Below, in pieces: positions 1 through 39,058 of a stretch of DNA of 39,058 nt. Location of the stretch: positions 1-39,058 of the IMG/VR virus record IMGVR_UViG_3300014711_000003. The stretch is one strand, 5' to 3'. The translations under genes were made by a program, and so were the position numbers. Positions within the stretch are counted from its first letter, which is position 1, and every line of letters begins with the position of its first letter. The notes beneath the pieces are model-generated. The model saw nothing but the letters and a program-made list of their open reading frames with translations, did not search any database and was not told where the DNA came from. The DNA comes from a virus.

Positions 1-1490
1 GGGCTAACCTGCAAGCCTACATAAGTTCCAACAGGCCCCCACGCATTTGGACTTACCCCGAAGCCGATGTTGCCACCGTTTGCATTGATAACAAGGTCAG
101 TCCAAGAAACTGCTGGGTTAATTGAGCCAATATGTCCAACATTATTGGTTGTGTCGTAACCAATCGTTACACCTTTATTGGAGTTGTTTCCAAATCGTGC
201 CGCGTATGTTGATTCATTACTAACAGTTAATGCGCCACCATAAACTTGAAGTTTTGTAGCAGGCGAACTCGTCCCAATACCCAGACCTGTCGAGGTTAAC
301 GCCATGCTGTCTGCGTTATTTACCTGAAAGGTTACATTGGAACTGCCATTTAAAACTGTGCTAGTCCCATTTGTAAGAAAGGCAAAGTTAGTGGTCAAAG
401 GAGTTACGCTTGTACTCCAAATTGCGCCATATCCTGAAGCACCAAAATACCCAGCAGTAAGTCCAGCGGCAGTACTATTTCCTGAACCAATAGATAATCT
501 AGTCCCATCAAAAGTAAGCGCAGAGCCACTTGTCAGAGCGCTAGTAGATGAGGCATACAGCACTCCGTTGGCTGTGAATGAAGTCAATCCTGTGCCGCCA
601 TTGGTCGTGGCCAAAGTACCAGCAAGGGTGATCGTTCCAGACGAAGTGATTGGGCCACCAGATGTGGTCAAGCCTGTTGTGCCGCCGGACACGTCGACAG
701 ATGTGACTGTACCCAATGGGTTTGTTGCCCAAGAAGTGTTTGTGCCATCGGTTGTCAGATACTTACCGCTGTTGCCTGTTTGGCTAGGTGCTAAAGCATT
801 GAAAGCCGCGTTGGCTGTGGTTTGTCCTGTACCGCCGTTGGCAATCGCCAACGTACCAGTCACGCCAGTCGTCAAAGGCAAACCCGTTGCGTTGGTCAGC
901 ACGCCAGCAGAGGGCGTGCCCAAGTCGGGGGTTACAAGCGTAGGTGAGGTGGCAAACACAGCCACGCCAGAGCCTGTCTCGTCAGTCAGTGCAGTACGCA
1001 ATTGAGCCGAAGTGAACGATCCCAAAGATGTGGCGTTACCAACAGAAGTCACCGCGCCGGTCAAATTGGCGTTGGTGATAGCAGAGCCTGCGATCAAGCC
1101 CAAAGCCGTGCCAGTAATGTTGGTAGCCACCATGGCAGACGGTGTGCCAAGGTCAGGCGTTACAAGCGTTGGGCTGTTGGCAAAAACCAACGCGCCTGTG
1201 CCTGTCTCATCCGTCACAGCTGCGCGCAGATTGGCAGACGAAGGTGTGCCTAAGAAAGTGGCAATACCAGAACCCAAACCAGCCACGCCGGTGGAGATTG
1301 GCAAACCAGTTGCATTGATCAGGTCAGCTTGGCCAACAGTCCCCAATGTGGGATTGGTCATCACAGGGCTTGTGAACAAGCCTGTTATAGATACTTGCTT
1401 GGTCGTCGTGCCTTGAACTAACGGAAAAACCTCCGTCCCCGTCAAGGGCGTTGTGGCCAAAGGGAGTTGGGTGATTTTTACGTTAGACAT
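1..1490 (-). CDS. Tail fibre protein, N-terminal 497 residues (continues at 39058)
   Basis: The frame opens at ATG 1490-1488 (MSNVKITQLP) and stays open to base 1, leaving two bases of a split codon. Joined to base 39058 it continues in phase to a TAA at 38548, giving 2001 nt and 666 residues. The sequence is low-complexity G/T/S/A-rich and holds two copies of a TDETG(T/S)G...LVTPDLGTPSA module (about 901-975 and 1135-1210) plus GTLAIANGGTGQTT, all typical of trimeric phage fibre shafts. By position and composition it is likely a receptor-binding or side fibre. Its start lies 5 nt beyond the stop of the preceding small gene. The distal part from about base 540 downward looks AT-richer than the proximal part, which suggests tip exchange. 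Confidence 0.85.
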   Translation of the reverse strand, partial: MSNVKITQLPLATTPLTGTEVFPLVQGTTTKQVSITGLFTSPVMTNPTLGTVGQADLINATGLPISTGVAGLGSGIATFLGTPSSANLRAAVTDETGTGALVFANSPTLVTPDLGTPSAMVATNITGTALGLIAGSAITNANLTGAVTSVGNATSLGSFTSAQLRTALTDETGSGVAVFATSPTLVTPDLGTPSAGVLTNATGLPLTTGVTGTLAIANGGTGQTTANAAFNALAPSQTGNSGKYLTTDGTNTSWATNPLGTVTSVDVSGGTTGLTTSGGPITSSGTITLAGTLATTNGGTGLTSFTANGVLYASSTSALTSGSALTFDGTRLSIGSGNSTAAGLTAGYFGASGYGAIWSTSVTPLTTNFAFLTNGTSTVLNGSSNVTFQVNNADSMALTSTGLGIGTSSPATKLQVYGGALTVSNESTYAARFGNNSNKGVTIGYDTTNNVGHIGSINPAVSWTDLVINANGGNIGFGVSPNAWGPVGTYVGLQVS

Positions 1491-1494
1491 GCTT

Positions 1495-1761
1495 TTACTC
1501 GTAAGAAATAGTTGCTGTGACAGTGCCGCCGATCACGACGTAAATGCCTTTGTTGGTGTACAAACCTTGGAAAAAGTTGTGCATCGTGTTAGATGTCGGC
1601 GTAAACGTGGCCAAAACCACGGGATCAGACGTGCTGGAGACAGCGGAGTCATAAACCGTGATGGTCGGCGTGCTTGATGCGGCGCTTACAAAAATACCGT
1701 TGATTTTGCCCGCGGCAGGTTTAATTTGCGACGTTGCGGAAATGGCTGCGTAGTTAGACAT
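1495..1761 (-). CDS. Small virion-associated protein, unknown function (88 aa)
   Basis: Starts at ATG 1761 behind a strong AAGGAG with 5-nt spacing, and ends 4 nt before the tail-fibre start. The sequence is a Ser/Thr/Val-rich, probably all-beta protein (TITVYDSAVSST, then VLATFTPTSN and YVVIGGTVTATISYE). Proteins with this pattern occur next to phage fibre or decoration genes. The context, between the Dps-like gene and the fibre in the late unit, suggests a minor structural or fibre-associated protein. I do not recognise a specific family. Confidence 0.75.
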   Translation of the reverse strand: MSNYAAISATSQIKPAAGKINGIFVSAASSTPTITVYDSAVSSTSDPVVLATFTPTSNTMHNFFQGLYTNKGIYVVIGGTVTATISYE

Positions 1762-1770
1762 GCTGGCTCC

Positions 1771-2133
1771 TTATGCCAAGAACTTCAATTTATACAGAGT
1801 CGTGAGATACAACTCAACGATGTTGTCAATCAGCTGTTGCAAAGACGAATCCGTCTTCGGTACAACATCATATCTTGCGGCTTCTAGGTCAGCAAGTTGG
1901 CTTTCCAAAAACTCAATGATGTTGTTTGTTTTCTTGGCCGAGTGCAGTGTGATGGGGCCAATCAGGCCATGCCGGCCTTGATAGGCTTCAGCAAACGCGT
2001 CCGCATGGTCAATGATGCTGTCGTAGAACGTGTTGAGCGCCATGTGCTTGCTGAAACTTCTGGTGTTCAGATGCACACTGTGCGCCACATCACGGGCTAG
2101 GAATAATTGGCCTACAAATTCTGCTGCGTTCAT
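1771..2133 (-). CDS. Dps/ferritin-like protein (DUF5856-like), 120 aa
   Basis: Helical protein starting MNAAEFVGQLFLARD; its ATG overlaps the portal stop (ATGA at 2133-2130), so translation is probably coupled. Residues H18, H30, D45 and E49 have spacings 12, 15 and 4, the same as the ferroxidase ligands H31, H43, D58 and E62 of Listeria Dps. Y37 also falls where Dps has its conserved tyrosine, and DAFAE resembles the Dps DExAER motif. At 120 residues it is shorter than Dps (about 150-165). Phage proteins of this look are known to me as DUF5856. Roles could be iron or peroxide protection or a structural helical bundle; neither is shown here. The Dps relation is inference from residue pattern. 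Confidence 0.7.
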   Translation of the reverse strand: MNAAEFVGQLFLARDVAHSVHLNTRSFSKHMALNTFYDSIIDHADAFAEAYQGRHGLIGPITLHSAKKTNNIIEFLESQLADLEAARYDVVPKTDSSLQQLIDNIVELYLTTLYKLKFLA

Positions 2134-4310
2134 TGTTGCATCTCTCCAGGTTCTTGGATCATCTCGGGTGCTTCTTGTGCTTCGTTAGGCATTTCGCGGT
2201 GCATTTCACCTAACATACTTTGCGACTCCAAAGCCGCCGCGACCACGCCCATGGCGATGTCTTGAATCTGTTCCTCAGACATGCCTGCCTGCACGGCGCT
2301 GATGCGCTGCGTTTCAGCCTGATAGGCCTTGACCTCAGCTTCGTAAGCCTTGATGTCCAAGTCGCGCGCTTCCATGGACTGCTGCACGTTTTGGAGCATC
2401 TTGTACATGTTCTCCATCTCGGCGCCCATGGCCTGAATCTGCTGCTCTGCGGCTTGCAACTCAGGTGACTTGTCGTCATCTTGCAAGATCTTGGGATCAA
2501 TGGTCTTGGCAAAACGCTTGGCCATCTCCTGCGCGCCAGGCCAGTCCATGTTCTTAACGAACAAGTCGCCGGCCACTTGCCACAGTTGTGGGTTGCCTTG
2601 CAAGAGTTGCGCCATGGCTTCCAAGGCCTCTTGGCGCTTGGTCGCGTAGCCTGGGCCAGTGGTGGCCACCACGTCGTACTTACCGACGCCTGGGTTGTAG
2701 ATCTTCTCGATCACAATGCCCTGCTGATCCACAATCTGCTTGACGGGTTCTTGCTGCTCGGGGTTAATCTTGACCATCTTAGTCTCGCCATCTTCACCGA
2801 TGATGCGAGCAATACGAGCCGTGTCGTAAATCTTAGGAATCAAGTCGACCAGCTGGCGCGCAATGTGACGAACCGCACGGCTCAAGTTGTCGCCGTAATG
2901 GTACGTGCCCACGTCGCCTTCGCGCTGACGCGCTAAGATGGCCTTACCGCTGCGCTCGTTGCCGCCAAGGCCCAAACTAGCGTCATATTGACCCGTTGTG
3001 GCCTTGATGTCCTCAGATGCGCCCGCTTTGGCCTGCAACAGACCGCTGGAAGCCATTGGAGGCTGTGCCCGCTGGGGTAGTGGCAACACGGCGCCTTGGC
3101 CGTCTGTAACGTCTGGATTGACTTCCAGATAGGGCCAATTGTTCGTATTGGCCGTCTTCCACTTGTCTTCGTAGCCTTCAAACTGGCCGCCGTAGCCAAT
3201 AAACGGTGCTTTAGGCGCCAAAGCCAGCATTTCAGCCTCTTGTGACACCCAATAGTTGTACATGCGCTGGGCATCCTTGGCGTTACGCACCAAGCCACTG
3301 ACATACAAACGGCCATCAACTTCAAACTCATTACCAACAACGCGAATGACTGGAATCCACTTGCCAGCCCACTCTTTTTCTTCGAGGATCTCGTAACCGT
3401 TGATCTTGCAATATTTGACCTTGGGGTTGACCGATTCACGGGTGCGTTTGGGCTTGCCGTATACGAGACGGAGTTGCTTATCTTCAGCCGTACCCTCAAA
3501 AGCCGTCTGACCGCCTGGATAGAGGTTCAGTTTGGCTTTTTCGTAGTCAATGTAGTAGTAACCAGCGATGCGCACCGTGTCTTCGTTCAGCCAGTTGCTG
3601 ATCGACTGGTCACCCACGCCAAGCGACTGAAGTGTCGAGATGGGCGCTGCATCGGGGTACATGCGCTCATACTCAGCTTTGGTCAGGTCTTCGGTGATGA
3701 AGCACCACTTAGCATCTGCACCCGTTGGGTCTTGGATCAATGGATCCATGTAGACTGAGAACGAGTTGCGGATCCGGCCAATCTTGATGTCTTGATCGAA
3801 TGTGTTGGGGTCGCAGTATTCGGTGTACAGCGTGATGTAACCCTCGCCGTAGGACACCTGATTTTCACATGCTGTGTCGTAGGCCACGTCTGCGTCACTG
3901 ATGTACTCAATGTGACGGATCATGCCGTTGAAAATCTCAGCCACCTGCACGTCGGCGTTGTCATCGACGGGGATGACCTTGGCGCCAGGCCTGTTCTGAC
4001 GCATGTCGTTGGTCACTTGACGAACGTGTTGCGGCAGTTTGTTGATTGTGAGCGTCGGGCGTGCGTTGATCGTCTGACCCTGCACCGCACCGCGGGTGGC
4101 CAGCACGTCAGCAGGCCATTGCCAATGATTGTCGGGCGAGCCTGCGTAAAAGCGCAGGTCATCTATCTCATCTTCACGGCTTTCCGCCAATGCAGAGACA
4201 GCCATGTCCAGCCTGGCACGCGCCACGGTCAGGATGTCGGAAGCGCTATTCTTAGGCTTGCCGCCAGCTGCGACGTTCGCCGCCGCAACGATACCAGTTG
4301 GATCAGTCAT
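2130..4310 (-). CDS. Portal protein, P22 gp1 type (726 aa)
   Basis: Forms the dodecameric ring at the packaging vertex through which DNA enters and leaves. The length (726 aa) and the order of segments match the P22-like portal family: an N-terminal region with PTLTINKLPQHVRQVTNDMR and QNRPGAKVIPVDD, a segment of the EDDIRFYAG type (here DEIDDLRFYAGSP), and a long Glu/Gln-rich helical C-terminus (about residues 600-726) that would form the barrel. The start ATG at 4310 overlaps the co-chaperonin stop (ATGA), and its own stop overlaps the Dps-like start. It lies between packaging genes and virion genes, as expected, but it is separated from the scaffold by a fibre module, which is unusual for P22-like order. 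Confidence 0.93.
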   Translation of the reverse strand: MTDPTGIVAAANVAAGGKPKNSASDILTVARARLDMAVSALAESREDEIDDLRFYAGSPDNHWQWPADVLATRGAVQGQTINARPTLTINKLPQHVRQVTNDMRQNRPGAKVIPVDDNADVQVAEIFNGMIRHIEYISDADVAYDTACENQVSYGEGYITLYTEYCDPNTFDQDIKIGRIRNSFSVYMDPLIQDPTGADAKWCFITEDLTKAEYERMYPDAAPISTLQSLGVGDQSISNWLNEDTVRIAGYYYIDYEKAKLNLYPGGQTAFEGTAEDKQLRLVYGKPKRTRESVNPKVKYCKINGYEILEEKEWAGKWIPVIRVVGNEFEVDGRLYVSGLVRNAKDAQRMYNYWVSQEAEMLALAPKAPFIGYGGQFEGYEDKWKTANTNNWPYLEVNPDVTDGQGAVLPLPQRAQPPMASSGLLQAKAGASEDIKATTGQYDASLGLGGNERSGKAILARQREGDVGTYHYGDNLSRAVRHIARQLVDLIPKIYDTARIARIIGEDGETKMVKINPEQQEPVKQIVDQQGIVIEKIYNPGVGKYDVVATTGPGYATKRQEALEAMAQLLQGNPQLWQVAGDLFVKNMDWPGAQEMAKRFAKTIDPKILQDDDKSPELQAAEQQIQAMGAEMENMYKMLQNVQQSMEARDLDIKAYEAEVKAYQAETQRISAVQAGMSEEQIQDIAMGVVAAALESQSMLGEMHREMPNEAQEAPEMIQEPGEMQQ

Positions 4311-4540
4311 TCCAAAACCCCTAAAATATGAGGCTCACGCATCACGACCAAATTGGTGTTGTCGTGCTTAAACTCTTGCCCTACGCCGAAGTATACGTGA
4401 TCACCGACCTTAACGTCTAGGCACAAGGGGCCAACTGCGACAACTTTTCCCGTCTCACTGTCTGAGTGCTGTGGCAACACAAACAGTGGATGCTTTTCCA
4501 TGTCGCGCTCGATGATGACGCAGTTCTGGAGTGCTTTCAT
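4307..4540 (-). CDS. GroES-like co-chaperonin (77 aa)
   Basis: Start chosen at ATG 4540 (MKALQNCVIIERD), preceded by AGGA; the longer frame upstream has no ribosome site. The sequence follows the Cpn10 pattern: a VIIERD first strand, a hydrophobic mobile-loop-like LFVLP, then TGKVVAVGP, VKVGDHVYFG and LVVMREPHILGVLE in the expected order. It is 77 residues against about 97 in bacterial GroES. Phage co-chaperonins such as T4 gp31 replace GroES to fold capsid protein on host GroEL, and that role is inferred here. The stop overlaps the portal start, which ties its expression to virion assembly. Confidence 0.8.
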   Translation of the reverse strand: MKALQNCVIIERDMEKHPLFVLPQHSDSETGKVVAVGPLCLDVKVGDHVYFGVGQEFKHDNTNLVVMREPHILGVLE

Positions 4541-4550
4541 TTTTATCCTG

Positions 4551-4556
4551 TATAAT
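4551..4556 (+). promoter_or_regulatory. Putative -10 box for the HNH gene
   Basis: A perfect TATAAT lies 31 nt before the HNH start codon and would place transcription start near 4563, just before the GGAG ribosome site. No good -35 is visible at 16-18 nt upstream. It also sits in the minus-strand leader of the co-chaperonin gene. The call rests on one hexamer. Confidence 0.35.
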
Positions 4557-4586
4557 ATGCAATAGCAACGTATGGAGCTATTGTAT

Positions 4587-5009
4587 ATGAAAAAACGAGA
4601 TCGGACTGGCGCTATTTTGACTTGCGCCGTATGTGGCGAACTTTTTAGAGTGCCCACATACAGAAAAGAAAAAGCCAAATATTGCTCTCGTTCTTGCTTG
4701 GCAAAAGAACATTTGGAAAAGTTTGCGCATCTTCGTTTTCGCCCTACTAATAAACCTGCTCACACTTACAAAACCATGACTGTAAATGGTAAACAAGTGC
4801 GCGTCCATAGGTATGTTATGGAGCAACACTTGGGCAGAAAATTGGCTTCGTGGGAGCATGTTCATCACATCAATGGTGACTCACATGACAACCGGCTAGA
4901 AAATTTAGCCGTGCTGTCAAATGCAGCGCACCAAAAGATTGAAGTTGAAGAACGCATGAGGCCTATTTGGAACGCTTTGCAGCAGGAGCCTTTGCCGCCG
5001 CACGTTTAA
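4587..5009 (+). CDS. HNH homing endonuclease (free-standing), 140 aa
   Basis: Encoded against the direction of the surrounding late genes. Start chosen at ATG 4587 (MKKRDRTG) because GGAG stands 9 nt upstream; the ATG at 4572 lacks a site. An N-terminal zinc ribbon is visible (C13xxC16 and C33xxxC37), followed by the HNH nuclease core HVHHINGDSHDNRLENL and a final His. Such enzymes nick or cut DNA to spread their own gene. The last 47 bases overlap, antisense, the end of the 50-residue gene at 4963-5115. The gene looks AT-richer than its neighbours, which suggests recent insertion. Confidence 0.88.
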   Translation: MKKRDRTGAILTCAVCGELFRVPTYRKEKAKYCSRSCLAKEHLEKFAHLRFRPTNKPAHTYKTMTVNGKQVRVHRYVMEQHLGRKLASWEHVHHINGDSHDNRLENLAVLSNAAHQKIEVEERMRPIWNALQQEPLPPHV

Positions 5010-5115
5010 CTGCATATGCGATCGCAACACTTTGAGCTACGGGTTTGCCGGCTTTGACTTCCGCGGCGACGTTCTTGCGGAAGGCTTCGGGTGATTTTGA
5101 CTTGACGAGTGGCAT
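4963..5115 (-). CDS. Small basic phage protein after terminase (50 aa)
   Basis: ATG at 5115 directly follows the terminase stop (TAA then ATG with no gap), with GGAAG upstream. The product begins MPLVKSKSPEAFRKNV and contains AGKPVAQSVAIAYAVKRAA, ending KAPAAKRSK. Short Lys/Ala-rich proteins of this pattern are common beside phage packaging genes, function unknown; the charge suggests DNA or protein binding. The last 16 codons overlap the HNH gene on the other strand, so the C-terminal tail may have been altered by that insertion. Confidence 0.75.
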   Translation of the reverse strand: MPLVKSKSPEAFRKNVAAEVKAGKPVAQSVAIAYAVKRAAAKAPAAKRSK

Positions 5116-6642
5116 TTAACTTCCCATCCATGAGGTTGCAACCACGCTTCGATCACTGTACGTGCGGCGCTGCGTGGGTTCACGCGCCTCACGATGGGCC
5201 ACAGGATAGGCAAAAGTCACGCAAATAGCGTCTGCCGCGTCGGGTGACGCGAGGCCTCTGGCCTTCATGTCCTTTTTCGACTCCAAAAAGATGGTTCCCT
5301 TGGAGTCGGGCTTCATCATAGGCGAAATTAGATCAGTTTTTAAGAACCTGTCAAGCGGAATTGAGGCTGTTTTGAGCCAATCTTTCATCGCACCCCACAT
5401 TTCAGCCCGTTTGTTGCCGTACATGATGGGATTCTTGGCTTTATTGCCAAAATTGATGCCCTTGACCTTGTAGCGCTGCTCTTTCAAGCGGTCGACAATG
5501 CCAGCACCCAGCCCGCCCTCGTCAATCACGACTAAAGTTGGCTTGTATTCCTCTATGACGTCGATCACATGGCCAACCACGGTCATGGTGTCGTCTCCGC
5601 GATGGCGCCGGATCGAGACAATGTCCCGCCCCTGCCGTATGGCGATGACCGTCGCGTCCGCGCCGAAACGCGCTGGGTCAACGCCGATCACAATCGGGGC
5701 TGAGGCGTCTTTGTATTGAGGCCGTTTCATCGCATCGTCCACCAGATTGGCTGAGATGAACTGATCGTCGCCTTCAGACGGGAATTGACCGTAGACCTCA
5801 ACGTGCGCCTGTGATGACTCAGGCCCATATTCGTCAATGATCTGCTGATACACCTGCTTGTCGGTGCCCTCGACTGTGCGGGCGTCCACCACCTTGGTTG
5901 TCCAGAACTCGCGTTTGCTGTTAAAACACTCGTAAAAGTACCCCGTGTTGCGGCGCGGGTTGGAAAACGCCATCCAGAACCTGTTGGGCGTGTTTTCTGT
6001 GAAGAAGCCAGACGTGACGGCCCAGATGCTGTCGTCAATACCAGACGCCTCGTCAAAGATAACCAGCACACCGTCGAAGTTGTGCACACCCGCGTAAGCG
6101 TCGGGATTTTCCGCTGACCACAGCCGACCCTCGACGCCCCAATAACGCGTGCCTTTCTTAAGGTCACGCTCGACCAGTTCCGTGAGCCACTTGGCTGGCA
6201 TCAGTCGGGTCGCGGACACCTCAAACCAGTGACTGTTGAGCGACATCGCCAGCCACTTGGTAATCTCGGCCCATGTGACAGAGCGCAACTGCGATTCTGA
6301 GTTAGCTGAGATGATGGTCGTCGAGCCGATCCGCGTGGACAACATCCATATCGTGATCCATGACACTAGGGCCGACTTACCAATACCACGGCCTGACGAG
6401 ACAGCGTGGCGTAAGGTATCAAAGTCCAACTTACCTTGGTTAGCTTTGATATGCGCTGCAATGTCACTGAGGACTTCTCGCTGCCACTTACGTGGGCCTG
6501 AGAAGTGTTCCAATGGCGTGCCAGGTTGGCCCCATGGAAACGCAAACATCACAAACGCCAGCGGGTTATCCTTGATCGCTGGCGACCACAGCCGCGCCAT
6601 CAGTTCCTGTTCGTCTTCAGCGCTGTATATGGTCGATTGCAT
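5116..6642 (-). CDS. terL: Terminase large subunit (508 aa)
   Basis: DNA-packaging motor and nuclease. The ATPase domain shows Walker A SSGRGIGKSA (about residues 82-91) and Walker B VLVIFDEAS (192-200, DE catalytic). The RNase-H-like nuclease domain shows VIGVDPARFGADATV (D322), LVVIDEGGLGAGI (D374) and a C-terminal SPDAADAICV aspartate, the expected acidic triad. Length is normal. The start at 6642 overlaps the small-subunit gene by 26 nt, which indicates coupled translation. The Ser/Arg-rich tail after residue 480 probably contacts the portal. Confidence 0.95.
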   Translation of the reverse strand: MQSTIYSAEDEQELMARLWSPAIKDNPLAFVMFAFPWGQPGTPLEHFSGPRKWQREVLSDIAAHIKANQGKLDFDTLRHAVSSGRGIGKSALVSWITIWMLSTRIGSTTIISANSESQLRSVTWAEITKWLAMSLNSHWFEVSATRLMPAKWLTELVERDLKKGTRYWGVEGRLWSAENPDAYAGVHNFDGVLVIFDEASGIDDSIWAVTSGFFTENTPNRFWMAFSNPRRNTGYFYECFNSKREFWTTKVVDARTVEGTDKQVYQQIIDEYGPESSQAHVEVYGQFPSEGDDQFISANLVDDAMKRPQYKDASAPIVIGVDPARFGADATVIAIRQGRDIVSIRRHRGDDTMTVVGHVIDVIEEYKPTLVVIDEGGLGAGIVDRLKEQRYKVKGINFGNKAKNPIMYGNKRAEMWGAMKDWLKTASIPLDRFLKTDLISPMMKPDSKGTIFLESKKDMKARGLASPDAADAICVTFAYPVAHREAREPTQRRTYSDRSVVATSWMGS

Positions 6643-7054
6643 GCGTGGGTGTTTCTATTACATTGATGTCGGTCACGTCCAAAACTCTCTTTTGCGCCTC
6701 GGCCAGCGCGCCAGTGATGGAGATGCGCTGATCCACTTCGACAGATATGGCTTGCTTGGCCACCCAGCCGTGTTGATGTTTAAGGATTTCTAAGGCCGAC
6801 TTGGCGTCGCCGTTGAGCGCGGCTTGGTGCAGCACCTTGGCCATCTCAATCTCACCGTCTGCTTTGCCTTTTTGCGCGGCCATCTCAACGACGGGGTCAA
6901 GTTGCGTGAGTTGTCGGTATTCTTGGGGCAGCATGCCGGCGGCGAGCGCCAAAGCGTCGCCCTTGAGGCCTAGCTTGGCTGCGTCATACACCGCCTTCAA
7001 GCGCGACTCTGTCGCTTGCACCTTGCGCGGTGTGAATGGAATTGAATAGAACAT
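6617..7054 (-). CDS. Probable terminase small subunit (145 aa)
   Basis: First gene of the leftward late unit. Start chosen at ATG 7054 (MFYSIPFTPRKVQ) because GGAGA lies 5-6 nt upstream; an ATG seven codons earlier is within that site. The protein is helical, with a helix-turn-helix-like region (AKLGLKGDALALAAGMLPQEYRQL by position about 27-50, described not quoted in full), followed by AALNGDAKSALEILKHQHGW, a segment typical of small terminases that read host-like HTH motifs. It overlaps the large-subunit gene, and its place supports DNA recognition for packaging. Confidence 0.75.
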   Translation of the reverse strand: MFYSIPFTPRKVQATESRLKAVYDAAKLGLKGDALALAAGMLPQEYRQLTQLDPVVEMAAQKGKADGEIEMAKVLHQAALNGDAKSALEILKHQHGWVAKQAISVEVDQRISITGALAEAQKRVLDVTDINVIETPTHAIDHIQR

Positions 7055-7251
7055 AAATTCTCCATGCGTTTGCACGTGACCGCGAGTTTATATCAAAAAA
7101 TAAATTTAGGCCTGTTTGCCTTTTTTCAAAAAATAAAAAAATTGTTTGCAGACGCTCCGTTTTTGCTTGGCCCTTCCGCTCGGCCCTACCCCCTCCCCCT
7201 CAAGCCCAATCCCTTTTGGTCAGTGGCCACTAACTTCTAGGCCGTGGGTCA

Positions 7252-7576
7252 TGTGGACAATGTGGACAATGAGTTAGAAGTCGCATACCCAACGGAGTAC
7301 ATACCCCAACCAGTAACAGTTTGTGGACAATGTGGACAATCAGTTTTTAGGTTGTCCAACTTGTCCACAAGTTACGCACAGGCTGTGGATAACGAACTCC
7401 CGAGGGTATGAGTTATGCACAGGTTTTGGTCTTATATAAGACTTCAAACTGTGGACAACCAGCACTTGCACTGTGGACAACTTTTGCCAAGGGGTAAGTA
7501 AGCAAAACGCAAAAAACGGCTTAAAACGCGTTTAAATGCGTCGCCCATTTGTGGACAATGTGGACATTGTGGACAC
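7252..7576. repeat. DnaA-box-like 9-mer array
   Basis: Exact TGTGGACAA copies begin at 7252, 7261, 7322, 7331, 7450, 7472 and 7550, with the reverse form TTGTCCACA at 7361. Variants are TGTGGACAT at 7559 and TGTGGACAC at 7568. A perfect DnaA box occurs at 7384 (TGTGGATAA, the reverse of TTATCCACA), with TTATGCACA at 7413 and TTACGCACA at 7372. Several copies abut head-to-tail with a 9-bp period. TTGTCCACA differs from the consensus TTATCCACA at one base. Confidence 0.85.
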
Positions 7577-7633
7577 CCTTTTTAAATTGGTGGCGGATGA
7601 GGCGTCAACTTACGTTGACACCCCACCCAATAG

Positions 7634-7654
7634 CTACCTTACACCTACCTTACA
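7634..7654. repeat. Two direct repeats, 11-bp period
   Basis: CTACCTTACA occurs at 7634-7643 and again at 7645-7654, one base apart, at the edge of the second AT-rich tract of the origin region. About one helical turn apart, it could be a binding site. No protein is assigned. Confidence 0.45.
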
Positions 7655-7687
7655 TTATTTTATTTAACTTTAGTTGTTCTAAATATA

Positions 7688-7705
7688 TTATCCACATTGT
7701 CCACA
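7688..7705 (+). repeat. Perfect DnaA box plus adjoining variant
   Basis: TTATCCACA (7688-7696), the consensus DnaA box, is followed directly by TTGTCCACA (7697-7705). The pair lies at the right edge of an AT-rich stretch that could be the unwinding element. Orientation is opposite to most boxes in the 7252-7576 array. Confidence 0.8.
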
Positions 7706-7770
7706 CTCCCTCGCACACCGCGCCATTGCTAGCTTCGCGCATGGACAATTTGCCTTTTAAATTTGTCCAA

Positions 7771-7792
7771 CTCGCGTCCAACTCGCGTCCAC
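7771..7792. repeat. Tandem 11-bp repeat
   Basis: CTCGCGTCCAA (7771-7781) is followed directly by CTCGCGTCCAC (7782-7792), after a TTTGTCCAA half-match. It lies about 45 bp before the early promoter -35 and may be a regulator site. Nothing identifies the binder. Confidence 0.45.
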
Positions 7793-7796
7793 ATTT

Positions 7797-7815
7797 ATAT
7801 GCAAATTCTGCATAT
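7797..7815. promoter_or_regulatory. Operator-like inverted repeat upstream of early promoter
   Basis: ATATGCA and TGCATAT form perfect 7-bp arms around a 5-nt AATTC centre. It lies 23 bp before the -35 box of the early promoter, a usual place for an activator or repressor site. The regulator is unknown. Confidence 0.5.
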
Positions 7816-7838
7816 CGACACTTTTTTGCAAAAAGGTG

Positions 7839-7866
7839 TTGACAACGTAAGAAAATCCCTTACAAT
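7839..7866 (+). promoter_or_regulatory. Early sigma70-type promoter
   Basis: A perfect -35 TTGACA (7839-7844) and a -10 TACAAT (7861-7866) are 16 nt apart, which places transcription start near 7873. The spacer and -10 carry a small dyad, GTAAG (7847-7851) and CTTAC (7859-7863), that could be an operator. It faces the run of 13 small rightward genes and indicates early transcription by host RNA polymerase. Confidence 0.85.
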
Positions 7867-7896
7867 AGCCACATCAACAACAGAAAGGTGCAAACT

Positions 7897-8097
7897 ATGG
7901 CATACGAAGCATATACAGCAATGACTCAACACATCGCGCAAACCGCGTTTGATGAGTGGCGCAAAGGCAACCCGACTCAGCCCATCATTGAACGACTGGC
8001 ACGCGAGGCCAACGTCGAGGAATGGCACTGCAACCGCGAGTTGACCAGAATCATCATCGACGCCCATCACAACAACATTTTGAGAATACCCGCATGA
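7897..8097 (+). CDS. Early protein, unknown function (66 aa)
   Basis: First gene behind the early promoter. Start chosen at ATG 7897 (MAYEAYTAM), with AGAAAGG 8 nt upstream; an in-frame GTG at 7888 lies inside that site. The product is small, helical and Ala/Glu/Arg-rich (FDEWRKGNPTQPIIERLA and NVEEWHCNRELTRIIID). I recognise no family. The stop overlaps the next start (ATGA). Confidence 0.75.
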   Translation: MAYEAYTAMTQHIAQTAFDEWRKGNPTQPIIERLAREANVEEWHCNRELTRIIIDAHHNNILRIPA

Positions 8098-8309
8098 AAT
8101 ACAAACTCAACACCGCTTGCGATGTCGACACCGACGAACCCGACGTCTACATCTTGAATCTGCCCGCAGGTTTCAAGTTCAACCATGACCCCATGTCGTT
8201 GTGTCATACATACGCTTACGACACCATGTCCGAATTACGCGCTGACATCAAACACTCAGTCATCCCTTGCGACTGCGCTGAGTGCGCACGCATGAAAGGC
8301 AAACTATGA
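8094..8309 (+). CDS. Early protein with Cys cluster (71 aa)
   Basis: Start at ATG 8094 (MKYKLNTACDVD), coupled to the upstream stop; a longer reading from 8022 has no ribosome site. Near the C-terminus CDCAECARM gives a CxCxxC cluster that might bind metal. The middle, DVYILNLPAGFKF, looks like a beta hairpin. No family recognised. The last codons overlap the next gene (ATGA). Confidence 0.7.
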   Translation: MKYKLNTACDVDTDEPDVYILNLPAGFKFNHDPMSLCHTYAYDTMSELRADIKHSVIPCDCAECARMKGKL

Positions 8310-8470
8310 CTTACACCATCCGCACCGCACGCATGACACTGGCGACTGCTCAGGGCGTCATGGCGACACTCGACAAGGGTTGGGACGCAGATCAGATAGC
8401 ACGCGCCAAGGCAGTGATCGCCCACTGGTCGCGTATTCGTAAAAACCAAGCAAAAAAGGTGACAGCATGA
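8306..8470 (+). CDS. Early protein, unknown function (54 aa)
   Basis: Start at ATG 8306 (MTYTIRTARMTLATAQ), overlapping the upstream stop. It is a basic helical protein ending SRIRKNQAKKVTA, with a GWDADQIARAKAVIAHW helix. The charge would suit nucleic-acid or host-protein binding, which is inference only. Its stop overlaps the next start (ATGA). Confidence 0.7.
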   Translation: MTYTIRTARMTLATAQGVMATLDKGWDADQIARAKAVIAHWSRIRKNQAKKVTA

Positions 8471-8634
8471 TCGCCCTCAACACCAACAACCCCGCCACGC
8501 GCTACACCTACGTCGTGGGCGTGTCTAAGGACGGCGTCACTTCAGTCATTGAAGTGTCAGCCAACACCCGCGCCCAAGCCTCCAAGATCGCCCGCCAAGC
8601 GGGTTACATCGTGCGCGACATTTACATCGGATAA
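8467..8634 (+). CDS. Early protein, unknown function (55 aa)
   Basis: Start at ATG 8467, four-base overlap with the upstream stop. The product MIALNTNNPATRYTY continues into a VVGVSKDGVTSVIEV strand pair and an ANTRAQASKIARQAGY helix, ending VRDIYIG. This compact beta-beta-alpha pattern resembles small proteins seen in other phages, but I cannot name a family. It is too short for usual ORF cut-offs. Confidence 0.7.
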   Translation: MIALNTNNPATRYTYVVGVSKDGVTSVIEVSANTRAQASKIARQAGYIVRDIYIG

Positions 8635-8637
8635 GCC

Positions 8638-8721
8638 ATGAACAAACACGACATCTACGACATTCTGACAGCCATCGCCTTCGGCCTCATGTTGGCCTTT
8701 TTCTTAACTTACAGGGGATAA
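8638..8721 (+). CDS. Membrane micropeptide (27 aa)
   Basis: ATG 8638 to TAA 8721. The peptide MNKHDIYDILTAIAF continues GLMLAFFLTYRG, a charged N-terminus followed by one hydrophobic helix of about 17 residues and a basic end. It fits snugly between two genes (3 nt and 2 nt gaps), which supports a real gene although the ribosome site is weak. A single-pass inner-membrane peptide is inferred; the role is unknown. Confidence 0.55.
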   Translation: MNKHDIYDILTAIAFGLMLAFFLTYRG

Positions 8722-8723
8722 AA

Positions 8724-9056
8724 ATGTACCAAACCATTAACACAGCATCTGCTTTCCGCGACGAGTTCCGCGCCTGCGGGCGCGCTGACCAGTTCTCATA
8801 CGAAGGCCTTGGCCTTTTGTTTGACTACTTGGAGGCATACGAAATGGACAGCGGTGAGGAGATTGAACTGGACGTCATCGCCCTTTGTTGCGACTTCTCT
8901 GAGGATACGCCCGAGGCCATCGCGCGCAGTTATGACATCGACATTGAAGGCATGGACGAAGGCCAAGCCCTTGACGAAGTGATTGCCACGTTGGAGGCCA
9001 ATGGTGCCTATGTTGGCAAAACAGACAGCGGTGCAATTATTTACAGGAATTATTGA
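8724..9056 (+). CDS. Acidic early phage protein (110 aa)
   Basis: ATG 8724 follows a GGGG-type site two bases after the upstream stop. Segments DQFSYEGLGLLFDYLEAYE and EIELDVIALCCDFSE, then ATLEANGAYVGKTDSGAIIY at the end, form a pattern I have seen in many phage and plasmid proteins of unknown function. Strongly acidic. The acidity could mean a DNA mimic or host-protein ligand, but that is speculation. The next gene starts one base after the stop. Confidence 0.8.
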   Translation: MYQTINTASAFRDEFRACGRADQFSYEGLGLLFDYLEAYEMDSGEEIELDVIALCCDFSEDTPEAIARSYDIDIEGMDEGQALDEVIATLEANGAYVGKTDSGAIIYRNY

Positions 9057-9057
9057 A

Positions 9058-9432
9058 ATGACCACATACAAAGTCCGCAAAACTTACCATCAGTTTTACT
9101 ACGCCATCATTGAGGCCGACGATTTTGAGCAGGCGCAAAAACGCGCAAAAGAATTAAAGATTGAAGACTGCAAATCAGACGATTATGCAGATTGGGAGGT
9201 CTATTCTGTGGACGCCATCGCGCCCAAGCCCCTGACGCCTGATCAGATCGCCTTTGTTGACGCATACTGCCTCGCGGTGTGCGACGCCCCCCGCGACATC
9301 GTGGAGGCGTTTATGCGTGAGGATGATTGCGACAAGTTCTGCGAAGAATATGGCCTTGAATACTATTCAGGACTGGCAGACGCGCACAACATGTGGGATT
9401 TGGCTTTGCAGTTTTCGAGGGGCAGCAAATGA
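9058..9432 (+). CDS. Early protein, unknown function (124 aa)
   Basis: Start at ATG 9058 (MTTYKVRKTYHQFYY) one base after the upstream stop; the longer reading from 8983 runs back through the previous gene. The N-terminal 55 residues look like a small alpha/beta domain (YAIIEADDFEQAQKRAKEL), followed by an acidic helical half with four cysteines. No family recognised. The stop overlaps the next start (ATGA). Confidence 0.78.
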   Translation: MTTYKVRKTYHQFYYAIIEADDFEQAQKRAKELKIEDCKSDDYADWEVYSVDAIAPKPLTPDQIAFVDAYCLAVCDAPRDIVEAFMREDDCDKFCEEYGLEYYSGLADAHNMWDLALQFSRGSK

Positions 9433-9716
9433 CACATGACGAACTCAAGGCCAAGATCAGCGACTTGCTGATTGAAAACCACCCCGCAGAACTGGCGCGT
9501 TTGACAGGCGAGGGCGACAGCACCTGCAAAAAGATCGTCCATGAGTTGTATATGGAACGCTTCAACGACCCCGCCTGTTGGCACGTTGAGCAGTCAGACG
9601 ACCTTTGGGTCATCTACGGCAACACGACCGACGAATGGATAGATGAGAACGGGGATTACTTAGGGTTTGACACCGAGCAAGAGGCCGAGGACTACATCAA
9701 GGAGACATTTAAATGA
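9429..9716 (+). CDS. Early protein, unknown function (95 aa)
   Basis: Start at ATG 9429 (MTHDELKAKISDLLIE), coupled to the upstream stop, with GGGGCAGC before it. Acidic protein with a helical N-terminus and a C-terminal TDEWIDENGDYLGFDTEQEA segment. I know no family for it. Overlaps the next start by four bases. Confidence 0.75.
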   Translation: MTHDELKAKISDLLIENHPAELARLTGEGDSTCKKIVHELYMERFNDPACWHVEQSDDLWVIYGNTTDEWIDENGDYLGFDTEQEAEDYIKETFK

Positions 9717-9928
9717 CCCACTACGACAAGACGCGCGTCACCTTCCACCATGGCAATGCTTTTGACGCGGAGGGCATCACGCCCACGCCCTTTGCTACGC
9801 TCACCTTCAACGCCCTCGTTGAGCGTGAGTTAATCGACACCATCTGCGACCTTATCCGCAAGCATGTCAACGAGACGCACATGGACTTTTGCAACATCAA
9901 ATTAACTTCTGAGGATTGGGACTGCTAA
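9713..9928 (+). CDS. Early protein, unknown function (71 aa)
   Basis: ATG 9713 overlaps the upstream stop (ATGA). The product has an N-terminal beta region (TRVTFHHGNAFDA) and a helix LIDTICDLIRKHVNE. The next gene begins directly after its TAA. Family unknown; support comes from tight packing and continuous frame. Confidence 0.7.
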   Translation: MTHYDKTRVTFHHGNAFDAEGITPTPFATLTFNALVERELIDTICDLIRKHVNETHMDFCNIKLTSEDWDC

Positions 9929-10084
9929 ATGCACGACATAGACGAACAACTGGCGATTGTGTGGGCAGCTTTAGAGGCCTACCGAGCCGATCTCATACCC
10001 GAGGGCGACCCTGCCTATGACGAAGAATGGAACAACATTTGCACCGCGATGGCGGTCATTGAGGAGGACTTGAAAAATGATTGA
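9929..10084 (+). CDS. Early acidic protein (51 aa)
   Basis: ATG 9929 stands directly after the TAA of the previous gene. The product MHDIDEQLAIVWAALEAY is acidic and helical, ending AVIEEDLKND. It overlaps the start of the next gene by 8 nt. GAGGAGGAC inside its last codons serves as the ribosome site of that next gene. Function unknown. Confidence 0.65.
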   Translation: MHDIDEQLAIVWAALEAYRADLIPEGDPAYDEEWNNICTAMAVIEEDLKND

Positions 10085-10283
10085 TCTCACCAAACTGCCC
10101 CCAGACGATGCCGAGCGCATCGCCTACGCTGAGGGCTTCACAGGCGTGGGCGCGCTATTCGCCCGCATAGGCGACCTAGAACACGCGATTTATGTATTGC
10201 TTAACGAATTAGAGGTCGGCAAGGTCGAACTGCCCCTCGAAATAAACGACGCCATTGACCAACTGCGGGAGTTGTTGCCATGA
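10077..10283 (+). CDS. Early protein, unknown function (68 aa)
   Basis: ATG 10077 lies behind a strong GAGGAGG within the previous gene. The product begins MIDLTKLPPDDAERIAYAEG and ends with a helix INDAIDQLRELLP; it is acidic and probably all-helical. No family recognised. Its stop overlaps the next start by four bases. Confidence 0.7.
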   Translation: MIDLTKLPPDDAERIAYAEGFTGVGALFARIGDLEHAIYVLLNELEVGKVELPLEINDAIDQLRELLP

Positions 10284-10480
10284 CCCACCCCCTCATTGCC
10301 GAGGCCTTGGCACCTTTCAGGCCTCTCACCTACACCGAACATTACTACATCGACCTTGGCTACCGCTACGAGCAGGGAAAGGCCTTAGAGCGCGAATACA
10401 AGGAGGCACAGGCCGAAGGCCCAGAGGCGCGTCGTTTGCTGTATAGAGGGGCGATGGAAGCCATGATGAGGGCATATTGA
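10280..10480 (+). CDS. Early protein, unknown function (66 aa)
   Basis: ATG 10280 is coupled to the upstream stop. The product has LTYTEHYYIDLGYRYEQG, then an acidic helix ALEREYKEAQAEG and a basic end. The spacing and overlap match its neighbours, which is the main support. A 19-residue frame begins on its stop. Confidence 0.65.
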   Translation: MTHPLIAEALAPFRPLTYTEHYYIDLGYRYEQGKALEREYKEAQAEGPEARRLLYRGAMEAMMRAY

Positions 10481-10539
10481 TGTTACTCACCATAGCGTTT
10501 ATACTGGCGGGGCTACTAGCCATTCTCCTTGACTTGTAG
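10480..10539 (+). CDS. Possible membrane micropeptide (19 aa)
   Basis: ATG at 10480 shares the last base of the upstream TGA and the frame ends at TAG 10539. The peptide MLLTIAFILAGLLAILLDL is entirely hydrophobic, one membrane span. It is the last frame before the terminator. The length is at the limit of what can be believed; the coupled start and pure membrane composition are the only evidence. Confidence 0.4.
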   Translation: MLLTIAFILAGLLAILLDL

Positions 10540-10551
10540 TTGCCACCTTAC

Positions 10552-10576
10552 AGCCCGCCTTGTGCGGGCTTTTTTT
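10552..10576 (+). terminator. Rho-independent terminator of the early genes
   Basis: AGCCCGC (10552-10558) and GCGGGCT (10564-10570) form a perfect 7-bp GC-rich stem with a 5-nt loop, followed by seven T (10570-10576). It ends the rightward early unit and overlaps by two bases the end of the leftward gene at 10575. Confidence 0.93.
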
Positions 10577-10814
10577 ACGAGATAAATATTGGCGTTCGTT
10601 CGCCAACATACGCGCCAAGGATATTGAACTCGAAATATTCAACGGCCTCGTCCTCGGTCATCTCACGCGCCAAGATTTCGATAATCTTGGGCGTGCTGTA
10701 CGCCACCACAGCCTCCATGCCTATGCGCTCGGCTACGCCAAGGATCGCGTCGTCAAAGCCATCGGCAAACAGCAGGCCGTCATGGTATGCGCTAAGTTCT
10801 TCGCGGATGTTCAT
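10575..10814 (-). CDS. Small acidic phage protein (79 aa)
   Basis: Last gene of the leftward replication unit; its ATG overlaps the primase-helicase stop (ATGA at 10814-10811). The sequence MNIREELSAYHDGLLFADG, then MTEDEAVEYFEFN and ILGAYVGERTPIFI, resembles a conserved small phage protein often found with replication genes, function unknown. Acidic, probably alpha/beta. Its stop lies in the T-run of the convergent terminator. Confidence 0.78.
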   Translation of the reverse strand: MNIREELSAYHDGLLFADGFDDAILGVAERIGMEAVVAYSTPKIIEILAREMTEDEAVEYFEFNILGAYVGERTPIFIS

Positions 10815-13105
10815 TTGACTAACCTCACAGATTGGGGGGCGGGGACATCTTCGACAAGGCGACGCAATTCTGACTTGCTCATGTCACGCAACTCAGGCGC
10901 GCAGAAAATGTGTTTCTTGGTGTCAAACTCGCGGGACTTCAGACGCCCCATGTCAATCCATCCCGCCTCTTTGAGCGCGTGCAACAGCGCAGGCTGTGGC
11001 ACCTTCACGCCACTAGGTGCTGCCCCTGCAAGGCGATCGCACAGCGCATGGAAGGGGGACGCCACCGCGCCTTTTGAGAACTCGCCCAGACGCCCGCGCA
11101 TGAGTTCCACCAAGTACGACTCGGCCATGCTCATGCCATGCTCAACAAGATTCATCTTGAACTCGGTCATCATGGGCGTTGCACCTGCGTTGAACGCTGA
11201 CACATCACGCGACGCAAGCCAGCCACCAATAGACGCAAAGCCCCCCGACTTGTACCACTTCCACATCTTCTCAGCAGACGCAGGCGACATCCGAGGCGCG
11301 TGTGACCAGACGCAAAACCACCTGCGGTCTTGCGAGTCCAAGGAGATCGGCACAGGGTCATTGGAGAACGCCAACACAAACACGCGGTTCGCCATTTGGT
11401 AGGGATGCAGACCCTTGCGGTTGACTGTCAGCATCTCAGGCGGGGCGGCAATGATGGGCTTGAGTTTGTTGGCCAAGGCGCGACGCTCTTTTGCGTCAGG
11501 TTCTTTGAGTTCGTTCAGGATCAGAATTTCAGACTCAAGGGCGTAACCAAACTGCGACGACATGGTGTCGTTGTCGAGCAGGCCTCGGTTCTTGAGGTGT
11601 TCACCACAAACTGCCCAGATGAAGGGTGCCCACATGGTGTCCTTGCCTGAGCCTTGGTCGCCACCATGAAGGATCGCGTGGTTAATCTTGACCTCGGGGT
11701 GTTGCACCTTGAAGGCCATGACGTCAAAGATGTGATTTAACTCAGCCTCGTCAGGCACAAGTGTTCTGCAATGCTCAAGCCAAGGCGCCACGTCACCGCC
11801 ATGCGTGTATGCAGGCCGTGCATCGCGCCAGCGGTTGCCATACAGGTCGCCATCACGCGCCACGATGACCGACTCACCTGCGGCATAGGTGATGCCCACC
11901 AGTGCTTTCGCGCCATTGGCTTGGCGGTTCTCGTCAAAGCACACAGACGCCTCGATCTTGGGGTTCTTGCCGTGGATGGACTTGCAGGAAATGTGACGAA
12001 ACAGCGCGTTGAAGGTCGAGCGCGACACCTCGCGTCTGTCTTGCATATCAAAATAAGACTCATCGTCTTGGATGTACGCAAAGCGTTCATACCACTGCGC
12101 TTTCTCAACGCGGCCTAACTCCTTGCGCTCAACCTCAGCGATCACGCTGTTGGCGTCGTCTGTGAACATATCGGACGGCGTGAGTTTGGACAGCGCAGAC
12201 TCCATGGCCATGGCGAGCAACTCGTCACGCAGGCCTGGAGCGTGCTTCGGGCCACCATTGTCTGACACCCACTTGAGGAACACGCCTGAGTCGAGTTCAA
12301 GGCAGTGGCTGTGCAGGCAGCAATACGCACGATTGGCGGGCATATAGCGGCCCTCGGGGTTGCCGTCGGTATGCTCGGCTGAGTTGGGGCAGATCACGCC
12401 AGCCCAGCCCTCAGCGTTCGGTTTGGACAACAGCAAACCCTGACCAGACAGCCACGCCATCACGTCGTCAGCGCCGTCATCTGACAGACGGATCGGGCGC
12501 ACACCAACTGAGTCAGCAGGCGCGGGCACGACACCAAGGGCGGTGTAGATCTGCTCAAGTGTGAAGTCACGCTCGGGATGAAACTCCACCAGCTTGGCGG
12601 CAAAGTTGTTGCGGTTGGGTTTGAGGTTGATCGAGTCAGGCAGACGGAAGTTGCGCACGGCGTTAATCGCGCCAGAATCGGTGAAGCCTGCGTCAGCGAT
12701 GGCTTTGATGGCCGCGGAAAAATCGGCCTTTGTAGGCTGTTCTGAGAAGGCGTAGCCCCATTGAAACGAACCCTCGGACGTCTCCATCTTCCAAGTGGGT
12801 TCTAGCGGCGGTATCTTGGCCTTTGTGCCCACGTCGTCAAGCACCATGACCAACACATACTCACAGTTGGCCGCACTGGCGCTGACGTGGCCATCCTTGA
12901 AGCGGTCGATGATGAACGACGCGGTGTTGCCATACCACGCGCCCTCTTTCATGCGAGTCGTGGGCAGATAAGCCGGCCATGTGCATTTGATCGCGCCGTC
13001 TGCGTGGAACTGCATCTGGCCGTCTTTGAGTTGCGGCTTTTGACGCACCACAAGCGCCGTCTCACCCTCGGGCGCCAAGGAAATTAAAAAATCAAGAAAA
13101 TTCAT
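10811..13105 (-). CDS. Primase-helicase, PrimPol-like plus DUF5906-type ATPase (764 aa)
   Basis: Likely primes and unwinds DNA at the fork. The N-terminal part has VLVMVLDDVGTK (about 84-95) and WKMETSEGSFQWGYAF, the pattern of RepB/PrimPol-like primases whose acidic pair binds metal. A Cys/His cluster follows (C239, H245, C262, H265, C268), probably a zinc site. The C-terminal ATPase has Walker A GGDQGSGKDT (481-490), Walker B-like EILILNELKE (526-535) and a sensor region VFVLAFSNDPVPIS, as in DUF5906 superfamily 3 helicases. Its start overlaps the polymerase stop (ATGA). Domain boundaries are read by eye. Confidence 0.85.
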   Translation of the reverse strand: MNFLDFLISLAPEGETALVVRQKPQLKDGQMQFHADGAIKCTWPAYLPTTRMKEGAWYGNTASFIIDRFKDGHVSASAANCEYVLVMVLDDVGTKAKIPPLEPTWKMETSEGSFQWGYAFSEQPTKADFSAAIKAIADAGFTDSGAINAVRNFRLPDSINLKPNRNNFAAKLVEFHPERDFTLEQIYTALGVVPAPADSVGVRPIRLSDDGADDVMAWLSGQGLLLSKPNAEGWAGVICPNSAEHTDGNPEGRYMPANRAYCCLHSHCLELDSGVFLKWVSDNGGPKHAPGLRDELLAMAMESALSKLTPSDMFTDDANSVIAEVERKELGRVEKAQWYERFAYIQDDESYFDMQDRREVSRSTFNALFRHISCKSIHGKNPKIEASVCFDENRQANGAKALVGITYAAGESVIVARDGDLYGNRWRDARPAYTHGGDVAPWLEHCRTLVPDEAELNHIFDVMAFKVQHPEVKINHAILHGGDQGSGKDTMWAPFIWAVCGEHLKNRGLLDNDTMSSQFGYALESEILILNELKEPDAKERRALANKLKPIIAAPPEMLTVNRKGLHPYQMANRVFVLAFSNDPVPISLDSQDRRWFCVWSHAPRMSPASAEKMWKWYKSGGFASIGGWLASRDVSAFNAGATPMMTEFKMNLVEHGMSMAESYLVELMRGRLGEFSKGAVASPFHALCDRLAGAAPSGVKVPQPALLHALKEAGWIDMGRLKSREFDTKKHIFCAPELRDMSKSELRRLVEDVPAPQSVRLVK

Positions 13106-15003
13106 TTGCCATACCTTTTCATAGTTTCAACTTCAGCGTTGAGCGGCAAGCCTTCGGCCCACGCTGGCGCTGTACACATCACACGTTTTAGTTCTTCAGC
13201 CGCGCCCTCGCGGTCAGTCTCAAGCACGATCTCGTCATGCACATGCAGCACGACGTCATCGAGTTGTCTGAGGGAATGACGCAGTAGATCATTGGCGACC
13301 GCCTGCGTCACATTCTCACACGCCAAGCCTTTCCAGAGACGCGCGCGTGGCCATTCTTTTGCATCTTGCGCGGGCTTCCATGCCGCTTTGGCATAAGTCA
13401 CGCCCTCCGATTCCAATTTGGCATAGGGGTAGCACAAAATCCTGCCCGATGGGAGCGCATACCACAGGTGTTGACCATCAAACAAATATGTGATACGGCC
13501 AGCCTTGAACTCACGCCCCTTGTTTCTCATTGCTCGGGTGTACGATTCCTCAAGCGCAGACCAATAAGGTACAGCCCATGGGTTAGCCCGACGCCAGCCG
13601 TCAACCATTCGCTTGGCGACGGGTTCAGGTAAGCTAATACCATAAGCGCGGCCCATAGCGGCAAAAGCGCCAACGCCTCCGGCAAAGCCACAAGCCAACT
13701 CTTGAACCTTGCCAATCTGTCGTTGATCTTTGGTAACGTCATCGACGCGGACGTTAAACGTCGCTGCTGCGTTAACTTTGTAGACGTCTTCACCAGTTCT
13801 GAATAGTTCCAGTTTGTCGTCCCCACGGCCAGACAGCCACGGGTTAACGCGGGCTTCGATGGCCGCCCAATCGGCAACGACAAGGTGCTTGCCTGCGGCT
13901 GGGATAAGGGCGGGTCTGAGCATGCCTTTGAGTACATCGGTAACGCGCTTTCCATACCGAGGCACGATTGCGTGTCCTCTGACCATGGCATGCCGAACTT
14001 CTTCGGGTTCGTCAGCGCATTTGCGCGTAAAGTTATGAACTTGTGCGCCATAGCTGCTTGCTCGACCTGTTGCCGAGCCTCCAGCAAATACGAACGCTCC
14101 GCGTACCCGCGCATCCTCCTCATCTGCCAGACTGGCGAGTCGATTGAATTTCGCCACGGAGGATGCCCAGAGGTCGTCTGCGCATTGGATAACTTCTTGG
14201 ACATCGGCTGGGACTTCATCGGGGTTCTCCATCAGTAAAAGGTTTGCACGAACTGTCTTGTCAATCGAATACTTGCCGTCTTTCTCCATCAGCTTCTTGG
14301 CCTCTGGCCCGACGCGCTCAAGCACCCACTCGCGCATGCGTGGGGAACGCACTGACGCGATAGCGCCCTGCGTGACTTCTTGCACGATCTGTTCGATCTC
14401 AATGAGTTCGTCTGAGGCGTACTTCACGGCGGCGTGGCACAGCGGCACGTCGACCAACACGCCGCGGTCGTTGATCTTTTCATTGACGTGATAGTCGGCC
14501 AACTCATCAGCAGACAAGTCACGCATGGCCTTGCTGATCGCACGCATGGCGCGCACGTCCTGCTCACAATACTGGATCATCTCGGCCATGAGTTCAGGCG
14601 AGTCTTTGAATGGCGGCACGCACATCAGGCGAATGAGTTGCGCGCCGCGGTGGTCTTTCTTCATGGACGCGCCAGCAAAGCGGCCAACGTCCTCCAGACT
14701 GCCAGGCGCGCAGTTGGCGCGGGCTTGCGTGGCGGTGCAGTAGAACTGTTCCAACTTGAAGTTAATCTGCAACACGTACCAAAAAATCAAGCGCTCAAAC
14801 GCCGCGTTGTGCGCACGGATCTGGCCTGTGTAGTTGCGCACACGTTCGGGGAAGGGTTGGTCGGGTGTCCATGTCACCACTTCCTCATCATCAAAAGCGT
14901 AGGACATGCAGAGGACTTCCGTCGACATATCTTGAGCATAGTTGTACACGCCCTTGGCGCGTAGGTCGCACTTACTGCGCGTCTCAAAATCTAACCAAAG
15001 CAT
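13102..15003 (-). CDS. DNA polymerase, family A, with 3'-5' exonuclease (633 aa)
   Basis: Phage replicative polymerase. The exonuclease domain shows LDFETRS (D5, E7), RAHNAAFE (about 63-70, with E in place of the usual D after F) and YCEQDV (Y145, D149). The polymerase domain shows GRASSYGAQVHN, motif A VVADWAAIEAR (D378), motif B around RQIGKVQELACGFAGG, and motif C HVHDEIVLE (H589, D590, E591). No 5' nuclease domain is present, as in T7-type enzymes. The start shares bases with the upstream stop (TAATG). All catalytic motifs of synthesis are intact. Confidence 0.93.
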   Translation of the reverse strand: MLWLDFETRSKCDLRAKGVYNYAQDMSTEVLCMSYAFDDEEVVTWTPDQPFPERVRNYTGQIRAHNAAFERLIFWYVLQINFKLEQFYCTATQARANCAPGSLEDVGRFAGASMKKDHRGAQLIRLMCVPPFKDSPELMAEMIQYCEQDVRAMRAISKAMRDLSADELADYHVNEKINDRGVLVDVPLCHAAVKYASDELIEIEQIVQEVTQGAIASVRSPRMREWVLERVGPEAKKLMEKDGKYSIDKTVRANLLLMENPDEVPADVQEVIQCADDLWASSVAKFNRLASLADEEDARVRGAFVFAGGSATGRASSYGAQVHNFTRKCADEPEEVRHAMVRGHAIVPRYGKRVTDVLKGMLRPALIPAAGKHLVVADWAAIEARVNPWLSGRGDDKLELFRTGEDVYKVNAAATFNVRVDDVTKDQRQIGKVQELACGFAGGVGAFAAMGRAYGISLPEPVAKRMVDGWRRANPWAVPYWSALEESYTRAMRNKGREFKAGRITYLFDGQHLWYALPSGRILCYPYAKLESEGVTYAKAAWKPAQDAKEWPRARLWKGLACENVTQAVANDLLRHSLRQLDDVVLHVHDEIVLETDREGAAEELKRVMCTAPAWAEGLPLNAEVETMKRYGK

Positions 15004-15269
15004 TATTTAATCCCGTGAGCGGCTTCAATGGCTCGGGCAAAGTTGTGGGCTAGTGCGTTATCTTGTGGCCGTAACGATTGCCCAGTTGCGCCCCAATAGA
15101 CTGTTGCAATAGCCTCATGCGTCAACGGCTTACGCTCGGGCAGTGTCAAGGGATGAAATTGGGAATAGATAACCACGTTGCGTCCATCTGGCCGCATCCT
15201 CATTGCTACAACATGCGTACCTTCATCAGTTACATCCACGCCAATAGCCACGTCTGTTTTTTGCTTCAT
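15003..15269 (-). CDS. Small protein in replication unit (88 aa)
   Basis: Start chosen at the second ATG, 15269 (MKQKTDVAIGVDVT), because AAGGAG lies 6 nt before it; the ATG at 15275 is adjacent to that site. A beta-rich N-terminus (VAIGVDVTDEGTHVVAMRM) is followed by a helical end ALAHNFARAIEAAHGIK. Its stop overlaps the polymerase start. I recognise no family; a role with the polymerase is suggested by coupling alone. Confidence 0.7.
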   Translation of the reverse strand: MKQKTDVAIGVDVTDEGTHVVAMRMRPDGRNVVIYSQFHPLTLPERKPLTHEAIATVYWGATGQSLRPQDNALAHNFARAIEAAHGIK

Positions 15270-15315
15270 AAGCATCTCCTTTCCAATGGGCGCTCATAAC
15301 ACCCATCAGAAAAAG

Positions 15316-15948
15316 TTAGATGCTACGGCGACGACGCGCTGGAGCCTCTGCCTTCACTTCCACTTCAGGCGCTTCTTCACCTTCCATAGAAACCCATTCG
15401 ACAACTTCAAACACTGGCGTGTAGATCTTGCCGTAGGACTTGTGACTGTAGTGATCCTTTTTCAAACGAATCACTGGCACTGGCTTGGTCTGGTCTTTCT
15501 CGACCTGCTCGGCCAGAGCAACAGCCAAGGTCTGAACTGCACGCTTGCCGCCCACTGACGTGGTGGTAAATCGCGCTTCCATGCCCTTGTCTTCGCCTGA
15601 GATGCACTTGAGGGACATGCCCACTTGAGTTTCCCAACCCTTCTTGGCTTGAGGTGGTGCCTCATCCAACTCAGGCAAAGGATTGCTCACGCTTGTCATC
15701 TTCTCGCCCAGCACTTCACCGTCGCCCCAAGCGATGAAACCATGCACAAATGAGAAAGGATTGACGGCCCACACTGCGTCGTCTTCTACTTCGGTTTGAT
15801 CAGCGCCGAAGACCCAATGGCCAGTCTTGTCCATCTTGAGGATGACAACACCAGCTGGGCCTACGTCGGCTTGAATCGAACGCAAAGCAGTTGACAGGGT
15901 GGAAACTGCTGGCAAGCCAGCTTGAGAGAACGCTACTAGATTTGACAT
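15316..15948 (-). CDS. Replication-associated protein, possible ssDNA-binding (210 aa)
   Basis: Conserved phage-type protein with ILKMDKTGHWVFGADQ, WAVNPFSFVHGFIAWG, ISGEDKGMEARF, VGGKRAVQTLAVAL and KDHYSHKSYGKIYTP in order. The beta-rich body and acidic tail followed by a basic ARRRRSI end recall ssDNA-binding proteins, and it lies between the polymerase arm and a Cas4-like nuclease, where an SSB or annealing protein would be expected. The ssDNA role is inference from place and build. Start ATG 15948 is 9 nt after the nuclease stop. It could instead be a structural partner of the nuclease. Confidence 0.72.
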   Translation of the reverse strand: MSNLVAFSQAGLPAVSTLSTALRSIQADVGPAGVVILKMDKTGHWVFGADQTEVEDDAVWAVNPFSFVHGFIAWGDGEVLGEKMTSVSNPLPELDEAPPQAKKGWETQVGMSLKCISGEDKGMEARFTTTSVGGKRAVQTLAVALAEQVEKDQTKPVPVIRLKKDHYSHKSYGKIYTPVFEVVEWVSMEGEEAPEVEVKAEAPARRRRSI

Positions 15949-15957
15949 TTTTAGTCC

Positions 15958-17085
15958 TTACTGAAGTTTAGAAAGGGCAGCAGATAACTGTTTGCCCAGG
16001 AGCATCACTTCGGGGCGTGGATCATCCGCGCTTGCCAAAGTGTTACCTGAAGAAATGGCGACCACGAGGTCTTCTGGTAGGCCGATCTTGCGCTTCTTCA
16101 GCGCCTTCTCGGCCTTCGCAGGGGAGACGACAGAAGTCTCCATCACTTCAGATTCTGTGAGGCCGTATGCGAACAAGGCAACTTTCGCCTTCTCCTCATC
16201 CGACCATGATCTGATGGCACGCTTGGCCACCAATTTGTATTCAGGCAACTTAGCGCCAGACTCCAGCATCTGCAATGCAAGAGCGCGCAAGTCCTTGATC
16301 CATTCTTCAAGCATATCAGCGTTCTTGAGGTACGTGCTGATCTGCTGCGCAGGCAAGTTGTCAATCTGAACTTTAAGCGCACGGTCAACAGCGCCAGTCA
16401 TCTTGGGGCAGATGGGCTTGGCCGCACACCAACGGCAGTGATCACCTACGGCCAACTGCGCGTTAGGTTTTTCTGCTGCGTGAACCGCCTGCACCAACTC
16501 TTGCTCAAACCGCGCGATGCGTGCAGGTGTTGTCACCCAGCGACGCACTTGTGGGGGCTGCACAATCACCATCTCGATCTCTGTTGCGCCGTCAAAAGCC
16601 CACTGCGCTTCTTTCGTGCGCATGGCGGCTGCGGCGTAGAACATCAGCTGAGGGTTTTCTTCAACCTCAACCATAACGCCATCGCCAAACTTCCAGTCCA
16701 GTACAACGGCACGATCGCCAACGCGACCAATAAGATCAGTAGACCCAAAAACCCCAGGCAACAAGTCGCCAAACCCCACTCGGGTTTCGACTTCGTATTC
16801 CATGGTCTGATCGGGGTCGATTGCATCTAGCGCCTCCAGTGCTGGTTTGACTTTTTCGTCGATCAAGTCTTGCGTGAGGATTTGATCGTTATAGCGCGCG
16901 CCAATGAACTTTTCGGGCGCTTCACCGGAGGTCAAGATTTCCTCCATGGTGTTGTGCAAAAGTGTACCGCGATCTGCGTGTTCGCTTGAGGGCTTGGGCG
17001 GCATCTTTTGCACCAGTGCCACACTGCCTGGGCAGTTGATGACGCGCTTGGCTGTTGAGCCGCCTACGATGTTACTGTGCAGCAT
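15958..17085 (-). CDS. Cas4/RecB-like PD-(D/E)XK nuclease, DUF2800 type (375 aa)
   Basis: Probable DNA exonuclease for recombination or end processing. The nuclease core is visible: RGTLLH (H44), EYEVET (about E100), FGSTDLIG (D117), VLDWKFG (D130, K132) and Y150. One cysteine near the N-terminus (C18, in NCPGS) and three at C217, C220 and C226 (HCRWCAAKPIC) give the four-Cys iron-sulphur layout of Cas4 and AddB. It overlaps the preceding gene by 14 nt. No CRISPR array is present, so the link to Cas4 is by fold, not by function. Confidence 0.85.
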   Translation of the reverse strand: MLHSNIVGGSTAKRVINCPGSVALVQKMPPKPSSEHADRGTLLHNTMEEILTSGEAPEKFIGARYNDQILTQDLIDEKVKPALEALDAIDPDQTMEYEVETRVGFGDLLPGVFGSTDLIGRVGDRAVVLDWKFGDGVMVEVEENPQLMFYAAAAMRTKEAQWAFDGATEIEMVIVQPPQVRRWVTTPARIARFEQELVQAVHAAEKPNAQLAVGDHCRWCAAKPICPKMTGAVDRALKVQIDNLPAQQISTYLKNADMLEEWIKDLRALALQMLESGAKLPEYKLVAKRAIRSWSDEEKAKVALFAYGLTESEVMETSVVSPAKAEKALKKRKIGLPEDLVVAISSGNTLASADDPRPEVMLLGKQLSAALSKLQ

Positions 17086-17281
17086 TGCGTGCCTCCATCA
17101 TAAAGTCAGCCAATTGATAAGCGTTGGCCGCAACAACAAAGTCGTCGCAGTCTTCTAATTTGTGATTGGTGATGATGGCTTGCATAGCCTTGGCCGCAAA
17201 GTAGTCGCGCAGTGTCATGCCTTTATTACCTACAATTTTTTCACCATCGTCAACCGACCATGGAAATGCTGATTCGTTCAT
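17072..17281 (-). CDS. Small conserved phage protein (69 aa)
   Basis: First gene of the leftward replication unit. ATG 17281 follows AGGAGAA at 8-nt spacing. It contains GMTLRDYFAAKAMQAII, a sequence pattern common in short phage proteins of unknown function, and a helical end YQLADFMMEARNAAQ. Its leftward promoter is visible upstream at 17306-17334. Confidence 0.78.
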   Translation of the reverse strand: MNESAFPWSVDDGEKIVGNKGMTLRDYFAAKAMQAIITNHKLEDCDDFVVAANAYQLADFMMEARNAAQ

Positions 17282-17305
17282 TTGATTTTCTCCTATTGAG
17301 ATTCA

Positions 17306-17334
17306 AATGTAGCACAAAAATAATTGTTGTGCAA
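17306..17334 (-). promoter_or_regulatory. Leftward promoter for replication unit
   Basis: On the minus strand a -35 TTGCAC (plus 17334-17329) and a -10 TACATT (plus 17311-17306) are 17 nt apart, ahead of the gene starting at 17281. It faces away from the promoter at 17327-17354 and shares its bases with a dyad. Confidence 0.6.
17312..17332. promoter_or_regulatory. Operator-like dyad between divergent promoters
   Basis: GCACAA (17312-17317) and TTGTGC (17327-17332) form a perfect 6-bp inverted repeat with a 9-nt centre. It fills the leftward spacer and coincides with the rightward -35, so a protein bound here could control both arms. The regulator is not identified. Confidence 0.55.
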
Positions 17335-17354
17335 ATGTTTTTTACATGTATACT
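17327..17354 (+). promoter_or_regulatory. Rightward promoter for nuclease-helicase unit
   Basis: A -35 TTGTGC (17327-17332) and a -10 TATACT (17349-17354) are 16 nt apart. Transcription would start near 17361-17362, the first base of the VRR-NUC start codon. Confidence 0.6.
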
Positions 17355-17361
17355 TCACGGC

Positions 17362-17640
17362 ATGCGAGAAAAAGAAATTGAAACGTATTTTGATTGGGCG
17401 GTGCAGCGCATCGGCGGCAGGACTTGGAAGTTTACATCTCCAGGTCGCAAAGGTGTAGCAGACCGCATTGCGTGTTTACCCGATGGCCAGACATGGTTTG
17501 TCGAGTTGAAAACAAAAGGTGGCAGGCTGTCCGAACTACAAAAGTTGTTTGAGATGGACATGATGCTGTTGCGTCAGAACTACAAATGTATTTGGACTAA
17601 GGAACAAGTTGATGAGTGGATTAGAAGCGTTAGCGCTTAA
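17362..17640 (+). CDS. VRR-NUC domain nuclease (92 aa)
   Basis: Start at ATG 17362 (MREKEIETYFDWAV). The compact nuclease domain is complete: E5, then GVADRIA (D34), WFVELKTKGG (E48, K50) and LSELQ, the known VRR-NUC pattern. Such stand-alone phage nucleases act on branched or flap DNA; Holliday-junction activity has been reported for relatives. No ribosome site is seen, and the promoter -10 lies only 7 nt upstream, so the mRNA may be leaderless. It neighbours a SNF2 helicase, a common pairing. Confidence 0.9.
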   Translation: MREKEIETYFDWAVQRIGGRTWKFTSPGRKGVADRIACLPDGQTWFVELKTKGGRLSELQKLFEMDMMLLRQNYKCIWTKEQVDEWIRSVSA

Positions 17641-17878
17641 TTTGCGCAGCTTACATGACAGCGCAATGGCCAACGATGTCGTGCTTGCACGGGGCATGGC
17701 GCACGCTAAATTTGACTTAATTTGGAAGCGCAAAATAATGACGCGCCGCCAAGCATACGTGTGGCTTCAAGACGCCATGGACATGACAGAGGCGCAAGCG
17801 CACATGGAACACATGGATGCCGCGCAATGTAGGCAAGTGATTGAAATTGTAAACGAGGCTTTCCCATGCTTGCGCTAA
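17612..17878 (+). CDS. Small protein between nuclease and helicase (88 aa)
   Basis: Start at ATG 17612 (MSGLEALALNLRS) with AAGGA 8 nt upstream; it overlaps the nuclease gene by 29 nt and the helicase gene by 13 nt. Helical, with basic KFDLIWKRKIMTRRQAY and a C-terminal region rich in Met and His. No family recognised. The double overlap suggests co-expression with both enzymes. Confidence 0.72.
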   Translation: MSGLEALALNLRSLHDSAMANDVVLARGMAHAKFDLIWKRKIMTRRQAYVWLQDAMDMTEAQAHMEHMDAAQCRQVIEIVNEAFPCLR

Positions 17879-19191
17879 GACCTTACCAAGAGACAGCCGC
17901 TGATTTTCTCTACGAACATGACCGCGCCATGATCTTGGCGCCAGTGGGTGCGGGCAAGACCGCCATCACACTGACGGCCATGTGGGAGATGATCCGCGAC
18001 GGCCACGTCAAGCGCTGGCTGGTGCTGGCGCCCAAACGCGTCTGCACCGACGTGTGGCCAGTCGAGCGCCCCAAGTGGGCTGACCGCTTGAGCATGGCTG
18101 TGTGCGTTGGCACGCCTAAGCAGCGCTTGGATGCGCTCAAGAGCAACGCTCAGGTGGTCGTGACCAACTACGACAACTTGCAGTGGCTGGCCGAGCAAAA
18201 GCTGAACTTTGACGGCGTGGTGTTTGACGAGTTGACGCGTCTTAAGAATCCCAGCGGCACACGCTTCAAAGCGTTCCTCAAAGTGGTTGACTCTATGACG
18301 ACGCGCTGGGGTCTGACTGGCTCATTTACCAGCAACGGTTTGGAAGACGTCTTTGGCCAGTGCAAGATCGTTGACCAGAGCCTGCTTGGCCGTTCCAAAG
18401 GCGCGTTCATGCAGCAGTACTTCGTGCTGATCAATAAAGAATTCGGTGAGTGGGCGCCGCGTGTCGGGTCGTTGGCCCGCGTGATGGACGTGATACGGCC
18501 TGCCACATTTGTCTTGGAGGCGGGGGACTATAAGGACAAGTTGCCGCCTTTGCATACTGTCGAGTTGCAATGCACCATGGACATGAAGCCGTACAACACG
18601 ATGAAGAAAGACTTCGTGCTGGAGGGCATCACGGCGGTCAACGCGGCGGTCGTCACGGGCAAGTTGCAACAGCTGGCGTCTGGGTTTGTGTACGACACGA
18701 CGACCACGCCGTCTGACTCGCCTGGCAAGTTCAAAGTTGATCAGCGCCCGATCTGGTACAGCTTGCACAAGTTTGAACGCCTTGAAGAATTGTTAAACGA
18801 GAACCAGCATGCCAACACCATTGTCGCCTACACCTACCAAGAAGAACTTGCCGAACTCAAGCGCCGCTTTGGATACTTGCAGACCCTTGACGACGCCAAC
18901 GTCATTGAGCGATGGAACGCTGGAAAAGTCAGGCTACTGGCCGTCCATCCAAAGTCAGCCGGCCACGGACTCAACCTCCAGCACGGCGGCTGTCACATGG
19001 TGTTTCTGTCACTGCCGTGGAGTCTGGAGTTGTACGAACAGACCGTTGGCCGTCTGCACCGCAGCGGGCAAGCGCACGATGTGTGGGTCTATATCATGCT
19101 GACCGCCAAGACGGTTGATGAGAAAATCTGGGCCGCTTTGCATGACAAGCGCGCCATATCTGATATTGCTATGGAGGAACTTAGAACATGA
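17866..19191 (+). CDS. SNF2-type DNA helicase/translocase (441 aa)
   Basis: Superfamily 2 ATPase. Motifs in order: RPYQ (Q-like, 5-8), Walker A APVGAGKT (25-32), LVLAPK (Ia), VVFDELTRLKNP (DE at 121-122), LTGS (III), HPKSAGHGLNLQHG (V) and EQTVGRLHRSGQ (VI, R396 and R399). LKNP and RxHRxGQ are SNF2 hallmarks. The single-domain phage form lacks extra domains. Likely partner of the VRR-NUC upstream in replication or recombination, an inference from co-occurrence. The stop overlaps the glutaredoxin start (ATGA). Confidence 0.93.
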   Translation: MLALRPYQETAADFLYEHDRAMILAPVGAGKTAITLTAMWEMIRDGHVKRWLVLAPKRVCTDVWPVERPKWADRLSMAVCVGTPKQRLDALKSNAQVVVTNYDNLQWLAEQKLNFDGVVFDELTRLKNPSGTRFKAFLKVVDSMTTRWGLTGSFTSNGLEDVFGQCKIVDQSLLGRSKGAFMQQYFVLINKEFGEWAPRVGSLARVMDVIRPATFVLEAGDYKDKLPPLHTVELQCTMDMKPYNTMKKDFVLEGITAVNAAVVTGKLQQLASGFVYDTTTTPSDSPGKFKVDQRPIWYSLHKFERLEELLNENQHANTIVAYTYQEELAELKRRFGYLQTLDDANVIERWNAGKVRLLAVHPKSAGHGLNLQHGGCHMVFLSLPWSLELYEQTVGRLHRSGQAHDVWVYIMLTAKTVDEKIWAALHDKRAISDIAMEELRT

Positions 19192-19421
19192 ACATATTTG
19201 TCTACACCAAGTCGATGTGCCCCAACTGCACGTCGGCTAAGAAGCTGTTGCAGTCCAAGCGCTTGCCGTTCATCGAGTGCGACTTTGACGATCCGGCTGT
19301 GCGTATCCCTTTCCTGTTTGCGCATCCCGACGCCAAACAAATGCCGCAGATATTTTTTGATGATCAGCGCGTTGGAGGCCTGGCTGGCCTGCAAGCCGCG
19401 CTCAAACAACTGGAGTTATGA
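19188..19421 (+). CDS. Glutaredoxin (77 aa)
   Basis: Small thiol-disulphide protein with active site MCPNC (C11xxC14), the cis-proline region QMPQIFF and the glutathione-side VGG near residue 63. Length is normal for phage glutaredoxins. In T4-like phages such proteins feed ribonucleotide reductase; no reductase is present here, so it must serve host enzymes or another target. The next gene starts one base after its stop. Confidence 0.92.
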   Translation: MNIFVYTKSMCPNCTSAKKLLQSKRLPFIECDFDDPAVRIPFLFAHPDAKQMPQIFFDDQRVGGLAGLQAALKQLEL

Positions 19422-19583
19422 ATGAAACGCATTGACCAATGGAAAGCCAAACTCAAAGTGGCCAAAGCAGAGTTGCGCATACGCAACAGAGAAGCCAACG
19501 CCGCCACCCGCGCCTTGATGCACGTAGAGACGACGATCAAACAACTGGAGAAGAAAATTGACAACTACATGGCGAAGCCTTAA
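19422..19583 (+). CDS. Small coiled-coil protein (53 aa)
   Basis: ATG 19422 to TAA 19583. The product MKRIDQWKAKLKVAKAELRI continues as a Lys/Arg/Glu/Ala heptad-like helix ending IKQLEKKIDNYMAKP. A basic coiled coil is evident; function unknown. It overlaps the next gene by 26 nt. Confidence 0.65.
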   Translation: MKRIDQWKAKLKVAKAELRIRNREANAATRALMHVETTIKQLEKKIDNYMAKP

Positions 19584-19746
19584 CAGCCAACTCAGCAGGA
19601 TGAGCGAGGAAGAAGTCCTCAGACTGCTTAACGAAGAACGTGAGGGCGCCAAGCGCGTCACCATGCTAGAGCGCCTTCATCAGCGCTACAACACCCTGCG
19701 CGTTGCGCGGGAGAGACTTGAACTACTCAAAGGAGCAACACAATGA
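19558..19746 (+). CDS. Small helical protein, TTG start (62 aa)
   Basis: TTG at 19558 chosen as start because GGAG lies 7 nt upstream; the internal ATG at 19600 has its only G-rich bases too close. The product contains MSEEEVLRLLNEEREGA and ERLHQRYNTLRVARERLELL, a charged helical pair. Function unknown. The stop overlaps the next start. Confidence 0.65.
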   Translation: MTTTWRSLNSQLSRMSEEEVLRLLNEEREGAKRVTMLERLHQRYNTLRVARERLELLKGATQ

Positions 19747-19916
19747 TCAACTGGACACCACCCCAAGGCACTAAAATAACCTACCCTACCAAGAGTCTGA
19801 AAGACCCTGCGTTCACCTACCGCCGCGGCTCGGACGTGCAGGCGCGCTGGCGTGAGCATGGTTGGACGCCACCGTTTGAAAACACCCAGCCGGCAGAGAA
19901 GGCGCGCTGCCAATGA
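19743..19916 (+). CDS. Small protein, unknown function (57 aa)
   Basis: ATG 19743 (MINWTPPQGTKITYP) overlaps the upstream stop, and its stop overlaps the next ATG. Rich in Pro, Trp and Arg (YRRGSDVQARWREHGWTPP). No family recognised. Support is coupling at both ends and an uninterrupted frame. Confidence 0.65.
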   Translation: MINWTPPQGTKITYPTKSLKDPAFTYRRGSDVQARWREHGWTPPFENTQPAEKARCQ

Positions 19917-20104
19917 TGCACTCATTACAACTTGGCCGTGCCAATCCGTCGCACCAATTCAAGTTCTGCGCCAAGTGCCAGCAAGACAAGCCGCCAGAAG
20001 GCGGTATTGACATGGGCGCCAAGTGGCACTGCCAGAACTGCTGGAACAAACGTACAACGTCTAACAACCTCAAACAAAATCGTGCCACGCCCAAAGCCGC
20101 CTGA
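19913..20104 (+). CDS. Zinc-ribbon protein (63 aa)
   Basis: ATG 19913 overlaps the upstream stop; a second ATG follows at once. CAKC and HCQNCW, 21 residues apart, form a likely four-Cys zinc ribbon; FKFCAKCQQDKPPEGGID is typical of such small phage proteins. The basic tail could bind nucleic acid. Role unknown. Confidence 0.7.
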   Translation: MMHSLQLGRANPSHQFKFCAKCQQDKPPEGGIDMGAKWHCQNCWNKRTTSNNLKQNRATPKAA

Positions 20105-20264
20105 ACCCCTTGTGTCTCGCTACATCCGTCTGTCCGACTCTGAATGGAAAGCCTTCAAAGAGATGGGCGGCGCGGACTGGCTGCGCAGGATGATGAACAC
20201 ACGCCCGCGGCGGTACTACGAAGTCTTCGAGTACGGCCCGTCAAAAAAGGAATTGAATGACTAA
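20082..20264 (+). CDS. Small protein, probable GTG start (60 aa)
   Basis: GTG 20082 gives MPRPKPPEPLVSRYIRLSDS, followed by EWKAFKEMGGADWLRRMMN and a basic end. IRLSDSEWKAFKEMGG resembles the ribbon-helix-helix or related small DNA-binding pattern. No ribosome site is visible, so coupling to the upstream gene (23-nt overlap) is assumed. The longer frame back to 19932 runs out of phase through two genes. Confidence 0.55.
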   Translation: MPRPKPPEPLVSRYIRLSDSEWKAFKEMGGADWLRRMMNTRPRRYYEVFEYGPSKKELND

Positions 20265-20418
20265 CATGCCTGATTTCTCTACCTGGAGCCAAGCCAACTT
20301 GGCCAAGTTTGCGCAAGAGGCCTACGCCAAACTGTGTGAACAGGACGACCGCATACAGATGCTGCAATGCGATCTGAAGACCGCCATCGAAGCGTACCGA
20401 GCGCTAACTAAGGAATAA
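20257..20418 (+). CDS. Small helical protein (53 aa)
   Basis: ATG 20257 with AAGGA 6 nt upstream. The product MTNMPDFSTWSQANLAKFAQ continues as a helical, mildly acidic chain ending AIEAYRALTKE. Last gene of the rightward unit; it overlaps the end of the convergent endolysin gene by 15 nt. Function unknown. Confidence 0.7.
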   Translation: MTNMPDFSTWSQANLAKFAQEAYAKLCEQDDRIQMLQCDLKTAIEAYRALTKE

Positions 20419-20880
20419 GGCGCGCTCGTCTATGCGGCGGTTTTGCAATCCCTTGAGGACTTTGCCGCCCGCCATGCAATACTTCAGGAGTTCTTCGGCG
20501 GCGCCTTCTTTGTCGCCCCGAAGAACTTTCTGACGAAGCGTCGAACGCTGGAGTGTTCCCAGACCGACGTTAAAACTAAAAGACACAAGAGCGTCAAACA
20601 TCCCTTGTGTAAGAGGAGCAGGACAGAAGCGCTCCACTCCACGTTCAAACCGATCAAGGTCGCGTCTAAGAATCCCATCTACTTCTTCTTTGGTAAACGT
20701 CCGATTGTCTTCAGGATGAAGCGCGTAAGCGCCCCTTTCAGGTAATAGTATTTTGATTTGATCAGGATAAAGAACATGCCCGACTCCTATTGTCCACAGC
20801 TTTGCTGGGCACTGGTAAGGTTTAAATCGCACACCCTCATGGTGCTTGATCATCTCAATGGCTTTGGGGCTGACGTTCAT
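20404..20880 (-). CDS. Endolysin, GH24 lysozyme (158 aa)
   Basis: Cuts peptidoglycan at the end of infection. The T4/P22-type muramidase pattern is clear: E15 (KHHEG), C24 at E+9 and T30 at E+15 (WTIGVGH), that is E-8aa-C-5aa-T, the cysteine form of the E-D/C-T site. Later blocks FDALVSFSFNVG and LLKYCMAGGKVLKGLQNRR match GH24. No signal or SAR segment is present, so a holin must release it. The start overlaps the upstream stop (ATGA). Last gene of the leftward late unit. Confidence 0.92.
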   Translation of the reverse strand: MNVSPKAIEMIKHHEGVRFKPYQCPAKLWTIGVGHVLYPDQIKILLPERGAYALHPEDNRTFTKEEVDGILRRDLDRFERGVERFCPAPLTQGMFDALVSFSFNVGLGTLQRSTLRQKVLRGDKEGAAEELLKYCMAGGKVLKGLQNRRIDERALFLS

Positions 20881-21395
20881 GCTTTACCGAACGCGCGGCC
20901 ACCAAAGTGGAAAGTAATGATAGCAGCGAACATGATGCGCGTGTCTTCATCCCACAGCATGTTGGCCATCTCGGTAAACGGCGCGTTTGTGCGCCAGCCG
21001 TGGATAAAGATGCCAATGTCGATCAAAACCAGCAGCAAGAAAAATCCCAGCGTCAACACCGAGCGCGTTGCGGCGCGCAGGTCAGTCACCCACTTGGACG
21101 AGCCTTGGCCGATGGCGACGTCATGCGCGTAAAGGGCTTGCATCTCGGCTTGTTGCGCGCCAATAACCGCTTGGGCAGTCTGGGCTGTGGTCTGCATCTC
21201 AATCTGGTCGCTGTGAATTGCCTCAATGCGCTCTTGCGCTTCCAGGCCAGCGCGTTTGAGTTCTAATTCGCGGTCGATCTGCATACGCGCCAGCGCCAGT
21301 TCGTGTTTCTTGTCGTCGCGGTCTTTGAAAAACTCCAAAAACTTGGGCGTGCCCGACATGAGGAAAGATATGAGGGTTGACAGTAGGGTAAGCAT
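20877..21395 (-). CDS. Probable holin, 3-TM type (172 aa)
   Basis: Start at ATG 21395 (MLTLLSTLISFLMSG) with AGGA 5 nt upstream; a longer frame to 21491 overlaps another gene without a site. Hydrophobic stretches lie at the N-terminus, at LTLGFFLLLVLIDIGIF and at IMFAAIITFHFGG, separated by a charged helical middle. Such proteins next to endolysins are usually called holins with three spans. Placement directly before the endolysin supports membrane release of the lysozyme; activity is inferred. Confidence 0.72.
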   Translation of the reverse strand: MLTLLSTLISFLMSGTPKFLEFFKDRDDKKHELALARMQIDRELELKRAGLEAQERIEAIHSDQIEMQTTAQTAQAVIGAQQAEMQALYAHDVAIGQGSSKWVTDLRAATRSVLTLGFFLLLVLIDIGIFIHGWRTNAPFTEMANMLWDEDTRIMFAAIITFHFGGRAFGKA

Positions 21396-21544
21396 TACAG
21401 TCCTAACATTTTTAAAAACTTGTTGACGATCTTGTCGGACAGATCGTTGGGCAGGAAGCGCAGGAAACCGACGGCGTACCAAGCCACGCACATGCGCACG
21501 AAGACTTTAAGAAAGAGGTCAAACTGTTTCTGGTACTCATTCAC
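21395..21544 (-). CDS. Small membrane protein of lysis cassette, GTG start (49 aa)
   Basis: GTG 21544 overlaps the upstream TGA (GTGA), with AAGG 8 nt upstream. The TAA shares bases with the next ATG (TAATG). The peptide MNEYQKQFDLFLKVFVRM continues CVAWYAVGFLRFLP, one likely membrane span, and ends IVNKFLKMLGL. The tight coupling at both ends and hydrophobic make-up support a real gene. It may be a holin partner or antiholin, which is a guess. Confidence 0.75.
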   Translation of the reverse strand: MNEYQKQFDLFLKVFVRMCVAWYAVGFLRFLPNDLSDKIVNKFLKMLGL

Positions 21545-22038
21545 CGACCGCACCTTCCGTGAGCGCACAAGTCACGCAGCTCAGTTATAGCAAAAGCCAT
21601 GAACGTGAGCAAGGCGACGACTGCCAAGCCGCCAATCAGCCACGCCATTTGTTCGGCTTCGGCTTCCTTTTGTTTCTTTTCTTGCGCGCGCAAGGCGGCC
21701 ATCTCTTTGGCGTCGTCCCTGTCCATCTCGGCTTGTCTGGCTTTGATCTTGTTCCAGACGTCAATCTTGCCGGTCTGCATGAACAGCATCTTGAGTTCTT
21801 CTTCAAACGCCCGCGCTTGCTCAAGCGCCATCTCAATTTGAAGCGCGGCCCCCATGTTGGAGCCTTTTTTAGTTTTAGCCTGAATCAGCGCCTTGGTCGC
21901 AGTGGACTTAGCGTCGAACAGTTTGCCCAGCATGGGCGCAAGAGAACCAAGGTCATTGGCCACCTTGCTGGCCTTCTTGACCATCCCAATTGCGCTTTGT
22001 AACCCTTCAAGCGCTGCTATGGGATCGATTGGGATCAC
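21541..22038 (-). CDS. Coiled-coil protein with C-terminal membrane span (165 aa)
   Basis: GTG start at 22038 overlapping the upstream stop (GTGA). A small N-terminal helical region is followed by a long charged coiled coil (about 75-130, Lys/Glu/Ala/Gln-rich) and one membrane span LIGGLAVVALLTFMAFAI near residues 134-151, then a short tail with two Cys. It sits in the lysis cassette. It could be a spanin-like or ejection-related protein; no lipobox or typical spanin layout is evident. Confidence 0.75.
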   Translation of the reverse strand: MIPIDPIAALEGLQSAIGMVKKASKVANDLGSLAPMLGKLFDAKSTATKALIQAKTKKGSNMGAALQIEMALEQARAFEEELKMLFMQTGKIDVWNKIKARQAEMDRDDAKEMAALRAQEKKQKEAEAEQMAWLIGGLAVVALLTFMAFAITELRDLCAHGRCGR

Positions 22039-22256
22039 TTGTCTACCTTGCCGTCCAGTCGGTCAAAGATCTTGCCAAGCATGTCTTTGACGTCGCGCAT
22101 GTCAGCGCGGTAATCTTCGCGGGCCACGTACGTGTGCGGCATCGCCCGCACGTCCGTGTCCAGACGCTCAAGAGAACGGTAGATGTTGTTCAGCACCCAG
22201 CCACCGAGAAACCCCGCAAGACTGACCGCGATGTTGAATAAAACTTGGGTATCCAT
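22035..22256 (-). CDS. Small membrane-anchored protein (73 aa)
   Basis: ATG 22256 shares bases with the upstream stop (TAATG). An N-terminal membrane segment (LFNIAVSLAGFLGGWVL) is followed by a charged helical tail ending DMLGKIFDRLDGKVDK. This architecture recurs in phage late regions beside holin genes. Function unresolved; a lysis or membrane role is inferred from context. Confidence 0.75.
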   Translation of the reverse strand: MDTQVLFNIAVSLAGFLGGWVLNNIYRSLERLDTDVRAMPHTYVAREDYRADMRDVKDMLGKIFDRLDGKVDK

Positions 22257-24799
22257 TATTTCACCAGCGCGTTTTGAATTTCTTGTTCGGGCGTCAGCAT
22301 GTTGCGCTGAAATGCACGGGTTTTCGGGCCTTGGCCACCACGTTTGACAGGCCGCGCGCCAAGCGCGTCTTGCAACTGCTCGGCCAAGTCCATCATTTGT
22401 TCACGCTTGATCAGCGCGTCCTGACGCAAACGCTCGTTTTCGGCGCGGGCGGCGATGTCTTGAAACGCTTGGGCTTTTTGACGGGCCTTTTCTATCGAAT
22501 CCTGCACCCAAGCACGGTCTTGCATTTTGGCGGCGATGGCTTTGTCAGACAACGTCTTCATGCCAGGCACAACTTCAGCCAGATCAGCTTTGGCTTTGTT
22601 CCACGCGATCTTTTCTTCGGCTGTCATGTCAAACGCTTTGCTAACGCCACGTTCAAATGTTGTTTCGCCTTCGCGTTTTGTAACACGTGTATATGGTTGC
22701 GCGCCAGTCTTAGGCGAAATTGTTTGTGTCTTAAACGTGGTGCTTGGCTGTTCAATTACTTGACCAGACATCTTGGCGACTGCCGATTCCAACGCGGAAG
22801 GCAACACGCCACCTGCGCCAGCAGTCGGTGCAGGAACCAAGTTACCTCCTGCGTCAAGTACAAATTCAACACCACCACGCGCGGGCTGACGTGCGGCGGC
22901 TTCTGCCGCGGCCTGCTGTGCTTCGGCTTGCTGACCCAAGGCGCGTGACATGTTAGCGGCGCGGGCGCGTTCGGCAGCAATGCCGCCCATGGTACTTTCA
23001 GCCGATGGCGCAGGCAACGCGTTCAGCATGTTAGGCGCAACAGGTGTTACGCGGGGGCCATATTGTTCACCGACTATGGTGAAGTTAGGCGGCGTAAACG
23101 TCTGCTGTGAAAAATCAAATGGAACCATTTGATTAGGGTTGTAATTAATTGCCGCAGGGTTGTCGCCCATAGGCACGGGACGATAGTCTTGCGGCACGGC
23201 GTATTGACGCTGAAATTGAGGCGTTGTCATGCGACGCGCTTGCGCCGCGCCCAAAATATTACCCGCGGCAGCGCCAGCCGCGCCGCCTGCAATTGAGCCA
23301 CCTAAACCTAACGGCGAAAATAAGATCGCGCCAGCAGTGCCACCAACACTTGACCGTGTTAATTTTTCACGCCATGACGGTGGTTTGGCAGTACCGCCTT
23401 GCGTAACGTCGGGGAAGTTGGCCGCTACGTTGGCGATCTTGCCAATCGTGCCGCTTAAGGGTTTGCCTTCTGACGCCATCTTAGCCAACACTTGCGGGTC
23501 AATAAGACCTGTGGCCATGTCTGTGGCGCGCTCGTAATCATAAATCTGCGCCATGCGCACACGCGCTTTTTGCAAGTCAGTCAGCACACGTGGATCGGTT
23601 ACGTTAGCGTCGATCAGTTGCTCTAATGTATTGGCCAACTTCATGCCTGCATCAGCTTCTGCAATTTTGGCAGGGTCGGGTGCAAGGCCGGCTTTTTGTG
23701 ACTGGTAAGTGTTGTTTGCGTTGCGGCGCAGTTGACGAATATCTTGCAAAACCAAGTCGCCAGACCGACCTTCATTGAGCATAGTTTGCACGCTGTCAAC
23801 CAAATTGTTGACTGCGGCAGACGCGCCTTTATCGCCGGCCACAACAGGAATACGCGCGCTTTCTAAGTTGCGTACGATGTCATCTGTAGGTTGCAAAACA
23901 GGCAACTTACGCACTACGTCGTAAGGTTTGCTGGCGGCGTCCAAAGCTGTCTCAAACGCCGCGGCGTCCAGCTTAGTTGTTGTTGGCAGGCCAAGATCTT
24001 TTTTGACCACGTCTGTAATGACAGGTAAATTATGCTTGGCCAGATTGGACTCAAGGTTAGAACTGCCCGCCACAGACGCGCGCAAGCGGTTGCCGGCGGT
24101 GGGGTTAGATACCGCTGGATTAAGTGCAATACCCAGATCTGCCGCATCTTTAGCCGCGTCAATCTGTGTTGCATTTTTCAAACTTTGCTGAACGCGTTGC
24201 TCTTGCTTGGCTGCCGCACGCGCAGCAATTGGCGCACGCGCTGTAGTTGCGGCCGATTGAATAGCAGGCGCCATACCGCGTTGGAGATCGCCCAATACGT
24301 TCAGGGGCACGCCTTGCAAACCAGTGGATGCAAGCGCGTTGCCAATCGTTTCTGTCTGCTGGCGTGCAGTAGGACTTAACGCAGGCGCAAAGAACTCCGA
24401 TACTTTTTTACCGACGTTTTCGCCTGCGCGGATACCTTCTTGCGTGCCGTATTTGCCGCTAAAAAGTGTACCCCCAATTTTAGCGCCCTCAACAATAGGC
24501 GCAGTGATGGCGCTAGTGGTAAGCGCCACCGCTGTCTCAAGAGGCGCAAGCAGCTTTTCTGAAAAAGACGCGGGCTTTGTTGGCTCTGCTGGTGCCGTAG
24601 GCGCGGGTACAGGTCCGCCGTAACCTGGAATTTGGTCAACTAAACTACGTCGTCCGACAGGTATACCGGCGCTAGGTTTAGGCGCCGCATTGAAAGTTTG
24701 AGCCGCAAACGCTTCTACTTGCGCAGGCGTCGCGTCATCTGGCCCTTCAAAAACGTGAACCGTACCATCTGGGCCTTGAACACGGTATTTGGTAGCCAT
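22256..24799 (-). CDS. Internal virion / DNA ejection protein (847 aa)
   Basis: Large late protein starting MATKYRVQGPDGTVHVFEG and GPDDATPAQVEAFAAQTF, an N-terminal motif common to phage virion proteins. It is Ala/Thr/Gln-rich, with long helical stretches and one glycine-rich hydrophobic region (about 500-520, LGGSIAGGAAGAAAGN) that could insert in a membrane. P22-like phages carry three ejection proteins (gp7, gp20, gp16), and this and the next two genes occupy that place. The assignment is by position and composition, not by a catalytic motif. TAATG coupling joins it to both neighbours. Confidence 0.75.
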   Translation of the reverse strand: MATKYRVQGPDGTVHVFEGPDDATPAQVEAFAAQTFNAAPKPSAGIPVGRRSLVDQIPGYGGPVPAPTAPAEPTKPASFSEKLLAPLETAVALTTSAITAPIVEGAKIGGTLFSGKYGTQEGIRAGENVGKKVSEFFAPALSPTARQQTETIGNALASTGLQGVPLNVLGDLQRGMAPAIQSAATTARAPIAARAAAKQEQRVQQSLKNATQIDAAKDAADLGIALNPAVSNPTAGNRLRASVAGSSNLESNLAKHNLPVITDVVKKDLGLPTTTKLDAAAFETALDAASKPYDVVRKLPVLQPTDDIVRNLESARIPVVAGDKGASAAVNNLVDSVQTMLNEGRSGDLVLQDIRQLRRNANNTYQSQKAGLAPDPAKIAEADAGMKLANTLEQLIDANVTDPRVLTDLQKARVRMAQIYDYERATDMATGLIDPQVLAKMASEGKPLSGTIGKIANVAANFPDVTQGGTAKPPSWREKLTRSSVGGTAGAILFSPLGLGGSIAGGAAGAAAGNILGAAQARRMTTPQFQRQYAVPQDYRPVPMGDNPAAINYNPNQMVPFDFSQQTFTPPNFTIVGEQYGPRVTPVAPNMLNALPAPSAESTMGGIAAERARAANMSRALGQQAEAQQAAAEAAARQPARGGVEFVLDAGGNLVPAPTAGAGGVLPSALESAVAKMSGQVIEQPSTTFKTQTISPKTGAQPYTRVTKREGETTFERGVSKAFDMTAEEKIAWNKAKADLAEVVPGMKTLSDKAIAAKMQDRAWVQDSIEKARQKAQAFQDIAARAENERLRQDALIKREQMMDLAEQLQDALGARPVKRGGQGPKTRAFQRNMLTPEQEIQNALVK

Positions 24800-26103
24800 T
24801 ATTTACTGCTTTCTTTGCCAAGATATTTAACCCCGCCAGTCCCCTGTGTGGCAGCCGCAGGTTTAGCCGCCGCAGGTTTAGGTTCTTGTCCTGGTGGAGG
24901 GATCATGCCTGAAGTCAACATGCGGTTTTTAGCTGCTTGCCAGCCAGCCAAACGTTCTTCAATTGGCTTGTTAGCGTTAGCCACGTCACCCAACGCGGAA
25001 ACAATAAATTCGCGATCGGTGTTAGAAATGCCTGCGCCCAATTTACCGCCTGCCAGATCAGTTGCAATTTGGTTGGCTGTGCCTTCAAGCGCAGCAATTG
25101 CTTGACGGCCAGAGGTACTGGTACCAAACAACGCGCCCATAGTTTGCGCAGTGACGTTTTCCAATATGCCGCTGGTAGATTTAGAGATAAGTTTGGAAAT
25201 GTTATCTTCGCCAGTCGTGGGGTTGTAACCCGCAGACTGCAACGCTTTAATTGCAGCTTGCTGATCTTTAGTGTTCTGAATCTGCGGCGTTGGAATAAAC
25301 GTGCCTTGTGGATTGTCTGCTGTCGGAGGTACAACAAAACCACCCGCAGCGGCGTTAAATACCGGTTTATTAGCCAGTTCGCGTTGCAGATTTTGACCTG
25401 CAATTTTAATTTGATTGCCTTGCTGGGCCACAGCAAGCTGACCTTTGCTAACGTTTAAAGATTCTTTTTGGAACGGCGTCATGCCAGTTGCTTGAGAAGG
25501 CAACACTTCTTTGCCGTAACTAGGGCTGTTTGGATTTTCATCCAAGAAAATAATACTGCCGTCAGCACGTCTTACTTCTTTTGGTTTAGGCGCAAAAAGC
25601 GTCAATTGATCTTTAACTTTTGTCGCCGCTAACATTTCGCGTCTGACAAAATCAGGATCATACGTTTCTGGCAATGCTTTAGGATCGCCGCCCAGCGCCG
25701 CCAACTTAGGCTTGGCCGCTTGCCAAGACGCGTCGTCTTTAACTGTGCCGTAGATGTTCGCGGCGGCGTCTGTGACCTTAGCGGTGTAATCTATTTGTTT
25801 GATTTTTTGCTCAAGCGCGGCGGCGTCTTGCTCGGCCAACGCCTTAGCGTAACCAAGGCCTGTTTTACCAAATTTTGTAGCCAATTCAGCGCGCACCTCT
25901 GGTGCCTTAACATCCGCGCCAGCCAAATAGTTACGCACGCCTTCTTCCTCTTGACGAGCGCGTTCATATTCAGCCATTTTCATGGCGTTCAACTGATTGG
26001 CTTGTTGCGCGCCTTGTAATTGATACATTTGGCCAAGCGCGTTGACCGGCGACTCCATTTGAAATGGACGGACTTGCAAAGCAATAGATGGGTCAAGAGC
26101 CAT
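24799..26103 (-). CDS. Putative internal virion / ejection protein (434 aa)
   Basis: Ala/Gln/Lys-rich helical protein beginning MALDPSIALQVRPFQMESPV, with QGAQQANQLNAMKMAEYERARQ and long coiled-coil-like middle. No enzyme motif found. Located between two other internal virion candidates, with overlapping ends. It would match one of the P22 gp7/gp20/gp16 set in position. Confidence 0.7.
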   Translation of the reverse strand: MALDPSIALQVRPFQMESPVNALGQMYQLQGAQQANQLNAMKMAEYERARQEEEGVRNYLAGADVKAPEVRAELATKFGKTGLGYAKALAEQDAAALEQKIKQIDYTAKVTDAAANIYGTVKDDASWQAAKPKLAALGGDPKALPETYDPDFVRREMLAATKVKDQLTLFAPKPKEVRRADGSIIFLDENPNSPSYGKEVLPSQATGMTPFQKESLNVSKGQLAVAQQGNQIKIAGQNLQRELANKPVFNAAAGGFVVPPTADNPQGTFIPTPQIQNTKDQQAAIKALQSAGYNPTTGEDNISKLISKSTSGILENVTAQTMGALFGTSTSGRQAIAALEGTANQIATDLAGGKLGAGISNTDREFIVSALGDVANANKPIEERLAGWQAAKNRMLTSGMIPPPGQEPKPAAAKPAAATQGTGGVKYLGKESSK

Positions 26104-26804
26104 TATTGATTACCCCCAACGCTAGAAAAATATGGACTTATGGCCGCGTCTGCGTTTGACATGCCGCCTGTACCAAAACGCTGCAACAGTTGATTGTTTT
26201 GATATAAATTAGCGGCGTTACTTAAACCACCAGTTAACGCGTTAATCCCGCCTACGTAACCGGACGCGCGCGCGTTACCTGCACTGGTCATTAAATTACC
26301 GACATTTGCGCCATAACTACCGGCATTAGCGCCTATGGTGTTTGCAGATGTTTGCCCAATCCCTGCTAGGCCTGCAAGGCGGTTGTACGCATTACCAAAT
26401 TCTTGCGAAGCAAAGTCTTGACCGTAACGTTGTGCGGCCTTTAAAGCGGCGCCGCTAATCAGGCCGCCACGCGCCGCGGCTTGACGGTCAAGCGCTTTCA
26501 TGCCTTCGCCAAAACGAAACTTATATGATGGATCCATGTAATTCATCACGTCGCCAGATTGAAGTTTGGCAAGAGCGTTAACCCCCGCTTGTCGCCATGG
26601 CTCTTGTAGTTCAACTTGTTTGTTGAATATCTCGCGTTGAAGTTGCGTAGCCTGATCAGCCGTTTGCGCTTGCATACCCGCGGCTTTAGACGCCGCGTTT
26701 GATGCGTCGACGCCGCCGCCAAGGCTTGCGCCCATCATGGCGCCCGTAGGGCCGCCAAGCATAAAGCCTGCCGCACCGCCTAATAGTGTTCCGAGAAAAC
26801 TCAT
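26103..26804 (-). CDS. DNA transfer / ejection protein (233 aa)
   Basis: Start at ATG 26804 (MSFLGTLLGGAAGFM) with GGAG 6 nt upstream; the frame extends four codons to a TTG without better support. The N-terminus is a Gly/Ala-rich hydrophobic segment (GGAAGFMLGGPTGAMMGASLGG), and later EPWRQAGVNALAKLQ and YNRLAGLAGIGQTSAN are typical of phage DNA transfer proteins of the P22 gp7 kind. Role in genome delivery is inferred from such relatives. Confidence 0.75.
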   Translation of the reverse strand: MSFLGTLLGGAAGFMLGGPTGAMMGASLGGGVDASNAASKAAGMQAQTADQATQLQREIFNKQVELQEPWRQAGVNALAKLQSGDVMNYMDPSYKFRFGEGMKALDRQAAARGGLISGAALKAAQRYGQDFASQEFGNAYNRLAGLAGIGQTSANTIGANAGSYGANVGNLMTSAGNARASGYVGGINALTGGLSNAANLYQNNQLLQRFGTGGMSNADAAISPYFSSVGGNQ

Positions 26805-26816
26805 ATTGATCTCCAA

Positions 26817-29800
26817 TTACATCGCAGCGATGACAAACGCGAGGAGTTCCTCGTATCGTACACCAAGAACCGTTACGTCGTCGATAACATCTGAGCAGAA
26901 CACGCCGTAGTTGTTAGCGTCCAAACCTTCAGCCGCAAAAGCCGCTTGCACGTCTTGAGCGAGAACGCCCACGTGTTTGCGTGCGCCTGCGCCCTTGGCC
27001 GCCACGGCGTCTTTGAACTTGAAGGTTTTGAACAAGCCCTTGATGCGGCGGGCCACAGCCAACTCAGCAGCTGTCAGATCAGCAATCTCAGTCTTCTGGT
27101 TTGCGTCAGACGTGTTGATTGTGCCTGTGGTGGCGTACACCGTCGTCCAGCGGAAACCGGACGAGCCGCAGGTCATGGTGTTGTCAACGCTAGGCGCAAA
27201 GTTGGTGCTGCTGTTGACAAACACGCCTTGGCCAGAACTGTTGCCAATCGCCACCAAACTGGTAGACGAGTTGAGCGTGTAGCTGCTGGTTGTCAGTGTG
27301 CCGCCAGACAAGTTGGCCGCAGTGGACGCGCTTGTCGCAGTCGCGGCGCTCGTTGCAGTTGTTGCAGATCCGGCGGTTGTGGCGTACGTAGCAGTCGCGG
27401 CGTTACCAGATGTGTTCTGGTTCAGCGTTGGGAAAGTACAGTTGGCCAAGTTACCGCTGGAAGGCGTGCCCAATGCACCGCCAGATGCGACGGGGGTAAA
27501 CCCTAACGCACCTGTAACGTCGCCGCTAGACAACGTAACTGCGCCTGTGCGAGTGTTAAACGACGAGACGCCAGCAGAAACAGGCGACGCCCAAGTGCCG
27601 TCGTTACGCAAGAACGTCGATGTGCTGCCAGTTGGCGCGGTGATGGAATACGCACCCCAGATCAATTGATTCTTAAGGTACAGGGTTTTCCATGCGTAAC
27701 CAGACGCGCCCAAGTTAATGGTGTCGTCAGCCGCAGGAATAAACGACGTAAAGCCGCCGCCAGTAAACATGGCCGCATAGCTTGTCGAGTTACCAAACAC
27801 AGCCGTTGCAGTGGTTGACAAAATACCTGGGTAGCTGCTACCGGTTACGCTACCAACGGTCAAGTTGTTGATCGTTTGGTTGGCGGTAAAAGTGTTGGCG
27901 ATGCCAGGATTGACTGGTGTGTAGCTAAGCGCGGTTGTGACATCGGTGCTAGTAAGCGTCACAGCGCCTGTGCGGGTGTTGAACGACGACACGCCGCCGC
28001 CCGCCGCAGGAGGGACAGACCAAGTGCCGTCGTTACACAAATACTTGGTTGTGTCGCCTGTTGGCTGAACAATGCCGTAGCCGTTCCAAGTCAATGTGTT
28101 GCTCAAATACAACCCATTCCAGCGCTTTGTAGCGCCGCCCAATGTCAAAGCGTTGGTGGCGTTGCTGTCCGCGCTAGGTTGGAAGTTGGCGCCGTTGAAA
28201 TCAATTGCGCGGGGTGTGGCAGCAGTACCGTTGTTGGTCAGGTACATTGTGCCGTCGTAGGTGGCAATGCCCATAGGGCCGCCAGGCGTTGCACCGCCCA
28301 CGCCGATACCGTTACCAGCCGCTGTCTGACCGAACACGCCGTTAAGCGTAGTGACGTTGCCAGCCGCAGTGACTTGCGCCAGTGTGGGTGTTGTGCCGCC
28401 CGTGCCGTTGGCCGCCGCGGTGATACGACCGTAGGCATCGACGGTGATGTTAGCGCTAGTGTATGAACCAGCAGTAACTGTCGTAGCCGCCAAGCTGATT
28501 GTGCCAGACGTTGTAATCGTGCCGCCGTTCAAGCCTGTGCCAGCCGTGATGCTGGTAACAGTACCAGAGCCAGAGCCAGAAGGTGTAGCCCATGTACCGT
28601 CGTTACGCAAGAAAGTGGTGGTTGAGCCAGTTGGTGCAGGGATCGCGTAGCCGTTCCATGTAAAGGCGTTCTTCAAGTAGAAGCCGTTCCAATTATTAGC
28701 CGAGCCGCCCAAGGTCAGCGCAGTTGCAGCGCCTGAGTCAACGGCAGGTTGGAAGTTAGCACCGTTAAAGTCAATTGCGTAAGTTGTCGCAAGTGCGGCT
28801 GTGTTGGCCAAATACAAGCGAGAAGCGTAAGAGCCAATGCCCGCAAACGCTACGCCGCCATACGTATTCGTACCGATAACAATACCGGTCGTTGTGCCGT
28901 TGCCGCCAAAGATACCGTTTAGTGTCGAGGTGTTGCCCGCAGTCAATACAGACTGCAAAGTGCCGCCACCACCGCCACCGCCGATGGGCGTGCCGGACAA
29001 GTCAGCATATACAGACGCCTCGACAATACCTTCAAAGCGGTTAGGCGCGCCTTGTTTGTACTGGTCAACGGCGCTGTAATATGTACAGCCCACCATGGCC
29101 AGTTTAAAGTCGCCCGACACGTTGTTGATTGTGGGGCGTGAACTGCTTGGCGTATAACCAGACAAGCCAGCCCAGCCGCATGACTCAAACGTGATGGGAA
29201 ATGCGTAACTGGACAACGACGCGGCCAAATACACTTGTTGCTGAGGATAGCTTGTGCCAAGGGCACTGAAACTACAGCCGGTCAACACGCCGTTGATGCC
29301 TGGGCGTGAAACTGTTTGCTGTACTTGGAACTGCGCTTGACCGCCGTTGCCTTCAAAGTACACGCCGCTAATCGTAAAGCCGCTGGCAGACTGCTGGGCA
29401 ATGTTGCCTCCCACGTCGACCAACGCCAAGCCCCACTTGCCGCTAGACAAGTCAGTACCTGCGCCGTTGGCCTCAATAGAGCCGCCCGTGTAGTTAAACG
29501 TGCCCGCGCCGATGACCTTGCCGCCATAAGCGTAGTTGTTGCCAACGGTGCAATTGGACATGGTAATTGCGTTAGGTTCAGACACAAACCCATACGCGGC
29601 GTTAGGCTCAAAATAGAAGCCGCCGGTGTTGTAGCGGATGACCATGTCGTTAAACGTGGATGACAAGACGTTTGCGCCGTACAAACCTGTGGCCCAGCCA
29701 GCCAGATAGACGTTGTCAATCGTGACAAACGCGATGTCTTTGAGCGCGATGCCCAGCTTGTTTAACTGGTAGCCGTACAACGTAAAGTCTTGGAACAAGC

Positions 29801-30521
29801 AGTAACCGGCGGGGTTAGCGTCGTAACCGATGACTTCAATACCGTTGGCGTTGGCTGTTTGGTAAATGGTCGTGGCGGCCATGCCATCGCCGCGCATAGA
29901 GGGGCGCTTGATGGGGTCTGTTGTGCCGCTGTTCATCGTGAACGTCAGCGCGGATGAGATCTTGTAAGTGCCAGCGGGCAAATAAACGCAGCCACCATAA
30001 GTGTCGGCTTGGTAAATGGCCGCTTGGATGGCCGCTGTGTCGTCGGTCGTGCCGTCGCCTTTAGCGCCAAAGTCCTTGACAGACACCAAGTCTTGCAACT
30101 TGTCGTTCAAAGTCTTACCGACCGCGCCTGGGATCACGCCCAAAGCGTAAGTTTGCTTAAAGCCAATCAAGGCGTCGCCAAGCGTGATGTCAGACTGGTT
30201 GGCCAATTCGGCCTTCAATATGTTGGCGTCGGTGATGCCGGGGATGTTGTCCCATGAGCCAATCTGCACTTGGTTGGCGTCTTGCAAAATGAATTTGTAG
30301 GCGTCGCCAGCGTTGAGCCAAACTTCTTCTTCCACGCGGCCAGCCGCGTTCAAAACGATTGGGTTGCTGTTGGCGGTCAAGCCAGTTGAAGACGTGTAAG
30401 TGGGCGCGGCTGTCGTTGTGCCGGCGGCAAACGAGTACAACAAACCGCCTGCCAAGGGCACGCCGTTGTCGTCGAAGAACTGCGCGCCAGCGCCTGCGAA
30501 TAGGGAGATGTTGACAGTCAT
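26817..30521 (-). CDS. Tailspike with pectate-lyase fold and S74 chaperone (1234 aa)
   Basis: Receptor-binding or glycan-degrading spike. Residues 1-140 form a head-binding-like region (FFDDNGVPLAGGLLYSFAAG). A right-handed beta-helix of pectate lyase type begins at VKDFGAKGDGTTDDTAAIQAA (about 148) and runs to about 500. A low-complexity shaft follows with three PTGSTTTFLRNDGTW-like modules (28571-28770, 28012-28210, 27583-27745). The C-terminal S74 chaperone starts at TSD 1137-1139 and includes HVGVLAQDVQ; such domains trimerise the protein and cut themselves off. The catalytic residues of any glycanase activity cannot be picked out by eye. Confidence 0.88.
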   Translation of the reverse strand: MTVNISLFAGAGAQFFDDNGVPLAGGLLYSFAAGTTTAAPTYTSSTGLTANSNPIVLNAAGRVEEEVWLNAGDAYKFILQDANQVQIGSWDNIPGITDANILKAELANQSDITLGDALIGFKQTYALGVIPGAVGKTLNDKLQDLVSVKDFGAKGDGTTDDTAAIQAAIYQADTYGGCVYLPAGTYKISSALTFTMNSGTTDPIKRPSMRGDGMAATTIYQTANANGIEVIGYDANPAGYCLFQDFTLYGYQLNKLGIALKDIAFVTIDNVYLAGWATGLYGANVLSSTFNDMVIRYNTGGFYFEPNAAYGFVSEPNAITMSNCTVGNNYAYGGKVIGAGTFNYTGGSIEANGAGTDLSSGKWGLALVDVGGNIAQQSASGFTISGVYFEGNGGQAQFQVQQTVSRPGINGVLTGCSFSALGTSYPQQQVYLAASLSSYAFPITFESCGWAGLSGYTPSSSRPTINNVSGDFKLAMVGCTYYSAVDQYKQGAPNRFEGIVEASVYADLSGTPIGGGGGGGTLQSVLTAGNTSTLNGIFGGNGTTTGIVIGTNTYGGVAFAGIGSYASRLYLANTAALATTYAIDFNGANFQPAVDSGAATALTLGGSANNWNGFYLKNAFTWNGYAIPAPTGSTTTFLRNDGTWATPSGSGSGTVTSITAGTGLNGGTITTSGTISLAATTVTAGSYTSANITVDAYGRITAAANGTGGTTPTLAQVTAAGNVTTLNGVFGQTAAGNGIGVGGATPGGPMGIATYDGTMYLTNNGTAATPRAIDFNGANFQPSADSNATNALTLGGATKRWNGLYLSNTLTWNGYGIVQPTGDTTKYLCNDGTWSVPPAAGGGVSSFNTRTGAVTLTSTDVTTALSYTPVNPGIANTFTANQTINNLTVGSVTGSSYPGILSTTATAVFGNSTSYAAMFTGGGFTSFIPAADDTINLGASGYAWKTLYLKNQLIWGAYSITAPTGSTSTFLRNDGTWASPVSAGVSSFNTRTGAVTLSSGDVTGALGFTPVASGGALGTPSSGNLANCTFPTLNQNTSGNAATATYATTAGSATTATSAATATSASTAANLSGGTLTTSSYTLNSSTSLVAIGNSSGQGVFVNSSTNFAPSVDNTMTCGSSGFRWTTVYATTGTINTSDANQKTEIADLTAAELAVARRIKGLFKTFKFKDAVAAKGAGARKHVGVLAQDVQAAFAAEGLDANNYGVFCSDVIDDVTVLGVRYEELLAFVIAAM

Positions 30522-30523
30522 GG

Positions 30524-30859
30524 TTAACTCACTTCACGGCCAGATGAACGGATGTTGATTGCGCTTGCAGTCCCAGCAATTGTAGAGATGAAACTAGAAG
30601 GCATCAAGACTTGACCAACTAATTCTGGGAAAGTATAGACCTCAGAAGGCTGCAATGTTTTGGTCTTGGTGATCAAGTTGGCATTGCCTGCTGTGTCTGC
30701 GCCAGTTACCAAGTTGACGCTGATTGTGGCCGCTGACGCGCTGTAGTTGGTCGCGGTGAACTTGTCAATGATTGTGGTGACGCCAGACGCAGTGTATTGC
30801 GTGGTCTGGCTGTTTTCCGCAATCTTGGCGGGAATAAGGACTTTGACGGTAACGGTCAT
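30524..30859 (-). CDS. Small structural protein upstream of tailspike (111 aa)
   Basis: ATG 30859 overlaps the upstream stop. It is a beta-rich protein, Ser/Thr/Val-rich, with [20 protein letters not shown] and [13 protein letters not shown], similar in style to small proteins found beside phage tail genes. No named family. It lies just before the tailspike in the late unit and may be a neck or adaptor piece. Confidence 0.7.
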
Positions 30860-31872
30860 GCTGTGACTCCTTGGATTGTGGGGCCGGAAACGTAATTAAC
30901 GGTCAGAATAGCAGACGGCGCTGCCGGACGGGTTGGGGTTGTTCCTGCGGGGATTGTTTCAATAAACACTGTCGACCCATGGGCATGCCATGCCAACTCA
31001 AAATAATCGCCGTCTTTCATCTCTAAAAAGTAATTAAGCGCAATAATGGCTTGGCCGTTAACCCCAGAGTGCTTTTTAGGGACTGTAACAACGCTGTTTG
31101 AGTTAGGCAGATCCGCACCATTGTATTGGAGCCAGATGTCGGTTTCATACTCGCTAGACGTATCAGTATTAGACAGCTGAAGGCTAAACTGAATGTTGTA
31201 CGCGCCGGCTGAATCAACGTAAATTTTTGATGTGATCGCGCCTGTAATGGTCGTGGAGGCTACGGTTTGGCTAGGGCTAATAACGTACGCGCCCACGCCG
31301 CCTGGCGTGCCAGACGTCTGCGACACAACGTGCGTGTTTGCGGTTACGCCCGTGCCCGTCAAAAGCATGCCCAAACGAATAGTGCCAGACGTCATGGCCG
31401 ACACGGTCAAAGTTGTCGTGGTAATTGAGCCTGTAAAAACAGCCGTGTCAGTTACCGAGCGCACGCCGTTTTGATACAAAGCTGTCCCAAACCTTACAGG
31501 ATAGGCTTCAGTGGTTGAGCCGTCATACTGGTTTGTAGTGTCATAGAAACCACCATAAATGGGATGCGGCACTTGAGGCGTGTAAGACGGCGCAACGGCC
31601 AGCGCTTGCACTTGCTTTTGTAGTTCCGCAATTTGCGACTCTTGCGTAGACGCTGTTGGGGTAAGCGCTGCCTCAAACGCTACGTTAAGCGCTGTTGGGT
31701 CAGTTTGGGTTGGAGGGCCAAGCTGTAAGTCTGTAATTGAAAACTGGTTTGTGCCGCCGCCTGTCAAAACAAACAGGTTGTTCAAAAAGCGAAACCATTC
31801 ACGCGAGATTGTGCCCGTGCGCTCATCCAAAAATGGAACACGTGGGGCAGGGATCTGCGTGATGTTAAGCAT
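30856..31872 (-). CDS. Tail/collar-type structural protein (338 aa)
   Basis: Starts [20 protein letters not shown] with [14 protein letters not shown], an N-terminus I associate with phage tail or neck proteins. A short coiled coil ([16 protein letters not shown], about 74-90) follows, then Ser/Thr/Gly beta-rich regions and a C-terminal jelly-roll-like part ([16 protein letters not shown]). Its position between gp10-like and tailspike genes suggests a tail-tip or fibre-adaptor role, by inference. Confidence 0.7.
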
Positions 31873-33400
31873 TTGTTGGACTTACGTGCAACTCAGCGCC
31901 CATGATGGCAACTTTGACGGGGTCAGTACCTGACACCTCATAGACGCGGTCACGGATCTTGGTGGTCATGCCAAGGCGGCGCCAAATGATACGCTGGCCA
32001 AACTTGCCGATGCCGCCCATGGACGTCCAGTGTTCGTTTGACCAATTGTGGCCACCGTCGTCTGACCAACGCAGCATGACCTTGGGGTCTGCCAAAGTGG
32101 TGGACGTAATTTCAGCGGCGATGTAATCGTTGTTTTGCGTGATCAGGTTGTCGCCTGACTGCGTAGTCAAGAAGAACACCTGCTCAGTTGTAAAGCCGTT
32201 CAGACCCACGCCAGACTCAGCATCTAGTTGCAAGCTGTGCTGAGATGTGCGCTTGAGGTTGTTCTGACCGGTGGGCAACGCGCGCCATGAGCGCAGCCAT
32301 TTTTGAGGCGCGCCGTTGTCCGAATAGACGTCAAGGCTGTACTTGTAAATGTTGCCGTTTTCAAAGTCACCGACGATTGTTTCGCCGCCAAAGTTGCACT
32401 GGCAGTTAGAGCGGTGGCGTGTAAACTGGCCGTTGACAAGCCCTGCGCGCTCATGCCACGCCTGTGTGGCGGCGTCGTACACCCAAGTCGCGTTGGCGCT
32501 TGGGAAAGTCAGCACATAAAAGCCGTGGCCTTCTTGCTGATATGTATAGGCCACAGCGTCAGAAATGTTGCCGTACTGAGCAATGGCGTACTCAATGGCG
32601 TGCGTAGAAACGCGTTGGCCGGTGTAGCCGTTGGCCTTGTAGACGATGCCTTGGCCGCGCGCGTCAGTGCCCAGCCAAAACAGGCTGTTGTCCAACTTGG
32701 CGACAGAAAACGCGGCCACACAGCCGATCTCGTTGAACGCGCCTTGGATGCGTGTCAGGGGAAAGTCAGCAAGGCCGGCGTCGTACCAAACCTCAACCGA
32801 GTCAGTGCCAAACAGCCATGCTTCGCGGTGGTCGACGTTAACGCAAACCAAACCATCGGGCGAGCCTTCAGCGCTTGCAAAGTCAAGCGGGTCGATGGAC
32901 GAGCCGTCCAGCAATGAAGTGACCCACACACGCTGGCTATTTGGCTCGTTAAAGACGAAATAGCCGTCAAGGTAGCCCACGGTCACAGCACCTGGGAAAT
33001 CAGGGTCTGTGATTTGTTTAAATTCGTTTGTGGCCTCGTTATAGATGTAACTTGGGCCGTTGCAGGCAAAAAAGATCTGCGTGCCGTTGTCAGCAATCGA
33101 CACAGGGCCGCCGTCAATGATGTTGCCCAACTTGACTGGCGTGGCCGTCGTGCTGGTCATCTTGTAGACTTCAGTGCCCGAGACAACGTAAAAGTCCGCA
33201 CCGTTGGTCTGGTGCGCCCACAGCGCGCGGATGGGGCCAGAGCCAACAGTCTGAAGCAATTCCAGACCTGGGGCGCGGTTTAAAAAGCCAGGCTCTTTGC
33301 CACCCTCGGGAATGACCTCGGGGAACAAATTGACCATGCGGTTGTCCGCGGCGTTGATACTGCGGGCAACATAACTTGATCCAAGGATCGGCGTTTTCAT
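31865..33400 (-). CDS. Tail accessory protein, P22 gp10-like (511 aa)
   Basis: Begins [20 protein letters not shown] with [10 protein letters not shown] and [16 protein letters not shown], the consistent start of the packaged-DNA stabilisation/tail hub family. Repeated beta-propeller-like blocks follow. P22 gp10 forms a hub between the gp4 ring and tail needle and spikes. It overlaps the next gene downstream by 8 nt and starts at the base where the gp4-like gene stops. Confidence 0.85.
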
Positions 33401-34113
33401 CAGTAGTTACCAGCGTAGATGTTGAAGCGCTGGCGGTTGGCCACCAAAGCGTAAGGCAGTGCCATCACGTCATCTGGGTTGTTGATGCGTTTCAAGTCAC
33501 GCTTGGAAGTCATGGCGATGCGCTGCACTTGTGGGCTTGGCTCAACGCCAAACTCAGGGGCAAATTCCATGGCCAAGTTGTACGTGAAGGCACGCAAATA
33601 GCCTGGTGGGAAATGCAGTTGCGTTGCCAACGTTGCAGGCTGATTCAATTCTTCAATCGAAATGAAATGCCACTCTAAATCCTGCGTAGGGCGCGGGTAA
33701 ATAAACATCTCCACGTTGGGATACGTCATGTTGACGAAAATCACCTGTGGGTATGTAGACGTCACGGTCTTGACCGCAATGCCGTCGTATTGTTGCTGGT
33801 TGATGAACTTGATGCCGTACGACACACCATTGGGTGCTTTGAAGTACGTTGCGTCATCAAACAAGACAGGGCGGTTGCCCACAAAATCACCTGTTGGGCC
33901 AAGGGTGCGGCTGATCAGGCTAGAAGGCCAAGTAAAGACTTGATCTTGCGTAGAAAACACTGACAAACGCTCAGTGTTCCACGACTCAATCATCTGATTC
34001 ATCGCCATTAAGGCGTCTTGCGACATGGAGGCCGATGGCGTCTCAGCCTCGGCCAAAATACCCAGCAGGCGAAGCGCGCGATTTATCTGATCTCCGGCGG
34101 TGAACGTAGACAT
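33400..34113 (-). CDS. Head-tail adaptor, P22 gp4-like (237 aa)
   Basis: The pattern MSTFTAGDQINRALRLLGIL with QDALMAMNQMIESWNTE and PPGYLRAFTYNLAMEFAPEF is that of the P22 tail accessory factor gp4, which binds beneath the portal and closes the filled head. Mostly helical and of expected size range. Its ATG stands directly after the homing endonuclease stop. Confidence 0.85.
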   Translation of the reverse strand: MSTFTAGDQINRALRLLGILAEAETPSASMSQDALMAMNQMIESWNTERLSVFSTQDQVFTWPSSLISRTLGPTGDFVGNRPVLFDDATYFKAPNGVSYGIKFINQQQYDGIAVKTVTSTYPQVIFVNMTYPNVEMFIYPRPTQDLEWHFISIEELNQPATLATQLHFPPGYLRAFTYNLAMEFAPEFGVEPSPQVQRIAMTSKRDLKRINNPDDVMALPYALVANRQRFNIYAGNY

Positions 34114-34689
34114 TTAAAGCCCCTTTCTTGCAGCCCATCGGGCTTTATTGGCTACAGAAATTTTCTGCTTTGCTTCATCGGTGTGGTACCGGCCAGTGCT
34201 AGTAACGCTAATTTTGGCACGTGTTTCAGCAGAAATAATTTTATTTTTATTTAGCTCAGAAAGACGTTTTTTCTGTTCTTCGCTTATTGTACAAATGCCT
34301 TTTTTGGCTTTTGATATATTTTGTTTGTGCTCGTCCGAAAACACGCGATTTTTAGCCGCCGCGCTCATCTTAGCGCGTGTTTCAGCAGAATGTTTTGTGC
34401 CAAGTGGTGAATTAGCAGTAGGGCGTCCGTTGTACGTGGGCGCAAAAAAATTCATCCAAAATTGTTCGCGCTCAATCAATTCAGACCGATTGTCAACGTA
34501 TTCAATAATTTCCCAATCGAAATGCTGTGCGCCATACTTATCATACGCGCGTTGAAGACGCTGGTTGTAATGAGATTGTTTAGCTAACGCGCAACGATGC
34601 GCGTTCCATCTACGGTTAACAGCCACGGCAGAACCAACGTACATGTCACGTGTTGTTTGATTCACGATGGCGTAGATGGCGGATGCCAT
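34114..34689 (-). CDS. GIY-YIG homing endonuclease with NUMOD3 repeats (191 aa)
   Basis: N-terminal GIY-YIG nuclease: IYAIVN and MYVGSA (the two named motifs), RRWNAH, and a catalytic Glu in SELIEREQFW, then N in TYNGRP. C-terminal half holds five NUMOD3-like DNA-binding repeats (for example KHSAETRAKMSAA, FSDEHKQNISKAKKG, ISAETRAKISVTSTG). Lower GC than neighbours suggests mobile origin. The TAA is directly followed by the gp4-like ATG, so it is transcribed with the late genes. Likely a free-standing homing gene, not within an intron. Confidence 0.92.
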   Translation of the reverse strand: MASAIYAIVNQTTRDMYVGSAVAVNRRWNAHRCALAKQSHYNQRLQRAYDKYGAQHFDWEIIEYVDNRSELIEREQFWMNFFAPTYNGRPTANSPLGTKHSAETRAKMSAAAKNRVFSDEHKQNISKAKKGICTISEEQKKRLSELNKNKIISAETRAKISVTSTGRYHTDEAKQKISVANKARWAARKGL

Positions 34690-34691
34690 GT

Positions 34692-34880
34692 TCAGACTCC
34701 TTCGGTTGCTTCCTCTGCCGGTTTACGGCGGCGCTTAGTCTCCAGTGTATTTACAGGAGCCACCTGAACAGGCGTGTCTGGATTGTAGCGCGTCCAGCCA
34801 TTTTTTTCATCAGCTTCGGCCTCAAGTTCCATTGTTGCAACTTTGGCGCCGTGGATGGGGTGTACAAGTGTGATGTTCAT
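34692..34880 (-). CDS. Small late protein, unknown function (62 aa)
   Basis: Start at ATG 34880 (MNITLVHPIHGAKVATME); the longer reading to 34988 crosses another gene and a hairpin. The short product continues EKNGWTRYNPDTP and ends basic-acidic (ETKRRRKPAEEATEGV). The pattern V.HP.hGAKV...E...KnGW.RY.P resembles small capsid-region proteins of other phages. The ribosome site is weak, and a hairpin precedes it (34886-34908). Confidence 0.7.
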   Translation of the reverse strand: MNITLVHPIHGAKVATMELEAEADEKNGWTRYNPDTPVQVAPVNTLETKRRRKPAEEATEGV

Positions 34881-34885
34881 AATAG

Positions 34886-34908
34886 AAAGGGGGTGATTAG
34901 CCCCCTTT
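34886..34908 (-). terminator. Hairpin between late genes
   Basis: AAAGGGGG (34886-34893) and CCCCCTTT (34901-34908) are perfect 8-bp arms with a 7-nt loop, between the 78-residue gene and the 62-residue gene. On the minus strand it is followed only by a short T-rich stretch, so it may be a partial terminator or an RNA-stabilising or processing hairpin. Confidence 0.65.
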
Positions 34909-34911
34909 GAT

Positions 34912-35148
34912 TTAGCCGATGAGCCAAGCGGAGCCGTTACAGAAGACTGGAACGGTGTATGAGCCGCCACCAACGACGGTTGCGCCAATACCAGCGGTAT
35001 AGGCGGCGTTAGAGTTGCTCACGACAGCGCGTGTTCCTGCCAAAGCAGTAGACGCGGTTGGCAATTGAGCAACTGTGTATAGCGTGTATTGAACGCTATC
35101 AACAGCAGGATCGGAATAAGCTACGCCGACGGGTTTTGTGTTTGCCAT
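34912..35148 (-). CDS. Small virion protein with fibre-like module (78 aa)
   Basis: ATG 35148 with AAAGGA upstream. The C-terminal SGTRAVVSNSNA-like region and GGGSYTVPVFCNGSAWLIG resemble the short module that ends many phage fibre and appendage proteins, here standing alone. It lies between two hairpins in the capsid region, so it may be a decoration or appendage piece. This is an inference from pattern. Confidence 0.72.
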   Translation of the reverse strand: MANTKPVGVAYSDPAVDSVQYTLYTVAQLPTASTALAGTRAVVSNSNAAYTAGIGATVVGGGSYTVPVFCNGSAWLIG

Positions 35149-35163
35149 GATAGTTCCTTTAAA

Positions 35164-35179
35164 GGGGGCCGAAGCCCCC
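35164..35179 (-). terminator. Hairpin with TTCG loop between late genes
   Basis: On the minus strand GGGGGC, TTCG, GCCCCC form a perfect 6-bp stem with the extra-stable cUUCGg tetraloop, followed by TTTAAAGG. It lies between the 135- and 78-residue genes and would act as a weak terminator or an RNA stabiliser. Confidence 0.7.
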
Positions 35180-35185
35180 GTTTAA

Positions 35186-35593
35186 TTAGGCAGTTTTATA
35201 CACTGTCCAAGCAGCATCACCAGTTTTACGGAATGTAAACTGAGCGCTTGAAGTGACAGCCACGGCCACGAAAGCGTTGCCGCCGTCGGTGATACCAGTA
35301 GCAGTTGCCAAAGTTACAGCACCAGAAGAAGTACCAGTGTTGACCACGTTCAGCGTAAATGTGCTACCAACTTTAGCGCTGGTCACAACTGCGTCGATAG
35401 CAGCTGCGGTAGGCAAAGTGTAGGTAGCAGCAGATGTGCTGGGGTTAGCAACCAACAAACCACCAGTCACTTGAGCGGCTGTCAAAGTCGCTGTAGATGT
35501 AGCAGTTTGAGGAGCGGCTGAGTAGCCCATTGTCAGTTCGTTCAGGTTGCCGTCACCAAGTTGGTAACCGCCTGCGCCATTAGGTAAAGCCAT
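35186..35593 (-). CDS. Putative capsid decoration protein (135 aa)
   Basis: ATG 35593 with AAAGGA 9 nt upstream, the first gene after the coat gene in transcription order. It is Ala/Thr/Ser/Val-rich and beta-type (ATATYTLPTAAAIDAVV-style strands: YTLPTAAAIDAVVTSAK, FTLNVVNTGTSSGAVTLA). The N-terminus MALPNGAGGYQLGDGNLNEL is a pattern I know from other phage capsid-region genes. Decoration or head-fibre role inferred from place, size and strong ribosome site. Confidence 0.72.
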   Translation of the reverse strand: MALPNGAGGYQLGDGNLNELTMGYSAAPQTATSTATLTAAQVTGGLLVANPSTSAATYTLPTAAAIDAVVTSAKVGSTFTLNVVNTGTSSGAVTLATATGITDGGNAFVAVAVTSSAQFTFRKTGDAAWTVYKTA

Positions 35594-35623
35594 GATAATT
35601 TCCTTTCAAAACAATTTTAAAAA

Positions 35624-36832
35624 TCAGCCCCACATACGGACGGCCATTTGTGGACGGATTGTGTTATAGCCATACAACACGTCAATACGGCAAGGCATAC
35701 GATCGTTGTTGATGTCGTATTGGCGAACAACACGCAAGGAAATACCGTTGTGAACGGCGCGAGCAGCCATGTCAACGCCTTGTGGCAACAACAAGTCAGC
35801 GGTTGCAAAAGTAATCGCATCTTTGTGGTAAACCAAGTTCTGAGCGTAAGAGGTAGAAGCTGCACCAACGAACACCACAGCTGCGCCGGAAGCGGGGAAG
35901 CTGTCCACAGTTGCCAAGGCATTTGTAGAAGTGTAAATAGGAGCAACAGTGATGTTACCAGCGCCAGAGCTGTCCAAAGTCACGTTTGCAGTAGCAACGA
36001 ACTGGAACAAGGAACCTGTTGACTCACGTGTTTGTGGGTTAACAGCGTAGCAGCCAGCAACGGTGAACACGTCGCCGATCTTCACGGTGCCAGCGTTACC
36101 GCCGCCAGTAATGGCGATGGTTGTAGCGCCTTGTGAAGACACAGAAGCAGACAAAGTAGCACCAGTAGCGCCACGCGAGCCAGTTGTGAACTGCTTGATA
36201 GACTGAGACATGTTGATCTCGTCAAAGCCGAGCACACCAGTGCCCATCATGCCATTCTTGAATTGGCGGCTGATGGTGTCTTGTGGGTTGAACAGACCTT
36301 TCAAGCCTTCAACCAAACCAGCGTTGGCTGCGGGGTTGACGGTAGCGTAACGTGGTGACATCACGGCTGCGTTTTCGTTCAGCTTCTGCTGGGCTTGGAG
36401 CAAGACCAAAGAAGTAGAAGGAGTTGTACCAGGTGTACCAACGGAGTTACCAATGCCAAGGTAGGCGTTAGCAACGTCAGCGTCAATGCTGGAGGCCAAC
36501 TGGCTGATACGAGGCTTCAACACACGCTCTGCGAAGTCGTCCAATTGCATGGTCAATTCAGCAGATGTGAAGTTAACGCCGATGTGCTTTTGTGAAGCAA
36601 CAGTCAGTGTGGTGTACTGCTCGTTGTCGTCTTGCACTTGCAAGGCGGCGCCGTCAGTTACCAGAGCGCGGTCGGGCAAACGGATACGCAGTGTGGAGCC
36701 GATCTTAGCGCCTTCAACAGCGAAAGAGTCGTCGTACTGGCGGTTCACGTTACGTGTCAAAACCAGGTTATTTTCCAAGATCTCCAGCGATTTGCGGGTG
36801 ATCATGTCAATCGTCAGAATACTATTAGACAT
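35624..36832 (-). CDS. Major capsid protein, P22 coat type (402 aa)
   Basis: Length and sequence layout match the P22 gp5 family: N-terminal ITRKSLEILENNLVLTRNVN with RQYDDSF and GSTLRIRLPDRA, then HIGVNFTSAELTMQLDDFAERV and APAANAGLVEGLKGLF-type regions, a Gly/Thr-rich insertion (about 230-260, telokin-like I-domain position) and a C-terminal RIDVLYGYNTIRPQMAVRM. ATG 36832 follows a strong AAAGGA. It lies beside its scaffold as expected. Confidence 0.93.
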   Translation of the reverse strand: MSNSILTIDMITRKSLEILENNLVLTRNVNRQYDDSFAVEGAKIGSTLRIRLPDRALVTDGAALQVQDDNEQYTTLTVASQKHIGVNFTSAELTMQLDDFAERVLKPRISQLASSIDADVANAYLGIGNSVGTPGTTPSTSLVLLQAQQKLNENAAVMSPRYATVNPAANAGLVEGLKGLFNPQDTISRQFKNGMMGTGVLGFDEINMSQSIKQFTTGSRGATGATLSASVSSQGATTIAITGGGNAGTVKIGDVFTVAGCYAVNPQTRESTGSLFQFVATANVTLDSSGAGNITVAPIYTSTNALATVDSFPASGAAVVFVGAASTSYAQNLVYHKDAITFATADLLLPQGVDMAARAVHNGISLRVVRQYDINNDRMPCRIDVLYGYNTIRPQMAVRMWG

Positions 36833-36850
36833 GTTAGTCCTTTCAAAAAA

Positions 36851-37630
36851 TTAGCGGTTGCGTTGCGCTTCCCATTTTTTAATCTGGCGTTGACGTTCAG
36901 CTTCGATCCATTGCGAGGTTGTCATGGACTTGACTGACCGTGGGTCAGTCGTGTCATGGCTCGTTGGGCCAGTTGAACGTGCAGTGACCGGACTAATCGG
37001 TGGTGGCGCGTTTGAAGTTTTTTTGACCGGAGGATCAGAGGCCAATTTGGCTTCAATCTTTCCAATCTCTTTGGCCTGCAAAAAAGGCGACAGTCGGGAG
37101 ATTCGAGCGGCTTCCTTAACGTTAGATCCTAAGTAGTAAGCTACTTCGGGGCCAACGTCTGAGGCGTAGATCGCTTCAGCCATGACTTCAGTGATGGGTA
37201 CGTTAGGGTTACGGGCTACTTGATCGTAGTCGTCGTATTTGTCCCTGACTTTTTCCTCACTGTCGGCATAAGCCTCCATGATCTCGGCTTGTTGCTTTGC
37301 AGCATCTCGTTGAGCGACAAGTTCTTGGGCCTTTTGAAGTGCTAACGCTTGCGCGTATTCTTCAGGGTCTGTGAAACTGTCAGCAACGGGAGGCGCGGAC
37401 TTTAAAGTCTGCATCTCAGCTTGCTTGGCTTGCTGTTCTCTTTCCCATTTGCGCTGTTCTCTTGCGAGGCGCTTACCGATCATTGCGTCGATTTCAGCTT
37501 GCGTATAAGTTTTTTCCGCGGGCTGTTCTGTCTGCTCTGTCGATACTTCCGGCGTGTTAACTTCGGGTTCAGGGGCAGCCGTTGCTTCCTGTTCCGGCGC
37601 GGGTACTTCCGCTAAGATTTCATTTTCCAT
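36851..37630 (-). CDS. Capsid scaffolding protein (259 aa)
   Basis: Start chosen at ATG 37630 (MENEILAEVPAPEQ), four codons inside a frame opening at TTG. The protein is very acidic and Glu/Pro-rich at the N-terminus, has a Lys/Arg/Gln/Glu helix in the middle (EREQQAKQAEMQTL), and ends with a Lys/Arg-rich helix-type tail (SQWIEAERQRQIKKWEAQRN), the coat-binding end in P22 scaffold. No protease motif seen. Directly upstream of the coat gene. Confidence 0.85.
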   Translation of the reverse strand: MENEILAEVPAPEQEATAAPEPEVNTPEVSTEQTEQPAEKTYTQAEIDAMIGKRLAREQRKWEREQQAKQAEMQTLKSAPPVADSFTDPEEYAQALALQKAQELVAQRDAAKQQAEIMEAYADSEEKVRDKYDDYDQVARNPNVPITEVMAEAIYASDVGPEVAYYLGSNVKEAARISRLSPFLQAKEIGKIEAKLASDPPVKKTSNAPPPISPVTARSTGPTSHDTTDPRSVKSMTTSQWIEAERQRQIKKWEAQRNR

Positions 37631-37679
37631 TTTGATTCTCAAAGAATCCCTGGTGAGCGCGCCAGTACGTTTTTACATG

Positions 37680-37895
37680 TTACTGCAATTCTTCTTTGGG
37701 CGTCAACGCTTCTTTCAACATTCTGAAGAACGCGTCGCGGCCAACTTGGATCTGATCGACGTTGAACTTGGCTGAAGCCAGTTTTCGGTCAAGATCCGCG
37801 ACATGGTTGAGAAGCGTTTGCTGCTCAGGCGTCATGTCTTCAAATTGGTACTCTACGTCATCGATTGTCACAGGGGTCTTTTCATTTTTTCCCAT
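37680..37895 (-). CDS. Small coiled-coil protein before scaffold (71 aa)
   Basis: ATG 37895 with AAAAGGAAA upstream. The product has a short beta start (TPVTIDDVEYQFEDMT) and a helical rest (EQQTLLNHVADLDRKLASAKF). This layout is common in small phage proteins of unknown function, possibly related to the DUF6447 kind. The helix could pair with other virion proteins. Confidence 0.75.
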   Translation of the reverse strand: MGKNEKTPVTIDDVEYQFEDMTPEQQTLLNHVADLDRKLASAKFNVDQIQVGRDAFFRMLKEALTPKEELQ

Positions 37896-37913
37896 GATGT
37901 TTCCTTTTAATGT

Positions 37914-37935
37914 GCCACCAAAATCCGGTGGTGGC
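37914..37935 (-). terminator. Hairpin between late genes
   Basis: GCCACCA (37914-37920) and TGGTGGC (37929-37935) form 7-bp perfect arms with an 8-nt loop, between the 106- and 71-residue genes. There is no T-run, so a stabiliser or pausing site is as likely as a terminator. Confidence 0.5.
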
Positions 37936-37946
37936 TTCCGGTTAAA

Positions 37947-38267
37947 TTACGCCGCCCAAGGCAGTGGGGGCGTTACCACTGGCGGGTTAATCTGGTTTTG
38001 AATCTGCTGATCCACAGCTGCTTCAGTCGCGGTCTGGTCAACGCCATTAGCCCAAATCCATCCAAGCACTTGGTCTTGAGTCAGGTCAGCATAGGGCGTG
38101 AATGTGCCTGTGCCAGACAAAGGTACTTGGCAAGTGGAATAGACAGAAGCGTTGTATGTTCCGTCTGTGCCAGAGCAAGTCCAATGCACATTGAACACCA
38201 CATCGGTTTCATTGTCGGCTTGTGGGTAGCAGTCAAGAGCCGAAACGCTCCAAGTGATTGTTGTCAT
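37947..38267 (-). CDS. Small late protein, unknown function (106 aa)
   Basis: Start chosen at ATG 38267 (MTTITWSVSALDCYPQ) with GAGG 7 nt upstream. Contains VVFNVHWTCSG and WIWANGVDQTATEAAVDQQI near the end, then a Pro-rich tail. This pattern recurs in small phage structural-region proteins (I think of the DUF7936 kind, without certainty). Its start lies near the stop of the 82-residue gene. Confidence 0.72.
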   Translation of the reverse strand: MTTITWSVSALDCYPQADNETDVVFNVHWTCSGTDGTYNASVYSTCQVPLSGTGTFTPYADLTQDQVLGWIWANGVDQTATEAAVDQQIQNQINPPVVTPPLPWAA

Positions 38268-38269
38268 GT

Positions 38270-38518
38270 TCAAGCCTCAGTAGGGTTGTAGGGTTGTGGA
38301 GATGGTTGTGACCAAGCGTATGTGGCAATGTTGAGGTAATAAGCCTCATCCAATACTGTTGATGCTTGTGGGTCATTGGGTACTAGAGTTGTGCGCCAGT
38401 AAGTTGACGAAATGACAACGCCATCCTTGAGAACATCGGTGGTCTTGCGAACACCAATGCAACCATTAGGTTGGATGTTGAATTCAGAGATGCTAGTGAC
38501 TTCTGTGAATGTAGACAT
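38270..38518 (-). CDS. Small late protein, unknown function (82 aa)
   Basis: ATG 38518 with AAAGGAAA upstream. Sequence MSTFTEVTSISEFNIQPNGC and VRKTTDVLKDGVVISSTYWR, then DEAYYLNIATYAWSQPSP. This type of short protein is frequent near phage fibre and decoration genes; function unknown. First gene after the tail fibre in transcription order. Confidence 0.75.
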   Translation of the reverse strand: MSTFTEVTSISEFNIQPNGCIGVRKTTDVLKDGVVISSTYWRTTLVPNDPQASTVLDEAYYLNIATYAWSQPSPQPYNPTEA

Positions 38519-38547
38519 GATTATTTCCTTTAAATGTTATAAATTGG

Positions 38548-39058
38548 TTATACAAAATAAGTTACAGTGCAAGACCAGTTAATGCTGTTGGTTGCGCCAT
38601 TTGTTGCATACCAATAAATACTGCTACTAGAGGCCGATACTGAGCCTCCTTGTATTCCACTACTTACATTACTTCCCGCAAAAACGCCCTCAGATGTACC
38701 GCTTACAGCAAAAGGCAATCCAGAAAATTGACTATAAGAAGTTGGTTGACCACTTGAAGAAAGAATTACAGTCATACGAGCAACAACTACTTTTCCAATT
38801 TTTGTATAAGAACCGCTAGTGCTAGAAACGGACTGAGTAAATCCACTAACAGTCGCAGTAGGCGTCCAAGTCCCTTCCTCATAGTCATCTAGCGTATTAG
38901 CGTCTGATGATGCTGATTGAGTTGCGGGGAATGTGATGCCTGCGCCTGTTGCAGATGATGCGCCTTGAAGCGCAAGTGACTTATCTTTTTCAACAGAAAG
39001 TACTTGGGTAAAGGAGATGGCGGTATTTGCTGTGCCTGATGCGGCTGAGTACCAGTAG
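38548..39058 (-). CDS. Tail fibre protein, C-terminal 169 residues (starts at 1490)
   Basis: This is the distal end of the fibre that begins at 1490, reading from base 39058 down to the TAA at 38548. The codon split across the ends is CC from bases 2-1 plus C from base 39058, a proline. It contains the NTLDDYEEGTWTPT motif that often begins the C-terminal tip domain of phage fibres, followed by a Ser/Gly-rich beta-type segment. A start at 38775 (MTVILSSSG) is an internal methionine, not a gene start. Receptor recognition is inferred from position in the fibre only. Confidence 0.85.
   Translation of the reverse strand, partial: YWYSAASGTANTAISFTQVLSVEKDKSLALQGASSATGAGITFPATQSASSDANTLDDYEEGTWTPTATVSGFTQSVSSTSGSYTKIGKVVVARMTVILSSSGQPTSYSQFSGLPFAVSGTSEGVFAGSNVSSGIQGGSVSASSSSIYWYATNGATNSINWSCTVTYFV

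Follow-up and report, generated by a model that had tools for sequence, protein, structure and literature searches.

A portal-coupled DUF5856 gene of a podovirus encodes a probable compact relative of the Dps mini-ferritins

The gene at positions 1771-2133 of the 39,058-nt viral record analyzed here as a whole (the window) encodes another member of DUF5856, a known but little-studied protein family, and its similarity to the Dps mini-ferritins at the profile level supports its assignment as a shortened, distant Dps relative. We consider it probable that the product is a compact Dps derivative of the ferritin superfamily, which would bind metal, be coupled in expression to the portal, be carried at low copy number in the particle, and limit damage by iron or peroxide. 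A preliminary description of the same DNA, made from its sequence, proved right in outline but not in detail.

According to PHROG matches, the record derives from a podovirus with P22-type head genes. It encodes a portal protein (PHROG 156), a major head protein, a scaffold, a head closure protein, and a tailspike or tail fiber, together with a DNA polymerase, a primase, and a helicase. The open reading frame (ORF) of 120 codons described previously is indeed present in the ORF list of the record, on the minus strand, starting at 2133 and stopping at 1771. Its product has a computed mass of 13.5 kDa, a pI of 5.8, and a net charge of about -4 at pH 7. The gene and its neighbors are as follows.

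1771..2133, minus strand: DUF5856 / PHROG 858 gene for a putative compact Dps-related protein (PF19174, 71.5 bits against a cut-off of 34.6, E = 1.2e-19; PHROG 858, E = 1.5e-24 over residues 2-119)
2130..4310, minus strand: portal gene, 726 aa, P22-type (PHROG 156, E = 9.5e-133)
4307..4540, minus strand: gene for a GroES-like co-chaperonin, 77 aa, directly upstream of the portal gene (PHROG 3188, E = 7.5e-11)
5116..6642, minus strand: terminase large subunit gene, in the same late gene run (PHROG 2, E = 1.8e-40)
1495..1761, minus strand: next downstream gene, 88 aa (ORF list)

The TGA of the portal gene shares four bases (ATGA, 2130-2133) with the ATG of the DUF5856 gene. The coupling to the portal gene claimed earlier is therefore real, and an overlap with the upstream ORF recurs in 76 of 80 close relatives (four bases in 62, one base in 14), in a comparison where neighboring genes were chosen by a simple ORF rule. 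In two relatives, ctNMl277 and DSL-LC05, a portal is annotated at the corresponding place. The profile search found no family match for the 88-aa downstream gene, and no second, full Dps or ferritin was found in the 17 related viral records searched. GroES-like genes also lie near the DUF5856 genes of DSL-LC05, cta1H496, and L098, making this a recurrent neighborhood. By eye only, a plus-strand, HNH-like ORF (4572-5009) breaks the late minus-strand run, and a minus-strand ORF between tail genes (34114-34689) resembles homing endonucleases of the GIY-YIG/NUMOD kind.

Searching annotated phages with the 120-residue protein as query returned 618 records, while the homologue from LIMEstone1 returned 1,435, chiefly from Ackermannviridae and T4-like phages. 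T4 rI.-1 (MobD.6) is itself a clear DUF5856 member (E = 3e-37 to the family profile), related over its full length and with the four invariant residues described below. It differs in having an extra N-terminal stretch and in lying beside rI, whereas the gene studied here overlaps the portal gene. DUF5856 genes also occur in jumbo Eneladusviruses, in Caulobacter phages, and in several freshwater groups, viral contigs having been scanned with single-protein queries. A metal- or peroxide-handling protein expressed with virion genes, which the preliminary description regarded as unusual, seems plausible; such a gene is less exceptional than was supposed, however, in a family so widespread and with T4 rI.-1 among its members. 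Matches to DUF6202, Phage_TAC_7, and flavorubredoxin in Pfam/NCBIfam (E = 0.04-0.18) fell under the cut-offs and were rejected. One 39,166-base contig, L072 (IMGVR_UViG_3300047279_000052), carries two non-identical DUF5856 copies near its opposite ends (870-1226 and 38017-38373) with flanks matching at 84-96%, which suggests either that two strains were joined in assembly or that a partial duplication occurred.

The kinship with Dps mini-ferritins proposed earlier was supported by profile searches with reversed controls, and it is detectable at that level only. A single-sequence PDB search with the 120-residue protein gave no matches. The Ferritin model PF00210 did not match this protein, and matched only 3 of 59 relatives (best E = 0.011). 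When the family profile was compared with all PDB chains, Dps-type proteins dominated, with a best E value of 5.1e-6. Some designed (de novo) helical proteins also scored against the full-length profile, and the search was therefore repeated with helices A and B only. Of the 32 PDB matches at E<=1, 30 were then Dps or neutrophil-activating protein (NAP), with the four ligands in register, and it is only this A-B alignment between profiles that is specific. A reversed-sequence profile, used as a negative control, found no Dps match among the PDB sequences. Likewise, hhalign against seven Dps sequences gave a probability of 93.5% (E = 2.3e-7, 111 columns), compared to 1% for the reversed control. 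The two families are joined by gp36 of Streptomyces phage Tomas (L296, 1543-1944), which matches both the Ferritin model (1.7e-9) and DUF5856 (8e-4, below the cut-off of that model). That amphipathic helices merely look alike by chance, with no Dps kinship, would agree with the empty single-sequence searches for a ferritin and with the scores of the de novo bundles. We regard this as the least credible account, given that the A-B profile matches almost only Dps with its ligands in register, that reversed controls find nothing, that Tomas gp36 bridges the families, and that an independent Phyre2 analysis assigned Sajous1 gp217 to ferritin (PMC10892097).

Dps proteins have already been reported in phages (PMC8008677, PMC6669764), and genes resembling E. 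coli Dps were found in 141 phage records, 95 of them from Streptomyces phages. These phage-encoded true Dps proteins (Tomas gp36 and its relatives, those of Lactobacillus phages, and those of "Gratiaviridae") have the Dps fold and are thought to curb iron or peroxide damage. Unlike the protein studied here, Tomas gp36 matches the Ferritin model directly, and its gene has glycosyltransferase genes as neighbors, whereas the Lactobacillus phage dps genes lie among DNA-metabolism genes. Portal coupling of a true phage Dps was not seen in the stretches compared or in the literature covered.

To define the ligands, residue conservation was counted over 286 aligned DUF5856 sequences and the register was read from the profile alignments with Dps. 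The codons concerned are listed below.

2080..2082, minus strand: H18, first ligand of the preliminary description, one turn before H21 (alignments)
2071..2073, minus strand: H21, predicted counterpart of the Dps helix-A ferroxidase His (E. coli H51, "HW"; profile alignments)
2044..2046, minus strand: H30, predicted counterpart of the Dps helix-B His (E. coli H63; alignments)
1999..2001, minus strand: D45, predicted counterpart of E. coli Dps D78 (alignments)
1987..1989, minus strand: E49, predicted counterpart of E. coli Dps E82 (alignments)
1825..1827, minus strand: D103, in the presumed C-terminal helix and outside the known Dps ligand set (conservation)

All the residues named earlier, i.e., H18, H30, D45, E49, Y37, and a DxxAE motif at 45-49, are present. 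The first four had been read as the 12-15-4 spacing of the Dps ferroxidase ligands. The spacings of 15 and 4 are in register, and H30, D45, and E49 do align with Dps ligands, but the first histidine should be H21, which pairs with the histidine of the Dps "HW" motif, Dps having three extra residues in the A-B turn. The profile alignments thus indicate H21-9-H30-15-D45-4-E49 as the correct register. The spacing of 12 is a coincidence that arises because another histidine sits one helical turn earlier, and a register based on H18 was ruled out, as this residue aligns elsewhere in the Dps profile alignments and is not invariant. H21, H30, D45, and E49 are each present in 286/286 sequences, compared to 276/286 for H18 (R, Q, or K in the remainder). 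In the 59-sequence alignment, which reaches down to about 20% identity, the same four residues are invariant and H18 exceeds 90%. Shuffling the 120-residue protein produced the 12-15-4 pattern in 0.07% and the 9-15-4 pattern in 0.08% of cases, and the ligand pattern exceeds chance. In addition, D103 is acidic in 283/286 sequences (276 D and 7 E) and possibly represents an additional, DUF5856-specific metal ligand.

Compared with Listeria Dps (1QGH), B. subtilis MrgA (2CHP), H. pylori NAP (1JI4), and E. coli Dps, the protein shares, at the level of profile homology, the helix A-turn-helix B hairpin and the H-H-D-E ligands with identical spacings of 15 and 4. It is nevertheless smaller (120 residues, compared to about 145 to 170 for Dps), with an A-B turn three residues shorter and a shorter B-C linker, and it has neither a long tail nor a Ferritin Pfam match. 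The fifth ferroxidase carboxylate of Dps (E. coli D67), invariant among the seven Dps sequences used, is lost; the position is N34 here and mostly G in the family, with N, A, Q, or D also found. This loss may have weakened or abolished ferroxidase activity. Because the fifth ligand is missing and the core is shorter, the chief alternative to our reading is a metal site that is weaker or purely structural. The protein would then be a minor virion component near the portal or neck, built on a Dps-like helical hairpin whose His, Asp, and Glu residues hold a structural metal (e.g., zinc) or steady a dimer, with no redox chemistry. Such a role, which we rate as possible but doubtful, agrees with the lost ligand, with the acidic pI in a protein devoid of a Lys-rich tail, and with the translational coupling to the portal in the clade of this record. 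On the other hand, the H-H-D-E set found in every one of the 286 sequences is easier to reconcile with iron than with a generic structural use.

The presence of homologues in virions, which would suit a structural protein as well, was shown by others. ORF78 of LIMEstone1 was identified from purified particles as an "unknown structural protein" (3 peptides, 28% coverage; PMC3296691). Sajous1 gp217 was detected in purified virions with 10 spectra, and Phyre2 assigned it to ferritin at 96.7% (PMC10892097). These two are the same protein, since 108 of 117 residues are identical. They match DUF5856 (Pfam E = 8.8e-29), are about 33 to 37% identical to the 120-residue protein, and are encoded not beside the portal but beside a primase gene and other virion proteins. 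ValerieMcCarty03/04 gp108/gp100, annotated as a "starvation-inducible transcriptional regulator," yielded 26/27 spectra from CsCl-purified virions (PMC13119998), and gp108 belongs to DUF5856 (E = 5e-34). The spectral counts are low and carry-over of the homologues is possible; the Sajous1 authors themselves considered carry-over contamination (PMC10892097). The earlier suggestion that the protein is part of the particle therefore has published mass spectrometry behind it for homologues in other phages, from which its presence in the particle of this phage would follow by analogy.

Two further readings start from the same virion proteins. From mass spectrometry and Phyre2, a "ferrojan horse" route of entry was put forward for gp214-217 of the Vi01-like phage Sajous1, in which an iron-loaded virion protein exploits the iron-uptake receptors of the host (PMC10892097). 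We consider this published proposal very improbable for DUF5856, as plating of Sajous1 was similar on Salmonella IR715 strains mutated in tonB, in feoB, or in both (PMC10892097), and iron buried within a Dps cage would not be readily visible to a receptor. The protein could also bind packaged or replicating phage DNA and condense it in the manner of Dps. This is suggested by the Dps homology, by database labels such as "starvation-inducible transcriptional regulator" (the label of PHROG 858) or "DNA binding protein," and by the ValerieMcCarty authors, who place the protein among DNA-associated virion proteins (PMC13119998). The label is inherited, however, and the acidic pI, the net negative charge, and the lack of a basic N- or C-terminal tail argue against Dps-style DNA binding, which leaves condensation improbable in our estimation. 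DNA binding is absent from many true Dps proteins as well.

Gene neighborhoods in other lineages bear on where the protein acts. The DUF5856 gene overlaps a T7-type connector/portal gene by four bases in the distant contig L196 and lies about 400 bases from one in L226. It adjoins tail-fiber genes in several of the L211-L224 group and an internal virion protein in L281/L282. Elsewhere its neighbors are PAPS reductase, RusA, NinB, HNH, methyltransferase, or ParB-like genes. That many lineages have it amid methyltransferase or DNA-metabolism genes, or adjoining rI, instead of at the portal counts against our preferred reading. A universal portal linkage was ruled out, since neighbors differ by lineage; late surroundings with a link to the virion come up repeatedly, though not everywhere. 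The gene of T4-like and several other phages is located outside the structural clusters, which would be odd for a part of the portal vertex and speaks against the structural reading. The gene's place in T4-like phages is next to rI or overlapping it, and in Caulobacter phage GB2A the endolysin gene directly follows it. This raises a role in lysis timing, whereby the protein would act in the infected cell, as reported for T4 rI.-1, and influence lysis inhibition instead of handling metal. In its favor, rI.-1 is a family member with conserved ligands, and its over-expression lengthens lysis-inhibited latency, yet only slightly, according to Golec et al. 2010 as reviewed in PMC6832632. The RaK2 homologue, in turn, occurs in a phage lacking T holin, RI, RI.1, and RIII (PMC3622015), the gene at 1771-2133 does not adjoin lysis genes, and phages that differ widely all retain the metal ligands. 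We therefore judge an accessory function in lysis timing to be unlikely.

Given the Dps homology and the homologues in virions, a virion-borne, metal-binding Dps derivative is the likely identity of the protein. As we picture it, DUF5856 would have descended from the Dps mini-ferritins or share a common ancestor with them, and would keep a Dps-like core of four helices while shortening both the A-B turn and the B-C linker and lacking a long N-terminal tail. H21, at the end of helix A, would join H30, D45, and E49 on helix B in a metal site spanning the two-fold dimer interface, as in Dps, most likely for iron. Translational coupling to the portal would ensure late production, and the particle probably carries the protein in small copy number, by analogy with the homologues. 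Its most likely action would be the binding or oxidation of Fe(II), which could lessen Fenton damage to phage DNA or proteins, whether within the particle or inside a dying cell. A bolder version, which we put forward as speculation and consider rather unlikely, is that unrelated tailed phages (P22-like podoviruses, T4-like, and Vi01-like phages) carry an active minimal mini-ferritin whose four-ligand iron oxidation protects the genome against Fenton chemistry while it is packaged or as it enters, and that in this podovirus group translational coupling delivers it at the portal vertex.

Phage Dps proteins, DUF5856 as a catalogued family, and the ferritin assignment of one member were known before this work. 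The present analysis contributes an alignment with Dps backed by controls, corrects the set of ligands, places T4 rI.-1 in the family, and documents that coupling to the portal is conserved among freshwater podoviruses. The database label "transcriptional regulator" is called into question, as support for it was not found. DUF5856 stands in Pfam without a function, despite 1,435 phage records in one search and homologues in purified virions. Taken together, the ferritin-like ligands, the three virion mass spectrometry studies, the T4 rI.-1 genetics, and the portal coupling raise the question of whether phage particles carry iron chemistry.

Follow-up and report, generated by a model that had tools for sequence, protein, structure and literature searches.

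The type 1 repeats of P4 are 8 bp long (GGTGAACA/TGTTCACC), are spaced 9-11 bp apart, occur in both orientations in ori and crr, and are read by the P4 alpha protein. The helicases SaPI Rep and SCCmec Cch2 bind iterons via their C-terminal domains (PMC7581432). The DNA-binding domain of PLE RepA covaries with the origin, the two are functional only as cognate pairs, and the origins are attacked by an origin-directed nuclease (PMC8263062). The NrS-1 polymerase needs an 8-nucleotide template recognition sequence, which is present in two copies in the NrS-1 genome (PMC7102993).

The stretch of DNA analyzed here, referred to as the window, is a virus record from IMG/VR and comprises 39,058 bases. 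Among its gene products are a P22-type portal, a large terminase subunit (TerL), a GroES-like protein, a DUF5906 primase-helicase, a family A polymerase, a PD-(D/E)XK exonuclease, and a SNF2-type helicase. Among named genomes, the nearest are those of the uncultured phages MW202483 (Manatee Spring; TerL 79%) and DSL-LC05 (Dishui Lake; TerL 70%), and at least 599 stretches of viral contigs encode relatives of the TerL. Bacterial bins with relatives of the primase are mostly from freshwater and include several Betaproteobacteria, Rhodoferax among them; such bins can hold stray phage contigs. An array of 9-bp iterons in the window is very likely the replication origin of the phage, bound by the phage's own primase-helicase.

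Nine exact copies of TTGTCCACA (at 7252, 7261, 7322, 7331, 7361, 7450, 7472, 7550, and 7697) and two copies of TTATCCACA (at 7384 and 7688) are located in positions 7252-7705, in an intergenic region between divergent flanking genes (Table 1). None of 100 dinucleotide shuffles of the whole window gave 12 matches (mean 0.65, maximum 3), and the dense array of 9-mers described in the initial annotation is therefore real. A search of the whole window for a second, crr-like array found only this one cluster, and the sole further copy of the word is at 20790. The reported 9-bp period is borne out by one-mismatch copies at 7559 and 7568, which form a head-to-tail triple with the copy at 7550. In relatives, the distance between same-orientation neighbors is exactly 9 bp in 108 cases for TGTCCACA and 9 bp in 176 for TGACCCA; for the TGAC[CT]CAC type it is 10 bp in 12 cases. 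The AT-rich tracts (~7085-7145 and ~7650-7690) and divergent units noted previously are also present, with an open reading frame (ORF) resembling that of the small terminase subunit (TerS) on the left and early ORFs on the right. The iterons on either side of the tract at 7650-7690 point in opposite directions. The GC skew of the window, a check proposed in the initial annotation, does not have a clear switch at the array. A blastn search with the intergenic DNA against phage and plasmid sequences gave no match.

Table 1 Features of the array, its flanks, and the replication module in the window
Feature	Position	Strand	Remarks
Probable terminase small subunit, left of array	6617..7054	-	Adjoins TerL; conserved in relatives; L199 counterpart annotated TerS
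Two head-to-tail iterons TTGTCCACA	7252..7269	-	Exact matches
Two head-to-tail iterons TTGTCCACA	7322..7339	-	Exact matches
Single iteron TTGTCCACA, reverse orientation	7361..7369	+	Exact match
Dyad GTTACGCACAGGCTGTGGATAAC with TTATCCACA DnaA-type box (7384-7392, minus strand)	7371..7393	.	
DnaA-box-like site TTATGCACA	7413..7421	+	
Iteron TTGTCCACA	7450..7458	-	Exact match
Iteron TTGTCCACA	7472..7480	-	Exact match
Three head-to-tail iterons (one exact, two with one mismatch)	7550..7576	-	
AT-rich tract, candidate DNA unwinding element	7650..7690	.	Best 40 bp 88% AT
Head-to-tail iterons TTATCCACA TTGTCCACA, orientation opposite to most	7688..7705	+	
Early promoter TTGACA-16-TACAAT	7839..7866	+	Small early ORFs downstream, right of array
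Primase-helicase (DUF5906), 764 aa, proposed origin-binding initiator	10811..13105	-	Pfam PF19263 E 8e-13; PHROG DNA primase E 2.3e-16
C-terminal winged-helix domain, residues 635-764	10814..11203	-	AlphaFold2, mean pLDDT 78.6, several core blocks >90
Wing, residues 719-735 MGRLKSREFDTKKHIFC	10901..10951	-	K723, R725, and D728 covary with word
Family A DNA polymerase, same replication module	13102..15003	-	Pfam DNA_pol_A E 4.3e-18; PHROG 17 E 1.1e-90

The probable TerS gene is likely to start with the ATG at 7054, and the TerL gene then occupies 5116-6642. On the other side of the array, the -35 box of the early promoter shares positions with a one-mismatch iteron (7837-7845), and the initiator could therefore also repress early transcription. 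Several further elements were observed in the flanks. A second repeat family, which is palindromic, adjoins TerS: TTAGTGGCCACTAA is represented once in the window (~7223-7240) and by many copies in the L164 clade, the family lies upstream of TerS in the related genomes L164, L018, L162, and L174, and its form in L198 (10200-10600) is TGTTTACATAAACA. These repeats are possibly a packaging or repressor site. At ~7130-7205, next to TerS, an A/T run accompanies the C-rich element GGCCCTTCCGCTCGGCCCTACCCCCTCCCCC; this element is alike in relatives regardless of their iteron word and is a candidate cos/pac site or terminator. Positions 7083-7379 of L198 (MW202483) encode a 98-residue protein with a helix-turn-helix domain of the Bac_DnaA_C type (E 1.1e-17); this domain was found in none of the small early ORFs of the window tested.

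The word of the array differs among related phages. Freshwater phages with 92-95% identical TerL often lack TTGTCCACA and have arrays of other words at the same place. The words in close relatives are ATGACCCAA and ATGACTCACA, with the period kept at 9-10 bp, and TGTG[AG]GTCAT (ATGA[CT][TC]CACA on the other strand), with a 10-bp period. More distant relatives have ATAGCCAACA, TTGCCTACA, or TTGTCCATA, and their words include ATAGCC[CA]ACA, TTGCC[CT]ACA, and CACTACCAA. To call the words, a fixed set of pattern families was matched in the interval after the primase gene. A quick k-mer count in Vibrio phage relatives (27-29% identity) gave no clear 9-bp array. The arrays share a plan in which repeats of opposite orientation flank an AT-rich tract. 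Around the AT-richest 40 bp, counted in the two best-sampled word types, orientations are 95:24 on the left and 189:45, the opposite way, on the right for the word type of the window, and 95:7 and 268:54, again opposite, for the ATGACCCAA type. The third base of the TGTCCACA-type word is G in 305 copies, A in 20, and C or T in none. TTATCCACA can therefore be a natural iteron variant. The G at position 3 was previously regarded as a consistent variant that might match either a host DnaA preference or a phage protein; its consistency and the possible match to a phage protein stand, but not host DnaA as the main reader.

No phage initiator was recognized in the initial annotation, yet the primase-helicase is a candidate. 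Its helicase part matches the helicase domain of the NrS-1 polymerase (PDB 6k9c/6k9e, E 2e-11). In the AlphaFold2 model of residues 635-764, helices 24-36, 51-61, and 70-79 (model numbering) are followed by strands 83-88 and 97-101. In full-length numbering, the residues that vary among relatives lie in the hairpin 717-735, the predicted wing of the winged helix, whereas the candidate recognition helix 704-713 varies little. The best match in a fold search with the C-terminal model had a Z of 6.2, and all matches were generic winged helices; the absence of the P4 origin-binding domain from the list is not probative. The model of the full-length primase-helicase is poor and of too low quality for use.

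Within the close clade, TerL, TerS (84-90% identity), and polymerase (88-94%) are equally similar whichever word the phages carry. In contrast, the identity of the primase to that of the window is 89-93% in phages with TTGTCCACA, 84-86% in those with ATGACCCAA, and 68-72% in those with TGTG[AG]GTCAT. In a second clade (L008, L180), the polymerase of which is ~70% identical, primase type and word are still shared, and its phages with TTGTCCACA or TTGGGTCA have primases that are 77-79% identical. For the analysis of covariation, a first set of 110 distinct loci was collected, each with an array and the C-terminal part of the primase, from metagenome contigs that may overlap or be chimeric. On a tree calculated from primase residues 1-690, without the C-terminus, the TGTCCACA type changes at least 10-14 times, and the wing pattern KS[RS]..D is concordant with the word in 7-8 of nine independent pairs and opposite in none; tree and pair counts rest on FastTree. 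A scan of all columns in the 110 loci, with no region chosen beforehand, ranked residues 728, 723, 741, and 725 as the top four (phi 0.96 to 0.75). The set was enlarged by 117 new loci, and 180 of the resulting 227 have a clear top word. The scan of these 180 loci, with 15 independent pairs, gave 11.0 same and 0.2 opposite changes for 728 (D), and 10.6 and 0 for 723 (K). For the word TGACCCA[AT], residues 723A, 722V, and 719L each agree in 5/5, whereas the wing did not stand out in the column scan for the words TGAC[CT]CAC and AGCCAAC.

The same column scan of TerS and the common early gene families found nothing comparable to the primase wing. The maximum phi is 0.32 for TerS columns and 0.42 for early gene families between primase and array; one early family, antisense to terminase, reaches 0.92 from only two independent pairs. 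For a held-out test, the rule derived from the first set was applied unchanged to new contigs, after removal of primases with the last 200 residues already seen. TGTCCACA is the top word at 12 of the 21 held-out loci with KSR..D wings and at 3 of the 95 with other wings (p 1.5e-8). The nine misses comprise four one-base neighbors (TGCCCACA), four other words, and one locus without a clear word. TGAC[CT]CAC occurs with 17/22 LLKSR wings and 14/94 others (p 3.3e-8), and the held-out set includes zero new loci of the ATGACCCAA type. The substitution R725S (wing KSSLHD) occurs at five loci, four of them new; all five have TGTCCATA and none TGTCCACA, and in all five it accompanies the change from TTGTCCACA to TTGTCCATA. 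Two further pairs of wing and word were noted in distant relatives (L362 and L407): SREYQNKKQ with TGACCACA, and an LSSREFQ-type wing with TGCCGACA. What is observed directly is the array with its conserved layout, and that its word covaries with wing residues. The word follows the primase-helicase, and within it a few residues of the wing, rather than TerS, TerL, the polymerase, or the small early genes.

Multiple short direct repeats lie beside an AT-rich region in the window, as in iteron origins of the SaPI Rep/Cch2 type. From the conserved plan of the array and its covariation with the wing, the earlier reading of the region as origin-like appears to hold, and we infer that the iterons are bound, that the strands open there, and that the region is active as an origin. 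The primase-helicase would bind the iterons as double-stranded DNA with its C-terminal winged helix. The oppositely oriented groups of iterons flanking the AT-rich tract would position two helicase rings, which would open the tract and unwind the DNA outwards. The primase would then start synthesis, and the family A polymerase of the phage would copy the DNA. It is conceivable, though less likely than not, that the lineage repeatedly changes the "password" of its origin, with word and wing residues switching together by recombination and point change; that the wing, not the recognition helix, reads a natural recognition code; and that the switching is driven by incompatibility of co-infecting phages or by origin-directed attack, as for Odn against PLE.

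Sites resembling genuine DnaA boxes accompany the iterons in part of the lineage. TTATCCACAG/TTATGCACAG sites are located inside the array of the window and about five relatives, and a small role of DnaA is therefore possible. Dyads of the kind GTTATSCACAGGCTGTGGATAAC and further TTATGCACAG sites occur in the same phages. Counterparts of the dyad and adjacent sites (7371-7421) are present in L202, L014, L214, L216, and L009, and in none of the other word types. The dyad at 7371-7393 may be an accessory DnaA site or consist of variant iterons, and, judging by their sequences, the sites at 7371-7421 may be true host DnaA sites.

It is highly improbable that the array is a cluster of DnaA boxes serving either to recruit host DnaA to replicate the phage or to titrate it away from the host origin, the main function considered in the initial annotation. 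TTGTCCACA is a DnaA box of some high-GC actinobacteria, and the exact TTATCCACA boxes and DnaA-type dyad of the window and about five close relatives agree with such a function. However, sister phages have other words in the same layout, and the word covaries with a phage protein. TTATCCACA is present in 13/45 arrays of the window's word type, but in 0/40 ATGACCCAA and 0/9 TGACTCAC-type arrays; boxes of this type are thus not kept in the homologous regions of relatives, as they would be in a bacterial oriC, and are at most a lineage-specific addition. A scan of 2.9 million viral contigs for the 18-bp tandem alone found at least 119 stretches, and 108 of the 119 among the matches listed encode relatives of the window phage's proteins. 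The tandem is nearly confined to this phage group, whereas wider occurrence would be expected of a generic host DnaA site. Host DnaA as the main reader is rejected by the word switching, and the resemblance to DnaA boxes is mostly coincidental, owing to the word that this lineage uses. A packaging site (pac/cos) read by TerS would explain why the array directly adjoins the probable TerS gene, but TerS does not track the word: it is similarly conserved across phages with different words, and its columns stay at the low phi given above. The packaging function was rejected and is extremely unlikely.

The position between divergent units and the iteron variant overlapping the early -35 box would fit an operator array from which another DNA-binding protein of the phage, either a repressor or a small protein of the early region, controls the divergent promoters. 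Nevertheless, the early families fall far below the primase wing in the column scan, the family with the high phi has only two independent pairs and lies antisense to terminase, and the small early ORFs of the window have no significant Pfam match. The small early ORFs were rejected as readers on these grounds, and an operator function is very unlikely. There is a similarly slight chance of plain linkage, in which array and primase 3' end belong to one recombination block and correlate without contact. The 3' end is indeed the part of the gene closest to the array; however, the intervening genes and the array-bordering TerS do not correlate with the word, the correlation peaks at residues 723 and 728 and is mostly weaker at those closer to the array, and R725S is repeatedly matched by a one-base change of the word. 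The words could also be single-stranded sites for template recognition or priming by the N-terminal primase-polymerase domain instead of duplex iterons. The relationship of the helicase part to the NrS-1 polymerase, with its required 8-nucleotide template sequence (PMC7102993), and the priming of SCCmec CCPol-MP at iterons (PMC7581432) are in favor of this function, but the covarying residues belong to the C-terminal winged helix rather than to the N-terminal domain, which makes it quite improbable.

The proposed iteron origin, read by the phage primase-helicase, corrects a tempting annotation, since DnaA-like boxes in a phage do not necessarily indicate a role of DnaA, and provides a probable initiator for an abundant group of uncultured freshwater podoviruses. 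The group also offers hundreds of initiator-origin pairs from nature, in which a word of 9-10 bp is associated with two to five residues. The recognition code of the winged helix and the evolution of origin specificity are therefore directly testable.

The proposed origin resembles the described systems to different extents. A self-loading (primase-)helicase that uses its C-terminal domain on short direct repeats of the origin is known from SaPI Rep and Cch2 (PMC7581432) and is proposed here. In contrast to those elements, the origin in the window is ~3 kb from the initiator gene and has at least nine iterons of 9 bp around an AT tract, the virus has its own family A polymerase, and the word switches between close relatives. 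Like the P4 alpha system, that of the window combines a primase-helicase with short repeats in both orientations; however, there is no second cis array (crr), and membership in the P4 alpha family was rejected because sequence kinship was not found with either the whole protein or the C-terminus (hhalign probability <1%). A relation of the primase C-terminus to P4 alpha in fold only is possible. The primase-helicase belongs with the NrS-1 primase-polymerase in having a related helicase domain fused behind a primase, but NrS-1 has two copies of its 8-nucleotide sequence (PMC7102993), whereas the window has an iteron array. The 9-mer boxes beside an AT-rich tract resemble a bacterial oriC, from which the phage group differs in that the word varies among relatives and follows a phage protein. 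The RepA of Vibrio cholerae PLE belongs to the RepA_N family and is associated with ~30-bp iterons and two replicon types, whereas the phages described here use many words.
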